Assembly: GCF_031020795.1 (NCBI RefSeq)
Contig: NZ_JAVHJP010000002.1
Location: 372,001-436,000 of the forward strand
From: Hydrogenophaga pseudoflava
GTDB lineage: Bacteria; Pseudomonadota; Gammaproteobacteria; Burkholderiales; Burkholderiaceae_C
Direction: 5' to 3'
DNA length: 64,000 nt
A model generated the notes under the pieces. It had not been told where the DNA came from, made no database searches, and was given only the letters and a program-made list of their open reading frames with translations. Every line of letters begins with the position of its first letter. Position 1 is the first letter of the stretch. Position numbers and translations under genes: made by a program. This document shows, piece by piece, positions 1-64,000 of the stretch.

Positions 1-490
1 GTTCTACGGCATGTCCACCTTCGAAGGCCCGATGATGTCCATCAAGACCGTCAACGCCCTGTCGCACTACACCGACTGGACCGTGGGCCACGTTCACTCC
101 GGCGCCCTGGGCTGGGTGGGTCTGGTGTCCATGGGTTCCCTGTACTACCTGATCCCGCGCCTGTTCGGCCAGAAGAAGATGTACTCGGTGCCCGCCATCG
201 AACTGCACTTCTGGATCGCCACCATCGGCATCGTGCTGTACATCGCCGCGATGTGGATCGCCGGTGTGATGCAAGGCCTGATGTGGCGCTCGGTCAACCC
301 CGATGGCAGCCTGACCTACACCTTTGTCGAATCGGTCAAGGCCACCTTCCCGTTCTACGTGATCCGTCTGGTCGGTGGTCTGCTGTACCTGACCGGCATG
401 ATCGTGATGCTCTGGAACGTGATCATGACCGCGCTGCAGGGCAAGGCCCACAACGCCCCCGTCATGGCCGTCAACCCCGCCCACGCCTGA
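1..490 (+). CDS. ccoN: cbb3-type cytochrome c oxidase subunit I, C-terminal part (5' end outside window)
   Basis: C-terminal ~162 residues of the catalytic haem-copper subunit of the cbb3 oxidase, an inner-membrane enzyme that reduces O2 to water and pumps protons at low oxygen. The frame is open from base 2 (reads [10 protein letters not shown]) with no start in the window, so the gene is truncated by the window edge, not broken. The segment holds the family's late transmembrane helices, the [11 protein letters not shown] stretch and the LIPRLFG motif. ccoO begins 13 bases after the stop, with GGAG in the gap, so the genes are co-transcribed. Family identity is very clear. Confidence 0.97.
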
Positions 491-503
491 GGAGAAGAAC
501 AAC

Positions 504-1235
504 ATGGCCAGCAATGAACACATGAGCGGTCACGCCCGGATCGAGACCAGCAACTTCCTGATGATCGTCCTGATCACCCTCGTGGTGGCCGTCGGCGGTC
601 TGGTGGAAATCGTTCCCCTGTTCTTTCAGAAGTCCACCACCCAGCCGATCGAAGGGCTCAAGCCTTACACCGCACTGCAAGTGGCGGGCCGCGACGTCTA
701 CGTCAAGGAAGGTTGCTACAACTGCCACTCGCAGATGATCCGTCCCTTCCAGGCCGAGACGCTGCGCTACGGTCCCTACTCGGTGGCCGGCGAGTACGTC
801 TACGACCACCCCTTCCAGTGGGGTTCGAAGCGCACCGGTCCCGATCTTCACCGCGTGGGTGGTCGCTACAGCGACGAGTGGCACCGTGCCCACCTGAACA
901 ATCCGCGCGATGTGGTGCCCGAGTCCAACATGCCGGCCTATCCTTGGCTGGTTGAGAAGACTGTCAACGCCGAAGGCATTCCTGCCCGCATGAAGGCCCT
1001 GCGCACCCTGGGTGCGCCCTACAGCGACGAGGAAATCGCCAAGTCCGTGGAAGAAGTCAAAGGCAAGACCGAGCTGGACGCTGTGATCGCCTACCTGCAA
1101 GTGCTGGGCACCGCACGCAGTGCCGCCAAGCTTGCTCCTGCAGCCGCGGCGCCCGCTGCTGATGCAGCCCCGGCAGCCCCTGCTGCCGAAGCCGCCCAAC
1201 CCGCCGTGCCCGCCGCCGACGGCAAGACCCAGTAA
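504..1235 (+). CDS. ccoO: cbb3-type cytochrome c oxidase subunit II (mono-haem cytochrome c)
   Basis: Membrane-anchored mono-haem c subunit that passes electrons from CcoP to CcoN. 243 residues. One N-terminal membrane helix (about residues 18-40) precedes the haem c site CYNCH (C71, C74, H75) and the usual SQMIRPF context. The body ends around residue 205. The last ~38 residues are almost only Ala, Pro, Asp and Glu, a low-complexity tail beyond the usual family core (~200 residues). It lies between ccoN and ccoQ in the standard ccoNOQP order with short gaps, so co-expression is expected. The tail may be a flexible periplasmic extension; its function is unknown. Confidence 0.97.
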
Positions 1236-1246
1236 GGGGCGAGACC

Positions 1247-1384
1247 ATGGACATCAACGATCTTCGCAGCATCGTCACGACGATCAGCCTGCTGACCTTT
1301 GTCGGCATCCTGGTCTGGGCCTGGTCCAAACGCAATCAGCGCGACTTCGAAGAGGCGGCCCAGCTTCCCTTCCAGGACGACTAA
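1247..1384 (+). CDS. ccoQ: cbb3-type oxidase small subunit CcoQ
   Basis: A 45-codon ORF reading MDINDLRSIVTTISLLTFVG, continuing through one membrane helix into WSKRNQRDFEEAAQLPF and ending QDD. CcoQ is a single-helix subunit that helps stabilise the cbb3 complex. Position between ccoO (11 bases before) and ccoP (30 bases after), size, and the FEEAA.LPF.DD C-terminus all fit the family. GGGGCGAG upstream gives a fair ribosome site. It is too short for many gene callers. The call rests on context plus the recognisable tail. Confidence 0.92.
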   Translation: MDINDLRSIVTTISLLTFVGILVWAWSKRNQRDFEEAAQLPFQDD

Positions 1385-1414
1385 ACGCTTGCGGAACGAA
1401 CACGAGAAAACATC

Positions 1415-2329
1415 ATGAGCGACTTCATCAGCGACTTCTGGCACCTGTACGTGGCCGGCATCACGCTCGTCAGCATCATTGCCTGCGCGGTGCTGCTGTA
1501 CATCAGCGGCACGACCAAGGCGGCCACCCACGCCGACAACACCACGGGACACGTGTGGGACGGTGACCTGCGTGAAATGAACAACCCGCTTCCCAAGTGG
1601 TGGGTGTACCTGTTCATCATCACCGTGGTCTTTGGCCTCGTCTATGGCGCCCTCTATCCGATGTTCGGCAAGTTCCAGGGTGCCCTGGGCTGGTCGTCCC
1701 AGGGACAGCATGCGGCCGAAGTGAAAAAGGTCGAGGACGCCATCGCCCCGATCTACGCAAAGTACAACGGCATGAAGCCTGAGGACATTGCGGCCGACGC
1801 CCAGGCCATGGCCATTGGCGAGCGCCTGTTCATGAACTACTGCGCGCAGTGCCACGGTTCCGACGCCCGCGGTGCCAAGTCCTTCCCCAACCTCGCCGAC
1901 GGCGACTGGCTGGGTGGTTCCGACCACGCCTACATCAAGACCACGATTGCGCAAGGTCGTACCGGCGTGATGCCTCCGATGGCCGCCGCCGTGGGGGGGC
2001 CTGAAGACGTCAAGGACGTGGCCCACTACGTGCTCAGCCTCTCGGGCAGCCCGAGCGACTCGGTCCGCGCTTCGCAGGGCAAGGTCAAGTTCGCTGCCTG
2101 CGCAGCCTGCCACGGCCCGGAAGGCAAGGGCATGGCAGCGGTGGGTGCGCCCAACCTCACCGACGGTGTGTGGCTGCACGGCTGGGGCGAAGAGGCGATC
2201 ATCCGTGCCGTCAACAATGGCTTCAACAACCACATGCCGCCTCAGGCAGCACTGCTGAACGAGGCCCAGATCAATGTGCTGGCTTCTTATGTCTGGGGTC
2301 TGTCCAACAAGCCTGCAGCCAAACAGTGA
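1415..2329 (+). CDS. ccoP: cbb3-type cytochrome c oxidase subunit III (di-haem cytochrome c)
   Basis: Di-haem c subunit that accepts electrons from soluble cytochrome c or the bc1 complex and feeds CcoO. 304 residues. N-terminal FixP-type helices (residues ~8-30 and 60-82) flank a cytoplasmic loop with the conserved DGDLREMNNPLPKWW segment. Two periplasmic cytochrome c domains follow, with CAQCH (C143, C146, H147) and CAACH (C229, C232, H233), each with a downstream Met region (GVMPPM, NHMPPQ). Length and two-helix N-terminus are normal for betaproteobacteria. Last structural subunit of ccoNOQP; ccoG follows 39 bases later. Confidence 0.97.
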   Translation: MSDFISDFWHLYVAGITLVSIIACAVLLYISGTTKAATHADNTTGHVWDGDLREMNNPLPKWWVYLFIITVVFGLVYGALYPMFGKFQGALGWSSQGQHAAEVKKVEDAIAPIYAKYNGMKPEDIAADAQAMAIGERLFMNYCAQCHGSDARGAKSFPNLADGDWLGGSDHAYIKTTIAQGRTGVMPPMAAAVGGPEDVKDVAHYVLSLSGSPSDSVRASQGKVKFAACAACHGPEGKGMAAVGAPNLTDGVWLHGWGEEAIIRAVNNGFNNHMPPQAALLNEAQINVLASYVWGLSNKPAAKQ

Positions 2330-2368
2330 TGGCCTGAATCCACTCACCTTCTCCATTTCAGGTCATCC

Positions 2369-3841
2369 GTGAGTGCTCCTGCCCCAGCCGCTGCCGACAC
2401 CATCCAGACTCCCGTGATTCCCATCGTCCCGGAGACGCCGAAAGGTGTCCCCGAGGACGATGAGGTGATGGTTTCCCTCTACGCCTCGCGCAAGAAGATC
2501 CATCCCCGATCAGTGTCCGGTCTGTTCTCCAGGTGGCGCTGGGCACTGGTCTGGTTCACCCAGATCATCTTTTACGGATTGCCCTGGCTGGAGTGGAATG
2601 CCCGCCAAGCGGTGCTCTTCGATCTCGAGGCGCGCCGCTTCTACATTTTCGGACTCGTCCTCTATCCACAGGACTTCATCTACCTGACCGGCCTGCTGGT
2701 CATTTCCGCTCTGGCCTTGTTCCTGTTCACGGCGGTCGCAGGTCGCCTGTGGTGTGGTTACGCCTGTCCCCAGACGGTCTACACCGAAATCTTCCTCTGG
2801 ATAGAGAAGAAGGTGGAGGGGGACCGCTCGGCAAGAATCCGGCTGGACGAAGCAAGCCTGGATGCGCGCAAGTTCAGCAAACGTGCACTCAAGCATGCCC
2901 TGTGGATCCTGTTCGCTCTCTGGACGGGCTTCACCTTTGTGGGCTACTTCACACCCATCCGGGAGCTCGCGAGCCTCAGCATGGCCGCCTCGCTGGGGCC
3001 CTGGCAAAGCTTCTGGATCTTCTTCTACGGCTTCGCGACCTACGGCAACGCGGGATTCATGCGCGAGCAGGTCTGCAAGTACATGTGCCCCTACGCCCGC
3101 TTCCAGAGCGCCATGTTCGACAAGGACACGATGATCGTGACCTACGACAAGGCGCGCGGGGAACCGCGTGGGGCGAGATCCAAGAAAGCAGACCCCAAAG
3201 CGCTCGGCTTGGGGGCCTGTGTCGACTGCACGCTGTGCGTGCAAGTCTGTCCGACGGGCATCGACATCCGCAACGGACTGCAGTACGAGTGCATCGGCTG
3301 TGGTGCTTGCATCGACGTATGCGATGAGGTGATGGACAAGGTGGGCTACCCGCGGGGACTGGTCAAGTACTCGACGCAGAACGGCATGGCCAAGGGGTGG
3401 TCACGGGAGCAGATGGTCCGTCACGCCTTCCGCCCCCGGGTGCTCGTCTACACCGGCATTCTGGCCGTCATCACGCTGGCGGTCTTTGTCAGCCTTTTTC
3501 TGCGCACACCTCTGAAGGTCGACGTCATACGCGACCGGGGAACGCTGGCCCGCATGGTGGAGCAGGGACGCATCGAGAACGTATTCCGCGTGCAGATCAT
3601 GAACGCGACCGAGTCGCCACAACGCTACCGGATCATTGTTGATGGATTGGAGGGGGTCATGATCGCTTCGGAAACCGAAGTGGATGTGCTATCCACGGAG
3701 GTGCGTTCTGCGGCTGTGCGTGTGCAGATACCTCCCAACTCGGTCCCACCCGGTTCGCATCCCATCCGGTTCACCGTCCGATCCTCCGGAGATCGGGTGT
3801 CGGAGGTGGTGGAGAAGGCGGTCTTCATCGTTCCGCGCTAA
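2369..3841 (+). CDS. ccoG: cytochrome c oxidase accessory protein CcoG (FixG/RdxA family)
   Basis: Membrane iron-sulfur protein needed for cbb3 maturation; in other bacteria CcoG acts as a cupric reductase supplying Cu(I) to the oxidase. 490 residues, starting at GTG (2369); the next in-frame ATG (2468) would cut conserved sequence. Membrane helices in the first ~210 residues include the CGYACPQTVYTE motif and EQVCKYMCPYARFQ. Two 4Fe-4S motifs follow (CVDCTLCVQVCPTG and CIGCGACIDVC), then a helix and a C-terminal periplasmic Ig-like domain. It directly follows ccoP and precedes a FixH-like gene, the usual assembly-gene order. Confidence 0.96.
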   Translation: MSAPAPAAADTIQTPVIPIVPETPKGVPEDDEVMVSLYASRKKIHPRSVSGLFSRWRWALVWFTQIIFYGLPWLEWNARQAVLFDLEARRFYIFGLVLYPQDFIYLTGLLVISALALFLFTAVAGRLWCGYACPQTVYTEIFLWIEKKVEGDRSARIRLDEASLDARKFSKRALKHALWILFALWTGFTFVGYFTPIRELASLSMAASLGPWQSFWIFFYGFATYGNAGFMREQVCKYMCPYARFQSAMFDKDTMIVTYDKARGEPRGARSKKADPKALGLGACVDCTLCVQVCPTGIDIRNGLQYECIGCGACIDVCDEVMDKVGYPRGLVKYSTQNGMAKGWSREQMVRHAFRPRVLVYTGILAVITLAVFVSLFLRTPLKVDVIRDRGTLARMVEQGRIENVFRVQIMNATESPQRYRIIVDGLEGVMIASETEVDVLSTEVRSAAVRVQIPPNSVPPGSHPIRFTVRSSGDRVSEVVEKAVFIVPR

Positions 3842-3872
3842 ACTGAAATTCATCCCATTTATGGAACAGCTC

Positions 3873-4163
3873 ATGTCAGCCAATTCAAGTCACCATCCCG
3901 GCACACCGTGGTGGAAGGTGCCCCACATGTGGCTGGTGGTGGGTGGCCCGCTCGCGGTGATCGTTGCGGGACTGGTCACTGTGGTCATCGCCGTGAAGAA
4001 CCCCGACCCGGTTCTCAACAAGTCCGACTACGAGCGCGACCTCGCGGCCGCCCAGAGGCTGGAGGGGCAGGCCAAAATCGATGCCATGGCCAAGATGCAA
4101 CCTGCAAATCAGGCCCGCAACCACGCGGCTTCACCGGTCGTGCCGACCACACCAGACAAGTAG
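3873..4163 (+). CDS. short FixH-like membrane protein
   Basis: A 96-residue protein: a short cytoplasmic start, TPWWKVPHMWLVVGGPLAV leading into one membrane helix (~residues 18-42), then a charged region with NPDPVLNKSDYERDLAAAQ. The PWW...helix...DY pattern resembles the N-terminal anchor of FixH/CcoH, a cbb3 assembly factor, but most of the usual periplasmic domain (~100 further residues) is absent. ATG 3873 is preferred over ATG 3861, because GGAA lies six bases before it and MSANS fits the family; 3861 has no ribosome site. It sits 31 bases after ccoG. Assignment to FixH rests on position and weak similarity. Confidence 0.75.
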   Translation: MSANSSHHPGTPWWKVPHMWLVVGGPLAVIVAGLVTVVIAVKNPDPVLNKSDYERDLAAAQRLEGQAKIDAMAKMQPANQARNHAASPVVPTTPDK

Positions 4164-4214
4164 GCCGCCGCCGCACCACTGGACGCTGCAATACAAGAGT
4201 GAAGGAGACGACTC

Positions 4215-4508
4215 ATGAAGGCCCAGCGGTGGATGTGGATAGCCTGGCCAGCGTTTCTGGTCGCTGCGGTGCTGGAGATGATCGTATTTGCCATGGTAGA
4301 CCCGGGTGATCTCCACTGGTTTGGCAGCCCGCTGGACCTGTCCCGCCAAGCCATCTACACCTTGGCGTTCTTTGTGTTCTGGGGAGTCACCATGGCGTCG
4401 AGTGCACTCACGACTCTGCTCTCCATGTCTCCGTTCGAAGTCAACCGCTGCCCGGTGCCCGAAGCGGAGCGTCCGCAGGACTGCGCCCGCAACGGCGGTT
4501 GCTGCTGA
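4215..4508 (+). CDS. small two-helix membrane protein with a Cys-rich tail, unknown function
   Basis: 97 residues, good ribosome site (AAGGAGA 12 bases upstream). Two hydrophobic segments (residues ~7-28 and 45-70) separated by a short acidic loop; the C-terminus is rich in Cys: RCP, DCAR and a final GGCC. I cannot assign a family. Placement as the last gene of the cbb3 oxidase and assembly cluster, convergent with fnr, suggests a role in oxidase biogenesis or copper handling, but only context supports this. Helix content and gene spacing make it a convincing real gene. Confidence 0.8.
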   Translation: MKAQRWMWIAWPAFLVAAVLEMIVFAMVDPGDLHWFGSPLDLSRQAIYTLAFFVFWGVTMASSALTTLLSMSPFEVNRCPVPEAERPQDCARNGGCC

Positions 4509-4552
4509 TCTGCTGAGGCCAGAGCGTTTTCTTTTGGGAAGAACGACCTGCT

Positions 4553-5272
4553 TCAGCGGCAGGTCTGGGGATTCACGATCTGCTTGAGCGCATCGGTGTT
4601 CTTGATGTGCACGTAGCGCTGTTTGACTTCGATGATGCCTTCTTCCACGAACTTCGAGAAGGTTCGGCTCACGGTTTCGAGCTTCATGCCCAGATAACTT
4701 CCAATCTCCTCCCGTGTCATGCGAAGGATGAGCTCCGACTGGGAGAAGCCACGGGCGTGCAGGCGCTGAACCAGGTTGAGCAGAAACGCGGCAAGACGCT
4801 CTTCGGCGCGCATGCTTCCGAGCAGCAGCATGACACTGTGATCGCGGACGATCTCGCGGCTCATGATCTTGTGCACATGGTGCTGCAGCGTGGTGAACTC
4901 TCGCGAGAGTTCCTCCACCTGGTCGAACGGCATCACGCAGACCTCCGCATCCTCCAAGGCAATCGCATCGCACGAATGACGGTCGCTGACGATGCCGTCC
5001 ATGCCGATGATTTCTCCCGTCATCTGAAAACCGGTGACCTGATCCCTGCCATCTGCGGTGGTGACACAGGTCTTGAAGAAGCCTGAGCGCACCGCGTAAA
5101 GCGATGTGAACTTGTCGCCTGTGTTGAAAAGAGCCGCCCCCCGTTTGATCCGTCTGCGCGTGGAGATCACGGTGTCCAGCTTGTCCATTTCCTCGGGGTT
5201 GAGGCCCATGGGTAAACACAACTCGCGAAGGTTGCAGCTGGAACAGGCGACTTTGATGCTGTGAATATCCAT
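4553..5272 (-). CDS. fnr: oxygen-sensing Crp/Fnr-family transcription regulator (FNR/ANR type)
   Basis: Global regulator of the oxic-to-anoxic switch; a 4Fe-4S cluster is destroyed by O2. 239 residues. Cluster ligands are visible: C10, C13, C19 (C-x2-C-x5-C as in E. coli FNR) and C101 in the RHSCDAIA segment matching E. coli C122. A cyclic-nucleotide-like barrel is followed by a C-terminal helix-turn-helix, MTREEIGSYLGMKLETVSR, whose E..SR recognition residues predict TTGAT-N4-ATCAA sites. Such a site lies 110 bases upstream, between this gene and hemN, so autoregulation is possible. Convergent with the cco cluster, its likely target. Confidence 0.95.
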   Translation of the reverse strand: MDIHSIKVACSSCNLRELCLPMGLNPEEMDKLDTVISTRRRIKRGAALFNTGDKFTSLYAVRSGFFKTCVTTADGRDQVTGFQMTGEIIGMDGIVSDRHSCDAIALEDAEVCVMPFDQVEELSREFTTLQHHVHKIMSREIVRDHSVMLLLGSMRAEERLAAFLLNLVQRLHARGFSQSELILRMTREEIGSYLGMKLETVSRTFSKFVEEGIIEVKQRYVHIKNTDALKQIVNPQTCR

Positions 5273-5382
5273 AAATCTTCCAGATTTCTCCCGAAGCTTA
5301 ACGCATGGTCACAAGTGCCAGCAAGGCAAAGACGCTTATCTTCGTTGCGAGAAGGGGGGAAAACCCGAGGCTTGGACAGCCC

Positions 5383-5396
5383 TTGATCTTGATCAA
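5383..5396. promoter_or_regulatory. perfect FNR/ANR box
   Basis: TTGATCTTGATCAA matches TTGAT-N4-ATCAA with no mismatch. Its centre (5389.5) lies about 60 bases before the hemN start and 117 before the divergent fnr start. The recognition helix of the neighbouring Fnr predicts this sequence. Activation of hemN at low oxygen is the likely role. Confidence 0.9.
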
Positions 5397-5449
5397 GGGA
5401 GCGGTTTCTGCATTGGTGCACATTCGCATCGAGAACTGGAGAATTGTTT

Positions 5450-6829
5450 GTGAGTCACGCCATTTCCGACGAATTGCTCAAGCGGTTCGATATCCCGGGC
5501 CCCCGATACACCTCGTATCCCACCGCCGACCGCTTTGTGGAGGCGTTCACGGAGAGCGACTACATCCAGGCGCTGGAGCAGCGTCGCGCCGGGTCGCTTG
5601 CGTTGCCCCTGTCGCTGTACGTTCACATTCCTTTCTGCGAATCCGTTTGCTACTACTGCGCCTGCAACAAAGTCATCACCAAGCACCACGAGCGTGCGGC
5701 AGAGTACCTGAGGTACCTGTCCCGGGAGGTGGAGCTGCAGGTACAGCATTTCGGCAAGGGCCACGCTGTGTCCCAGCTGCATCTGGGAGGAGGGACCCCG
5801 ACCTTTCTGTCCGATGCGGAGCTGGAAGATCTGCTGACCATGATCCGTCGCAACTTCACGCTGGTGCCTGGAGGCGAGTACTCCATTGAAGTCGATCCCC
5901 GTACGGTGACGGATCAGCGGCTGCAGACCTTGGCCAGGCTGGGTTTCAATCGCCTGAGCTTTGGTGTTCAGGATTTCGACCCCGCTGTTCAGAAAGCGGT
6001 GCACCGGGTGCAACCAGTCGAAAAGGTGTTTGCGCTGGTCGATACCGCTCGCAAGATCGGATTCGAGTCGGTCAACGTGGATCTCATCTACGGTTTACCG
6101 CTGCAGACGCCCGAGTCGTTTGCTCGCACACTCGCTCAGGTCAACCAGCTGCGCCCTGACCGGATTGCTCTGTACGCCTACGCCCACCTTCCGGCCCGTT
6201 TCAAGCCGCAGCGCCGGATCGTGGCGGCCGAGCTGCCCAGCGCGGGAGACAAGCTGTCGATGCTGTCAGCGTCGCTGGATGCCATGAGCGATGCCGGATA
6301 TGTCTATGTCGGCATGGACCACTTTGCGCTGCCGACCGATGCCTTGGCGGTGGCCAAGCGGCAGGGGCGTCTGCACCGCAACTTCCAGGGCTACAGCACG
6401 CAGCCCGATTGCGACCTGATCGCATTGGGTGTGTCTGCCATCGGTCGTATTGGCGCGACCTACAGCCAGAACGCCAAAACGATCGAGGAATACTACGACG
6501 CGCTCGACCAGGGCCGCCTGCCGATCGTGCGCGGGTTGGCGCTGACGAGGGACGATCTGCTGCGCCGCTCTGTGATCATGTCCCTGATGTGCCAGGGGCA
6601 GCTTCAGTTCGAATCGATCAATCTCGGGCACCTGATCGATTGCAAGAGCTACTTTGCACGCGAGCTGGAGGTGTTGGCCGGCTATGCCGAACACGGCCTG
6701 GTCCGCATCGACGAGTCAGGTGTGGAGGTCACGCCTGCAGGGTGGTACCTGGTTCGCGCGATTGCGATGGTTTTCGACAAGAACCTTCAGGTCGACCAGG
6801 ACCGGGCGCGGTTCTCCAAGATCATCTGA
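5450..6829 (+). CDS. hemN: oxygen-independent coproporphyrinogen III dehydrogenase (radical SAM)
   Basis: Converts coproporphyrinogen III to protoporphyrinogen IX without O2, supplying haem for anaerobic or microaerobic growth. 459 residues, the normal HemN length. The radical-SAM motif is C63-x3-C67-x2-C70, followed by C72 (PFCESVCYYCACNK), typical of true HemN rather than HemW. GGGTP and GLPLQTPESF motifs and the C-terminal HemN domain are present. GTG 5450 is chosen as start: GGAG lies eight bases before it, whereas the in-frame TTG at 5444 is only two bases from the same site. The FNR box upstream explains likely low-oxygen induction. Confidence 0.96.
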   Translation: MSHAISDELLKRFDIPGPRYTSYPTADRFVEAFTESDYIQALEQRRAGSLALPLSLYVHIPFCESVCYYCACNKVITKHHERAAEYLRYLSREVELQVQHFGKGHAVSQLHLGGGTPTFLSDAELEDLLTMIRRNFTLVPGGEYSIEVDPRTVTDQRLQTLARLGFNRLSFGVQDFDPAVQKAVHRVQPVEKVFALVDTARKIGFESVNVDLIYGLPLQTPESFARTLAQVNQLRPDRIALYAYAHLPARFKPQRRIVAAELPSAGDKLSMLSASLDAMSDAGYVYVGMDHFALPTDALAVAKRQGRLHRNFQGYSTQPDCDLIALGVSAIGRIGATYSQNAKTIEEYYDALDQGRLPIVRGLALTRDDLLRRSVIMSLMCQGQLQFESINLGHLIDCKSYFARELEVLAGYAEHGLVRIDESGVEVTPAGWYLVRAIAMVFDKNLQVDQDRARFSKII

Positions 6830-6879
6830 TTCCTAGGGTTGCGGCCCGGCGCGAGCTTGGTGGCTGCTAGAGTCCTCGC

Positions 6880-7554
6880 ATGCAAACATCCATGGCCCTG
6901 ACGGCGCTGTTCATGGGGATCGCAGGTGGTCCCCACTGCGTGGCCATGTGTGGTGCTGCGTGTGCGGGCATCAGCCGTGGTGGGGCAGGGCGCCAGAGCA
7001 CTTTCGCTTTGCTCACCTTTCAGGCTGGTCGATTGCTGGGCTATTCCTTGTTCGGGGCCTTGGCCGCAGGTTCCGTGCAGGGCCTGGCTTGGCTGGGAAC
7101 CAACACGTCGGTGATCCGGCCGGTCTGGACGATGTTCCACGTGGCAGCAATGTTGCTCGGGATGGTGCTGATTTGGCAGGCCCGCCAGCCGGCATGGCTC
7201 GACGGTGTGGCTCAGGGCCTCTGGCGCAAGGCGCGTCCGGTGCTGGGGCGCCTGGGGGCCAAGGCGCCAGCCGTGCTGGGTATCGCATGGGCAATGATGC
7301 CATGCGGGTTGCTGTACTCGGCACTGATGGTGGCCTCCCTGTCCGCCAATGCATGGGAAGGTGCAATGGTCATGGCGCTTTTCTCCGCCGGGACATCGCT
7401 TTCATTGACCATGGGCCCCTGGCTTTTGCTGCGTTTGCGGGGGGATCGGTCCGGTGGCTGGGGTGTCCGGCTGGCGGGCGCGGCACTGGCTGCGACTTCT
7501 GGCTGGGCGCTCTGGATGGGCATCACCAATCCCACCGGACTGTGGTGCGCCTGA
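6880..7554 (+). CDS. sulfite exporter TauE/SafE-like membrane protein (DsbD_2 family)
   Basis: 224 residues, almost entirely hydrophobic, with about six helices. The opening GGPHCVAMCGAACAG carries the paired-Cys motif of the DsbD_2/UreH-like branch (compare GxxHCxxMCG), which is common beside cbb3 oxidase genes and is thought to take part in metal (copper or nickel) handling or cytochrome biogenesis. Further motifs are WAMMPCGLLYSAL and FSAGTSLSLTMGPW. It follows hemN by 50 bases on the same strand. The substrate is unknown; the TauE/SafE name is a database habit, not evidence for sulfite export. Confidence 0.85.
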   Translation: MQTSMALTALFMGIAGGPHCVAMCGAACAGISRGGAGRQSTFALLTFQAGRLLGYSLFGALAAGSVQGLAWLGTNTSVIRPVWTMFHVAAMLLGMVLIWQARQPAWLDGVAQGLWRKARPVLGRLGAKAPAVLGIAWAMMPCGLLYSALMVASLSANAWEGAMVMALFSAGTSLSLTMGPWLLLRLRGDRSGGWGVRLAGAALAATSGWALWMGITNPTGLWCA

Positions 7555-7559
7555 GCACC

Positions 7560-8501
7560 TCAGCTTGAGCGTCCTGGCAGAGTCGCCAGAACCAGGCCCA
7601 GCAAGGCGATGCCAAAAGCAAGCATCTGAACCGGTGTCAGGGTTTCACCCATGAACAGCACGCCGATCGCCGCTGCACTGATTGGCAGCATCACCGTGAA
7701 CACCCCGGCACGGGCCGCGGGCACGGTCCTGAGGCCTGTCATCCAGAGCCAGACCGTCCAGACACTGGCGGCCAGTGCATAAAAAATCAGCAACCCCCAC
7801 AGGGACACCCTGATGGAAGAGAAGTCGAAGCTTCGAGCTGTCCACAGTCCCAGGGGCGTGACAAGCACAAAGCCCCAGAGGTTGATGATGGCCGAGATCC
7901 GCTTGGGTCCAAGGCCCTCGGTCAGGCGCTTTCCGATGACCACATAGGACGCTTCGCACACCACGGCTGCGAACACCAGCAGATTGCCCCAGAACTGTTG
8001 ACCGAGGCCCAGCCAGCCAACGGCCCCGGCATATACAGTCGAGCCATCTTTCTGCATGGAAAAGAGTCCGATGCCCGCCGCAGCGCACGCGATGCCCAAA
8101 GCCGTGCGTTTGCCAATGCGCTCCTTCAGGAACAACCAGCTGAGCACCGCTACCACCGCCGGGATCGACGACATCACCACGCCGGCAGATACCGCTGTGG
8201 TCATTGATACGCCAAACAGCATGCAGATCGAAAACAGGAAGTTGCCCAGGAACGACTCAAGAAACAGCAGGCGTCGGGTGCGAGCGGACAACTGGGGTTC
8301 GGTTGCGGGCTTTTGCAACCATTGCCACATGGCGAGCCCTCCGATGCCGAAGCGGAGCCACGCCAGCAAGAACACTGGAAAAGCGGCAACCAAAGGTTTG
8401 GACAAGGCGACATAGCTGCCCACCAGGGCCATGCTGGCTGCGAGGCAGATGTACGCGCCCAGTTTTGCAGGTGCAGTTTGCGGGTGAATCTGTGCGGGCA
8501 T
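7560..8501 (-). CDS. EamA/DMT-family membrane transporter
   Basis: Probable ten-helix metabolite exporter of the drug/metabolite superfamily, with the family's internal repeat of two EamA halves. The start is set at ATG 8501 (MPAQIHPQT), giving 313 residues. The frame is open for 36 more codons upstream, but that part (RNFFAAQHKSFC...) is AT-rich promoter sequence unlike the protein. Landmarks are the VGSYVALSKPLVAAFPVF first helix, RIGKRTALGIACAAAGI between the halves and a final helix ending VLATLPGRSS. Convergent with the TauE-like gene (five-base gap). Substrate cannot be told from sequence. Confidence 0.88.
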   Translation of the reverse strand: MPAQIHPQTAPAKLGAYICLAASMALVGSYVALSKPLVAAFPVFLLAWLRFGIGGLAMWQWLQKPATEPQLSARTRRLLFLESFLGNFLFSICMLFGVSMTTAVSAGVVMSSIPAVVAVLSWLFLKERIGKRTALGIACAAAGIGLFSMQKDGSTVYAGAVGWLGLGQQFWGNLLVFAAVVCEASYVVIGKRLTEGLGPKRISAIINLWGFVLVTPLGLWTARSFDFSSIRVSLWGLLIFYALAASVWTVWLWMTGLRTVPAARAGVFTVMLPISAAAIGVLFMGETLTPVQMLAFGIALLGLVLATLPGRSS

Positions 8502-8563
8502 AGGGCCCGCATCATGCCTCAGCCCATGGTGGCCTATTGGTTCCCGTATGGAGTTACACAATT

Positions 8564-8596
8564 TTGCATTACAAAATGACTTGTGTTGCGCTGCAA
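8564..8596. promoter_or_regulatory. two TTGC-N3-RCAA half-palindromes upstream of aceA
   Basis: TTGCATTACAA (8564-8574) and TTGCGCTGCAA (8586-8596) have their starts 22 bases, about two helical turns, apart in the AT-rich region between the EamA gene and aceA. The first is part of a wider inverted repeat (ATTTTG...CAAAAT, 8561-8577). Likely an operator pair; the regulator is not identified. The second matches the motif upstream of phaZ at 55263. Confidence 0.5.
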
Positions 8597-8678
8597 AAAA
8601 ATTTCTCAATACAAGAGAGATGATTTCACTATGCAGAAGTTATGAAGAACATCTTTGATTTTAAACATTTTATTTTCT

Positions 8679-8722
8679 GTCTTATATAAGACATAAGAGC
8701 TTCCAAAAGTCTTCTATAAGAC
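8679..8722. promoter_or_regulatory. tandem palindromic operators GTCTT(A/C)TATAAGAC upstream of aceA
   Basis: GTCTTATATAAGAC (8679-8692) is a perfect 14-base palindrome. GTCTTCTATAAGAC (8709-8722) is the same with one change, exactly 30 bases (three turns) downstream. Both lie 75-120 bases before the aceA start, in a region much richer in A+T than the rest of the window. Spacing and symmetry indicate cooperative binding of a dimeric regulator; which one is unknown. Confidence 0.7.
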
Positions 8723-8797
8723 TTAAAGTTCTCCCATCGGCCCCAGTCTGCAGCAGCAACAGGCCGTCCCATTCATCAACCTCATGGAGAGTCGCAA

Positions 8798-10129
8798 ATG
8801 CCTCAATCCCTCAAAGAACAACTGAGCCGTCAGCAGCAAATCGAAGCCCTGGAGAAAGACTGGGCGACCAATCCCCGTTGGAAGCTGGTCAAGCGTGGTT
8901 ATTCCGCTGCCGACGTGGTGCGTCTTCGCGGCTCCATGCAACCTGAGTACACGCTGGCTCAACGTGGCGCAGAGAAGCTGTGGGAGAAGGTGAATGGCGG
9001 CGCCAAGAAGGGCTACGTGAACGCCTTCGGCGCGATCACCGCCGGCCAGGCGATGCAGCAGGCCAAGGCCGGCCTGGAGGCCGTGTACCTCTCGGGCTGG
9101 CAGGTCGCCGCCGACGGCAACACCTCCGAGACCATGTACCCCGACCAGTCGCTGTACGCCTACGACTCGGTGCCGACCATGGTCCGCCGCATCAACAACA
9201 CCTTCAAGCGTGCCGACGAGATCCAGTGGAGCCGTGGCATCGAGCCGGGTTCTGCCGAATTCATCGACTATTTCCTGCCTATCGTGGCCGACGCGGAAGC
9301 CGGTTTCGGTGGTGTTCTGAACGCCTTCGAACTCATGAAGAACATGATCGCTGCCGGTGCCGCCGGCGTGCACTTCGAAGACCAGCTCGCCGCTGTGAAG
9401 AAGTGCGGTCATATGGGCGGCAAAGTGCTGGTGCCGACCCAGGAGGCCATTGAAAAGCTGATCGCAGCGCGTTTTGCCGCCGACGTCATGGGTGTGCCTA
9501 CCATCGTGCTGGCCCGCACCGACGCCGAAGCCGCCAACTTGATCACCAGCGACCATGATGCCAACGACAAGCCCTTCCTGACCGGCGAGCGTACGCAAGA
9601 AGGCTTCTACCGCGTCAAGAACGGTCTGGAGCAGGCCATCAGCCGGGGTGTCGCCTACGCACCTTACGCGGACTTGGTGTGGTGCGAAACCGGTGTGCCC
9701 GACATCGGCTTCGCCCGTGAGTTCGCTCAGGCGGTGCACGCTGCCTGTCCGGGCAAGCTGCTGTCCTACAACTGCTCGCCCTCGTTCAACTGGAAGAAAA
9801 ACCTGGACGACAAGCAGATCGCCAAGTTCCAGGACGATCTGTCCGCTCTGGGGTATAAGTACCAGTTCATTACGCTGGCCGGTATCCACATCAACTGGTT
9901 CAACACCTTCCAGTTTGCCCATGCTTACGCTCGTGGCGAAGGGATGAAGCACTACACCGAGATGGTGCAGGAGCCGGAATTCAAAGCTCGCGAGAAGGGA
10001 TACACCTTCGTGTCGCACCAGCAGGAAGTTGGCGCCGGCTATTTCGACGACGTCACCACCGTGATCCAGGGTGGTTCTTCCTCCGTGAAGGCCCTGACCG
10101 GATCTACTGAAGAAGAACAGTTCCACTGA
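8798..10129 (+). CDS. aceA: isocitrate lyase
   Basis: Cleaves isocitrate to glyoxylate and succinate, the first step of the glyoxylate shunt, used for growth on acetate, fatty acids or stored PHB. 443 residues. The catalytic signature [14 protein letters not shown] is at residues ~204-217; the [10 protein letters not shown] metal-binding region and the NCSPSFNW motif are also present. The ATG at 8798 has GGAGA seven bases upstream. It is monocistronic: an AT-rich promoter with paired palindromes upstream and a strong terminator 36 bases after the stop. Malate synthase is not in the window. Confidence 0.98.
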
Positions 10130-10164
10130 TCATGCTGGCGCCCAAGGCGCCAGAGTGCTCATTC

Positions 10165-10209
10165 AATCCCCGGGCTTGCAGACTTGCGAGCCCGGGGATT
10201 GGTCTTTTT
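10165..10209 (+). terminator. rho-independent terminator of aceA
   Basis: A perfect 12-bp stem (AATCCCCGGGCT, 10165-10176, with AGCCCGGGGATT, 10189-10200) and a 12-base loop, followed by GGTCTTTTT. It begins 36 bases after the aceA stop. Confidence 0.9.
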
Positions 10210-10334
10210 GGTCATGCCGGTTCTGTCGTCAATTACAGACATTGACGCGCTCTTCGGGGAAATTCCTCGCTGGCCGTGGGAGAATTTGCAAGCTAAGGTG
10301 CGCGGTTCCGGCACTACAAATCAGGAGAGTCCAA

Positions 10335-10733
10335 GTGTTGAGCAAATGGAAGTTGGTATCTGTTTTGACAATGTCCCTGACTATGGCTGGATGTGGTGGA
10401 GGGGGGGAAGCCACCGCGCGTGGAGCCATTGCGGTGAACACTATCAACGGTGTGGGAACCATTGTGACAAACTACGCTTCCCAGCCTGAGGCCAACAGCG
10501 ATGCTTTGGCTCAATGTGCGCGCCTGGTGGGAACCGGCATGGGATGCGAGGTCATCCTGGAGTTCTCCGGAAACGGTACGTGTGGATCCGCGGCGCGCGG
10601 GAACAACAACGTCTGGGGCGCTGCCAGCGGGTCGTCAAAGGAAGTGGCCGACTCCCGAGCAATGTCAGACTGTGTTGCCAAAGGTGGAACCAGTTGCGTG
10701 ATCCCGGGATGGCTGGAAACCCAGTGCAACTGA
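10335..10733 (+). CDS. putative lipoprotein with a DUF4189 domain
   Basis: 132 residues. Starts at GTG 10335, with AGGAGAG five bases before it (an upstream open frame lacks any start with such a site). The N-terminus is a lipoprotein signal peptide: LSKWKLVSVLTMSLTMAGC, with lipobox MAGC placing the lipidated Cys near residue 20, followed by GGGG. The rest matches the DUF4189 pattern: a small all-beta domain with Cys pairs and the phrases ARGAIAVN, NNNVWGAASG and WLETQCN. Function is unknown; exported, probably to the outer membrane. Flanked by terminators on both sides, so transcribed alone. Confidence 0.75.
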   Translation: MLSKWKLVSVLTMSLTMAGCGGGGEATARGAIAVNTINGVGTIVTNYASQPEANSDALAQCARLVGTGMGCEVILEFSGNGTCGSAARGNNNVWGAASGSSKEVADSRAMSDCVAKGGTSCVIPGWLETQCN

Positions 10734-10778
10734 TCTAAGCGGATAGGCCGGATATCTCATTCTGGTCGAATAGTACGG

Positions 10779-10802
10779 CGCGGCTTCTGCCGCGTTTTTT
10801 TT
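10779..10802 (+). terminator. rho-independent terminator after the DUF4189 gene
   Basis: CGCGGC (10779-10784), loop TTCT, GCCGCG (10789-10794), then eight T. It also abuts the stop codon of the convergent glycosyltransferase gene. Confidence 0.88.
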
Positions 10803-11515
10803 CAGCCGCGCAGGGGCGGCATCCATAGACCGCCATCATCCACATGGGGCGGAAGGTAAGCCTTAGCATGCGGGATGGCCTCCAACAAAGCACCCGAGTC
10901 GTCCGCCAGATAGTCATAACCGATCGGCTGGTACCTCCACTCGGGGTCCAGATGGGTGTAGAGGGCTGCCCGAGCTCGCCGTCGTTCGGGCGTTAGCATT
11001 TTCAGGTGGTACAGGTTGAAGTCCGTTTCGATGATCTTGACCTGCGGGATCATTTGATCCCAAGGCGTGTGCAAGGGCCTGGGTTGGGGCTGCCACTGCG
11101 GGGGCAGACGGAACAGCCGGGTCTGTCGCTTGGTGCCCCAGACGCCATCGACCCGGTAGTGCAGCGGAGAATACATCTCGCGCACAGCGAACGAGTACGC
11201 GAGGGGACCCGGCACCTGCGTCAGAGACGCCATGGCGTCTGAAAGGCCCGCTTCAAACCGCTCATCCGGATCGACTGCCAGCACCCAGTCCGCGGACGCC
11301 GCCTGCGCCGCTTGGAGCAGCGCATGGCGACGCGTCGGTTCGTCGCTGTAGAAGGCCTTGCTGCTTCGGTCGTCCCAAGCCACCCAGCCATCGACCATGG
11401 GCTGGATATTGGCCAGGAGATCGGGAACAAGCTGGGCGTCGTAGCGGAAACTGAATGCAGCGAAGACGCGTTGGTCATGCGTGGGCCATCGGGGGGCGTG
11501 GTGCACGGTGATCAT
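10802..11515 (-). CDS. glycosyltransferase family 2-like protein
   Basis: 237 residues. An acidic DxD-like motif, WVLAVDPDERFEAG (~residues 93-106), and the preceding RRHALLQAAQAASADW segment resemble GT-A fold family 2 enzymes that act on polysaccharide or glycoprotein precursors. The N-terminal half is short and divergent compared with classic GT2 domains. It lies 13 bases downstream of the larger glycosyltransferase on the same strand, so it is the second gene of a two-gene operon. Donor, acceptor and end product cannot be inferred; no polymerase, flippase or sugar-nucleotide genes accompany it in the window. Confidence 0.75.
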   Translation of the reverse strand: MITVHHAPRWPTHDQRVFAAFSFRYDAQLVPDLLANIQPMVDGWVAWDDRSSKAFYSDEPTRRHALLQAAQAASADWVLAVDPDERFEAGLSDAMASLTQVPGPLAYSFAVREMYSPLHYRVDGVWGTKRQTRLFRLPPQWQPQPRPLHTPWDQMIPQVKIIETDFNLYHLKMLTPERRRARAALYTHLDPEWRYQPIGYDYLADDSGALLEAIPHAKAYLPPHVDDGGLWMPPLRG

Positions 11516-11528
11516 GGGCAGGAGTGGA

Positions 11529-13940
11529 TCAGGTCGATGAAGCGGTGGCTGTATGGGGCGTGGACACGGCTCCCGCGGCGTACACCAGTCCGCCGACCGC
11601 GATCAGCGGAAGAGCAGCCCAGGTGCTCAAGCGCGAACGCGGTTCGCAGACCCGCAGGGAGACGTGGATCGTCAAGCCGATGCGCCCGAGGATGCCCCAT
11701 GCGAACGAGGAGCGGCTGCGCCCGGCGATGGCCCGCCAAGCGTTGGAGGCGCGCCTGCCGCGCCGGTATTGGTCAACAAGGAAGCCGGTCAAGGAGGAAG
11801 GGCCTCGGTGAATGGTGCGTACGCCGGGTCGCCAGACCGGTCGTTGATCATCGGGTAGCCGTCGATGGAAGTCAGTGTCTTCCCCTCCTTCGATGTCGTC
11901 ACGGAAGCAGCCGTGCTCCTCGAAAAGGCGGCGCTCGTACGATGCTCCGTAGCACTGCGCCAGCACGGGGGCGACACGCGGCATGCGCCGACAGAACAAG
12001 GTCAGGTGCGCCGCGAGGGCGACCGGGTGCCGCGGACGGTGACATAGCAGCGCGCTGGCCACGGCGGCATGCCCTTCCTTGTGCGCTGCCAGACGTTCGC
12101 TCACCCAGCCGGGGCTGGCCAAGCAATCGCAGGCCAGAAAGGCCACATAACGGTGGGTGGTGGCCGCGACACCCATGTTGCGGGCGCCGCCTGGATAGAG
12201 TCGCGCGTCGTGCTCGATAACCCGGACGGGGATGCCGGCCTGCTTCAGCGCGGCCGCCGCACCGCCTCCACCCGAGTTCACCACCAGGATGTCACGTGCG
12301 TCCTGCTGGGCCAACAGCGAGCGAACCGCGTCGACCAGAGTGGCCGGTGCCTTGTGTGACAGGACCACCGTACACAGATCGCCACCGCTGTTCGGATCCG
12401 TGGGCTCGACTGCCGTAGCGGCCTCCGAGGGCAATTGGTCGGCATGAATCAGTGTCACGGCGACAATGCCAAGGCCCAAATGACGCGGGTCTTCTCCCCG
12501 GCCGTCTTCCTTTGGGGAGCGGGCGTGGGACGTCTCAATGGTAAGAAACAGGGCGCCGGTATTGTTCAAGGCGTTACCGACCGGCAGATAGCGGGTTCGT
12601 ATGCCATCGGGTTGATCGCCTTCGTCGGTCCAGTTAGCAGCCTGCCGACCATTGATTGAACAAAGAGTATGGCGCGTGCGGATTGCTGCAGACAGATAGG
12701 GTACATAGTCCACACGCAACCACTGGGGCTGATCAGATGTGGGGCGCAAGGCAGTGATCAACGCAGGCGATCGGGCACTCCAGCAACCCCAAGGCTCTGC
12801 CTGATGAAAGCCTGACAGCGACAGGAGTCGGGTGTCGTTGGTCGCTGTACGCACACCCGGTGTCAACGGGGTCAGGCCAGTCAGGGCCATGGTCTGGCTG
12901 AATTCCTGCAAGTTCCTCTCACGCTCGGTCGCTGCAGCAGTTGCAGAGCTCCATTGCTCGATGTGCCGGGCCATGGCGGCTGCAGATGCCAAGCGCGGCC
13001 CGGCGCGGCCCTCGTCGATGCAGCGCCGATACATCTCCAGATACCGGTCCACCCAGGGTTCAAGCGCGCATTCCTGGCGGACGCGCAGGCCCACTGCCGT
13101 CGCGGCCTCTGCCTGAACACGATCGATTTCTTCTAGCACTGTCTCTTCGTTCAGCGGGCGTGAGAGTGCTCTCAAACCGAAGTTCTGCGCCTTCCATGCG
13201 TCGAAGCGGGCAGGGGTCACGAAACCAGCCAGGCCTCGGTGATCGCAAAGAATCAATGGACGCAGGCATGCCATGGCCTCGATGGCCGTCAGGCCACTGG
13301 CAAACACGAGGTCCTGGCTCGGGAACAACTGTTCGGGGTGCTCGTGCAACTGGCCGATGAATGAGCCCGCGACCTGTAGCTCAATGCCGCGCTGTCTACA
13401 GGCGGCCATGATGGGATCCATCTGCCCGGCGCCCTTGAGCATCACCAGAGCCCGGCGCGCTGGCATGGCGGGTGGCGGTCCGGGCAGGAACAACTGCATA
13501 TCGGTAGCGTTCTCGATGACGCTGACCCGTGCCGGATCGATGCCGCATCCGATTGTGAGCCGGTCCCTCGTCGCATCGCCCACGGCCACAAAACGCACCA
13601 AGTTCTCCAGGTGCGGCGGTTCGTCATGCCATGCCACGAAGTCGTGACAGACGAAAAGCGCTGGAACCTGCGGGAAACGGATGACGGCGACCCCGGTCTG
13701 GATCACGTGATGTCCGTGGATGATGTCAGGCTCTGTACGGATCTGTTCGATCCGTGAGAACACTGGAATGCCTTCTGCCCGAAGTCCCTCGGCCACTGCG
13801 CCCAGCCGTGGGCTGTAGACCATCGGCAGGTGGCCTGCCGCCTTCAGACCTCTGGCCAGATTGCGGACGACGATTTCGGTGCCGCTGCGGCCATCTAGGC
13901 GGATATTGGTGATAAGAACTCGCAGGGGTGTGAACGACAT
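11529..13940 (-). CDS. two-domain glycosyltransferase (GT4-like plus GT2-like) with a beta-rich linker and C-terminal membrane helix
   Basis: 803 residues. Residues 1-310 form a GT-B, family 4-like domain (N-terminal LLITNIRLDGRSGTE type loop; GLTAIEAMACLRPLILCDH at ~216-234). Residues ~365-500 look like a beta-sandwich linker, not a catalytic domain. Residues ~520-740 are a GT-A family 2 domain: VVLSHK start, ARNMGVAAT, acidic ACDCL at ~603-607, and EGGEDTDFHRRL at 684-695. Residues 772-792 are one hydrophobic helix, so the protein may be membrane-tethered. Both domains look intact, suggesting two successive sugar transfers. First gene of a two-gene operon, divergent from the thrS leader. 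Confidence 0.8.
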   Translation of the reverse strand: MSFTPLRVLITNIRLDGRSGTEIVVRNLARGLKAAGHLPMVYSPRLGAVAEGLRAEGIPVFSRIEQIRTEPDIIHGHHVIQTGVAVIRFPQVPALFVCHDFVAWHDEPPHLENLVRFVAVGDATRDRLTIGCGIDPARVSVIENATDMQLFLPGPPPAMPARRALVMLKGAGQMDPIMAACRQRGIELQVAGSFIGQLHEHPEQLFPSQDLVFASGLTAIEAMACLRPLILCDHRGLAGFVTPARFDAWKAQNFGLRALSRPLNEETVLEEIDRVQAEAATAVGLRVRQECALEPWVDRYLEMYRRCIDEGRAGPRLASAAAMARHIEQWSSATAAATERERNLQEFSQTMALTGLTPLTPGVRTATNDTRLLSLSGFHQAEPWGCWSARSPALITALRPTSDQPQWLRVDYVPYLSAAIRTRHTLCSINGRQAANWTDEGDQPDGIRTRYLPVGNALNNTGALFLTIETSHARSPKEDGRGEDPRHLGLGIVAVTLIHADQLPSEAATAVEPTDPNSGGDLCTVVLSHKAPATLVDAVRSLLAQQDARDILVVNSGGGGAAAALKQAGIPVRVIEHDARLYPGGARNMGVAATTHRYVAFLACDCLASPGWVSERLAAHKEGHAAVASALLCHRPRHPVALAAHLTLFCRRMPRVAPVLAQCYGASYERRLFEEHGCFRDDIEGGEDTDFHRRLPDDQRPVWRPGVRTIHRGPSSLTGFLVDQYRRGRRASNAWRAIAGRSRSSFAWGILGRIGLTIHVSLRVCEPRSRLSTWAALPLIAVGGLVYAAGAVSTPHTATASST

Positions 13941-14095
13941 GGCGAAGATCTGGGGTCACCGGATTCAGGGCGCATCCGCTTGCGGAGTGATCGGTTCAAT
14001 GTAGCAGCACTTCGCCATGCGCATGCATCTGGCCTGAACTGTGCGAGAATCTAAAACGAGCCCATCGGTTTGGGCGTCGAAGGATGCAGCAGGTT

Positions 14096-14140
14096 ATGAC
14101 ACCGCGAACTACATCGGAGTTCTTCTTCGTGGCCCTTTGA
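14096..14140 (+). CDS. candidate attenuator leader peptide with Thr and Phe codons ([14 protein letters not shown])
   Basis: A 14-codon ORF in the leader of the thrS-pheST operon. Three codons are Thr (ACA, ACT, ACA) and three are consecutive Phe (TTC TTC TTC), the two amino acids handled by ThrRS and PheRS encoded downstream. AAGGA (14080-14084) and AGCAGG (14088-14093) precede the ATG; neither has ideal spacing. A strong terminator follows 46 bases after the stop. CGCGAAC inside the leader codons (14103-14109) can pair with GTTCGCG (14149-14155), and CGCGC there can alternatively pair with the terminator's left arm, as in classical attenuation. Compare the Phe-rich PheM peptide before E. 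coli pheST. Strong inference, not proven. Confidence 0.75.
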
Positions 14141-14185
14141 GGTCAGCAGTTCGCGCCTGCCTTTCACTCCTGTCCTGGTTCTCTC

Positions 14186-14215
14186 AAAGCGCGGCCCCTG
14201 CCGCGCTTTTTTTTT
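14186..14215 (+). terminator. intrinsic terminator/attenuator immediately before thrS
   Basis: AAAGCGCGGC (14186-14195), loop CCCT, GCCGCGCTTT (14200-14209), with T continuing to 14215. It lies 16 bases before the thrS ATG and no other plus-strand gene precedes it, so it must act within the operon leader, most likely as the attenuator coupled to the Thr/Phe leader peptide at 14096. Confidence 0.85.
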
Positions 14216-14231
14216 GTTTTCAGACAAGCCC

Positions 14232-16139
14232 ATGCCCAATATCACGCTTCCCGATGGTTCTCAGCGCCAGTTTCCCGGCTCGGTGACAGTGGCCGACGTG
14301 GCCGCTTCCATCGGTGCTGGTCTGGCCAAGGCCGCTCTTGGCGGCAAGGTCGATGGCAAGCTGGTGGACACCAGCTTCCAAATCACCGAGGACGCCTCGC
14401 TGGCCATCGTCACGGCCAAGGATGCGGACGGTCTGGACATGATCCGCCACTCCACGGCGCACTTGCTCGCCTATGCCGTCAAGGAGTTGTTTCCCGAGGC
14501 GCAGGTCACGATCGGTCCGGTGATCGAGCATGGTTTCTACTACGACTTCTCTTACAAGCGTCCGTTCACGCCCGAGGATCTTGCGGCCATTGAAAGGAAG
14601 ATGGCGGAACTCGCTGGCAAGGATGAGCCTGTCGTTCGGCGGGTGCTGCCGCGCGACGAGGCTGTGGCGTACTTCAAGTCCTTGGGTGAGCACTACAAGG
14701 CCGAGATCATCGCCAGCATCCCCAGCAACGAAGATGTGTCCCTCTACCGTGAGGGGCGGTTTGAGGATCTGTGTCGTGGCCCGCACGTGCCCAGTACCGG
14801 CAAGCTCAAGCACTTCAAGCTGATGAAGGTCGCTGGAGCGTATTGGCGAGGCGATCACCGGAACGAGATGCTGCAACGCATCTACGGCACTGCCTGGGCC
14901 ACCAAGGACGAGCTGCAGCAGTATCTGACCATGCTGGAGGAGGCCGAAAAGCGGGATCATCGAAAACTCGGTCGGGAGCTCGATCTGTTCCACCTTGATG
15001 AACATTCGCCTGGTACCGTGTTCTGGCATCCCAAGGGGTGGACCGTTTGGCAGGCGGTGGAGCAGTACATGCGCGGCGTGTACCGGGACAATGGCTACCA
15101 AGAGGTCAAGGGCCCCCAGATCCTGGACAAGGCGTTGTGGGAGAAAACGGGGCACTGGGACAAGTACCGGGAGAACATGTTTGTGACCGACTCGGAAAAG
15201 CGCGACTACGCGCTCAAGCCGATGAACTGTCCGGGCCACATCATCATCTTCAAGCAAGGCATCAAAAGTTATCGCGACCTCCCCTTGCGCTACGGCGAGT
15301 TCGGCCAATGCCATCGCAATGAGCCCTCTGGCGGGTTGCACGGCATCATGCGGGTGCGCGCGTTCACCCAGGATGATGGTCACATTTTCTGCTTGGAGGA
15401 CCAGATTCAGTCCGAGGTGGTGGCCTTCACCACATTGCTTCAGAAGGTGTACCGGGACTTCGGCTTCACCGACATCATCTACAAGCTGTCGACCCGCCCC
15501 GAAAAGCGAATCGGTACCGAGGAAAGTTGGGATCGGGCAGAGGCGGCGCTGGCCAATGGGTTGAAGGCCTCTGGTTGCGAATTCGAATACCTTCCGGGGG
15601 AAGGTGCCTTCTACGGCCCGAAGATCGAGTACACGCTCAAAGATGCGCTGGGCCGAGAGTGGCAGTGCGGAACGATTCAGGTGGATCCAAACCTGCCCGA
15701 GCGGCTGGATGCCGAGTTTGTCGGAGAAGATGGCTCAAGGCATCGCCCCATCATGCTGCACCGCGCCATTGTGGGTAGCCTGGAGCGTTTCATCGGCATT
15801 CTGATCGAGCAGCACGCCGGTGCACTGCCGGTGTGGCTTGCACCGGTACAGGTTGTGGTGGCCGGGATCACCGATGCGCAGGCCGACTACGTCCAACAAG
15901 TGGCGAAAACACTGCAAAAACAAGGGCTTAGGGTCGAAACAGACCTGCGGAACGAAAAAATTACGTATAAAATACGGGAGCACGCGTTGCAAAAGCTGCC
16001 TTACATTCTTGTCGTGGGCGACAAGGAGAAGGCTTCTGGTGCTGTGGCTGTGCGGGCACGAGGTAACAAAGACCTCGGTGTCATGTCGCTGGAGAGCTTC
16101 TCCGATCTGATTGCGACAGACGTTTCCTCCAAGGTTTGA
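14232..16139 (+). CDS. thrS: threonine--tRNA ligase
   Basis: Charges tRNA-Thr; cytoplasmic class II synthetase, 635 residues (family ~640). Domain order is normal: N-terminal TGS domain ([20 protein letters not shown]), the editing domain with [15 protein letters not shown], the catalytic core with MNCPGH (zinc-ligand Cys) and [19 protein letters not shown] (motif 2), then the C-terminal anticodon-binding domain ([14 protein letters not shown]). ATG 14232 fits the family start. Only a weak ribosome site is seen; the bases before it are the attenuator's T-tract. First gene of the operon. Confidence 0.98.
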
Positions 16140-16158
16140 TTTCAAACGCTCCGGAAGG

Positions 16159-16200
16159 CCCCTTAGCCACAGTTCCCTGTGTGTGCCCGTCGGGGTTTTT
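16159..16200 (+). other. hairpin with T-tract between thrS and infC
   Basis: CCCC (16159-16162) and GGGG (16192-16195) can close an imperfect stem around a CACAG/CTGTG hairpin (16168-16181), followed by five T (16196-16200). It resembles a weak or partial terminator inside the operon, 36 bases before the infC start. Role not established. Confidence 0.35.
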
Positions 16201-16235
16201 GTGTTGTCTGAATCGCCCACGTCAAGGAACTCACC

Positions 16236-16838
16236 ATAGCTACCAACTTTCGCGACCGCCGCCAGCGTGAAGAGCGTGCACACCGTCTGAACCGGGAAAT
16301 CATGGCCCCCGAGGTTCGCCTCAACGGCCCCGAAAACGAGCCTTTGGGCATCGTGAGTCTCCAGGAAGCGTTGCGCATGGCCGGCGAGCTGGACGTGGAT
16401 TTGGTCGAGATCGCGGCCACGGCAAATCCGCCGGTGTGCCGGCTGATGGACTACGGCAAGTTCAAGTACCAGGAGCAGAAGAAGGCCGCCGAAGCCAAGG
16501 CCAAGCAGACGGTCATTGAGATCAAGGAAGTCAAGTTCCGTCCCGGTACCGACGACGGTGACTACAACATCAAGATGCGCAACATTCGTCGTTTTCTCGA
16601 CGACGGGGACAAATGCAAGATCACGCTGCGGTTCCGTGGGCGAGAAATTACCCATCAAGAGTTGGGTCTCGCACTTCTCAACCGCATCAGGGATGAACTG
16701 GGCGATGCCATCATCGTTGAGCAGTTCCCCAAGCTGGAAGGGCGGCAGATGATCATGATGATTGCGCCCGGCAAGAAGAAAGCGGGTGGCGGTGCTCCCA
16801 AGGCTGTGGCGGAGTCCTCCGCCCAGCCGGCGGCCTGA
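16236..16838 (+). CDS. infC: translation initiation factor IF-3 (AUA start)
   Basis: IF-3 binds the 30S subunit and rejects wrong start codons. 200 residues: N-domain ([23 protein letters not shown]), linker helix rich in Lys, C-domain ([20 protein letters not shown]), ending in an Ala/Gly tail. The first in-frame ATG (16302) is 22 codons in and would remove the usual IF-3 N-terminus. ATA at 16236 gives [20 protein letters not shown], typical of betaproteobacterial IF-3, with AAGGA seven bases before it. Non-standard infC starts are known (AUU in E. coli) and allow IF-3 to repress its own translation. Second gene of the operon. Confidence 0.95.
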
Positions 16839-16936
16839 CGGGCACCAGCACGTCGGGTTGTCACAGGACAGGATTGATCGGGCAGGCTTTGTCTTCCTGT
16901 CCGATCGAGGTCGGTTGCATAAGCAGCGGACCGAAA

Positions 16937-16958
16937 AGAGCTCTCCTTGGAGGGCTCT
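16937..16958 (+). other. hairpin in the infC-rpmI spacer, possible L20 control element
   Basis: AGAGCTCT (16937-16944) pairs with AGGGCTCT (16951-16958) with one G-U, loop CCTTGG. It sits in the ~200-base spacer before rpmI. In E. coli, L20 represses rpmI-rplT by binding RNA in this place; a comparable role here is only inferred from position. No T-tract follows. Confidence 0.3.
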
Positions 16959-17036
16959 CAAAAAGTGGCTCGGGGCCAGCAAGTCCGCGGAAGGTTCGCG
17001 GCGCCTCACGAGCACAAATGAAAAAGGAGCATTCAC

Positions 17037-17240
17037 ATGCCCAAAATGAAGACCAAGAGCAGCGCGAAGAAGCGTTTTCGCGTTCGTCCCGGTGGCACCG
17101 TCAAGCGCGGTCAAGCCTTCAAGCGTCACATCCTGACCAAGAAGACCACCAAGAACAAGCGCCATCTGCGTGGTGCGGTGACTGTTCATGAGACCAACAT
17201 GGGTCACATGGCACAGATGCTGCCCGGCATGGGCATTTGA
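17037..17240 (+). CDS. rpmI: 50S ribosomal protein L35
   Basis: 67 residues, very basic: [17 protein letters not shown] start and the [18 protein letters not shown] motif are diagnostic. AAAAAGGAG lies close upstream of the ATG. It follows infC after a structured ~200-base spacer and precedes rplT by 24 bases, the universal rpmI-rplT order. Length is normal. Confidence 0.98.
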
Positions 17241-17264
17241 TCAACGACGAACAAGGAGCAACAC

Positions 17265-17624
17265 ATGCCTCGCGTCAAACGTGGTGTAACGGCACGCGCC
17301 CGTCACAAAAAAGTTCTCGCCCTTGCCAAGGGTTTCCGCGGTCGCCGCGGCAACGTCTTCCGCATCGCCAAACAGGCGGTGATGAAGGCCGGTCAGTACG
17401 CCTACCGTGACCGCCGCACCAAGAAGCGCGTCTTCCGTCAGCTGTGGATCGCGCGTATCAATGCCGGTGCACGCGCTTGCGGCCTGACGTACAGCCAGTT
17501 CGCCAATGGCCTGAAGAAGGCCCAGATCGAGATCGACCGCAAGGTCCTGGCCGATCTGGCCGTCAATGACGTCGCTGCCTTCAACAGCATCGTGGAGCAA
17601 GTCAAAGCCAAGCTGGCCGCTTGA
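17265..17624 (+). CDS. rplT: 50S ribosomal protein L20
   Basis: 119 residues, the standard length. The opening [30 protein letters not shown] and the [23 protein letters not shown] segment are unmistakable. L20 is an early assembly protein binding 23S rRNA and, in E. coli, an autoregulator of this gene pair. AAGGAG is close to the ATG. Two successive hairpins follow the stop before pheS. Confidence 0.98.
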
Positions 17625-17632
17625 TTCACGAC

Positions 17633-17662
17633 TGTCAACGCCGGCTTCGGCTGGCGTTGACA
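17633..17662 (+). other. stable hairpin after rplT (13-bp stem, UUCG loop)
   Basis: TGTCAACGCCGGC (17633-17645), tetraloop TTCG, GCTGGCGTTGACA (17650-17662): a 13-bp stem with one G-U. It begins eight bases after the rplT stop. No T-tract follows, so it is not a terminator alone; it may protect the upstream mRNA or pause polymerase before the next hairpin. Confidence 0.6.
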
Positions 17663-17671
17663 ACGTCGCTC

Positions 17672-17721
17672 AAAGGGGTTGAGGCTTGAGGGGTTCCCTC
17701 GCTGCTCTCAGCCCCTTTTTT
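17672..17721 (+). terminator. intrinsic terminator (possibly partial) between rplT and pheS
   Basis: AAAGGGGTTGAG (17672-17683) pairs with CTCAGCCCCTTT (17707-17718) with one G-U. An inner GAGGG/CCCTC hairpin (17688-17700) extends it. The T-tract runs 17716-17721. It lies 21 bases before the pheS ATG. No Phe-rich leader ORF is visible here, so it probably reduces rather than stops transcription into pheST. Confidence 0.7.
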
Positions 17722-17742
17722 GTTTTCCCGCACGAGACACAC

Positions 17743-18795
17743 ATGAACGAGTTGGACGCACTGGTCGACAGCGCACGCGCCGCGTTCGCGCAGGCCGTCA
17801 CTCCCGCCGATCTGGAAAACGCCAAGGCGCAGTACATCGGCAAATCGGGTCGCATCACCGAACTGATGAAGGGCATGGCTGCCCTGTCGGTGGAGGAGAA
17901 AAAGACCCGTGGGGCGGCCATCAACGTGGCCAAGCAGGCGATTGAAGCCGCGCTCACCGAGCGCCGGCAGGCGCTGGCCGCAGCCGAACTGGAAGCCCAG
18001 TTGAAGGCCGAGGCGCTGGACGTGAGCCTGCCGGGCCGTCAGCGTGGCCAGGGTGGTCTGCACCCGGTGAGCCTGACGCTGGAACGCATTGAAGCCATCT
18101 TCGGTTCGCAGGGCTTCGAAGTGGCCGAGGGCCCCGAGATCGAGTCCGACTGGTTCAACTTCACCGCACTGAACACGCCCGAGGACCACCCGGCGCGTTC
18201 CATGCACGACACCTTTTACGTGGAGGGCGGCAGTGCCAAGGCGCCGAACCTGCTGCGCACCCACACCAGCCCGATGCAGATCCGCCACGCGGTGCAGCAC
18301 GTCAAGCGCCACCGCGCCGCTCTTGACGCAGGCTTGCCGATGCCCGAAATCCGCGTGATCGCGCCGGGCCGCACCTACCGCGTCGACAGCGACGCGACCC
18401 ATTCGCCCATGTTCCACCAGTGCGAGGGCCTTTGGATCGGCGAGAACGTGAGCTTCAAAGACCTCAAGGTCGTGTTCACCGATTTCTGCCGCACCTTCTT
18501 CGAGTCCGACGATCTGGTGCTGCGTTTCCGTCCCAGCTTCTTCCCGTTCACCGAGCCCAGCGCCGAGATCGACATCCAGTTCCAGAGCGGCCCACTGGCC
18601 GGTCGCTGGCTGGAAGTGGCCGGCTCCGGCCAGGTGCACCCGAACGTGGTGCGCAACATGGGTCTGGACCCCGAGCGCTACATCGGCTTCGCTTTTGGCA
18701 TGGGGCCGGACCGCCTGACCATGCTGCGTTACGGCGTGAACGACCTGCGCCTGTTCTTCGACGGCGACATTCGCTTCCTGTCGCAGTTCCGTTGA
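17743..18795 (+). CDS. pheS: phenylalanine--tRNA ligase alpha subunit
   Basis: Catalytic subunit of the alpha2beta2 PheRS; charges tRNA-Phe. 350 residues (family 330-350). N-terminal coiled-coil ([18 protein letters not shown]) that binds tRNA, then the class II core: [14 protein letters not shown], the FYVEGG and [12 protein letters not shown] motif 2 region, and the motif 3 [16 protein letters not shown] and GFGMGPDRL-type ending ([16 protein letters not shown]). ATG 17743 is chosen over an in-frame upstream start because the latter would lie inside the terminator stem. pheT follows after 20 bases. Confidence 0.98.
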
Positions 18796-18815
18796 AGTCT
18801 TGTTGAGCTGAACCC

Positions 18816-21242
18816 ATGCAATTCCCCGAATCCTGGCTGCGTGCCTTCTGCAATCCGCCCCTGACCAGCCAGCAGCTGGCCGATACCCTGACCATGGCCG
18901 GTCTGGAGGTTGAGGAGCTGCGCCCGTTTGCGCCTGCTTTCACTGGTGTGGTGGTGGGTCGGATCCTGAGCGCCGAGCAACACCCCAATGCCGACCGTCT
19001 GCGCGTGTGCCAGGTGGACGTGGGGTGGGATGCTCCGTTGAACATCGTCTGTGGTGCGCCCAACGCCCGCGCCGGCATCAGGGTGCCGTGTGCCACCGTC
19101 GGGGCTTTGCTGCCGCCCGGAGAAGATGGCAAGCCGTTTGCGATCAAGCTGGGCAAGCTGCGCGGCGTCGAGAGTCAGGGCATGTTGTGCTCGGCCAAGG
19201 AACTGCAGATCTCGGAAGAGAGCAATGGCCTGCTGGAACTGGGCGACGACGCGGTGATCGGCCGCAACATCCGCGAGCAACTGGGTCTGGACGACATGCT
19301 GTTCACGCTCAAGCTCACGCCCAATCTGGCGCACTGCCTGAGCGTGTACGGCATCGCGCGCGAGGTGTCGGCGCTGACCGACACGCCGCTGCAGCAACCC
19401 ACGCTCCCCCAGGTCGCCGTGCAGGTGCAGGACCGTCTGCCGGTGAGCGTGCAGGCGCCTGACCTGTGTGGCCGTTTCAGTGGCCGCGTGGTGCGTGGTG
19501 TCAACACGCAGGCACAGACGCCGGCCTGGATGGTCGAGCGCCTGGCGCGCTGCGGCCAGCGCAGCATTTCGCCGCTGGTGGACATCTCCAACTACGTGAT
19601 GTTCGAGCTGGGCCGCCCCTCGCACATCTTCGACCTCGACAAGATCCATGGCGGCCTGCAGGTGCGCTGGGGCCGAGAGGGTGAACAGCTCAAGCTGCTC
19701 AATGGCAACACCGTCACGGTGGACGCCGAAGTGGGTGTGATCGCCGACGACAAGGAAGTCGAATCGCTGGCCGGCATCATGGGCGGTGACGCCACTGCGG
19801 TGTCCGACGACACACAGAACATCTTCATCGAGGCCGCCTTCTGGTGGCCCAAATCGATTGCTGGCCGTTCACGCCGCTACAACTTCAGCACCGACGCGGG
19901 TCACCGTTTCGAGCGTGGCGTGGACCCGTCCACCACCGTCGAACACGTCGAGCGCATCACGCAACTGGTGCTGGACATCTGTGGCGGCCAGGCCGGCCCG
20001 CTGGACGACCAGACCCTGGCGCTGCCCGAAGGCACGCCGGTGACGCTGCGCGTGGCCCGTGCGGCCAAAGTAATTGGCATGCCCGTCACGCAAGACCAGT
20101 GTGCTGAAGCGCTGCGACGCCTGGGCCTGGAGGTGACAGAAGGCGAAGGCACCGTCACCGTGGCGCCGCCCGCTTTCCGCTTCGACCTGCAGATCGAGGA
20201 AGACCTGATCGAGGAAGTGGCGCGCGTGATCGGCTACGAACAGCTGCCGACCAACCCGCCGCTGGCACCCATCACCGCCAAGCTGCGCGCTGAGTCGAAA
20301 CGCGGTCCGTTCGCGGTGCGCCGCCAACTGGCGCAACTGGGTTACCAGGAGACCATCAACTTCAGCTTCGTCGAAGAGCGCTGGGAGCGTGAGCTGGCGG
20401 GCAACGCTGACCCGATCAAGCTGCTGAACCCCATCGCCAGCCAGATGAGCGTGATGCGCTCATCGCTCCTGGGCAGCCTGATCGCCGTGCTCAAGTTCAA
20501 CCTCGACCGCAAGGCACAGCGTGTGCGCCTGTTCGAGCTGGGCCGCGTGTTCCGGAAGGATGCTTCGGTGCAGGACAGCGACACCAGCGTCGCTGGTTTC
20601 GACCAGCCCATGAGAGTGGCCGGTCTGGCTTATGGCGGGGTGGACAGCCTGCAGTGGGGCAGCGCAGAGCGCAACATCGATTTCTTCGACATCAAGGGCG
20701 ACGTGCAGGCGCTGCTGGCGCCGCTTCAGGCCCTGTTCAAGCCGGCAGAGCACCCGGCCATGCACCCGGGTCGTTGCGCCAGTGTCTGGTTGGATGATCG
20801 TTGCATCGGCCATGTGGGCGAACTGCACCCGAAGTGGCGCCAGTCCTACGAGCTGGCGCAGGCGCCGGTGATGTTCGAACTCGCGCTGGATGCCGTGCTG
20901 CACCGCGATGTTCCTGCGTTCAGTCCCGTGAGCCGCCAGCAGCCTGTGGAGCGCGACATTGCCGTCGTGGTCAAGGAGTCGGTGACGCACGCTGCCGTGA
21001 TGGATGCGATCCGCGCGGGGGGCAGCGAGCTTCTTCGCGACGCCGTGCTGTTCGATGTGTACCGGCCCAAGAAGACCGCAGAGGCGGTGGCGGCCGGCAG
21101 CCTGGCGGCGGACGAAAAGAGCCTGGCCGTTCGCCTCACGCTCAGCCGTGAGGACGCTACACTGACTGAGCAGGAGATTGAGGCGGCTGTCAAAGGTGCG
21201 CTCGTTTCGTTGGAGCAGCGCGTGGGAGCACGCTTGCGTTGA
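18816..21242 (+). CDS. pheT: phenylalanine--tRNA ligase beta subunit
   Basis: Large subunit of PheRS, 808 residues (family ~800). It begins [11 protein letters not shown], followed by the EMAP/tRNA-binding fold ([30 protein letters not shown]), the B3/B4 editing domain ([28 protein letters not shown]), the B5 domain, and the C-terminal FDX-ACB anticodon-binding domain ([18 protein letters not shown]). No frameshift is seen. Its stop lies 38 bases before the ihfA start, so ihfA is co-transcribed. Confidence 0.98.
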
Positions 21243-21280
21243 ACACACGGCACATGGACAAGAACCTGGAGCACATCCCG

Positions 21281-21607
21281 ATGGAACTGGCAGTCGAGAG
21301 TCTGGAGACCCCCGCGCTGACAAAGGCACAGCTGGCCGAATTGCTGTTTGATCAGATCGGTCTGAACAAGCGCGAGTCCAAGGACATGATTGATGCGTTC
21401 TTTGACCTGATCACGGACTGTCTGGTCGAAGGAACCGATGTCAAGATTTCCGGCTTTGGCAATTTCCAGATCCGAACCAAGGCACCGCGACCGGGCCGCA
21501 ATCCCCGGACAGGCGAGCCCGTGGCCATCGAGGCCCGTCGTGTGGTCACCTTCCATGCGAGTCCGAAACTCAAGGAACAGGTGCAGGCGGCGGTCATCAC
21601 CGGTTGA
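21281..21607 (+). CDS. ihfA: integration host factor alpha subunit
   Basis: DNA-bending nucleoid protein, one half of the IHF heterodimer. 108 residues from ATG 21281, which has GGAG nine bases upstream and gives [20 protein letters not shown], the family start. Upstream in-frame starts (ATG 21254, TTG 21239) have poor ribosome sites. Diagnostic segments are [43 protein letters not shown] (the minor-groove arm) and RRVVTFHAS. pheST-ihfA order is conserved in proteobacteria. A strong terminator follows, although the MerR gene downstream is on the same strand. Confidence 0.96.
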
Positions 21608-21639
21608 CGTTCTTGCGCCAGGCCTGGTCAGCCAGGTCG

Positions 21640-21676
21640 AAAAAAGCCCGGGACCGCTGGTTGCCGGGCTTTTTTT
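21640..21676 (+). terminator. rho-independent terminator of the thrS-ihfA operon
   Basis: GAAAAAAGCCCGG (21640-21652) and CCGGGCTTTTTTT (21664-21676) form an A/T-flanked stem with a long T-tract, 33 bases after the ihfA stop. Confidence 0.88.
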
Positions 21677-21810
21677 CTCCTTCACACATCCGCAAAAAAG
21701 TATGAAAGAGATGGATTTGCAACAGTTTGTACGGTTTTTTCAGCTGCGCAGCGCGCGCAGCCGACGCTTAGAGTAAATTTCAAGGTTCGGTCTATACCGC
21801 ATTGATTTTG

Positions 21811-22260
21811 ATGGAAAAATCGCTTCCCCCGATTCCCGCAAAACGCTACTTCACCATCGGGGAAGTGGGCGAATTGTGTGGTGTCAAGCCGCACGTGCTG
21901 CGCTACTGGGAGCAGGAGTTCACCCAGTTGCGTCCGATGAAGCGGCGCGGCAACCGGCGCTACTACCAGCACCACGAGGTGCTCATGATCCGGCGTATTC
22001 GCGAGTTGCTGTATGACCAGGGATTCACCATCAGTGGAGCACGCAACAAGCTGCAGGAATTGGTGCAGGCCGAGAGGGACAAACGCCGTCTGCAGGACGG
22101 TGACTTTGCGGACTCGGTGGGCTACGAGGTGGTTGGAGATGCAGAGGACGAGATGGTCGTGGACGTCGAGCCCGCGGTTTCCGAACAGCCATCGTCAGCG
22201 TTGCTGGGTGTCCGACGGGAACTGCTTGAAATACGTGAGCTTCTGAGCTCGCCGGTGTAA
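21811..22260 (+). CDS. MerR-family transcription regulator
   Basis: 149 residues. N-terminal winged-helix domain: KRYFTIGEVGELCGVKPHVLRYWEQEF, with RRGNRRYYQHHEVLMIRRI completing the MerR fold. Residues 70-100 form the dimerising helix; the C-terminus is acidic and lacks metal-binding Cys, so this is not a mercury or copper sensor. A MerR protein of this type commonly follows ihfA in proteobacteria, but its effector and targets are not known to me. ATG 21811 fits the family; a ribosome site is weak. A terminator separates it from ihfA, so it probably has its own promoter. Confidence 0.88.
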   Translation: MEKSLPPIPAKRYFTIGEVGELCGVKPHVLRYWEQEFTQLRPMKRRGNRRYYQHHEVLMIRRIRELLYDQGFTISGARNKLQELVQAERDKRRLQDGDFADSVGYEVVGDAEDEMVVDVEPAVSEQPSSALLGVRRELLEIRELLSSPV

Positions 22261-22278
22261 ATTGACCAGTTTGCACGC

Positions 22279-22284
22279 TATAAT
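22279..22284 (+). promoter_or_regulatory. -10 element of the tRNA-Pro gene
   Basis: A perfect TATAAT lies 11 bases before the mature tRNA 5' end. No good -35 box is found at 16-18 bases upstream; TTGACC at 22262 is only 11 bases away, so the -35 is uncertain. Confidence 0.55.
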
Positions 22285-22295
22285 GCAAGGCTTGA

Positions 22296-22372
22296 CGGCG
22301 TGTAGCGCAGCCTGGTAGCGCACTTGCATGGGGTGCAAGGGGTCGCGAGTTCGAATCCCGCCACGCCGACCA
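22296..22372 (+). tRNA. tRNA-Pro (anticodon GGG)
   Basis: 77-base cloverleaf: acceptor CGGCGTG/CACGCCG, D-arm GCGC...GCGC, anticodon stem CTTGC/GCAAG with loop ATGGGGT (anticodon GGG), T-arm GCGAG TTCGAAT CCCGC (outer G-C pairs with one weak pair) and an encoded CCA end. It decodes CCC and CCU. A TATAAT precedes it and a terminator follows nine bases after the CCA. Confidence 0.97.
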
Positions 22373-22380
22373 AAAACGCA

Positions 22381-22414
22381 AAAAGCCCGGAGTTTCACGA
22401 CTCCGGGCTTTTTT
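22381..22414 (+). terminator. rho-independent terminator of tRNA-Pro
   Basis: AAAAGCCCGGAGT (22381-22393), loop TTCACG, ACTCCGGGCTTTT (22400-22412), then more T. The 13-bp perfect stem begins nine bases after the tRNA. Confidence 0.93.
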
Positions 22415-22595
22415 GTTTTTGCATGGCCCAGTCCTCCATAGCAGATTGGTGGACCACGACTGTTTTAACCCTGCTCACCAGCATTCGTCTCAGAACCACC
22501 ACCCGCAGCGGGGGGGGGCCAACCGGTACGGACATCGCGTCGTGGGAATGCACCTTGCCCTCCATCGTTTCTATCGATCCGACTGGAGCCGCACC

Positions 22596-25094
22596 ATGAG
22601 CACTTCGCCCATTCACAACAAAAGCCGTTTGCTGTCCATCACAGCGGTCATCGTGGCGCTGACTGGGATCGGATTCCTTGGCGGCGGTGCCCTGCTCGTG
22701 ACTTTGCAGGGTTCCTACTACTACGTGCTGGCGGGCATCGCTCTGCTGGGCGTGGCTCTTCTGATGTGGCGGGCTCGCCGGGTGGCGCTCAGTCTGTACG
22801 CGCTGTTCTTCCTGATCACACTGGGCTGGAGTCTCTGGGAAGCGGGTTGGGCGTGGTGGCCTCTGGCGGCGCGCACCGATGTGTTTTTTCTGATCGGCCT
22901 GCTGATGGCGAGCCCCTGGGTGGCCCGTCGGCTCGCGGATGCGCCTGCGCGCGGAGCAGGCGGACGGCGTGCTCCACGGCCGCGCCAACGCTGGTGTGCT
23001 GGACGTGTTGCGCTGGCCGGGGCACTGATGCTTTATGTCGGAGTGGCGGTCACCACGTGGGTGGTCGACCCAGCTGCAATCAAAGGCGAGTTCGCGGGCG
23101 CGTCGCCCACCGCCCCCCACGACGGCGCCGTGCCCGCCGGTGAGTGGCATGCCTACGGGCGCACTGGCCACGGGCAGCGCTATGCGCCCATCGACCAGAT
23201 CACCCCCGGGAATGTGGCCCGGCTTGAAGTCGCGTGGCACTACCGAACCGGTGACCTTCGGGGGCAGCCCGGCGACCCGGAGGAAACCACTTTTGAAGCG
23301 ACACCTCTGAAAGTGGGCAACCGCCTGTTCCTCTGCACACCTCACCAGTTCGCCATCGCGCTGGACGCAACGACCGGGCAGGAGTTGTGGCGATTCAACC
23401 CAGGCGTGCTTTCCGGTCTGGCCTTGCAGCACCAGACTTGCCGGGGTTTGTCCTACTGGGCGGGTGGTGCCCCCTCCGCCGAAACCACAGTGCCGGGGGG
23501 CGAGGACGCTCAGGTGCCGGGCATGCCCGCGCTGCCGGTGGCGTCCCGAGACGGACCCGCCGTGGACTCCTGCACCGCCATGCTCTTCCTGCCCACTGCG
23601 GACGGTCGCATCATTGCACTCGATCCGGCCTCGGGCGCGGTGTGTCGCAGCTTTGGTGGGGGCACCGGGCAGATCAACCTCTGGCAGGGCATGCCCAATG
23701 TGCGCCTGGGAGGCTACTACTCCACGTCTCCGGTGGTCGCCTCGCAGAAGGTGCTGGTGGTAGGGGGCACGGTGCTCGACAACGTGTCCACCCGCGAGCC
23801 CTCGGGTGTGGTGCGCGGCTTTGACATCCAGACCGGCAAACTGCTCTGGAACTGGGACCCGGCCCGGCCGGACGGAGACACGGCACCCATCGCTCCCGGG
23901 AAGACCTATGAGCCAAGCTCACCCAACGTCTGGTCCATCATGAGCGTGGACGAGGCGCTGGGACTGGTGTATCTGCCGCTGGGCAACCCGCCTCCCGACC
24001 AATGGGGTGGGCGCCGCACCGACGCCAGCGAAAAAGTGGGCTCTTCGGTGGTCGCGCTGGATCTCGCCACCGGCCGCATGCGCTGGGTGTTCCAGACCGT
24101 CCACCACGACCTCTGGGATTACGACGTGCCCGCGCAGCCCACACTGATCGATCTGACCGTGGGCGGCTCCCCGGTGCCCGCCCTGGTCCAGCCCACGAAG
24201 CAGGGCGAGCTGTTCGTGCTTGATCGCCGGACGGGCATCCCGGTGCACCCGGTCCGGGAAGTGCCGGTGCCCCAAGGCGCTGCGAGTGGTGACCATACCG
24301 CGCCCACCCAGCCGGTGTCGGCGATCTCGTTCGATCCGCCTCCGCTGACCGAAGCAGCCATGTGGGGGGCGACGCCTTTTGACCAGCTCGCCTGTCGAAT
24401 CGCGTTCCGCCGCTTGCGTTACGAAGGCCGATACACACCACCTTCCGTCGAAGGCTCGCTGGTGTATCCGGGGAACTTCGGTGTCTTCAACTGGGGCGGC
24501 ATCGCGGTGGATCCGCAGCGGCAGATCGCCTTCACCACGCCGGGCTATCTCGCGTTCACCTCCCAACTGGTCCGCCGGCCAGACGACACCTCTCTCATGG
24601 TGCAGGGCAGCGAACGGCCCGACGAATCGCTTCCGGCTCTCAACGAGAACTTTGGCGCACCGTTCGCGGTCAAGCTGGCCGCCTTCACCTCTCCCTTGGG
24701 CATTCCCTGCCAGGCACCACCCTGGGGCTATGTAGCGGGCGTGGACCTCAACAGCGGTCGCATCGTCTGGCGGCACCGCAACGGCACCGTGCGGGACCTG
24801 GCACCCGTGCCGATGCCGTTCAAGATGGGCGTGCCCAGCCTGGGCGGTCCCTTGCTGACCGCGGGTGGCGTGGCATTTCTGTCCGGTACGCTGGACTACT
24901 ACCTGCGCGCCTACGACACGGCGACCGGCGAGACCTTGTGGCAGAGCCGGCTGCCGGCAGGCGGCCAGGCCACGCCCATCAGCTACCTCGGTGCGGACGG
25001 TCGGCAGTACATCGTGGTGGCGGCGGGCGGGCATGGCTCGCTCGGCACCAAAGCGGGTGACTCCGTGATCGCCTACGCCTTGCCCAGGCGGTGA
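22596..25094 (+). CDS. membrane-bound PQQ-dependent glucose-type dehydrogenase
   Basis: Periplasmic quinoprotein dehydrogenase that oxidises a sugar or polyol and passes electrons to ubiquinone. 832 residues from ATG 22596 (GGAG upstream). Five N-terminal membrane helices (~residues 12-150) match Gcd-type enzymes. The catalytic eight-bladed propeller follows: WHAYGRTGHGQRYAPIDQIT, TFEATPLKVG, WRFNPG, the WDYDVPAQPTLIDL segment and a C-terminal AYDTATGETLWQSRLPAGGQATPISY repeat. Family members use glucose, quinate, shikimate or inositol, so gcd is not asserted. PQQ synthesis genes are not in the window. Monocistronic. Confidence 0.9.
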   Translation: MSTSPIHNKSRLLSITAVIVALTGIGFLGGGALLVTLQGSYYYVLAGIALLGVALLMWRARRVALSLYALFFLITLGWSLWEAGWAWWPLAARTDVFFLIGLLMASPWVARRLADAPARGAGGRRAPRPRQRWCAGRVALAGALMLYVGVAVTTWVVDPAAIKGEFAGASPTAPHDGAVPAGEWHAYGRTGHGQRYAPIDQITPGNVARLEVAWHYRTGDLRGQPGDPEETTFEATPLKVGNRLFLCTPHQFAIALDATTGQELWRFNPGVLSGLALQHQTCRGLSYWAGGAPSAETTVPGGEDAQVPGMPALPVASRDGPAVDSCTAMLFLPTADGRIIALDPASGAVCRSFGGGTGQINLWQGMPNVRLGGYYSTSPVVASQKVLVVGGTVLDNVSTREPSGVVRGFDIQTGKLLWNWDPARPDGDTAPIAPGKTYEPSSPNVWSIMSVDEALGLVYLPLGNPPPDQWGGRRTDASEKVGSSVVALDLATGRMRWVFQTVHHDLWDYDVPAQPTLIDLTVGGSPVPALVQPTKQGELFVLDRRTGIPVHPVREVPVPQGAASGDHTAPTQPVSAISFDPPPLTEAAMWGATPFDQLACRIAFRRLRYEGRYTPPSVEGSLVYPGNFGVFNWGGIAVDPQRQIAFTTPGYLAFTSQLVRRPDDTSLMVQGSERPDESLPALNENFGAPFAVKLAAFTSPLGIPCQAPPWGYVAGVDLNSGRIVWRHRNGTVRDLAPVPMPFKMGVPSLGGPLLTAGGVAFLSGTLDYYLRAYDTATGETLWQSRLPAGGQATPISYLGADGRQYIVVAAGGHGSLGTKAGDSVIAYALPRR

Positions 25095-25108
25095 ATCGCG
25101 CCCACCCC

Positions 25109-25663
25109 TCAGGCGATGTCGATGGTGTGAAAACCAAAGTGACCCTGGCGGCGATCGGCGAAGTAGCGCTCCAGGGTTTCGCGGACGGTGCGGAAGGCGA
25201 TCTCGTCCCAGGGAATCTGGTCTTCCGTGAACAGCCGGGCCTCGATGGTCTCGACGCCCGGGTCAAAGCGGTCGTTCAGCAGCCGTGCCCGGTAGTACAT
25301 GTGGACCTGACCGACGCGCGCGACGTTCATCAGCGTGAACAGCGGGCCGATTTCAATGGTGGCGCCGGCTTCCTCGATGGTTTCACGCTGCGCACCCTCG
25401 GCTGTGGTCTCGCCCAGTTCCATGAAACCGGCCGGCAAGGTCCACTTGCCCCGCCGCGGTTCGATGTTGCGCAGGCACAGCAGCACCTGGGCGCCGTCGT
25501 CTCCCCAGACCGGCACGGTGCCCACCACATTCAGCGGGTTCTCGTAGTGCACGGTGGCACAGGCGGTGCAGACCGCGCGGGGTTTGGTGTCGCCGTCGTC
25601 TGGCAGTCGGTAGACCACGGGTGCGCCGCATTGGCGGCAGTGCTGGATCGGGCTGCGAAACAT
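25109..25663 (-). CDS. Nudix hydrolase with N-terminal zinc ribbon
   Basis: 184 residues. C9-x2-C12 and C32-x2-C35 form a zinc ribbon, and the Nudix box G-x5-E-x7-RE-x2-EE-x-G begins at G79 (GFMELGETTAEGAQRETIEEAG). It hydrolyses some nucleoside diphosphate linked to another moiety; NADH, ADP-ribose or FAD are possible. The zinc-ribbon-plus-Nudix layout recalls NudC, but the NudC SQPWPFPxS motif is absent. Start ATG 25663 is used; the open frame upstream runs through the neighbour's terminator. Convergent with the PQQ dehydrogenase. Confidence 0.9.
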   Translation of the reverse strand: MFRSPIQHCRQCGAPVVYRLPDDGDTKPRAVCTACATVHYENPLNVVGTVPVWGDDGAQVLLCLRNIEPRRGKWTLPAGFMELGETTAEGAQRETIEEAGATIEIGPLFTLMNVARVGQVHMYYRARLLNDRFDPGVETIEARLFTEDQIPWDEIAFRTVRETLERYFADRRQGHFGFHTIDIA

Positions 25664-25684
25664 GGTGTCGAGTGTAGGGGCGAA

Positions 25685-25712
25685 ACAAAAAAGGGCTCCC
25701 ATGGGAGCCCTT
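25685..25712 (-). terminator. rho-independent terminator of the TRAP/Rieske operon
   Basis: AAGGGCTCCCATGGGAGCCCTT (25691-25712) is a perfect palindrome. On the minus strand it is followed by TTTTTTG, 16 bases past the stop of the solute-binding protein gene. Confidence 0.9.
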
Positions 25713-25728
25713 GTGAAGCCGACGGTCG

Positions 25729-26787
25729 TCAGGCTTTCTTGGGGGTGGCCTTGCCGTGCTTCTCGATCAAGGCCCTGGCGGTGTCGAGCAGCTGCTTGCC
25801 GTTGAAGCCGCGCTTGTCCATGTCCTGCATCCACTCGACCTCGACCAGGCGCGCCTTGCGCTTGAATTCCTGGGCCTCTGCCGCGGGAATGGTGTGGATG
25901 GTGTTGCCCTGCTTGACGGCCGACTCGCGGCCCGGGACATCACCACCCTGCTGCACCTTGCCGAGCCAGCCGGAGGTGTCGATGCCGGAGTTCTTGTCGA
26001 TGATGGCCTTGAGGTCGGGCGGCAGCGAGGCGTACTTAGCCTTGTTCATGGCCATGATGAAGGTGGTGGTGTACAGCGCGCCGCCCGCGGGGTCGAACTC
26101 GCTGTGGAACTTGGTGAGCTCGTGCACCTTCACCGAGGGCACGACCTCCCAGGGGATCACGCAGCCGTTGATCACGCCCTTGGACAGCGCGTCAGGAATC
26201 TGCGGCAGCGGCATGCCCACCGGAGTGGCGCCCAGGTAGCCGAGCATCTTGGTGATCTGCCGGGTGGGGCCGCGCACTTTGGAGCCCTGCAGGTCGGCCG
26301 CGGTTTTCACCAGCTTGTCGCGCATGTGGAACATGCCGGGGCCGTGCACTTGCAGGGCAATGGGCTGCACCTCCTTGAACTCGTCCACGGCCACCGTCTG
26401 CACATACTCCCAGTAGGCGCGCGAGGTGGCTTCGGCGTTGTTCATCATGAAGGGCAGCTCGAACACCTCGATGCGCGGGAAGCGGCCCGGGGTGTTGCCC
26501 GGCAGGGTCCAGACGATGTCCACCACGCCGTCCTTGGCCTGGTCGTACAGCTGCACGGGCGAGCCGCCCAGCTGCATCGCCGGGTAGGCCTCGAACTTGA
26601 TGCGGCCATCGGAGTCCTTGGTGACCTTGTCCATCCAGGCCTTGTGCATGTTCAGCCACACGTTGGACTGCGGCGCCATGAAGGTGTGGAACTTGAGGGT
26701 CACGCTTTGCTGGGCAAAGCCGACGAGGGCGGGTGCGCCGAAGGCGACGGCGGCACCGGATTGCAGCAGGGTTCTGCGCTGGATCAT
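25729..26787 (-). CDS. TRAP transporter solute-binding protein (DctP family)
   Basis: 352 residues. Signal peptide MIQRRTLLQSGAAVAFGAPA carries a twin-Arg-like RR and ends near AFAQ-type GFAQQ. The mature part has the DctP fold: FHTFMAPQSNVWLNMHKAWMDK, VDIVWTLPGNTPGRFPRIEVFELPF, HMRDKLVKTAADLQGSKVRGPTRQ (substrate carboxylate-binding Arg region). It binds an organic acid in the periplasm. No DctQ/DctM membrane subunits are in the window, so it is an orphan here. Last gene of the Rieske-GS operon, 84 bases after the FAH gene, which suggests it captures that pathway's substrate. Confidence 0.92.
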   Translation of the reverse strand: MIQRRTLLQSGAAVAFGAPALVGFAQQSVTLKFHTFMAPQSNVWLNMHKAWMDKVTKDSDGRIKFEAYPAMQLGGSPVQLYDQAKDGVVDIVWTLPGNTPGRFPRIEVFELPFMMNNAEATSRAYWEYVQTVAVDEFKEVQPIALQVHGPGMFHMRDKLVKTAADLQGSKVRGPTRQITKMLGYLGATPVGMPLPQIPDALSKGVINGCVIPWEVVPSVKVHELTKFHSEFDPAGGALYTTTFIMAMNKAKYASLPPDLKAIIDKNSGIDTSGWLGKVQQGGDVPGRESAVKQGNTIHTIPAAEAQEFKRKARLVEVEWMQDMDKRGFNGKQLLDTARALIEKHGKATPKKA

Positions 26788-26871
26788 GTTGTGGCTCCTG
26801 TGGTTTTGGGAACAGCGGATCAGAGGCGTTCCATTCTAGGGAGCGACCTCTGGGGGTTTACCCTTGCTGCG

Positions 26872-27567
26872 TCACGCCACATGCACGGTGATGCCCGTGA
26901 GCCCGTCGACGCCACCGGTCATGGTGTCGCTGCTGACCACGGCGGCCACGCCTTCGGGCGTGCCGGTGTAGATCAGGTCGCCAGGCTGCAACTCCCAGGC
27001 CGCCGACAGGTGCTCGATGGTCTCGGCGATGTTCCAGATCAGCTTGGAGACATTGCTGCGCTGGCGGTCGCTGCCGTTGACCTGCACCCAGATCGCCGCG
27101 TTGCCGATGTCGCCCGCTTCCGCTGCGGGCGTGATGGGGCCGATCGGTGCCGAGTGGTCATAGGCCTTCCCGATGCACCAGGGGCGGCCCTGCTTCTTCA
27201 TGTCGTTCTGGAGATCCCGGCGGGTCATGTCCAGTCCCACGGCGTAGCCGTAGATGTGGCCGGCCGCGTCGGCGGCCTTGATGGCGCGCCCGCCACGGCC
27301 GATGGCCACCACCAGCTCGATTTCGTGGTGCAGGTTGCGGGTGAGCGGGGGGTAGGGGATGGTGGCCGCCTGTCCCGCCTCGGCCACCACGATGGCGTCG
27401 GCCGGCTTCATGAAGAAGAACGGCGGTTCGCGGCCGGTGAAGCCCATTTCCTTGGCGTGTTCTTCGTAGTTGCGGCCGACACAGTAGATGCGGTGCACGG
27501 GAAAGCGTTCGGCGCGGCCGACCACCGGCACCGAGACGACGGCGGGAGGAGGGAAGACGTAGCTCAT
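26872..27567 (-). CDS. fumarylacetoacetate hydrolase (FAH) family protein
   Basis: 231 residues, small single-domain FAH. Landmarks are VHRIYCVGRNYEEHAKEMG at the start, PFFFMKPADAIV, the metal-binding HHEIELVVAIGR, GYAVGLDMTRRDLQ and PGDLIYTGTPEGVAAV. Such enzymes hydrolyse acylpyruvates, decarboxylate oxaloacetate or hydrate and isomerise 2-oxo acids late in aromatic ring-cleavage pathways. ATG 27567 gives MSYVFPPP, with AAAGG upstream; an earlier in-frame start would overlap the ferredoxin gene. It follows the ferredoxin after 31 bases. Confidence 0.92.
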   Translation of the reverse strand: MSYVFPPPAVVSVPVVGRAERFPVHRIYCVGRNYEEHAKEMGFTGREPPFFFMKPADAIVVAEAGQAATIPYPPLTRNLHHEIELVVAIGRGGRAIKAADAAGHIYGYAVGLDMTRRDLQNDMKKQGRPWCIGKAYDHSAPIGPITPAAEAGDIGNAAIWVQVNGSDRQRSNVSKLIWNIAETIEHLSAAWELQPGDLIYTGTPEGVAAVVSSDTMTGGVDGLTGITVHVA

Positions 27568-27598
27568 GGGAGACCTTTCAGAACAGGGGCTCGGTGGT

Positions 27599-27928
27599 TC
27601 AGTGTTGCGAGGCGGGCAGGCGGACCACCAGGCCATCGAGTTCGGGCGTCAGCCGCACCTGGCAACTCAGCCGGCTGCCGGCCTCGACCGGGCTGGCGGC
27701 GAAGTCGAGCATGTCGGTTTCATCGGCCACGGGCTTGGGCAGCTTCTCGGCCCAAGGGCTGTCGATCATGACGTGGCAGGTGGCGCAGGTGAGCACGCCG
27801 CCGCAGTCGGCCTCGATGCCGTGGATGTTCGCGTCGACGGCGGCCTTCATGAGGCTCTGGCCGGTGGCGACGGTGATGGTTTCTTCGGTCTGGTCGGCGT
27901 GGACAAAACGGATGTGGATGGTGCTCAT
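27599..27928 (-). CDS. [2Fe-2S] ferredoxin (adrenodoxin/putidaredoxin type)
   Basis: 109 residues. Cluster ligands C42-x5-C48-x2-C51 and C89 (DCGGVLTCATCHV ... LSCQV) define the vertebrate/putidaredoxin-type fold. It is an electron carrier, here most plausibly to the Rieske oxygenase two genes upstream. It lies 16 bases after the GS-like gene in the same operon. A dedicated NAD(P)H ferredoxin reductase is not in the operon, so reduction must come from elsewhere. Confidence 0.94.
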   Translation of the reverse strand: MSTIHIRFVHADQTEETITVATGQSLMKAAVDANIHGIEADCGGVLTCATCHVMIDSPWAEKLPKPVADETDMLDFAASPVEAGSRLSCQVRLTPELDGLVVRLPASQH

Positions 27929-27944
27929 GAGAGAAAGAGTTGGG

Positions 27945-29423
27945 TCAGTAGCGGCTGAAGTATTCCCGCCGTTCGAAGTCGGCCTTGTCCTTGGCGTCGG
28001 TGTGGCGGTTGATTTCGGATTGTTTGATGCGGCAGAAGTGCTCGACCACGGCGGTCCCCAGGCCGTTGGTCAGCGCCTCGTCGGCCTGCAGCGCGGCCAG
28101 CGCATCCCCGAGGTTGTCGGGCAGGCGTTCATGTCCGCTGGCGTAAGGACTGTCGGTGGCCTCCGGTGGCGTCAGTCCGCGCAACAGTCCGTCCAGCCCA
28201 CTGTGGATCTGCGACGCGATGTAGAGATAGGGGTTGGCCGCCGGCTCGCCGATGCGGTTTTCGATCCGGGTGGCCGGGTCGCCAGCGGCGCCCACCACCC
28301 GCAGCATCGCGCCCCGGTTGTCCTGGCCCCAGAGGATGTGCTGCGGCGCCAGGGCGTTGGGCCGGAAGCGGCCGAAGCCGTTGATGGTGGGGGTGCACAG
28401 GGCGGTCATGCCCGGCGCGTGCGCCAGCAGGCCGGCCAGCCAGTGGGCGCCGGCGTCCGAGAGGGTGTGCCGGGCGTCGCGCGCCGTGCTGCCCTCGGCC
28501 GGGGCCCCGCGCGCGCAGCCGTTGCGGCCACTGTCGAGTTCGACCAGCGACTGGTGCAGGTGCCATCCGCTGGACATGATGTGGGGGAACGGCGGGCGGC
28601 ACATGAAGGTGGCCAGGTAGCCGGCGCGGCGCAGCGCCTGGCGCACGCCGTTGCGGAACAGCACCATCTGGTCGGCGGCGGTCAGCGCGTCGGTGGCGTC
28701 GAACACCGCCTCCACCTGGCTCGGGCCCAGCTCGATCTCCAGCGACTGCAGCGGCAGGCCCAGCGCCTGCGCGGTCTGCATCACGATGCGCAGCGGCTCG
28801 TCGGCCATGTCCATCATGGACTCTGCCTGCAGGTTGTAGCCGGGGTGGATCATCTGCACCGCTGGCGGCAAGCCGGGCCAGTCCGCGCGTTCGGGGTCGA
28901 GCTGCGGCGCTGCGTCGGTGATGCGGTAGATGTGGAACTCGACCTCGAGGCCGGTCTTGAAGCCGAAGCCGGTGACGGCCAGCTTCGACAGCGCCTGCTG
29001 CAGGACGCGCCGGCTGTCCAGCTCCACCGGAGCGCCGCTGGTGTGCCAGGGCTGGCAGCGCAGCCAGCCCGTGCCGTCGGTCCACGGCAGCAGGGTGAAG
29101 CTGTCGGGGTCGGGCAGCAGCATCAGGTTGGCCGCGCCGGCGAATCCCGTCAGACCTTCCGTGCCATTCGCCTCGAACACCTTCCAGGCCGTGTGGTCCG
29201 AGGTGTCCTTGAGCATCATCGTGCCGACCATGCCCACACCTTCCCGCAGGGCCCGGACCGCGGCGTGCGCCATCAGCGTCTTGCCGCGCAATTGCCCATG
29301 CACATCGCACCAGCCCATGCGCACGCGCTGGACCCCGCTGGACTCGATCAGCCGGGCAGCGCGCAGGCAGGACTGCTCCCGGTGGCTGTCGTGCTCGCCG
29401 CAGCGTTCTGCGAACGACATCAT
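27945..29423 (-). CDS. glutamine synthetase-family ligase (probable gamma-glutamyl-amine synthetase)
   Basis: 492 residues, with the beta-grasp N-domain (SSGVQRVRMGWCDVHGQLRGK) and catalytic domain (FGFKTGLEVEFHIY, MSSGWHLHQSL, NGFGRFRPNALAPQHILWG, RIENRIGEPAANPYLYIA). It is divergent from ammonia-assimilating GlnA: the N-domain and adenylylation regions differ. Relatives glutamylate organic amines (polyamines, aniline). The start ATG (29423) overlaps the Rieske stop as ATGA, so the two are translationally coupled. Partnering with an oxygenase recalls aniline catabolism, where a GS-like enzyme acts before the dioxygenase. Substrate unknown. Confidence 0.88.
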   Translation of the reverse strand: MMSFAERCGEHDSHREQSCLRAARLIESSGVQRVRMGWCDVHGQLRGKTLMAHAAVRALREGVGMVGTMMLKDTSDHTAWKVFEANGTEGLTGFAGAANLMLLPDPDSFTLLPWTDGTGWLRCQPWHTSGAPVELDSRRVLQQALSKLAVTGFGFKTGLEVEFHIYRITDAAPQLDPERADWPGLPPAVQMIHPGYNLQAESMMDMADEPLRIVMQTAQALGLPLQSLEIELGPSQVEAVFDATDALTAADQMVLFRNGVRQALRRAGYLATFMCRPPFPHIMSSGWHLHQSLVELDSGRNGCARGAPAEGSTARDARHTLSDAGAHWLAGLLAHAPGMTALCTPTINGFGRFRPNALAPQHILWGQDNRGAMLRVVGAAGDPATRIENRIGEPAANPYLYIASQIHSGLDGLLRGLTPPEATDSPYASGHERLPDNLGDALAALQADEALTNGLGTAVVEHFCRIKQSEINRHTDAKDKADFERREYFSRY

Positions 29424-30805
29424 CGGGCGCCTGCCACCAGGTCTGGTGTCGGCGAGTCGGCGGTCGACCACGGCGCCCCGGCGCGCTTCTCGCGCACGGC
29501 GTGCTGCCACCAGTCCTGCCAACCTGGCGCGGGCGCAATGCCGTCGACCGTGTCGGGCCCACCGATGGCCGCCGCCAGCGCCGGGTCGCCAATGCCCGGC
29601 GCCGGGCCGCCCTGCGCCACGGCGTCCATGGCCTGCTGCAGCAGGCGGCGGTGGGCCATGATGACCTTGTCGGTGGTGCCCAGGTGTTCGCGCGTGCGGT
29701 CCTGGATGGGCCCCATGCTCTCGCAGGCCCACTGGTCGTGCACGTTGATGTCGTCCTCGCCCATGCCCAGGTAGGTGCGGGTCATCTGCTCTTCCGGATT
29801 GAAGCCCCACTGGTTCCAGCGGCCTGCCTTGGGGATGTAGTCGGGCATGGTCACGGCCTTGAGCCGCTGCTGGCGCATGGTGGCCTTGTCGACCGGCGCG
29901 TCGAAGCTGGTGAAGAAGGCGTACCAGTAGTTGCGGGTGTCGTCCACCGGCACGTGCATCTGCGTGATCGTCATGGTCTCCGACAGCGGGATCACGAAGG
30001 TCTGCGGGAACACGTCGTTGGTGACCCGCACATGGGTCAACGCTTCGTTCAGCGGACGGAGCGCGGTCAGCTGCAGACCCCAGGGCTGCTGGGTGAAGCT
30101 GATCTCGGGGCGGTCGAACTCGCGCATCACCCGCGTCATGGGCCATCGCTCGCCGCCGATGTCGCCCGCGCTGGCGCCGCGGAACTGCTTGCCGTAGCTG
30201 CCTTCGAGCGGTGCGTCGTTGAAGAAGCGGTGCAGGTAGGACGCGTGCGCCGGGTCGATGCCGACCTCGAAGGCCTGCAGCCAGTTGCAGTGCCAGAGGC
30301 CCTTGAAGACGAAGCTGTGGCTGGCCGGGGCCACAAAACAGTCGAGCGCAGGGAAGGGCGGCGGGGTCCGGTCCTGCGGACCGAGCCAGGCGAACAGCGC
30401 GCCAGCCTTCTCCACGAGCGGGTAGCTGCGCTGGCGGATGCGCTGGCAGAGCGTGCTGCCTGCGGGCTCGGCGGGCGTTTCGGTGCACTGGCCGCTCACG
30501 TCGAACTTCCAGCCGTGGAACGGACATCGCAGGCCGTCGCCCTCGTTGCGGCCGTAGGCCAGGTCGGCCCCGCGGTGCGGGCAGTCGCGGTCCAGCAGAC
30601 CAAAGCGCCCCTGGGCGTCCTTGAACAGCACGAAGTCCTGCCCCAGCAGCCGCACCGCCTTGACCGGACGGATCGCCATCGGCGGGGCCAGCGACGGGTC
30701 GAACTCGTCCAGCATGGCCACCGGTTGCCAGTAGCGGCGCAGCAGCTCGCCGCCGGGCGTGCCGGGGCCGACCTGGGTCAGGCGCTGGTTCTGTTCTGCT
30801 TTCAT
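29420..30805 (-). CDS. Rieske non-haem iron oxygenase alpha subunit
   Basis: 461 residues from ATG 30805 (MKAEQNQRL); the in-frame sequence upstream is promoter. Rieske site C75-x-H77 and C94-x2-H97 (CPHRGADLAYG ... CPFHGWKF) in the N-terminal third. The catalytic iron site reads D184, H187, H192 (GIDPAHASYLH). Layout resembles single-component phthalate 4,5-dioxygenase or O-demethylase types, which work with a ferredoxin and reductase. First gene of the operon Rieske-GS-ferredoxin-FAH-DctP, divergent from the phosphorylase gene with 83 bases between. The substrate cannot be read from sequence. Confidence 0.92.
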   Translation of the reverse strand: MKAEQNQRLTQVGPGTPGGELLRRYWQPVAMLDEFDPSLAPPMAIRPVKAVRLLGQDFVLFKDAQGRFGLLDRDCPHRGADLAYGRNEGDGLRCPFHGWKFDVSGQCTETPAEPAGSTLCQRIRQRSYPLVEKAGALFAWLGPQDRTPPPFPALDCFVAPASHSFVFKGLWHCNWLQAFEVGIDPAHASYLHRFFNDAPLEGSYGKQFRGASAGDIGGERWPMTRVMREFDRPEISFTQQPWGLQLTALRPLNEALTHVRVTNDVFPQTFVIPLSETMTITQMHVPVDDTRNYWYAFFTSFDAPVDKATMRQQRLKAVTMPDYIPKAGRWNQWGFNPEEQMTRTYLGMGEDDINVHDQWACESMGPIQDRTREHLGTTDKVIMAHRRLLQQAMDAVAQGGPAPGIGDPALAAAIGGPDTVDGIAPAPGWQDWWQHAVREKRAGAPWSTADSPTPDLVAGAR

Positions 30806-30888
30806 GGGCACGTCTCCTGCGTGGGGTGGCAAAACATTAACCGATTTCCGTGGCCTAGAAGCGCCCCGGGGCGGTGTATCGTGGAGCC

Positions 30889-32460
30889 ATGGAGACACCT
30901 GCAACGACCACTCCCTGCGCCGGTGCAGGGCTGACCCTGCGCCGCGTGGCGATCGACACCTGGCGCGAGAACGTGGCCTACCTGCATCGCGACTGCGCCG
31001 TGGTGCGGGCCGAGGGCTTTCAGGCCCTGTCCAAGGTCGAGGTGCGTGCCAACGGGCGCAGCATCCTGGCCACGCTCAACGTGGTCGACGACCCGGCGCT
31101 GGTGGGCTGCGAGCAGATCGGCGTGTCCGAGGATGCGTTTGCGCAGCTGGCCGTGCCCGAAGGCCATCCCGCGTCGGTGACCCAGGCCGAACCGCCGGCT
31201 TCGATTCCGGCGCTGTTCCGCAAGATCAACGGCGAGCGGCTCAGCCGCGACGACTTTCAGTCCATCGTCGGCGACATCGCCCGCCACCGCTATTCCAAGA
31301 TCGAGCTCACCGCCTTTGTCGTGGCCTGCAACCGCAGCGAGCTGGACCGCGAAGAGGTGTCGTTCCTGACCGAGGCCATGGTGGCCAGCGGGCGCCGGCT
31401 GGACTGGCGCGAACCCCTGGTGGTGGACAAGCACTGCATCGGCGGCATCCCGGGCAACCGCACTTCGATGCTGGTGGTGCCCATCGTCGCGGCCTACGGA
31501 CTGGTGTTCCCCAAGACCTCCTCGCGCGCCATCACCTCGCCCGCCGGCACGGCCGACACCATGGAGGTGCTGGCCAATGTGGAGCTGCCGTTCGACCGGC
31601 TGACCGACATCGTGCGGGACCACCGGGGCTGCCTGGCCTGGGGCGGCACGGCCGACCTGTCGCCGGCCGACGACGTGCTGATTTCGGTGGAGCGGCCGCT
31701 GGCCCTCGATTCGCCGGGCCAGATGGTGGCCTCCATCCTGTCCAAGAAGATGGCGGCGGGTGCGACGCACCTCGTGCTGGACATTCCCATCGGTCCCACC
31801 GCGAAGGTGCGCTCCATGCCCGAGGCGCAGAAGCTGCGCCGCCTGTTCGAATACGTGGCGCAGCGCCTGCACCTCTCGCTGGACGTGGTCATCTCCGACG
31901 GCCGGCAGCCCGTGGGCCGCGGCATCGGGCCGGCGCTGGAGGCGCGCGACGTGATGCGCGTGCTGGAGAACGATCCGGAGGCGCCCGACGACTTGCGCCA
32001 GAAGTCGCTGCGGCTGGCCGGCCGGCTGATCGAGTGCAGTCCCGATGTGCGCGGTGGCCAGGGCTACGCGATCGCGCGCGACATCCTGGAATCCGGTCGG
32101 GCGCTGTCCCGCATGCAAGCCATCATCACGGCACAGGGTTCGCACAGCTTCGATCACCACCATCCCGCGCTCGGGGCCCTCACGCTGGAGGTGCCGGCGG
32201 CGTCCGATGGCGTGGTGATCGGCATCGACAACCTGCAGATCGCCCAGATCGCACGCCTGGCCGGCGCGCCCAAGGTCAAGGGCGCGGGCGTGGACCTGTT
32301 GTGCCGGCTGGGCGACACGGTGCGCGCCGGGCAAGTGCTCTTCCGGGTGCACGCCGACTACCCGTCCGACCTGCAGTTCGCACGCCACGCGGTGGAGCGG
32401 CACTGCGGCGTCTCGCTGGGCACGGCTGCCCAGATACCCCAGGTGTTTGTGGAGTCCTGA
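30889..32460 (+). CDS. thymidine phosphorylase, type 2 (AMP-phosphorylase-like)
   Basis: 523 residues from ATG 30889; GTG 30874 is an alternative, and neither has a well-spaced ribosome site. Unlike E. coli DeoA (440 residues), it carries an N-terminal ~85-residue domain as in archaeal AMP phosphorylase. The core is very clear: [59 protein letters not shown] and [10 protein letters not shown]. Archaeal relatives phosphorolyse AMP, CMP and UMP to ribose-1,5-bisphosphate. The next gene, a PRPP-synthetase homologue, overlaps it by one base. Whether the substrate is nucleoside or nucleotide is unresolved. Confidence 0.88.
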
Positions 32461-33380
32461 TGCCTTCTGACGACCTGTCCGGTGTGTTGCTGTGCTTTGA
32501 CGACGAACGCCCGTTGGCGCAGGCCTGTGCCGACCAGACGGGGCTGTCGCTGGCGGTGGTGCAGCGTCACCGCTTCCCCGATGGCGAAGTGCGGGTGCGG
32601 CTGCCTGAGTCGCTGCCCGCGCGCGTGGTGCTCTGGCGCGGCCTGCACCAGCCCAACGACAAGCTGGTGGAACTGATGCTGGTGGCGCGCACGGCGCGCA
32701 CGCTCGGCGCGCGGCACCTGACCCTGGTCGTGCCCTATCTGGCCTACATGCGACAGGACATCGCCTTCAACCCGGGCGAGGCGGTGAGCCAGCGCATCGT
32801 GGGTGCGTTTCTGGCGCAGTTGTTCGACGCAGTGATCACGGTCGACCCCCACCTGCACCGCGTCGCTACTCTGCAAGAGGCGATCCCGGTAGAAGACGCC
32901 ATCGTGCTCGACGGCGCGCCCCTGCTGTCGGACCACATCGCCCGCCAGTGTGCGGGCGACGTGCTGCTGATCGGTCCGGACGAAGAGTCGCAGCAATGGG
33001 TGGCGCAGGCCGCCCGGCGCCACGGTTGGGAGTACGGTGTGTGCCGCAAGACCCGCCACGGCGACCGCCAGGTCGACATCGAACTGCCATCCGTGCGGGT
33101 GCAGGGGCGTCCGGTGGTGCTGATGGACGATGTCGCCAGCTCGGGGCACACGCTGGCGCGGGCGGCCCAAATGCTGCGGGATGCCGGTGCGGCATCGGTC
33201 GATGTGGCGGTGACGCATGCGCTGTTCGCCCAGGGCGCAGTGGCGCTGATCCGCGAGGCAGGCGTGGACCGCATCTGGAGCACCGACTGCATCCCTCACG
33301 AGAGCAATGCCGCGAGCATCGTGCCGGCCGTGGCCGCACGGCTGCGCAGCCTTGTACATCCCCTTATGCTCGCGCCATGA
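32460..33380 (+). CDS. ribose-phosphate pyrophosphokinase-like protein
   Basis: 306 residues, close to family length. Two phosphoribosyltransferase-like halves. RRHRFPDGEV-type FPDGE motif near residue 40; ITVDPHLHRV replaces the usual DLHAxQ; flexible loop KTRHGDRQVDIEL; PRPP loop VVLMDDVASSGHTL. Changes at the DLH site place it outside the housekeeping PrsA group. The start ATG overlaps the phosphorylase stop (TGATG), implying coupled translation. It may turn ribose phosphates from that enzyme into PRPP, or phosphorolyse in reverse; this is inference. Confidence 0.88.
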   Translation: MPSDDLSGVLLCFDDERPLAQACADQTGLSLAVVQRHRFPDGEVRVRLPESLPARVVLWRGLHQPNDKLVELMLVARTARTLGARHLTLVVPYLAYMRQDIAFNPGEAVSQRIVGAFLAQLFDAVITVDPHLHRVATLQEAIPVEDAIVLDGAPLLSDHIARQCAGDVLLIGPDEESQQWVAQAARRHGWEYGVCRKTRHGDRQVDIELPSVRVQGRPVVLMDDVASSGHTLARAAQMLRDAGAASVDVAVTHALFAQGAVALIREAGVDRIWSTDCIPHESNAASIVPAVAARLRSLVHPLMLAP

Positions 33381-34018
33381 AGCTCTACAACTACTTCCGT
33401 TCCTCCGCGTCCTTCCGCGTGCGCATCGCGCTGGCGCTCAAAGGCATCGCCTACGACTACGTGCCCGTGCACTTGGCCAAGGGTGAGCACAGGCAGCCGG
33501 CCTACGCCGACATCGCCGCCGACGGTCTGGTGCCGCTGCTGGAGCTCGACGATGGGACCCGACTGTCTCAGTCCATGGCCATCATCGAGTACCTCGACGA
33601 GACCCATCCCGCGCCGGCGCTGGTGCCCGGCGACGCCATCGGCCGCGCCCGCGTGCGCGCGCTGGCGCAGTCGATCGCCTGCGAGATCCACCCGATCAAC
33701 AACCTGCGTGTGCTCAGGTACCTCTCGGGCACGCTCAAGGTCGACGAGGAGACGAAGAACACCTGGTACCGCCACTGGGTGCGCACCGGGCTGGAAGCCT
33801 TCGAGCGCCAGTTGAACCAATTGCCCGCCGGGCGTTATTGCTTCGGCGACACGCCGACCCTGGCCGACTGCTGCCTGGTGCCGCAGATCTTCAACGGCCA
33901 GCGCTTCAACACGCCCATGGACGGCCTGCCGCGCACCATGGCGGCCTTTGAAGCCTGCATGACCCTGCCGGCGTTCCAGCAGGCCCAGCCATCGGCCTGT
34001 CCGGACAACGAGGCCTGA
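33377..34018 (+). CDS. maiA: maleylacetoacetate isomerase (zeta-class glutathione transferase)
   Basis: 213 residues. N-terminal thioredoxin fold with the zeta-class SSASFRVRIALALKG motif (catalytic Ser at the glutathione site), PLLELDDGTRLSQSMAIIEYLDE, and an all-helical C-domain with ACEIHPINNLRVLRYL, diagnostic of MaiA. It isomerises maleylacetoacetate or maleylpyruvate in tyrosine, homogentisate or gentisate breakdown. The start overlaps the PRPP-synthetase-like stop as ATGA and its stop overlaps the pgeF start. Homogentisate dioxygenase is not in the window; the FAH-family protein at 26872 lies on the other strand in another operon. Confidence 0.93.
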   Translation: MKLYNYFRSSASFRVRIALALKGIAYDYVPVHLAKGEHRQPAYADIAADGLVPLLELDDGTRLSQSMAIIEYLDETHPAPALVPGDAIGRARVRALAQSIACEIHPINNLRVLRYLSGTLKVDEETKNTWYRHWVRTGLEAFERQLNQLPAGRYCFGDTPTLADCCLVPQIFNGQRFNTPMDGLPRTMAAFEACMTLPAFQQAQPSACPDNEA

Positions 34019-34803
34019 TGGCGTTCCCGTCCGATTGGCTGGTGCCCGACTGGCCGGTGCCCGCGGGCGTCCGCGCCGTGTTCACGACCCGGGGCGGTGG
34101 CGTGTCGGCGCCGCCCTTTGACAGCTTCAACCTCGGTGATCACGTGCGAGACGATCCGGTGGCGGTGCTCGCCAACCGCCGGCGGCTGAAGGACGTCTGC
34201 TGCGCACGCCCGGTGTTCCTGTCCCAGGTTCACGGCTTGAAAGTTGCGTCCATCGACGCAAAAACCCCCGACGGCACCGAGGCCGATGCCTGCCTGACGG
34301 CGCGGGCCGGCGTGGTCTGCACCGTGATGGTGGCCGACTGCCTGCCGGTGCTGTGGTGCCTGCCCGACGGATCAGCGGTGGCCGCCTCTCATGCCGGCTG
34401 GCGCGGACTGGCAGGGCAGGGCGGCCATGGCGTTCTGGAGGCCACTTTTCAGGCCTTCATGGCTCCGTCTTCCCCGGAGGTGGCGCCGCTGGTGTGGCTG
34501 GGTCCCTGCATCGGACCCAAAGCGTTTGAAGTGGGCGCGGAAGTGCGCGACGCGTTCGTGGCGGTCGACAACGAGGCTGCATGTTGCTTTGAGGCGCTGC
34601 CAGCCGAAGGCAAGTTTCTGGCCGATCTGCCGGCGCTGGCCCGGCGTCGGCTGCGTGCGATGGGCGTGACGAAGATCTTCGGCAACGACGGCAGCGATGC
34701 CTGGTGCACCGTCACCCAGTCGTCACGGTTCTTTTCCCACCGTCGGGACGCCGCCCGGCTCGGCAGCACCGGCCGCATGGCCGCCTGCGTCTGGAAGGCC
34801 TGA
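34018..34803 (+). CDS. pgeF: peptidoglycan editing factor PgeF / purine nucleoside phosphorylase YfiH family
   Basis: 261 residues (E. coli YfiH 243). The metal triad H72, C108, H125 (QVHGLK, ADCLPV, SHAGWRG) matches E. coli H71, C107, H124. TTRGGGVSAPPFDSFNLG and QSSRFFSHRRDAARLGSTGR are family signatures. Members phosphorolyse adenosine and inosine, and prevent L-Ser entering peptidoglycan. Its start overlaps the maiA stop (TGATG). The 3' 81 bases overlap an antisense small gene. pgeF before phaC is a common Burkholderiales arrangement. Confidence 0.94.
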   Translation: MAFPSDWLVPDWPVPAGVRAVFTTRGGGVSAPPFDSFNLGDHVRDDPVAVLANRRRLKDVCCARPVFLSQVHGLKVASIDAKTPDGTEADACLTARAGVVCTVMVADCLPVLWCLPDGSAVAASHAGWRGLAGQGGHGVLEATFQAFMAPSSPEVAPLVWLGPCIGPKAFEVGAEVRDAFVAVDNEAACCFEALPAEGKFLADLPALARRRLRAMGVTKIFGNDGSDAWCTVTQSSRFFSHRRDAARLGSTGRMAACVWKA

Positions 34804-35022
34804 AGCTGCTTGCCGGCGCTGTGCTTCTTCGGCGGCCTCGCGCTCACGGAGGCCTTTGCGCCGCTGGGGCGTGAGCATCAGGTAAACCACCAATGAAAGT
34901 GGCACTAAACCGTAAAGAAAAAAGGTCACAATGGCTCCAAGAAGAGAGCCGTTGCTGCCGGTGGCTTCCGCCACCGACATCATCAGCACCACGTAGAGCC
35001 AAGCGATCACAACCAGATACAT
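34723..35022 (-). CDS. small membrane protein, unknown function
   Basis: 99 residues. Two hydrophobic helices (residues ~2-20 and 28-48: LLGAIVTFFLYGLVPLSLVVYLM), then a basic-acidic tail (RRKGLREREAAEEAQRR) ending Gly/Ala-rich. A small membrane protein at this place between pgeF and phaC is plausible, and the helices are better than chance for a shadow ORF. The last 27 codons overlap pgeF on the other strand. No family recognised. Confidence 0.65.
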   Translation of the reverse strand: MYLVVIAWLYVVLMMSVAEATGSNGSLLGAIVTFFLYGLVPLSLVVYLMLTPQRRKGLREREAAEEAQRRQAASGLPDAGGHAAGAAEPGGVPTVGKEP

Positions 35023-35148
35023 AGCGACCTGCGACCGGGAAGTTTGTTGTCAGTTTGTTGGAAGTGAGCAGACAGACACTAGGGAAAACCCGGCCTCAAG
35101 CCCGATAGGACTTGATAATAAGCCGCAGGACAAACATCGGAGACTTGC

Positions 35149-36978
35149 ATGACATCTGGTAAGACACCTCAGCCCGACTGGCTGCAGGCGGCCGAGCAGT
35201 TGCAGAACCAGCTCATCCAGCAATGGACCCAGGCCGCGCAGGCCTTTCCCGGTGCAGCCCAGCACCCCGCTTCCCCCTCTGATCCGTTCGCGGCCTTGAA
35301 GGCGTTCATGCCGCAGGCCGGCGCCGGCAACCCGTTCGGCATGGCCATGCCGGCCATGGGCAGCCTGCCGGGCATGGGCGACCTGTTCCACCAGGCAGCG
35401 GGTCAGAAGGTCAGCTTCGATCCGGCCCGTTTGCTGGAAATCCAGAACCAGTACCTCAAGGACGTGACCGGGCTCTGGAACCAGGGCATGGATGTCAAGC
35501 CCAAGGGGGACCGGCGTTTTGCCGACGAAGCCTGGGGCAGCAACCCGGTGGCGGCCTATTCGGCGGCGGTGTACCTGCTCAACGCCCGCACCCTGATGGC
35601 CCTGGCCGAGGCGGTTGAAGGCGATGCCAAGACCAAGGCGCGTGTGCGTTTTGCGGTCCAGCAATGGATCGACGCCAGCGCACCGAGCAACTTCCTGGCC
35701 TTCAATGCGGAGGCGCAGAAGAAGGCCATCGAAACCCAGGGCGAGAGCATTGCCAAGGGCGTGGCCAACCTGCTGCACGACATCAAGCAGGGCCACGTCT
35801 CGATGACCGACGAAAGCGTGTTCGAGGTGGGCAAGAACGTGGCCACCACCGAAGGCGCCGTGGTGTTCGAGAACGAGCTGTTCCAGCTCATCGAATACAA
35901 GCCCCTGACGGCCAAGGTGTACGAGCGTCCGTTCCTGCTGGTGCCGCCCTGCATCAACAAGTTCTACATCCTCGATCTGCAGCCGACCAACTCGTTCATC
36001 CGCTACTGCGTGGAGCAGGGCCACCGCACCTTCGTGGTGAGCTGGCGCAACCCCGACGCCTCGCTGGGCCACAAGACCTGGGACGACTACATCGAGGACG
36101 CCGTCATCCAGGCCATCAAGACCACGCAGGACATCACCGGTGCCGAGCAGATCAACGCACTGGGCTTCTGCGTGGGCGGCACCATGCTGAGCAACGCGCT
36201 GGCCGTGCTGGCGGCGCGCGGGGAGGAGCGGGTGCACAGCGCCACCTTCCTGACCACGCTGGTGGACTTCACCGACACCGGCATTCTTGACGTGTTCATC
36301 GACGAGGCCTTCGTCAAGATGCGCGAAATGCAATTCGCGCAGGGCGGGCTCATGCCCGGCCGCGACCTGGCCACCACCTTCAGCTTCCTGCGGCCCAACG
36401 ACCTGGTCTGGAACTATGTGGTTGGCAACTACCTCAAGGGCGAGTCGCCGCCGCCGTTCGACCTGCTGTACTGGAACTCCGACGCGACCAACCTGCCCGG
36501 CCCGTACTACGCCTGGTACCTGCGCAACATGTACCTTGAGAACAACCTTGTCAAGCCATGCAAGACGACGGTCTGCGGGCACGAGGTGGATTTCCGCAAG
36601 GTCAAGCTGCCGGTCTACATCTACGGCTCGCGCGAAGACCACATCGTGCCGATCGGCGGCGCCTATGCCAGCACGCAGGTGTTCCCTGGCAAGAAGCGCT
36701 TCGTCATGGGCGCCTCGGGCCACATCGCCGGTGTGATCAACCCGCCGGCCGCGGGCAAGCGCAGCCATTGGACCGGGCCGGCCGGCCAGTTCCCGGCGGA
36801 TGTGAACAAGTGGATCGACAGCGCCACCGAACACAAGGGCAGCTGGTGGACCGACTGGGCCGCCTGGCTCAAACCCTTGGCTGGCAAGCAAATTGCTGCG
36901 CCCAAGACCTATGGCAAGGGCAAAGCGTACGTCGCCATCGAGCCGGCGCCCGGCCGCTATGTGAAGGCGAAGGCCTGA
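35149..36978 (+). CDS. phaC: class I poly(3-hydroxyalkanoate) synthase
   Basis: Polymerises (R)-3-hydroxybutyryl-CoA into PHB at the granule surface. 609 residues. Alpha/beta-hydrolase core with lipase-like box GFCVGGTML (C341) and triad partners D497 (SREDHIVP) and H525 (GASGHIAGV); the D-H spacing (28) equals that of Ralstonia PhaC (480/508). An N-terminal ~100-residue region is rich in Gln, Pro, Met and Ala, typical of class I. First gene of phaC-phaA-phaB. Its N-terminal 40-80 segment has low complexity (MAMPAMGSLPGMG). Confidence 0.97.
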   Translation: MTSGKTPQPDWLQAAEQLQNQLIQQWTQAAQAFPGAAQHPASPSDPFAALKAFMPQAGAGNPFGMAMPAMGSLPGMGDLFHQAAGQKVSFDPARLLEIQNQYLKDVTGLWNQGMDVKPKGDRRFADEAWGSNPVAAYSAAVYLLNARTLMALAEAVEGDAKTKARVRFAVQQWIDASAPSNFLAFNAEAQKKAIETQGESIAKGVANLLHDIKQGHVSMTDESVFEVGKNVATTEGAVVFENELFQLIEYKPLTAKVYERPFLLVPPCINKFYILDLQPTNSFIRYCVEQGHRTFVVSWRNPDASLGHKTWDDYIEDAVIQAIKTTQDITGAEQINALGFCVGGTMLSNALAVLAARGEERVHSATFLTTLVDFTDTGILDVFIDEAFVKMREMQFAQGGLMPGRDLATTFSFLRPNDLVWNYVVGNYLKGESPPPFDLLYWNSDATNLPGPYYAWYLRNMYLENNLVKPCKTTVCGHEVDFRKVKLPVYIYGSREDHIVPIGGAYASTQVFPGKKRFVMGASGHIAGVINPPAAGKRSHWTGPAGQFPADVNKWIDSATEHKGSWWTDWAAWLKPLAGKQIAAPKTYGKGKAYVAIEPAPGRYVKAKA

Positions 36979-37053
36979 ACGTCCTGACCGCTTGCGTTCA
37001 GCCCTGAACGCAAGCCCCCCACTTTGCTGCACCCACCTCTCAAGGAGAACCAC

Positions 37054-38235
37054 ATGGAAGACATCGTCATCGTTTCCGCCGCCCGCACCGCCGTCGGCAA
37101 GTTCGGCGGATCGCTGGCCAAGACACCGGCCACCGAACTCGGCAGCATCGTCATCAAGGGCCTGCTGGCGCGCACCGGTCTGCCCGCCGATGCCATTGGC
37201 GAAGTCATCATGGGCCAGGTGCTGGCCGCTGGCGTGGGTCAGAACCCGGCCCGTCAGGCCATGATGAAGGCCGGTGTGGCCAAGGAAACCCCGGCGCTCA
37301 CCATCAACGCGGTCTGCGGTTCGGGCCTCAAAGCCGTGATGCTGGCCGCGCAGGCCGTCGCCTGGGGCGACAGCGAGATCGTGATCGCCGGTGGCCAGGA
37401 AAACATGAGCGCCAGCCCGCACGTGCTCAACGGCAGCCGCGACGGCCAGCGCATGGGGGACTGGAAGATGGTCGACACCATGATCGTCGACGGCCTGTGG
37501 GACGTCTACAACCAGTACCACATGGGCATCACCGCCGAGAACGTGGCCAAGGCCCACGGCATCACCCGTGAGATGCAGGACGCGCTGGCGCTGGGCAGCC
37601 AGCAGAAGGCCTCCGCCGCGCAAGAAGCCGGCAAGTTCAAGGACGAGATCGTCGACGTGCTGATCCCGCAGCGCAAGGGCGATCCGCTGGTGTTCAACAG
37701 CGACGAGTTCATCAACAAGAAGACCAACGCCGAAGCACTGGCCGGTCTGCGTCCGGCCTTCGACAAGGCGGGCTCGGTGACGGCCGGCAATGCCTCGGGC
37801 ATCAACGACGGCGCCGCCGCCGTGATGGTGATGAGCGCCAAGAAGGCCGCGGCCTTGGGCCTGACGCCGCTCGCCCGCATCGCTGCCTTCGGCACCAGCG
37901 GCCTGGATCCGGCCACCATGGGCATGGGCCCGGTGCCTGCGTCGCAGAAGGCCCTGGCCCGCGCCGGCTGGAAGGCGTCGGATGTGGATCTGTTCGAACT
38001 CAACGAGGCTTTTGCCGCCCAGGCCTGCGCCGTCAACAAGGCGCTGGACATCGACCCGGCCAAGGTCAACGTCAACGGTGGCGCCATCGCCATCGGCCAC
38101 CCCATCGGCGCGTCCGGCTGCCGCATCCTGGTGACGCTGCTGCACGAGATGCAGCGCAGCAACGCCAAGAAGGGCCTGGCCGCGCTGTGCATCGGCGGCG
38201 GCATGGGCGTTTCCCTCGCCATTGAACGCGCCTGA
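37054..38235 (+). CDS. phaA: acetyl-CoA acetyltransferase (beta-ketothiolase)
   Basis: Condenses two acetyl-CoA to acetoacetyl-CoA, the first step of PHB synthesis. 393 residues, exactly the length of Ralstonia PhaA. Active-site C88 (INAVCGSGLK), H349 (IAIGHPIGASG) and C379 (ALCIGGGMG) are all present. AAGGAG precedes the ATG at 37054; an upstream in-frame TTG lacks that. Between phaC (75 bases) and phaB (47 bases), transcribed together. Confidence 0.97.
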   Translation: MEDIVIVSAARTAVGKFGGSLAKTPATELGSIVIKGLLARTGLPADAIGEVIMGQVLAAGVGQNPARQAMMKAGVAKETPALTINAVCGSGLKAVMLAAQAVAWGDSEIVIAGGQENMSASPHVLNGSRDGQRMGDWKMVDTMIVDGLWDVYNQYHMGITAENVAKAHGITREMQDALALGSQQKASAAQEAGKFKDEIVDVLIPQRKGDPLVFNSDEFINKKTNAEALAGLRPAFDKAGSVTAGNASGINDGAAAVMVMSAKKAAALGLTPLARIAAFGTSGLDPATMGMGPVPASQKALARAGWKASDVDLFELNEAFAAQACAVNKALDIDPAKVNVNGGAIAIGHPIGASGCRILVTLLHEMQRSNAKKGLAALCIGGGMGVSLAIERA

Positions 38236-38282
38236 CACCCAACCATTTTTCGCCACACGGCACCACCAAGAGGAGCATCACA

Positions 38283-39020
38283 ATGAGCCAGAAAGTCGCA
38301 TACGTCACCGGAGGCATGGGCGGCATCGGTACCGCCATCTGCCAGCGCCTGCACAAAGACGGTTTCAAGGTCATCGCCGGCTGCGGCCCGACCCGCGACT
38401 ACAACAAGTGGCTGGACGAACAGAAGGCGCTGGGCTACACCTTCTACGCCTCGGTCGGCAACGTGGGTGACTGGGAGTCCACCGTCGAGGCCTTCACCAA
38501 GGCCAAGGCCGAACACGGCAGCATCGACGTGCTGGTCAACAACGCCGGCATCACCAAGGACCGCATGTTCCTGAAGATGTCCAAGGAGGACTGGGATGCG
38601 GTGATGAACACCAACCTCGACTCCATGTTCAACGTGACCAAGCAGGTCGTGCCCGACATGGTGGAAAAGGGCTGGGGTCGCATCATCAACATCTCGTCGG
38701 TCAACGGTGAGAAGGGCCAGGCCGGCCAGACCAACTACTCGGCCGCCAAGGCCGGCATGCATGGCTTCTCGATGGCCCTGGCGCAGGAACTGGCCACCAA
38801 GGGTGTGACGGTCAACACCGTGAGCCCGGGCTACATCGGCACCGACATGGTCAAGGCCATCCGCCCGGACGTGCTGGAGAAGATTGTCGCCACGGTGCCG
38901 GTCAAGCGCCTGGGCGAGCCATCGGAGATCGCTTCCATCATCGCCTGGTTGGCCAGCGAAGAGGGCGGTTACGCCACCGGCGCCGACTTCTCGGTCAATG
39001 GCGGCCTGCACATGGGGTGA
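38283..39020 (+). CDS. phaB: acetoacetyl-CoA reductase (NADPH)
   Basis: Reduces acetoacetyl-CoA to (R)-3-hydroxybutyryl-CoA for PhaC. 245 residues, short-chain dehydrogenase. Cofactor motif TGGMGGIG (residues 9-16), VNNAG, and catalytic S139, Y152, K156 (NYSAAKAG). The GCGPTRDYNKWLDEQ segment is typical of PhaB. GAGGAGC lies before the ATG. Last gene of the pha operon, with a terminator 22 bases after the stop. Confidence 0.97.
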   Translation: MSQKVAYVTGGMGGIGTAICQRLHKDGFKVIAGCGPTRDYNKWLDEQKALGYTFYASVGNVGDWESTVEAFTKAKAEHGSIDVLVNNAGITKDRMFLKMSKEDWDAVMNTNLDSMFNVTKQVVPDMVEKGWGRIINISSVNGEKGQAGQTNYSAAKAGMHGFSMALAQELATKGVTVNTVSPGYIGTDMVKAIRPDVLEKIVATVPVKRLGEPSEIASIIAWLASEEGGYATGADFSVNGGLHMG

Positions 39021-39042
39021 CGGTGCACAGGGCACAGACATG

Positions 39043-39065
39043 AAACCCGCTTCGGCGGGTTTTTT
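39043..39065 (+). terminator. rho-independent terminator of phaCAB
   Basis: AAACCCGC (39043-39050), loop TTCG, GCGGGTTT (39055-39062), T to 39065. It lies 25 bases before dusA. Confidence 0.9.
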
Positions 39066-39090
39066 GTTGCCCGCTGGGATAATCGGCCCC

Positions 39091-40116
39091 ATGTCTGTTT
39101 CCGTTTCTCCCTGGCGCCTGTCGGTCGCCCCCATGATGGGCTGGACCGACCGCCACTGCCGCTACTTCCACCGCCTGCTCACCCGCCACACGCTGCTCTA
39201 CACCGAAATGGTCACCACGGGCGCGCTGATCCATGGCAACGCCGCCCAGCACCTGTTCTTCAACGACGAGGAGCATCCGGTGGCGCTGCAGCTTGGTGGC
39301 AGCGAACCATCGGACCTGGCCGTCTGTGCAAAGCTGGGACAGGACCATGGCTACGACGAGATCAACCTCAACTGTGGCTGCCCGAGCGAACGGGTGCTGC
39401 GCGGTGCGTTCGGCGCCTGCCTGATGGGGGAGGCGGCCCTGGTGCGCGACTGTGTCAAAGCGATGGTGGATGTGGTCGACATTCCAGTGACGGTCAAGCA
39501 CCGTATCGGCATCGACAAGGTCGAAAGCTACGACTTCGTGCGCGATTTCGTCGGGACGGTGGCCGAGGGCGGTTGCCAGGTGTTTCTGGTGCATGCCCGC
39601 AACGCCTGGCTCAAGGGCCTGTCGCCCAAGGAGAACCGCGAGATCCCGCCGCTGCGCTACGAGCTGGCCTACCGGCTGAAGCAGGACTTCCCCGACCTCA
39701 CCATTGCGGTGAACGGAGGCATCACCACCAACGAACAGATCACAACGCACCTGCAGCGTGTCGACGGAGCGATGATTGGCCGCGAGGCGTACCACAACCC
39801 CTGGCTGATGACCGAGTGGGACGCGCGCTTCTATGGTGACGACAGCCGCCCCGCGGCTACGCGGGAAGAGGTTGAACTGGCGATGATCGACTACATGGAA
39901 CGCGCCCACGCCGAAGACGGCGTGAACTGGTATTCGATCGCCAGCCACATGCTGGGCCTGCGCCACGGCCTGCACGGTGCCCGCAAGTGGCGCCAAGTCT
40001 GGAGCGACCACCGTCTCAAGCCTTTGCCACCCCGCGAGGTCTGGACACTGGCCCAGGCCCATGTCGGTCAGCCCGAGGCCGAGACCGCCCCCGGCGTCCC
40101 CGTTTCCATCCACTGA
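39091..40116 (+). CDS. dusA: tRNA-dihydrouridine(20/20a) synthase
   Basis: FMN enzyme that reduces uridines 20/20a in the tRNA D-loop using NADPH. 341 residues from ATG 39091 (MSVSVSPWRLSVAPMMGWTD). Diagnostic are CGCPSERVLRGAFGACLM (catalytic Cys), TVKHRIGID, VHARNAWLKGLSPKENREIPPL (DusA-type) and NGGITTNEQ. The open frame extends far upstream, but that part overlaps phaB. The next gene follows 10 bases later. Confidence 0.96.
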   Translation: MSVSVSPWRLSVAPMMGWTDRHCRYFHRLLTRHTLLYTEMVTTGALIHGNAAQHLFFNDEEHPVALQLGGSEPSDLAVCAKLGQDHGYDEINLNCGCPSERVLRGAFGACLMGEAALVRDCVKAMVDVVDIPVTVKHRIGIDKVESYDFVRDFVGTVAEGGCQVFLVHARNAWLKGLSPKENREIPPLRYELAYRLKQDFPDLTIAVNGGITTNEQITTHLQRVDGAMIGREAYHNPWLMTEWDARFYGDDSRPAATREEVELAMIDYMERAHAEDGVNWYSIASHMLGLRHGLHGARKWRQVWSDHRLKPLPPREVWTLAQAHVGQPEAETAPGVPVSIH

Positions 40117-40126
40117 AGGAACCCGA

Positions 40127-40582
40127 ATGAACCGAACCGTTTCCCGCCTGCTGGCCCTTGCCGTGGGTCTGTGCGCTGTCGCCGCCTTGGCCCAGAGCGC
40201 TGCCCCGAATGCCATCCTGGACGCCGCCGCCAAAGAACCGGGGGCGGTGGTCACCAAGACCGGCCTGGTGTTCCGCTCGCTCAAGGACGGCACGGGCGCC
40301 AGCCCGACGGCGGCCGACACGGTCAAGGTGCACTACAAGGGCACCTTTCCCGATGGCAAGGAGTTCGACAGCTCCTACGCGCGGGGCACGCCGATCGAGT
40401 TTCCCCTGGGCCGGGTGATTCCCTGCTGGACCGAGGGCGTGCAACGCATCAAGGTCGGCGGCAAGGCCAAGCTGACCTGCCCGAGCCAGATCGCCTACGG
40501 CGAGCGCGGTGCGGGTGGGGTGATTCCGCCCAATGCCACGCTGCTGTTCGAGGTGGAACTGCTGGGCATCGCCGGCCGCTGA
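40127..40582 (+). CDS. periplasmic FKBP-type peptidyl-prolyl isomerase
   Basis: 151 residues. Signal peptide MNRTVSRLLALAVGLCAVAALAQS with an ALA-like cleavage site, then one FKBP domain: TVKVHYKGTFPDGKEFDSSYARGTPIEFPLG, VIPCWTEGVQ, GERGAGGVIPPNATLLFEVELL. It catalyses prolyl isomerisation in the periplasm. The C in place of the usual G or A in VIPCW and another C in LTCPSQIAYG could form a disulfide, as in Mip/FkpA relatives. AAGGA upstream of the ATG. It follows dusA closely and is convergent with the Dyp peroxidase. Confidence 0.93.
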   Translation: MNRTVSRLLALAVGLCAVAALAQSAAPNAILDAAAKEPGAVVTKTGLVFRSLKDGTGASPTAADTVKVHYKGTFPDGKEFDSSYARGTPIEFPLGRVIPCWTEGVQRIKVGGKAKLTCPSQIAYGERGAGGVIPPNATLLFEVELLGIAGR

Positions 40583-40588
40583 GGCCCG

Positions 40589-41479
40589 TCAAAGCCCCAG
40601 CGGGCGCAGGTCGATCAGCCCGTCCCGGACTGGCGGACACCAGAAGTAGGCGCCGGTCTGTGGCTCGGTGAAGCTGAACATCGCATCGGTGATGCCGTCT
40701 TCCGCCCCCGACATGCGGCGCAGCTGGGCTTCGAACGCGTCGAAGGAACAGCCGAAGGCGGCGAACACCAGGCCGCCGTCGTTGCCTTCGGCCCAGGGCA
40801 TGGAGCGGCGCAGCACGAAGGCTTCCGGGTCGAAGCTTTCCTGGGCGGTGCGCTTGACGTGGGCCGAGGCGGGCGCGTCTTCCAGTTCCTCATTGCTCTC
40901 GCGTTCGCGGCCGATGGTGTCGTCCTGCTGCTGCCTGGACATGGCCTCGAAGCGGCTCATGTGGTGGTGCCAGCGCTGCATGGCCACAAAGCTGCTGCCC
41001 GCGAGTGGTCCCGCCGACTCGGGCAGCAGGGCCGCGGCCACAGCCTTGTCGCCCTGGGGGTTCTCCGTGCCGTCCTCGTAGCCGGTGAGGTCCCGGCCCT
41101 GGTTGTGGTTGAAGGCGTCGGTGATGTCGGTCACGTCGAAGGACGGCGCCAGCAGGGTTTCCAGGTGGCGGCTGCGGATCAACAGGTCGCCGCGGTCGGT
41201 ACCGCGCAGCCAGAGCATGAGATCGGTGGGCGTGGCGGGCAGCTTGATGCGGGCGCCGTCGACGCCAGTGAATGTCTTCAAGCCTGGCAACTGGGCGCCC
41301 AGTTCGCGCACCAGCGAAGCGCCGATGCCGACCACGGTGTCACGGCCATTGGCCTGGCTGGCCAGCCGCTTGAGCACCACGCGCGGGTCGGCGCCGACCC
41401 GCAACTGGCAGGTGAGGTAGCGCCCATGGGCGGGCACGGGTTCGAGGATGCCGGGCTGGGCGAGAAGGGCAATGTTCAT
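40589..41479 (-). CDS. Dyp-type haem peroxidase (YfeX/EfeB family)
   Basis: 296 residues. GxxDG motif GYEDGTENP with catalytic D136, proximal haem ligand H207 (ASAHVKRT) and nearby Arg. No signal peptide, so cytoplasmic and YfeX-like rather than EfeB. It oxidises dyes, porphyrinogens or other electron donors with H2O2; the natural substrate is unclear. Stops six bases from the convergent FKBP gene. The GntR gene is 16 bases upstream on the same strand, so the two may be co-transcribed. Confidence 0.93.
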   Translation of the reverse strand: MNIALLAQPGILEPVPAHGRYLTCQLRVGADPRVVLKRLASQANGRDTVVGIGASLVRELGAQLPGLKTFTGVDGARIKLPATPTDLMLWLRGTDRGDLLIRSRHLETLLAPSFDVTDITDAFNHNQGRDLTGYEDGTENPQGDKAVAAALLPESAGPLAGSSFVAMQRWHHHMSRFEAMSRQQQDDTIGRERESNEELEDAPASAHVKRTAQESFDPEAFVLRRSMPWAEGNDGGLVFAAFGCSFDAFEAQLRRMSGAEDGITDAMFSFTEPQTGAYFWCPPVRDGLIDLRPLGL

Positions 41480-41495
41480 GCCCGGGATTATCGGC

Positions 41496-42131
41496 TCAGG
41501 TCGCCGCCTCCAGCCCGTTGCGGAAGTGCTCCTGCATGCGCCGGCGGGTGAGGTCGGCGTCGCGTGCGAGCAGGGCAGCCATCACCGCGCGGTGCTCGGC
41601 CAGCGACTCCTCGATCCGGCCCGACTTGAACAGCGAGCTGTGGCGGTTGAGCTTCATGACCTTGCGCAGGTCGGCCACCATCTGCTGGCGCCAGCGGTTG
41701 TCGGCCATTTCCAGCAGCCGCATGTGGAACTGCTCGTTGATGGCGAAGAATCGGTCGCGGTGGGGGAGGGCCGATTCCAGTTCGGCGTGCAGGGCCTGCA
41801 GTTCGGCGCGCTGGGCGTCGCTGGCGCGCTCGGCCACCACACCCGCGGCATCGGATTCGAGCAGCGAGAGCAGGTGGTAGACGTCGGCCAGGTCTTTCTC
41901 GGACACTTCGGTCACGTAAGCGCCCCGGCGCACCTTCATGGTCACCAGGCCTTCGGCCGCCAGCACCTTCAGCGCCTCGCGCAGCGGTGTGCGGCTGATG
42001 CCGTATTCCTCGGCCAGCTTGAGCTCGTCGATCCAGCTGCCCGGCTCCAGCTCGCGGCGGAAGATGCGCTGGCGCAGCAGCTCGGCGACTTCTTCGTACA
42101 GGGCGCGGGGGGCGAGGGAGAGGGCGGACAT
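41496..42131 (-). CDS. GntR-family regulator (FadR/FCD subfamily)
   Basis: 211 residues from ATG 42131. N-terminal winged helix: LYEEVAELLRQRIFRRELEPGSWIDE, LAEEYGISRTPLREALKVLAAEGLV. The C-terminal FCD helical domain has the metal-binding His set (HMRLLEMADNRW, EHRAVMAALLARD). It is divergent from scpA with an inverted repeat between them, so it probably controls the propionyl-CoA pathway and responds to an acyl-CoA or dicarboxylate. Effector is an inference. Confidence 0.9.
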   Translation of the reverse strand: MSALSLAPRALYEEVAELLRQRIFRRELEPGSWIDELKLAEEYGISRTPLREALKVLAAEGLVTMKVRRGAYVTEVSEKDLADVYHLLSLLESDAAGVVAERASDAQRAELQALHAELESALPHRDRFFAINEQFHMRLLEMADNRWRQQMVADLRKVMKLNRHSSLFKSGRIEESLAEHRAVMAALLARDADLTRRRMQEHFRNGLEAAT

Positions 42132-42181
42132 GCAGATGGGGACGGTGACAGCAAGCCCGCATTGTAAGCCCGCTGGAATAT

Positions 42182-42210
42182 TTTGCATCAATAATTATGA
42201 ATGATGTAAA
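42182..42210. promoter_or_regulatory. inverted repeat between gntR and scpA, probable operator
   Basis: TTTGCATCA (42182-42190) and TGATGTAAA (42202-42210) are inverted with one mismatch and an 11-base spacer holding ATAATTAT. The only AT-rich stretch in this intergenic region, 57 bases before scpA. The divergent GntR protein is the likely binder. Confidence 0.6.
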
Positions 42211-42266
42211 CTCGACGCACTGATCTGTTGCAGATCGCCGTCCGTCTGCCTGAGCGAGCCCCTGTC

Positions 42267-44419
<2,153 letters not shown>

Positions 44420-44423
<4 letters not shown>

Positions 44424-45424
44424 CCCCTGAGCAGATCCTGGCCGGCATCGTCTCGGGTGGTGCGGCCGTCCAGCGCCGCGCGATGGCCAAGGCCATCACG
44501 CTGCTGGAGTCCACCCGCCCAGACCACCGCCAGCAAGCCGATGCGCTGCTGACCGGGCTGCTGCCGCACACCGGCGGCGCGTTCCGGCTCGGCATCAGCG
44601 GTGTACCCGGCGTGGGCAAGAGCACGTTCATCGAGGCGCTGGGCCTGCACCTGATCGGCCAGGGCCACCGTGTGGCGGTGCTGGCGGTCGACCCTTCTTC
44701 CTCCGTGTCCGGCGGCTCCATCCTGGGCGACAAGACGCGCATGGAACATCTCTCGGTGCACGAGAAGGCCTACATCCGCCCGAGCCCCAGCAGCGGCACG
44801 CTGGGCGGCGTGGCCGAGAAGACGCGCGAGGCCATGCTCGTCTGCGAGGCCGCGGGTTACGACGTCGTCATCGTGGAAACGGTGGGCGTGGGCCAGAGCG
44901 AAACCGCGGTGCACGGCATGACCGACATGTTCTGCCTGCTGCAACTGCCCAACGCGGGCGACGACCTGCAGGCGATCAAGAAGGGCGTGATGGAGCTGGC
45001 CGACCTCGTGGTCATCAACAAGGCCGACATCGACCCCGACGCCGCGACCCGGGCGCGGGCGCAGATCACCTCGTCGTTGCGCCTGCTCGGACTGCACGGC
45101 AACCCGGATCACGTTCACCACGATCAAAAGGTCTGGCACCCGCAGGTGATCCAGATCAGCGCGCTGCACGGGCAGGGCGTGGACACCTTCTGGGCCGCCG
45201 TCAGCGAGTTCCGGCGCCTGCAGACCGCCAATGGCCGCCTGGCCGCACGCCGCCAGCAGCAGGCCACGGCCTGGATGTGGGAGCGCATCGACGCGGGCCT
45301 CAAGCAGCGCTTTCGCGAGCACCCGCGGGTGCGCGAGGCGCTGGACATTTTCACGCGGCAGGTTCAGGGTGGCGGGCTCGCCGCCTCCACCGCCGCACGT
45401 CAGTTGCTCGAACGGTTCGACTGA
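44420..45424 (+). CDS. meaB: methylmalonyl-CoA mutase-associated GTPase MeaB
   Basis: G3E-family GTPase that protects the mutase and gates B12 loading. 334 residues. P-loop [42 protein letters not shown] (Walker B region) and NKAD are all clear. The start is TTG at 44420, overlapping the scpA stop as TTGA; the first ATG lies 21 codons in, past conserved sequence. Coupled translation with the mutase fits its chaperone role. Confidence 0.95.
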
Positions 45425-45459
45425 ACCGGCAAGACACCGTTTTCACCGGAGAGACCACC

Positions 45460-46992
<1,533 letters not shown>

Positions 46993-47025
46993 TGTCTGTC
47001 GTGTGTGCTTTTCTCGTCTCTGGCG

Positions 47026-47117
47026 CGGCATCGGGTGGCGCGGGCGTTTTGCTCCGTGTCCCCCTCGCTTCGCGCTCCTCCTTTACCTGCGCAAAACGCC
47101 CGCGCCACCCGATGCCG
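47026..47117. repeat. large inverted repeat 1 (27-bp perfect arms) in the pccB-pccA spacer
   Basis: Arms 47026-47052 and 47091-47117 are exact reverse complements over 27 bases (begins CGGCATCGGGTGG, ends CGTTTTGC); the loop is 38 bases. The loop read on the minus strand contains GTAAAGGAGGAG and GGGGGAC, which recur in repeat 2. No T-tract follows, so it is not a simple terminator. The 323-base spacer 46993-47315 has no supported gene. Confidence 0.85.
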
Positions 47118-47159
47118 GTTGGCTTGCGTTCGGTCTGCAGCGCCTTTTCCTCCTTCGCA

Positions 47160-47257
47160 GCCTTGGGCGCGGTGTGCCTGTCGCAGCGAAGTAAAGGAGG
47201 AGCCGGCCGCAGGCCGGCGGGGGACATGAGCGCAGGCAGGCACACCGTGCCCAAGGC
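47160..47257. repeat. large inverted repeat 2 (about 20-bp arms) in the pccB-pccA spacer
   Basis: Arms 47160-47180 and 47237-47257 are reverse complements with one mismatch (left arm reads CCTTGGGCGCGGTGTGCCTG from 47161). The loop holds GTAAAGGAGGAG (47191-47202), a GCCGGCCGCAGGCCGGC palindrome and GGGGGACA. Repeat 1 carries the same core in opposite orientation but with unrelated arms. Confidence 0.8.
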
Positions 47258-47315
47258 GGGCACAGCGAACCGCCGTCGAACCAACAACACATTTGCTCCC
47301 TTCTAGGAGACCGAC

Positions 47316-49367
47316 ATGTTCAAGAAAATCCTGATCGCCAACCGCGGCGAAATCGCCTGCCGCGTCATCGCCACCGCCCGCAAGATGGGCATCGCCACCG
47401 TGGCCGTGTACTCCGAGGCCGACAAGGAAGCGCGCCACGTGCGCCTGGCCGACGAGGCCGTGCTGTTGGGCCCGGCGCCCTCGCGCGAGTCCTACCTGGT
47501 GGCCGACAAGATCATCGAGGCCGCGAAGAAGACCGGCGCCGAGGCCATCCACCCCGGCTACGGCTTCCTGTCCGAGAACGAGGCCTTCGCCGAGCGCTGC
47601 GAAAAGGAAGGCATCGCCTTCATCGGCCCCAAGGCCCACTCCATCGCGGCCATGGGCGACAAGATCGCCTCCAAGAAGCTGGCCAACGAGGCCAAGGTCA
47701 ACACCATCCCCGGCTACAACGACCCCATCCCCTCGGCCGAGCGGGCGGTGGAGATCGCCAAGGGCATCGGCTACCCGGTGATGATCAAGGCCTCGGCCGG
47801 TGGCGGCGGCAAGGGCCTGCGCGTGGCCTTCAACGACAAGGAAGCGCTGGAAGGTTTCACCGCCTGCCAGAACGAGGCCCGCAACAGCTTCGGTGACGAC
47901 CGCATCTTCATCGAGAAGTTCGTCGAACAGCCGCGCCACATCGAGATCCAGATCCTGGGCGACAGCCACGGCAACGTGCTGTACCTCAACGAGCGCGAGT
48001 GCTCCATCCAGCGCCGCCACCAGAAGGTGATCGAAGAGGCACCATCGCCCTTCATCAGCGACGCCACGCGCAAGGCCATGGGCGAGCAGGCCGTGGCCCT
48101 GGCCAAAGCGGTCAAGTACCAGAGCGCCGGCACGGTGGAGTTCGTGGTCGGCAAGGACCAGGACTTCTACTTCCTGGAAATGAACACCCGTCTGCAGGTG
48201 GAGCACCCGGTGACCGAGTGCATCACCGGCCTGGACCTGGTGGAGCAGATGATCCGCGTGGCGGCCGGCGAGAAGCTGACCTTCACCCAGGCCGATGTGA
48301 AGCGCGACGGCTGGGCCATGGAGTGCCGCATCAACGCCGAGGACCCGTTCCGCAACTTCCTGCCGTCCACCGGCCGCCTGGTGCGTTTCACGCCACCGAC
48401 CGAGACCATGTGGCAGGCCGACACCGCGCACAAGCACGGCGTGCGCGTGGACACCGGCGTGTTCGAGGGCGGCGAGATACCGATGTACTACGACTCGATG
48501 ATCGCCAAGCTCATCGTGCACGGCAAGGACCGCAACGACGCCATCGCCAAGATGCGCGAGGCCCTCAACGGCTTCGTGATCCGCGGCATCAACAGCAACA
48601 TCCCGTTCCAGGCCGCGCTGCTGGCGCACCCGGACTTCGTCTCGGGAAACTTCAACACCGGCTTCATCGCCCAGCACTACGCCAGCGGCTTCCGTGCCGA
48701 GGACGTGCCGCACAGCGATCCGGACTTCCTCGTGGCCCTGGCCGCGTTCGTGCGCCGCAAGAGCCGTGAGCGCGCCACCGGCATCTCGGGCCAGCTTCCT
48801 GGCTACGGCGTCAAGGTGGGCAAGGACTACGTGGTCATCAGTCTCTCGGCCAGCGGCCAGCACGGCTACACCCCCGTGCATGTGGACGAGTTCGTCGGCG
48901 AGACCGGCTACGCCTCCGTTACCGTCGGCGAGAAGCGCTTCAAGATCAGCTCGCCCTCGCGTCTGAACGACATCGTCATCACGGGCGAGTGCAACGGCCA
49001 GCCCTTCACTGCGCAAATGGAGCGCGGCTCGGCCAAGAACCCGCTGGCCCTGGTGGTGCAGCACAACGGCACCAAGCTGGAGACCATGGTGGTCTCCCCG
49101 CGCATGGCCGAACTGCACAGGCTGATGCCGTTCAAGGCGCCGCCGGACATGAGCAAATACGTGCTCTCGCCCATGCCGGGCCTGCTGGTGGACGTGGCGG
49201 TGCAGGTCGGCCAGAAGGTGCAGGCCGGCGAACGGGTGGCCGTGATCGAGGCCATGAAGATGGAGAACGTGCTGTTCGCCGCGGCCGACGGCGTGGTGGC
49301 CAAGGTCATGGCCGGCAAGGGCGAGTCCCTGGTGGTCGACCAGCCCATCGTGGAGTTCGAAAAATGA
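47316..49367 (+). CDS. pccA: acyl-CoA (propionyl-CoA) carboxylase alpha subunit with biotin carrier domain
   Basis: Biotin carboxylase plus biotin carrier: ATP-dependent carboxylation of its own biotin. 683 residues. The biotin carboxylase domain ([49 protein letters not shown] loop, [16 protein letters not shown]) covers ~1-450. The C-terminal biotinyl domain has EAMKMEN with biotin Lys at K648. Length and order match PccA. GGAG lies close to the ATG. Its stop overlaps the VOC gene start. Confidence 0.97.
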
Positions 49368-49855
49368 AAGGTACCCCACGTCCCTTCAAGGTGCTGGGCG
49401 TCCAGCAGATCGCCATCGGTGGGCCCGACAAGCTGCGCCTGCAGACCCTGTGGGTGGACATGCTGGGACTGGAGAAGACCGGCAGCTTCCAGAGCGAACG
49501 CGAGAACGTGGACGAAGACATCTGTGCCATCGGCAGCGGCCCGTTCAAGGTCGAGGTGGATCTGATGCAGCCCATGGACCCCGAGAAAAAGCCGGCCGTG
49601 CACGCCACACCGCTCAACCACATCGGCCTGTGGATCGACGACCTGCCGGTGGCGGTGGAGTGGCTCACGGCCCAGGGCGTGCGCTTTGCGCCCGGCGGCA
49701 TCCGCAAGGGCGCCGCCGGTTTTGACATCACCTTCCTGCACCCCAAGGCCAACGAGGCGTTCCCGATCGCAGGCGAGGGCGTGCTGATCGAACTGGTGCA
49801 GGCACCACCCGAGGTGGTGGACGCTTTCGCAAAGCTGGCCATGCAGCCCGGTTGA
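49364..49855 (+). CDS. VOC-family protein, probable methylmalonyl-CoA epimerase
   Basis: 163 residues, two glyoxalase-like beta-alpha modules. H86 ([13 protein letters not shown]) and a C-terminal Glu (LIELVQAP) match metal ligands of the fold. At the usual first His (xxDHI) the sequence reads VQQIAIG, so that ligand is a Gln. The start overlaps the pccA stop (ATGA), and in this operon the only missing step between PccAB and ScpA is the epimerase. Function is therefore likely but not proven by motif; an unrelated VOC role remains possible. Confidence 0.75.
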
Positions 49856-49878
49856 CCCCACAAGAGCCGAGGAGACAG

Positions 49879-49910
49879 CCCCGCCGGGTACACGCCTGGC
49901 GGGGTTTTTT
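49879..49910 (+). terminator. rho-independent terminator of the propionyl-CoA operon
   Basis: CCCCGCC (49879-49885) pairs with GGCGGGG (49898-49904), then six T. It begins 24 bases after the VOC gene stop. Confidence 0.88.
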
Positions 49911-49925
49911 AATGGCGCGAGGGCC

Positions 49926-50297
49926 TCACTCGCAGATCATGTAGGTCTTGGTCAGGGGCTCCAGCACCTCGAACGCGCCCTCGAATCCGGGCGGGATGTA
50001 GAGGCCTTCTCCCGGCCCGGCTTCCTCAAAGCCGCCCCGTGCATCGTGTACCCGGCAGCGCCCATCGAGCACGGTGAACAGTTCACGCTCGGTCGGTCCC
50101 ATGGCAATGCGCCAGTGCCCCGGCTCGCAGCGCCAGACGCCGCAGTACACCTGACCGGCCGGCAGGCCCTCGTCGACCAGGTTCCAGGTTTCGCGCATGG
50201 GGTTTCCGCGCAACAGGCGCTCGGGGCGCGGGTGGTCGAGGGATGGCGTGCCCGCTGGGCGGGCGGTCAGTTTGATGAGATGAGCGGTCGCGGTCAT
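49926..50297 (-). CDS. cupin-domain protein
   Basis: 123 residues, a single small cupin of the DUF861-like type. Core strands: CGVWRCEPGHWRIAMGPTERELFTVLDGRCRVHD and EEAGPGEGLYIPPGFEGAFEV, with the ELFTVLDG and PGEGLYIPPG motifs. Metal-binding His are mostly absent, as in many (S)-ureidoglycine-like or sugar-binding cupins. Start ATG 50297 fits; the open frame upstream overlaps the neighbouring gene. Role unknown. Confidence 0.82.
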   Translation of the reverse strand: MTATAHLIKLTARPAGTPSLDHPRPERLLRGNPMRETWNLVDEGLPAGQVYCGVWRCEPGHWRIAMGPTERELFTVLDGRCRVHDARGGFEEAGPGEGLYIPPGFEGAFEVLEPLTKTYMICE

Positions 50298-50424
50298 GCG
50301 CGGATTGTGCCGCCGGGTCCATGCGGGCGGAACTGGCACGGAAGAACTGCGCTGTTCGGTGCATTGCAGGGAGGTCTCTGGTTCTACGCTGGAGTCCCCC
50401 TGTCCACATTCCGAGGAGTCCGCC

Positions 50425-50760
50425 ATGGGCACCCACGAACCGCCGAGCCAGAACGATACCGCTCTTCGCCGCGCTCCCCAGATGTCGCAAGGCGACCACC
50501 GGTGGGCGAGCAAGCCTTCGGCCTGGCGCGAACGAGAGCCGGCGCTGCCCTGGCCCGCCGACCTGCTGGAGGCCTTCAGCCTGCGGATGGCTGGTCACGG
50601 CATGTCGATCAGCCGGCCGCTGATGCTCAGCGACAAGTGCTACGCGCTGCAGCAACTGGTTCACGGACAGAACCTGGACGATGAAACCCTGAGGCTGCTG
50701 TCGGTGCAGCTGTTCCGGCATTTCCAGGCCCGCCAGTCCGGGCTGCCCCAGTTTCACTGA
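50425..50760 (+). CDS. hypothetical protein
   Basis: 111 residues from ATG 50425, with GAGGAG close upstream (GCC spacer). Charged, Pro/Arg-rich N-terminal half; the C-terminal half (SLRMAGHGMSISRPLMLSDKCYALQQLVHGQNLDDETLRLLSVQLFRHF) looks like a compact helical domain. No membrane segment or signal peptide. Function unknown. It lies between the cupin and the chemoreceptor on the plus strand. Confidence 0.65.
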   Translation: MGTHEPPSQNDTALRRAPQMSQGDHRWASKPSAWREREPALPWPADLLEAFSLRMAGHGMSISRPLMLSDKCYALQQLVHGQNLDDETLRLLSVQLFRHFQARQSGLPQFH

Positions 50761-50848
50761 CGGGCACCGCATCCGGGTCCTTCCCTATTCAATGCCGCCG
50801 CTGGATTGCCGATAGAGAACCAAATCCGCAATAAGGAGCTGTCTGGCC

Positions 50849-53161
50849 ATGCCTCGATTTCAACCTTTCGCGCCCGGCGTGTGGCTGATGCGCAAACTGC
50901 GACTCCCCGTCAAGCTGGGGATTCTTGCGATGGTGATCGTCATTCCGCTGCTGGTGGTGTGCGTGTCGCTGGTGCAACGCATCTCGGACGACATCCATGT
51001 CCTGGACGATGAAATCCAGGGCGCACAGGGCATCGCTGCACTGGGTCATCTGGTGACGCTGGTCCAGACCCACCGGGGGCAGACGAACATGCTGCTGGCG
51101 GGCAGCTCGGCCGCGCGCTCCTCCCTCGACAAGACCCGCGAATCCCTGCCCGGCGCTCTGACCGCCGCAGGCACCGCGTTGACAGCGCGGGATGAGTTTG
51201 GCCTCGCGCAAGACTGGCGGGGTCTGGAAGCGCGTGTGCAGCGCCTGGCGGACACCGAGAAGCTCTCCCGGGAACAGGCGTTCGACACCCACACCACCCT
51301 CATTGCCGACATCAAGCGGCTCATGTACACGACCGGCGAACGCTCCAGCCTGCTGTTCGACCCCGATCCCGCAAGCTACTTCCTCATGGACATTGTGGTC
51401 TCCCGCGCAGTGCCGTGGACCGAGCGTATCGCCCGGCTGAGGGGAGAAGGCGCAGGGCTGCTCAGCCGCCCCGAAGGCGTGGGCAGTGATGGCGTGGGCC
51501 TGCGCTCCCAGCTGCAGGCGCTCGCGGGTGATACGGACGACTTCCGGTTCGCCACCGCCTTCGCCCAACGCTACGGCGAGACCGGTCTTCCGGCCGAAGA
51601 GGCCATCAAGGCCTCCGAGGCGTTCGTGGTGCTGGCGCTGGGCGCCACCGATGGCTCGGGCAAGGTCGCAGCCGCCGATTACTTTGCCGCCGGCACCGCG
51701 GCCATCTCAGCGGCTCAGTCTTACCAGAGCGCGGTGTTGGGCCGCCTGACGCAGCGACTGGAAGAACGCAAGGACGCGGCCGAGCTCCTTCGCTGGGAGG
51801 CTGTCGGCGCTGCCGTGCTGGGGCTGGCGGCCATGGCTTACCTGCTCACCTCGTTCTATTTCAGCTTCGTGATCGACTTCCGGCACGTCAGCCAGGTAAT
51901 GAGTGAAACCGCCCGCGGCAACCTGCGGGCGCATGTGATGGTCCGCGGCAGCGACGAGCTGGCCGATCTGGCCGCACAGCTGGAGGGCATGATCGGCAAT
52001 CTGTCGGCCATGGTGGCCGAGGTGCGCAGCAACTCCGCCCTGGTCGCCTACGCCGGCAAGAGCCTGGCCACGGGCAACCGCGAGCTGGCCGATCGGACCG
52101 AGCAGCAGGCGGCCAACCTGGAGCAGACCGCCGCCAGCGTGCAGGAACTCTCCAGCACGGTGCAGCGCAACGCCCAGACCGCGGGCGACTCGGACACCCA
52201 GGCCTCCCGCGTGCGCGACATCGCCGAGAGCGGCGCACAGGCCATGGTGCGGGCGGTCGAGTCGGTCGAGGGCATCCAGAAGAGCGCGCAGCAGATGAAC
52301 GAAATCATCGGCGTCATCGACAGCCTCGCGTTCCAGACCAACATCCTGGCGCTGAACGCCGCCGTCGAGGCAGCACGGGCCGGCGAGCAGGGGCGCGGCT
52401 TTGCCGTCGTGGCGGCGGAAGTGCGCAGCCTGGCCCAGCGCTCGGCCGCGTCGTCGCGGGAGATCCGGGAGCTGATCGAGGCCTCCGGCCAGCAGGTCAC
52501 GACCAGCGTGGCCCAGATCCGGGCGGCCGGCACGAGCATGACCGAGATCGTCAACGGGGTGCGCGGCGTGGCCGCCAACATGTCGCTGATTTCCTCCGCC
52601 AGCGCTGAGCAGAGCAGCGGCCTGAGCGAGATCTCGTCCGCCGTGGGCCAGCTCGACGAAATCACCCAGCGCAATGCCCGCATGGTGGAGCGCGCGGTCC
52701 AGCAGGCCACCCAGCTCGAAGGCCGGGCCGCCACGCTGGCGCAGGCCGTGTCGTCCTTCCAGCTTCAGCAGGGTGCGGCCGAGGAGGCGATGGGGCTGGT
52801 CCAGCGGGCGCTCGAACTGCGGGCCCGCAGTGGGCGCGAGGGCTTCGTGAACCAGATCACCGATCCGGCGCAGAACTTCCACGACCGCGACATGTACGTC
52901 TTCGCGCTCGACCGCAGCGGGGCTTACCGCGCCTTCGGCGGCAAGCCGGAGAAGGTGGGCGGCCGCGTTCAGGACATCCCGGGAGTGGACGGTGCCTCGC
53001 TGCTGGAAGCCATCGTGGCCCAGGCCGAACTGGAGCCGGGCTGGGTCGAGTACGACATCACCAATCCGCAGAGCGGAGCCGTGCAGACCAAGATGTCCTA
53101 CGTCACCAAAGTCGACGACCTGTACGTCGGCTGCGGGGTCTACAAGTCGCTGACGGTCTGA
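50849..53161 (+). CDS. methyl-accepting chemotaxis protein with C-terminal Cache-like domain
   Basis: 770 residues. Helix 1 at ~25-46, periplasmic region ~47-310 with an [11 protein letters not shown] segment like NIT domains, helix 2 at ~312-334, HAMP, then the MCP signalling domain with the invariant tip ([37 protein letters not shown]). After it, residues ~660-770 form a further domain ([17 protein letters not shown] ... [17 protein letters not shown]) that looks like a single Cache domain, here in the cytoplasm. AAGGAG lies 12 bases before the ATG; a start at M14 is possible. Monocistronic. Confidence 0.93.
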
Positions 53162-53162
53162 G

Positions 53163-53819
53163 TCAGCCCAGGCCGCGGCGCTCGCGGGCGCGGGCCAGCG
53201 CGGCCTCGATCACGGCGCGTTTCCGGTCGAGCACCTCCGGGTCGGTGTGCTGCGAGTGCGCCGCCAGGTCGGCCAGCTTCATGCGGGCCTTCGCCTCCAG
53301 GCGGTCCTCGTGCTCCTGCTGCTCAAGTACCAGCCTGACCGTGTGCCGGGCGTAACGTTCCCGGGCCTGCAGGGCCTGCGCGGGCGTCCAGGCGTCCCAT
53401 CCGGTGCGCTCCTCGCTCACCACTTCCAGCGAGATGCAGTCCACTGGACAGACCGGGATGCAGAGTTCGCAGCCCGTGCAGTAGGGCTCGATGACGGTGT
53501 GCATGCGCTTGTTGCTGCCCACGATCGCGTCGGTGGGGCAGGCCTTGATGCACAGGGTGCAGCCGATGCACCAGTCCTCGTCGATCACCGCCAGAGTGAG
53601 CGGACCTTCGATCCCGTTGGCCGGGTTGAGCGGTGTGGCGGCGCGGCCGGTGAGGGCGGCAAGGCGCTCGATACCTTCGCGGCCACCGGGAGGGCACTGG
53701 TTGATACCTGCCTCGCCGGCCGCCACGGCCTGGGCGTAGCTCGCGCAGTCCGGGTAGCCGCAGCGGGTGCACTGCGTCTGGGGCAGTGCGGCATCGATGC
53801 GCCGGGCCAGTTCGTTCAT
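53163..53819 (-). CDS. RnfB/RsxB-like iron-sulfur protein, stand-alone
   Basis: 218 residues. N-terminal 4Fe-4S region [19 protein letters not shown] (Fes/RnfB type; lacking the N-terminal membrane helix of real RnfB) and two ferredoxin 4Fe-4S motifs, [16 protein letters not shown] and [16 protein letters not shown]. The C-terminal ~70 residues are a charged helical tail ([32 protein letters not shown]). No other Rnf genes are nearby, so it is unlikely to be part of a complete Rnf complex. Start ATG 53819. A cytoplasmic electron carrier; partner unknown. Confidence 0.9.
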
Positions 53820-53865
53820 GGGGCGCGAGTGTACCCGGGGGGCATCCGCCGCCCCGGGGTGGCCG

Positions 53866-55242
53866 TCAGGCGGTCTTGCGCGTGGTTTTCTTGGCCGCAG
53901 GGCGCTTGGCCGCTGGCGTCGCAGGAGCCGTGGGCACCGCGGCGCGCGGGGCGGGCGCTGCAAGGTCGCCGGTTTTGGCAGGCTGGTGGGCCAGGATGAA
54001 GCTCTTGACCACCGGATAGACCATCTCGCGCCAGCGGCGGCCACTGAAGATGCCGTAGTGGCCCGCGCCCTTGGCCTCGTAATGCATCTGGTGGGTCTTG
54101 GGAATGCCGGTGCACAGTTCGTGCGCGGCGGCGGTCTGACCCGAGCCGGAGATGTCGTCCAGCTCGCCCTCGACGGTCAGCAGGCCGGAGGTCTTGATGT
54201 CCTGCGGACGGACCCGCTCGGTCTTGCCGTTCGTACCCTTCACGTCCCAGGTGCCGTTGACCAGCTTGAACTCCTGGAACACCGTGTTGATGGTTTCCAG
54301 GTAGTAGTCGGCGTCCATGTCGAGCACGGCGTTGTACTCGTCGTAGAACTTGCGGTGGGCTTCGGCGCTCTCGTTGTCGCCCTTGATCAGGTCGCGGAAG
54401 TAGTCGTAGTGGCTGCTGGCGTGGCGGTCGGGGTTCATCGCCACAAAGCCGGTGTGCTGCAGAAAGCCGGGGTACACACGGCGGCCGGCACCGGGGAACT
54501 TGTCCGGCACGCGGTAGATGACGTTGTTCTCGAACCAGCTGTGGCTGCGCTGGGTGGCCAGGTTGTTCACCGCGGTGGGCGACTTGGTGGCGTCGATCGG
54601 TCCACCCATCATGGTCATCGACAGCGGTGTGGTCTCGCCGCGCGAAGCCATCAGCGAGACGGCGGCCAGCACCGGCACGGTCGGCTGGCACACGCTCATC
54701 ACGTGGCAGTTGCCGTAGTTCTTCTGCAGGTAGCGGATGAACTCCTCCACATAGTTGACGTAGTCGTCCAGGTGGAACTCGCCTTCCGACAGCGGCACCA
54801 GGCGCGCATTCTTCCAGTCGGTGATGTAGACCTTGTGGTCCTTGAGCATGGTCTTGACCGTGTCGCGCAGCAGCGTGGCGTAGTGGCCCGAGAGCGGCGC
54901 CACGATCAGCACCACCGGCTGGCCCTTCAGCTTGGCCAGGGTCGTGGTGTCGTCCGAGAAGCGCTTGAAGCGGCGCAGCTCACAGAACGGCTTGTCGATT
55001 TCCACTCGCTCGTAGATCGCGACCTCCACGCCGTCCACATTCACCGTCGGGATGCTGAAGGTCGGCTTCTCGTAGTCCTTCCCCAGCCGGTGCAGCAGGT
55101 CGTAGCCCGCGGAGATCCGTTGCGCCATGGGCAGCTGACCGAGCGGAGACATGGGGTTGCTGAACAGCTTCGCGGTCACTTCGGCCAGGTCGGCGAAGGG
55201 TTCCATGATCGATCGCTGGGTTTCGTAGATCTGGTAGAGCAT
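53866..55242 (-). CDS. phaZ: intracellular poly(3-hydroxybutyrate) depolymerase
   Basis: Degrades stored PHB granules, releasing 3-hydroxybutyryl units. 458 residues. Catalytic Cys C185 in MSVCQPTVP (as in Ralstonia PhaZa1), with [25 protein letters not shown] and [14 protein letters not shown] (His). The final ~30 residues ([18 protein letters not shown]... KKTTRKTA) form a Lys/Ala/Pro tail like histone H1 or phasin tails, outside the usual catalytic domain. A TTGC-N3-GCAA motif lies 21 bases before the start codon. Monocistronic, with a terminator for the aminotransferase upstream. Confidence 0.95.
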
Positions 55243-55262
55243 GGCTGTGGGAAAAGGTTATG

Positions 55263-55273
55263 TTGCAGTGCAA
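55263..55273. promoter_or_regulatory. TTGC-N3-GCAA palindrome upstream of phaZ
   Basis: TTGCAGTGCAA, 21 bases before the phaZ start codon. It has the same form as TTGCGCTGCAA before aceA (8586) and resembles TGC-N3-GCA sites bound by the PHB regulator PhaR in other bacteria. Regulator identity is inferred. Confidence 0.5.
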
Positions 55274-55410
55274 TATAGCAGGTGGCTCCCCCAGTCCAGA
55301 GGGGAATAACACCTAATTCGCAGCGCAGGATTGTCACCTTCGTGAAACGAATCGGCCGCGGCGAAAGCCAAGTTTTGCACGGTCAGATCGGGCAAACAGT
55401 GCGAAGAGGC

Positions 55411-55439
55411 ACAAAAAAAGCCGCTCGATGAGCGGCTTT
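55411..55439 (-). terminator. rho-independent terminator of the aminotransferase gene
   Basis: AAAGCCGCTC (55417-55426), loop GAT, GAGCGGCTTT (55430-55439); on the minus strand it is followed by a run of seven T. It lies 23 bases past the stop. Confidence 0.9.
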
Positions 55440-55461
55440 GGGGTGGAAGGCGTGAGAAAAA

Positions 55462-56670
55462 TCAAACCACCTTGGCAATCGCCTGGCAGACGTAGTCGAT
55501 GTTCTTGCTGTTCAGGGCGGCCACGCACATGCGGCCGGTGTCCGTGCCATATACCCCGAACTCGTTGCGCAGACGCACCATCTGGTCCTTGGACAGGCCG
55601 GAGTAGCTGAACATGCCGATCTGGGTGGTGATGAAGGACATGTCCTTGTTCACGCCAGCGGCCTTCAGGCCCTCAACCAGCTTCTGGCGCATGGCCTTGA
55701 TGCGCACGCGCATCTCGCCCAGTTCCTTTTCCCACAGGGCGCGCAGCTCCGGGTTGCCCAGCACGGCGGCCACGATGGCGCCACCGTGGGTCGGCGGGTT
55801 GGAGTAGTTGGTGCGGATCGCGATCTTGAGCTGGCTCAGCACGCGGTCGGTTTCTTCCTTGCTGCTGCCCACCACGCTCAGGGCGCCCACGCGCTCGCCG
55901 TACAGGCTGAAGCTCTTGGAGAAGCTGGTGGACACGAAGATGTTCAGGCCGGCGGCCACGAACTTGGCGATCACGGCGCCGTCTTCGGCGATGCCGTAAC
56001 CGAAGCCCTGGTAGGCCATGTCCAGGAAGGCGGTCAGGTTGCGCGCCTTCACCACGGCGATCACCTGGTCCCACTGGGCGGCGGTGATGTCGTAGCCGGT
56101 CGGGTTGTGGCAGCAGGCGTGCAGCAGCACGATGGTGCCTTCGGCAGCGCTGTTCAGCTTGGCCAGCATGCCATCGAAATTGATGCCGCCCAGGCCACCG
56201 TTGGCGCTTTGGTCGAAGTAGGGGTAGGTGTCGACCGCGAAGCCGGCGTTGGTGAACAGCGCACGGTGGTTTTCCCAGCTCGGGTCGGAAATGAGCACGG
56301 TGGCATTGGGGCTGACCTTCTTGAGGAAGTCGGCACCGATCTTGAGACCGCCGGTGCCGCCGATGGCCTGCACCGTGGCCACGCGACCGGACTTGACCAC
56401 GTCGGAGTCGGCGCCGAACACCAGACCCTTCACGGCGGCGTCGTAGGCGGCGATGCCGTCGATCGGCAGATAGCCGCGGGCGGCCGGCTTGTCCATCATG
56501 GCCTTTTCGGCGGCCTTCACGCACTCCAGCAGGGGCAGTTTGCCGTTGTCATCGAAATACACGCCCACGCCCAGGTTGACCTTGTTGGGGTTGGTGTCGG
56601 CAGCGAATTGTTCGTTCAGACCCAGGATCGGGTCGCGGGGGGCCATTTCGACGGCGGAGAACAGGGACAT
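55462..56670 (-). CDS. aspartate/aromatic amino acid aminotransferase
   Basis: PLP enzyme of fold type I, 402 residues. Motifs: [39 protein letters not shown], and the PLP-binding K252 in [16 protein letters not shown]; the Arg for substrate carboxylate lies in GRMCVAALN. Both AspC and TyrB share these, so the substrate range (aspartate, tyrosine, phenylalanine) is not resolved. Divergent from uvrB with 105 bases between the starts. Confidence 0.94.
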
Positions 56671-56775
56671 GAAGATCCTCGGAGGGTTGTCAGTAGCGAA
56701 GAGTCCGGGCGTGGTGTAGTGTGCCGGGTTCGGCCAATTTTAACGGCCGCTCCTCACCACTCGTTGACTGCGCCC

Positions 56776-58863
56776 ATGCCGGATCTCTCTGAAGTCATCA
56801 CGGAAAAGCAAGACGGCACCTTCGTCCGCTTCCCCGATTCCCCGTTCGAACTGTTCCAGCCGTACCCGCCGGCCGGCGACCAGCCCACGGCGATCGCCGG
56901 TCTGGTGGAAGGCATTGAGGACGGCGAGGTGTTCCAGACCCTGCTGGGCGTGACCGGCTCGGGCAAGACCTTCACCATGGCCAACGTGATCGCCCGCATC
57001 GGGCGCCCGGCCATTGTGTTCGCGCCCAACAAGACGCTGGCCGCGCAGCTGTATTCCGAATTTCGCGAGTTCTTCCCCAAGAACGCGGTCGAGTACTTCG
57101 TCAGCTACTACGACTACTACCAGCCCGAGGCCTATGTGCCGCAGCGCGACCTGTTCATCGAGAAGGACAGCGCGATCAACGAGCACATCGAGCAGATGCG
57201 GCTGAGTTGCACCAAGAGCATCCTGGAGCGGCGCGACGTGGTGATCGTGGCCACCGTCTCGGCCATCTACGGCATCGGCAAGCCCGAGAGCTATCACCAG
57301 ATGGTGATGACGCTGCGCGTGGGCGACAAGGCCGGCCAGCGCGACCTGATCGCGCAGCTGGTGCGCATGCAGTACAGCCGCAACGAGCAGGATTTCAGCC
57401 GCGGCAAGTTCCGCGTGCGTGGCGACACCATCGACGTGTTCCCGGCCGAACATTCCGAGATGGCGATCCGCATCGAGCTGTTCGACGACGAGGTGGAAAG
57501 CCTGCAGCTGTTCGATCCGCTCACGGGCAAGGTGCGGCAGAAGATCCCGCGCTTCACCGTCTACCCCAGCAGCCACTACGTGACGCCGCGCGAGCAGGTG
57601 CTCAGCGCCGTGGAAGCCATCAAGGAGGAGCTGCGCGAGCGGCTGGCGCAGCTGGTGGGCATGGGCAAGCTGGTGGAGGCGCAGCGGCTGGAGCAGCGCA
57701 CCCGCTTCGACATCGAGATGCTCAGCGAGGTGGGGCACTGCAAGGGCATCGAGAACTACTCGCGCCACCTGGCCGGCAGCGCGCCGGGCGACCCGCCGGC
57801 CACGCTGACCGACTACCTGCCGCGCGACGCCATCATGTTCCTGGACGAGAGCCACCAGATGATCGGCCAGCTCAACGCCATGTACAACGGCGACCGGCAG
57901 CGCAAGACCACGCTGGTCGAGTACGGTTTCCGCCTGCCCAGCGCGCTCGACAACCGGCCGCTGAAGTTCGAGGAGTTCGAGGTGCGCATGCGGCAGTGCA
58001 TCTTCGTCTCCGCCACACCGGCTGACTATGAGAAGACCCACGCCGGGAACGTGGTGGAGCAGGTGGTGCGCCCGACCGGGCTGGTCGATCCGGTGGTCGA
58101 GGTGCGGCCCGCCACACACCAGGTCGACGATGTGCTGCAGGAAATCCGGCTGCGGGTGGAGCAGGCTGAGCGCGTGCTCATCACCACGCTGACCAAGCGC
58201 ATGGCCGAACAGCTCACCGACTACCTGACCGAGAACGGCGTCAAGGTGCGCTACCTGCACAGCGACGTCGACACGGTCGAGCGGGTGGAGATCATCCGCG
58301 ACCTGCGGCTGGGCGCCTTTGACGTGCTGGTGGGTATCAACCTGCTGCGCGAAGGCCTGGACATTCCCGAGGTGTCCCTGGTGGCGATCCTGGACGCCGA
58401 CAAGGAAGGCTTCCTGCGCGCCGAGCGCAGCCTGATCCAGACCATCGGTCGCGCGGCGCGCAACCTCAACGGCAAGGCCATTCTCTACGCCGACCGCATC
58501 ACCGACTCGATGAAGAAAGCGATGGACGAAACCGAGCGGCGCCGGGCCAAGCAGATCGCGTTCAACGAAGCGAACGGCATCACGCCCAAGGGAGTGGTCA
58601 AGCGCATCAAGGACCTGATCGACGGGGTGTACAGCGAGAAGGCCGGCCGGGAGGCCGACCGCCTCGCGGCCGCGAGCGCGCAGCAGGCCGACCTGGAGGC
58701 GCTGGACGAAAAGGACGCTGCGCGGGAGATCAAGCGGCTGGAAAAGCAGATGCTGGAGCACGCGCGCAACCTCGAATTCGAGAGGGCCGCGTCCGTGCGC
58801 GACCAGCTGGCTCGCCTCAAGGAACGGCTGTTCGGTGCCGCAGGAGAGGACAAGGTGGCCTGA
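56776..58863 (+). CDS. uvrB: UvrABC excinuclease subunit B
   Basis: Helicase-like damage-recognition subunit of nucleotide excision repair. 695 residues (family 670-700). Walker [20 protein letters not shown], the beta-hairpin [21 protein letters not shown], the RPTGLVDP motif and [17 protein letters not shown], then QTIGRAARN. The C-terminal UVR domain contacts UvrC ([29 protein letters not shown]). ATG 56776 fits the family; the open frame upstream is antisense to the aminotransferase. Probably monocistronic. Confidence 0.98.
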
Positions 58864-58956
58864 CGGCGTGCCGCACAATACCGGCCGAGGCGCCGCGCTG
58901 GGGTCGGCATCCAGGTGCCAGGTCGCGGTGCCCGCAACAAGTCTTTTCGTTCACGC

Positions 58957-59652
58957 ATGAACACCGCACCGCGAGCGTTGCAGCAGTCCGCACAGACGGA
59001 CGATGACACGCGCATCTACCTGATCGAAGACGATCCCGCCATCCTTCCGTTTGTGCGGCAGGCCTTCCAGTCCCGGCCGCAGTGGCAACTGGTCGGCGTG
59101 TCGGTCAGCCGTCACCACGCGCTGGAGCACGCGCTGCACGCCAACGCCAATGTGTTTCTGGTCGACCTCGGTCTGCCCGACGGGCGGGGCGAGGATCTGC
59201 TGCACTGGCTGGCCGTCGAACACCCCGACGCCGAGTTGCTGGTGTTCACCGTGTTCGGAGACGAGTCCCGCCTCGTGGCGGCGTTGCAGGCCGGTGCGAC
59301 AGGCTATGTGCTCAAGGGCTGTGCGCCCGAGGAGCTGATCACCGCCATTGAGCAGATCCGGGCCGGCGGCGCACCGATTTCCCCCTTGCTGGCGCGGATG
59401 CTGCTGCGGCAGTTCCGCTGGGTGCAGGATGCACCGGCTGCTGCCCAGGAGCTCCAAGAGGTGCTGCTGTCGGACCGGGAGACCGAGGTGCTCCGGCTGG
59501 TGGCTCAGGGCTATGTCAACAAGGAGATTGCCCAGCGGCTGTGCATATCGCCCGCCACGGTGGGCTCCCACATCAAGAACCTCTACCGCAAGCTGGCGGT
59601 TCACAGCCGGGTCCAGGTGGTCCGCGCCGCCCAGGAGCGGGGGTTGCTGTGA
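58957..59652 (+). CDS. NarL/LuxR-family response regulator
   Basis: 231 residues from ATG 58957. Receiver domain with acidic pocket IEDDPA and phospho-acceptor D70 (VFLVDLGLPDGRG); FTVFGDESRLV and GYVLKG complete it. The C-terminal LuxR helix-turn-helix reads LSDRETEVLRLVAQGYVNKEIAQRLCISPATVGSHIKNLYRKL. It pairs with the histidine kinase that starts at 59649 and overlaps its stop. Targets unknown; no NarL-type site identified here. Confidence 0.94.
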   Translation: MNTAPRALQQSAQTDDDTRIYLIEDDPAILPFVRQAFQSRPQWQLVGVSVSRHHALEHALHANANVFLVDLGLPDGRGEDLLHWLAVEHPDAELLVFTVFGDESRLVAALQAGATGYVLKGCAPEELITAIEQIRAGGAPISPLLARMLLRQFRWVQDAPAAAQELQEVLLSDRETEVLRLVAQGYVNKEIAQRLCISPATVGSHIKNLYRKLAVHSRVQVVRAAQERGLL

Positions 59653-61592
59653 GCCGGGCAGGCGCCCTGACGCGGCGGCTGCTGGCAACGCCGGCCTACT
59701 GGTGGGCGGGCATGCTGCTGGCGGTGGGCATCGCTGGTCTGGTCTGGGTCTCGCGCACCAGTGCAGTCGAGGGCGCCCAGGTGGTCCGGCAGGCCCAAGT
59801 GGAGCGCCTGCAGGCGGGCGTCCTGCAGGTGTCCGAGGTGGTGCTTCCGCATGTCTGGGACGACCAGACGCCTCGCTGGGACGGCGAAGCGCGGTACAGG
59901 TTGCCTTGGCCCGCCGGCCTGTCCTACAGCGATGGCGACCAGGCCCCGCTGGCCATGCTGCTCCCGCGGGTCGGAGCGCGGTACCGGGTGTGGCTCAACG
60001 GCCAGGAGGTGGCCGACCGGTTCTGGTCGTACGACGGTTTCGTGGACACCTCGCTGGTGCCCCAGATCGTGCAGCTGCCGCGCGCCTGGCTGGCGGCCGA
60101 GCCGGCGGACAACCGGATCGAGATCGAGGTGCGTGGTCAGCCGTTGCGCAAGAGCGGCCTGTCGCAGGTGCAGATCGGCCTGGCCGATGCGCTGGTCCAG
60201 CGCCACGCCGACCTGATGTGGTGGCAGGTCTACGTGACCTGGATGGTGGCCGCCGTGTCGCTGATGCTGGGTCTGATGGCCCTGCTCCTGTGGCTGAACA
60301 CCCGCGAACGGCTTTTCGGCCTGCTGGCCGCGGCGACCTTCGCCTGGGCGGTGCGGCTGGGGCTGACGCCGCTGGAAACGCCGCCGATGTCCTTCGAGCT
60401 CTGGTACTACCTGCAGAAGCTCTCGTTCACGGCCTACTGCGGATTCCTGTATCTCTTCATGTGGGACCTGTTCGACTACCGGCAGGGCCTGATCCGCAAC
60501 TTTGTGCACGGGCTGTTGTGGCTCGGTCCCTTCTGGCTGGCGGTCACCGTGTACTTCAGCAGCTACGCCATGTACCAGCTCTGGATGGCGGTCATCACGC
60601 TGACGTCGGCGGTGGCGCTCGTCAAGCTGTTCCACCGGGCGCGCTGGGGGCTGGATGCCAACCAGCGGCTCACCATCGTGTTTGGTGCCGCCACCATGGC
60701 CACCGGAGTGCGGGACTTCGCGGTGGTGAACATGGGGCTGCCCGGCGATGCCGACATCCGCTGGATGACCGTGGGGTCGCTGATGCTGATGTACGCCCTG
60801 GGCTGGGTGCTGGTGCGCAGGGTGTCGGCGGCCATGGAGCAGGTCCGGCTGCTCAACGCGGAGCTCTCGCGCAAGGTGGGCGAGCGCGAAGGTGAGCTGC
60901 AGCGGCTGTTCGAGCGTCTGCGTCTGGTGGAGAGCCAGCGCGTGCTGGAGGCCGAGCGCCGCCGCCTCACGCGCGACATGCACGATGGCCTGGGCAGCCA
61001 GCTGGTCCAGGCGCTCAACGTGGTCCGCGGCAGTGGACCCCATGTCGACACCTCGGCGATGGCCGCCATGCTTCACCATGCGCTGGAAGACCTGCGCATG
61101 ACCCTGGACTCCCTGGAACCCATGGACGGGGACCTGCCGACCATCCTGGGCACCTTGCGGCAGCGCATTGCGCCGGCGATGCAGGCGGCGGGCGTGGAAC
61201 TGGTGTGGCAGGTGGAGGAGGTGCCTCCGATTCCGGGCCTGGAGGCCCGGGGCGTGCTGCATGTGTTCCGCTGCCTGCAGGAGGTGTTTGCAAACGTGCT
61301 CAAGCACGCGCGGGCGCGGCGGGTCACTGTGAGCACCCGTGATCTGGGTGAGCAGGTCGAGCTTTGCGTGTCCGACGATGGTGTGGGGCTGGGGCGGCTC
61401 GACGACGGTTCGACCGGCGGCGGAGGGCGGGGAATGGGCAACATCCGTCTCAGAGCGGCCGAACTCGGTGTGGAGGTGCTGTTCGAGGACGCGCAGCCCG
61501 GTACAAGAGTGAGGTTCCTCTTCCCGGTGCCGCGGGCCGACGCACAGCCGGCCCGACCAGAGGCTGGACAGTCCGGAGTGGTCCAAGCCTGA
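59649..61592 (+). CDS. NarX/DegS-type sensor histidine kinase with 7TMR-DISM-like sensor
   Basis: 647 residues, GTG start (59649) overlapping the regulator's stop (GTGA). Helix at ~10-34, a periplasmic beta domain (~40-185), seven helices (190-392), a coiled coil (393-435), and a HisKA_3 dimerisation domain with phospho-acceptor H445 (LTRDMHDGLGSQ). The ATPase domain follows with SDDGVGLG and GRGMGNIRLRAAELG. The input layout matches carbohydrate- or nucleotide-sensing 7TMR-DISM proteins; ligand unknown. It phosphorylates the adjacent regulator, probably its only partner. Confidence 0.92.
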   Translation: MSRAGALTRRLLATPAYWWAGMLLAVGIAGLVWVSRTSAVEGAQVVRQAQVERLQAGVLQVSEVVLPHVWDDQTPRWDGEARYRLPWPAGLSYSDGDQAPLAMLLPRVGARYRVWLNGQEVADRFWSYDGFVDTSLVPQIVQLPRAWLAAEPADNRIEIEVRGQPLRKSGLSQVQIGLADALVQRHADLMWWQVYVTWMVAAVSLMLGLMALLLWLNTRERLFGLLAAATFAWAVRLGLTPLETPPMSFELWYYLQKLSFTAYCGFLYLFMWDLFDYRQGLIRNFVHGLLWLGPFWLAVTVYFSSYAMYQLWMAVITLTSAVALVKLFHRARWGLDANQRLTIVFGAATMATGVRDFAVVNMGLPGDADIRWMTVGSLMLMYALGWVLVRRVSAAMEQVRLLNAELSRKVGEREGELQRLFERLRLVESQRVLEAERRRLTRDMHDGLGSQLVQALNVVRGSGPHVDTSAMAAMLHHALEDLRMTLDSLEPMDGDLPTILGTLRQRIAPAMQAAGVELVWQVEEVPPIPGLEARGVLHVFRCLQEVFANVLKHARARRVTVSTRDLGEQVELCVSDDGVGLGRLDDGSTGGGGRGMGNIRLRAAELGVEVLFEDAQPGTRVRFLFPVPRADAQPARPEAGQSGVVQA

Positions 61593-61615
61593 GCGAAACA
61601 CTGGGCTATTGGTGT

Positions 61616-61640
61616 ATACTCGATAAAAACAGTCGGATAC
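61616..61640 (+). promoter_or_regulatory. IscR-binding site overlapping a TATACT -10 box
   Basis: Bases 61616-61640 match the type 1 IscR consensus (ATASYYGACTRWWWYAGTCRRSTAT) at 21 of 25 places, by my hand alignment. TATACT (61615-61620) at its edge fits a -10 box for iscR, so bound IscR would block its own promoter. Confidence 0.75.
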
Positions 61641-61761
61641 CGAGTTGACGTTGCAGCCACCCTGTGTGGCTCGGGTGGGTGGAGAAGCGGTTGAACGTGT
61701 GCCCAGAAGGCAGACGGTGCAACCATCAACGGCAGCCAAACCTCACGAACAGGAGCACCCC

Positions 61762-62298
61762 ATGCGCCTCACGACCAAAGGCCGCTTCGCGGTCACCGCC
61801 ATGATTGACTTGGCTCTGCGCCAGAACAACGGTCCCGTCACGCTGGCTGCCATCAGCCAGCGCCAGCAGATTTCGCTGTCCTATCTCGAGCAGCTGTTCG
61901 GCAAACTGCGCCGTCACGAACTGGTGGAGTCGACCCGGGGTCCCGGCGGCGGCTACACCCTGGGCCGCAAGGCCGCGGAAATCACGGTCGCGGACATCAT
62001 CGTCTCGGTGGACGAGCCGATCGACGCCACCCAGTGCGGGGGCAAGGAAAACTGCCTCGGCGAAGGCAACCGCTGCATGACCCACGAGTTGTGGGCCCAG
62101 CTGAACGCCAAAATGGTGGACTTCCTCGACTCGGTTTCGCTGCAGTCGCTGGTGGACGAACAGATCGCCAAGGGCGTGGTGGTGGAGAACGCACCCATGA
62201 TTAAGCGGGCAATCTCCAGCGCCCCGGTGGTCAAGCCGATCCGCGTCAATGCGCCGAACTCGGTGTTCGCGCTCGGAGGCGCGGCCCTCTCCAAATGA
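61762..62298 (+). CDS. iscR: Fe-S cluster-sensing regulator IscR
   Basis: Rrf2-family repressor of the isc operon in its [2Fe-2S] form. 178 residues. Winged-helix MRLTTKGRFAVTAMIDLALRQ, SLSYLEQLFGKLRRHELVESTRGPGGGY; cluster ligands C92, C98, C104 and H108 (C-x5-C-x5-C-x3-H). AGGAG lies just before the ATG. First gene of iscR-iscS-iscU, with its own likely operator upstream. The C-terminal ~25 residues are a non-conserved tail. Confidence 0.96.
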   Translation: MRLTTKGRFAVTAMIDLALRQNNGPVTLAAISQRQQISLSYLEQLFGKLRRHELVESTRGPGGGYTLGRKAAEITVADIIVSVDEPIDATQCGGKENCLGEGNRCMTHELWAQLNAKMVDFLDSVSLQSLVDEQIAKGVVVENAPMIKRAISSAPVVKPIRVNAPNSVFALGGAALSK

Positions 62299-62300
62299 GC

Positions 62301-62324
62301 GGGGCCGGTGCCCGCACCGGTCCC
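62301..62324 (+). other. hairpin in the iscR-iscS spacer
   Basis: GGGGCCGGTG (62301-62310), loop CCCG, CACCGGTCCC (62315-62324), ten pairs with one G-U. No T-tract. It starts two bases after the iscR stop. In E. coli a structure here protects iscR mRNA while the rest is degraded; a similar role here is inferred. Confidence 0.55.
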
Positions 62325-62400
62325 GAGCCAGATCTGTCCGCCCATTCAGGGCAGGCTTTCATCCGGTCCCACGATTCCAAATAACTCAAGAACTGTCGCC

Positions 62401-63618
62401 ATGAGCACGCCGCATTTCCCGATCTACATGGACTACAGCGCCACCAATCCCTGCGACCCGCGGGTGGTGGACGCGATGATCCCCTGGTTGCGCGAACACT
62501 TCGGCAATCCGGCCTCGCGCAGCCACGCCTGGGGCTGGGAGGCCGAGAAGGCCGTCGAAACCGCCCGCGAGCAAGTGGCGGCCCTGATCCACGCCGATCC
62601 GCGCGAAATCGTCTGGACCTCGGGGGCCACCGAGTCCAACAACCTTGCCCTCAAGGGGGCCGCGCACTTCTACAAGACCAAGGGCAAACACCTCATCACG
62701 GTCAAGACCGAGCACAAGGCCGTGCTGGACACCTGCCGCGAACTGGAGCGCCAGGGCTTCGAGGTCACCTACCTCGACGTGCAGGCCGACGGGCTGGTCA
62801 ACCTGGATGCGTTCAAGGCCGCGATCCGCCCCGACACCATCCTGGCTTCGGTCATGTTTGTGAACAACGAGATTGGCGTGATCCAGGACATCGCGGCGAT
62901 CGGTGCGATCTGCCGAGAGAAAGGCGTGATCTTCCATGTGGACGCGGCGCAGGCCACCGGCCGGGTGGACATCGACCTCACGAGCCTGCCGGTCGACCTG
63001 ATGAGCCTGACCAGCCACAAGACCTACGGTCCCAAGGGCATCGGTGCGCTGTACGTGCGCCGCAAGCCGCGCATCCGCATCGAGGCGCAGATGCACGGCG
63101 GTGGCCACGAGCGTGGCATGCGCTCGGGCACACTGCCCACCCACCAGTGCGTGGGCATGGGCGAGGCCTATCGCATTGCGAAGGCAGAGATGCACGAAGA
63201 AAACAAGCGGATTCGCGCGCTGCACGACCGCATGGTGGCGGGTCTGAAGGACATCGAAGAGGTGTTCATCAACGGCCACGAGACGCAGCGCGTGCCGCAC
63301 AACCTGAACATGAGCTTCAACTACGTCGAGGGCGAGTCGCTGATCATGGGCATCAAGGGCCTGGCGGTGTCGTCGGGCTCGGCCTGCACTTCGGCCAGTC
63401 TGGAGCCCAGCTACGTGCTGCGCGCCCTGGGCCGCAGCGATGAACTGGCCCACAGCAGTCTGCGCATGACCATCGGCCGCTGGACCACCGAAGAAGAAAT
63501 CGACTACGCGATCGCCACCATCAAGGACAACGTCGCCAAGCTGCGCGAGTTGTCTCCCTTGTGGGAAATGTTCAAGGACGGCGTTGATCTGTCCACCATT
63601 CAGTGGGCCGCCCACTGA
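62401..63618 (+). CDS. iscS: cysteine desulfurase
   Basis: PLP enzyme that takes sulfur from cysteine for Fe-S clusters and tRNA thiolation. 405 residues, near E. coli IscS (404). PLP-binding K207 ([10 protein letters not shown]) and the mobile catalytic C329 ([10 protein letters not shown]) are present at the expected places, with [10 protein letters not shown] and the [14 protein letters not shown] start. Second gene of the isc operon, 22 bases before iscU. Confidence 0.97.
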
Positions 63619-63639
63619 ACGTCTGAAGGAGAAAACATC

Positions 63640-64000
63640 ATGGCCTATTCTGAAAAAGTCGTTGACCACTACGAAAACCCCCGCAACGTCGGCTCGTTCG
63701 ACAAGGGCGACGAGTCCGTCGGCACCGGCATGGTCGGTGCTCCCGCCTGTGGCGACGTAATGAAGCTGCAGATCAAGGTCAATCCGCAGACCGGAGTGAT
63801 CGAGGACGCGCGTTTCAAAACCTACGGCTGCGGTTCGGCCATTGCCTCCAGCTCGCTGGTGACCGAATGGGTCAAGGGCAAGACGCTGGACGAGGCGGCC
63901 GCGCTGAAAAACAGCGAAATCGCCGAAGAGCTGGCGCTGCCGCCGGTGAAGATCCACTGCTCCATCTTGGCCGAAGACGCGATCAAGGCCGCGGTGGACG
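63640..64000 (+). CDS. iscU: Fe-S cluster scaffold IscU (3' end outside window)
   Basis: Scaffold on which IscS and partner proteins build [2Fe-2S] clusters. 120 codons are visible, of about 130 expected, so only the C-terminus is missing. It opens MAYSEKVVDHYENPRNVGSF and has the three conserved Cys: GAPACGDVMKL (C37), YGCGSAIASSS (C63) and KIHCSILAEDAI (C106). AAGGAG lies before the ATG. Cut by the window edge, not broken. Confidence 0.97.
   Translation, partial: MAYSEKVVDHYENPRNVGSFDKGDESVGTGMVGAPACGDVMKLQIKVNPQTGVIEDARFKTYGCGSAIASSSLVTEWVKGKTLDEAAALKNSEIAEELALPPVKIHCSILAEDAIKAAVD

Follow-up and report, generated by a model that had tools for sequence, protein, structure and literature searches.

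A putative threonine-codon leader peptide attenuator upstream of thrS in Hydrogenophaga pseudoflava and other Burkholderiales

The window analysed in this study was the whole 64,000 nt stretch of Hydrogenophaga pseudoflava DNA at positions 372,001-436,000 of the forward strand of NZ_JAVHJP010000002.1 (assembly GCF_031020795.1), which is part of contig C12 in a genome of 5.0 Mb. The leader parts and the genes described below lie on its + strand. Six genes, presumably thrS, infC, rpmI, rplT, pheS and pheT, were arranged in the order thrS-infC-rpmI-rplT-pheS-pheT. The first gene of the operon, thrS, which encodes threonyl-tRNA synthetase (ThrRS), occupied 14232-16139, and infC, rpmI, rplT, pheS and pheT occupied 16236-21242, as read from the open reading frames (ORFs) and the loci of relatives. 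The preliminary description had placed thrS and pheST in one operon, which was confirmed in the window; moreover, the same order was found in 67 of the 67 named loci in which all genes from thrS to pheS were seen. The other 13 of the 80 named loci, in which some genes were missing or the locus was cut, were left out of this count. The contigs closest by thrS, among the named ones, belonged to Acidovorax, Comamonas, Rhodoferax and others. The apparent start codon of infC was a non-canonical ATA (16236-16238) behind AAGGAA (region 16224-16238). In E. coli, infC starts with AUU, which serves the autoregulation of IF3.

A leader ORF with its TGA stop was located upstream of thrS at 14096-14140 by sequence reading and by comparison with the leaders of relatives. 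Its 14 codons and stop were ATG ACA CCG CGA ACT ACA TCG GAG TTC TTC TTC GTG GCC CTT TGA, comprising three Thr codons and three consecutive Phe codons, exactly as the preliminary description had read them. A near-invariant core, GGTTATGACACCGCGAAC (14092-14109), spanned the start codon, the Thr codons at positions 2 and 5 and a stretch termed segment 1. One copy of this core was present in the window, whereas 0.04 copies were expected at up to three mismatches. A probable Shine-Dalgarno sequence of the leader, AAGGA, was positioned at 14080-14084, and relatives had GAGAAAGGC. The sequence TGTGCGAGAAT at 14040-14050 is, by its position, a probable extended -10 region, and the leader transcript would probably start at about 14057; a sigma-70 pattern scan found no site. 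Segment 1, CGCGAAC (14103-14109), was paired in the predicted fold with segment 2, GTTCGCGC (14149-14156), in which CGCG begins 11 nt past the leader stop. The complementary segments that had been claimed were present at their positions, namely GTTCGCG at 14149-14155 opposite segment 1 and CGCGC at 14152-14156 opposite GCGCG at 14189-14193 of the terminator arm. The terminator scan located the intrinsic terminator, which comprises segments 3 and 4 and a T run, at 14186-14215, and such a terminator recurred with the leaders of relatives. Its stem (14186-14209) had 10 pairs, of which 7 were G-C, and a loop of 4, and the T run extended to 14215, so that, as previously stated, 16 bases separate the terminator from the thrS ATG at 14232. 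The scan of 4.1 kb gave five terminator-like sites versus 4.8 in shuffled sequences, which was no excess; among the scanned sites, the leader terminator had the most pairs (10 vs. 5-6). The folding of the window leader gave z = -2.7.

The distribution of the leader was evaluated in the loci of relatives. Among 129 loci picked solely by thrS (L001-L130 minus L083, in which thrS was cut and which was left out of the leader counts), the leader was found in 105 (88/109 and 17/20), and its occurrence at thrS exceeds chance. It was not found by rule in the other 24, two of which (L100 and L113) carried diverged leaders that were scored as misses. An enlarged set was formed by adding 28 motif-chosen loci of the genus and 30 loci chosen by a covariance model, in which a leader was present in 163 of 187 loci with 148 distinct ORFs; because L131-L160 were chosen by motif and L161-L190 by the model, hits there are uninformative on frequency. 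All but 17 of the 148 distinct leaders started with MTPRT. The diverged leaders included MIRAPRTTTASERQ (Ralstonia) and MISRPTRTTTGNFRPMSR (Bordetella), together with forms beginning MTPLTT and MRPPTT, and RTTT was retained in the diverged leaders of Ralstonia, Bordetella and Achromobacter. The constancy of ATG and CG[AG]AC is not independent evidence since both were fixed by the search pattern. Around the first set of 77 distinct leaders, AAAGG stood at most 25 nt upstream of ATG in 70, a hairpin with a T run followed downstream in 74, and CGCGG was contained in the 5' arm or loop of the terminator in 71 of the 74 leaders with a terminator. Of 161 leaders, 136 had a -10-like hexamer at a distance of 26-75 nt before the ATG, which was 45-54 nt in 93 of them (counts made without a shuffled control), and a TGTG.GA.AAT-like box was seen upstream of the leader in 25 of 28 congeners. 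The presence of -10-like boxes upstream suggests that the leader is probably transcribed.

In a sample of 60 genomes of the genus, 45 contained the sequence GGTTATGACACCGCGAAC with at most two mismatches; 43 of these had an exact copy, and one of the 43 had two. With nearly one copy per genome, it is usable as a marker to annotate thrS leaders. The covariance model, which was built from 67 leaders (67 of the 74 references used in the alignment), matched 72 of 300 genomes at E <= 0.001 at the order level, 38 of them with at least 40 bits. In the best 30 of these 72 matches, thrS was downstream in all 30; chance may account for those order-level matches that scored less than about 40 bits. At the class level, 13 of 274 genomes were matched at E <= 0.001, and 3 of these belonged to the family of the window. 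The other 10 genomes contributed 11 loci, none with thrS and the best with 36.6 bits, and these loci outside the order were taken as chance matches for that reason. Within the genomes sampled, the element was confined to Burkholderiales.

Several individual loci departed from the common arrangement. In eight leaderless loci of Limnohabitans and others (L013, L032, L034, L035, L056, L061, L063 and L065), the terminator before thrS was kept, and a TAAAAT or GAAAAT box was situated only 22-35 nt upstream of it. In a Polaromonas contig (L054), the leader core was present but looked as if it were decaying, its start codon being replaced by ATA and its codon 5 changed. The thrS-infC pair was kept and an RTTT leader was present in six loci of Bordetella and Achromobacter (L086, L088, L090, L092, L093 and L099), in which no match to rpmI, rplT, pheS or pheT was obtained in the approximately 5 kb downstream. 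A tRNA-Val(GAC) gene was seen in 17 of the 30 order-level loci (L168-L190), close upstream of the thrS leader in 16, and L168 had two such genes about 1 kb from the thrS leader; the promoter of the tRNA gene may drive thrS in these loci.

The codons of the leader were examined for the amino acid that they may sense. At least two Thr codons were present in 77 of the 77 distinct leaders and at least three in 70, the Thr at codon 5 being linked to the pattern used in the search. Codon 6 was a Thr codon in 64 of the 77 (ACG 26, ACA 18, ACC 11 and ACT 9), and its three positions held 1.36, 1.19 and 0.09 bits of information (n = 77); that is, the third position was free. Past the Arg-Thr core, Thr made up 270 of 1225 codons in frame (22%), whereas the other two frames had 15 and 44 of 1077 (1.4% and 4.1%). 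The mean for nucleotide shuffles was 94, and 270 was never reached in 1000 of them; shuffling within codon positions gave 194, and 270 was never reached in 500. For 27 leaders of the genus, Thr past the core numbered 20 versus 18.4 in the codon-position null, which was not exceeded, and for 42 distinct leaders of the genus Thr was counted 37 times in 342 codons in frame versus 2 and 8 in 300 out of frame. Just the two core Thr codons were present in 18 of these 42 leaders, in which the core was itself the search motif. Glu and Met past the core were frame-biased as well, with 85/1225 (6.9%) versus 8 and 44/1077 (0.7% and 4.1%) for Glu and 28/1225 (2.3%) versus 1 and 2/1077 (0.1% and 0.2%) for Met, a bias that speaks against the threonine reading. 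Judged by these comparisons, the Thr codons of the leader look like codons selected in frame. At the sequence level, the locus had a short translatable ORF enriched in the codons of the regulated amino acid, and an intrinsic terminator between the leader and the first gene.

According to our preferred reading, to which a probability of about 0.75 is assigned, the leader would be a ribosome-mediated attenuator of the trp, his and thr operon type, placing thrS and the genes downstream under the control of charged tRNA-Thr. With enough Thr-tRNA, the ribosome would reach the stop codon and cover segment 2, and the terminator would form. With Thr-tRNA in short supply, the ribosome would stall at Thr codon 2, 5 or 6 and cover segment 1; segment 2 would then pair with the 5' terminator arm, letting transcription continue into thrS. 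When the leader is not translated, segment 1 would pair with segment 2, and the terminator would form again. The operon would hence be raised when charged threonine tRNA is scarce. The Thr codons as the sensing codons and the terminator appear well supported by the comparison of leaders.

The base-pair switch was explored by pairing and folding tests. In the 148 distinct leaders, the first CGCG after the stop codon was at an offset of 10-13 in 63 (at 11 in 45 of these) and elsewhere in 53, and no CGCG was found within 40 nt after the stop in 32. A CGCG at 10-13 nt past the stop would be covered by a ribosome paused at the stop codon. Other groups had TAGTCGGCCGCGG or CGCTAGTCG at the site of segment 2, and inspection by eye showed that CGCTAGTCG could form pairs with CGGCTAG of the terminator. 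Three of the 77 leaders, in which no terminator was recognised, were left out of the folding sets. When the RNA under the ribosome was masked, moving the ribosome from the stop to codon 6 increased the upstream pairing of the 5' terminator arm in 54 of 74 leaders versus 2. For the window leader with the RNA behind the ribosome free to pair, the response was slight, with values of 0.65 for a ribosome at codon 6, 0.52 for one at the stop and 0.57 in the absence of a ribosome. A control with a shuffled spacer paired as much (0.554 vs. 0.540 observed). In the duplex test, at p 0.05 against shuffles, pairing was found between segments 1 and 2 in 19/74 and between segments 2 and 3 in 24/74, and in the control region in 20/74. 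Since the shuffled spacer and the control region match the signal, the masked-ribosome folding is unspecific and is not usable as support. The covariation between segments 1 and 2 was evaluated for 63 distinct pairs from 163 leaders, the rest being off-pattern or repeated pairs, and was totalled over positions 8-11 because five pair positions were fixed by the search pattern. It was weak, with 124 pairs versus 112.9 and this value reached in 47 of 2000 permutations, in which relatedness was not removed. The alternative helix is therefore a step that we infer, and its modelled pairing was not separated from chance pairing by the folding controls.

The preliminary description had interpreted the locus as an attenuator for both Thr and Phe, in which Phe-tRNA is sensed via codons 9-11 and pheST is controlled together with thrS. 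The attenuator part of this interpretation was upheld, with the leader ORF, Thr codons and terminator widely kept, and the dual Thr/Phe part was not. The FFF run is truly present in the window leader, pheST lies inside the operon, and, when the window leader was modelled with a ribosome at codons 9-11, the arm remained as able to pair upstream as with a ribosome at codon 7 or 8 (0.57-0.60). Moreover, Phe past the core was counted 74 times versus 26 in nucleotide shuffles (never reached in 1000) and 32.9 in codon-position shuffles (never reached in 500), a factor over the codon-position shuffle larger than that of Thr, and the genus subset of 27 leaders gave 22 versus 10.2 in codon-position shuffles (never in 500). 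Against this, the relatives did not keep Phe codons alongside their Thr codons. Phe was absent in 46 of the 77 distinct leaders, and at least three Phe codons occurred only in the window's leader in this first set; it was missing in 83 of the 148 distinct leaders, with FFF in two, the window and one congener. In the 44 leaders of the window's genus (42 distinct), 21 had no Phe codon, 17 had one, two had two and two had three, the last with FFF. Loss of the Thr and Phe codons from leaders that keep the terminator, which the preliminary description had named as evidence to the contrary, was encountered for the Phe half alone. Furthermore, the in-frame rate of Phe, 74/1225 (6.0%), was close to the out-of-frame rates of 44 and 48/1077 (4.1% and 4.5%), as in the 42 leaders of the genus with 27/342 (7.9%) in frame versus 13 and 18/300 (4.3% and 6.0%) out of frame. 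The Phe triplets were almost as frequent out of frame, so the excess over the shuffles is mostly T-rich wording; a weak in-frame excess remains (74/1225 vs. 92/2154, relatedness not removed). Dual sensing was thus unsupported, as the relatives did not keep the Phe run and the out-of-frame control removed most of the shuffle excess. The Phe run of the window most likely reflects T-rich sequence and not a second sensor, and the dual attenuator is considered most improbable. The operon with pheST was common to the 67 scored relatives, and the need for control by Phe should therefore be common too; a sensor of Thr and Phe limited to Hydrogenophaga pseudoflava or few relatives is equally improbable.

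Control of pheST may be partly separate from the leader. Of 68 rplT-pheS spacers, 58 contained a hairpin followed by a T run, including that of the window (about 17673-17722), where the terminator scan missed it because the loop exceeds the length allowed by the scan. On account of this hairpin, the leader is possibly not the sole gate to pheST, and pheST may be set apart from the remaining operon. A closed ORF of 7-40 aa with at least three Phe was present in 10 of the 68 rplT-pheS spacers, and no closed Phe-rich ORF of the pheM type was found directly before pheS in the spacer of the window.

The leader core has properties that pairing and codon sensing do not account for, and these bear on two further explanations. 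GGTT preceded the start codon in 74 of the 77 distinct leaders, codons 2-4 were nearly fixed as ACA CCG CGA (ACA at codon 2 in 74/77, CCG at codon 3 in 75/77), and the silent third positions of ACA and CCG, which like GGTT were not set by the search pattern, were almost invariant. Pairing with segment 2 accounts for CGCGAAC at most, and the constancy of GGTT and of these silent positions is not predicted by a plain codon-sensing attenuator. This constancy would be expected of an autogenous element in which ThrRS or another factor binds the core and sets termination or the translation of the leader, and RNAalifold predicted a GGU:ACC hairpin whose loop contains the start codon. The alignment gave no covarying support for this hairpin because it hardly varies, and a Thr codon 6 with a free third position would not be needed by a protein operator; the autogenous element is hence regarded as very unlikely. 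The near-fixed ACA CCG CGA may also be read as part of a general translation sensor, in which any slow translation (Pro, Arg, CGA and ACA codons) antiterminates and Thr is one trigger. The model, in which the arm could pair upstream similarly well wherever the ribosome stood between codons 2 and 9 (0.68-0.50), and the frame bias shared by Glu and Met agree with such a sensor. However, no other residue past the core came near Thr in frequency (270/1225), and codon 6 varied among Thr synonyms alone in 64/77, which makes a general sensor quite unlikely. Codon sensing may also be combined with a second element at the RNA level, whereby GGTTATGACACCGCGAAC would be recognised by a trans-acting factor, either ThrRS or the initiating ribosome in a special manner. 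This combination is unlikely; if true, thrS would be set by tRNA charging and by a factor at GGTTATGACACCGCGAAC together. The attenuator that senses charged tRNA-Thr is retained as the preferred reading.

No paper that recognisably describes a thrS leader peptide in these bacteria was found in the literature searched, and Lopatovskaya et al. (2010) and Vitreschak et al. (2004) may list one. PMC4833913 and PMC10272879 cite the former, which deals with attenuation of amino acid and aminoacyl-tRNA operons. The available text of PMC2965389, tables apart, mentions the autoregulation of E. coli ThrRS and names no thrS leader peptide in these bacteria. The T-box covariance model had no match at the leader in the window (E <= 1) or in the loci of five relatives (E <= 0.5), and the other Rfam families likewise had no match at the leader in the window and these five loci. 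The Thr_leader model RF00506 did not match the thrS leader, and its only hit in the window was sub-threshold (22320-22417). The present analysis gives a sequence-based account of how threonyl-tRNA synthetase may be set by a leader peptide in many Burkholderiales. The leader is short, usually occurs once per genome, is easy to test and has no matching Rfam model. Moreover, the tempting reading as a dual sensor was corrected, as the Phe run was not kept by relatives.

The proposed leader can be compared with several known systems. In E. coli, the Phe-rich leader pheM with its terminator attenuates pheST. The thrS leader resembles it in the short ORF rich in cognate codons, the terminator, the aminoacyl-tRNA synthetase target and the gene neighbourhood. 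It differs in that it precedes thrS and that Phe is not conserved, and the pheS spacer of the window has a hairpin and T run without a closed Phe-rich ORF. The thrL leader precedes thrABC, and its Rfam family (RF00506) shares with the thrS leader a Thr-rich leader and a terminator. The way of working proposed for the thrS leader is the same as that of pheM, thrL and hisL. In E. coli, ThrRS binds the leader of its own mRNA at the thrS operator, which is not known to have a leader peptide or terminator. Both systems would control thrS via the mRNA leader, by protein binding there and by a leader peptide and terminator here. In Gram-positive bacteria, the T-box leaders of thrS provide control by tRNA charging through antitermination, and the Burkholderiales leader would likewise place thrS under tRNA-charging control via antitermination. 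Hence, in contrast to the protein autoregulation of E. coli and the T-boxes of Gram-positive bacteria, threonyl-tRNA synthetase in many Burkholderiales may be set by a leader peptide.
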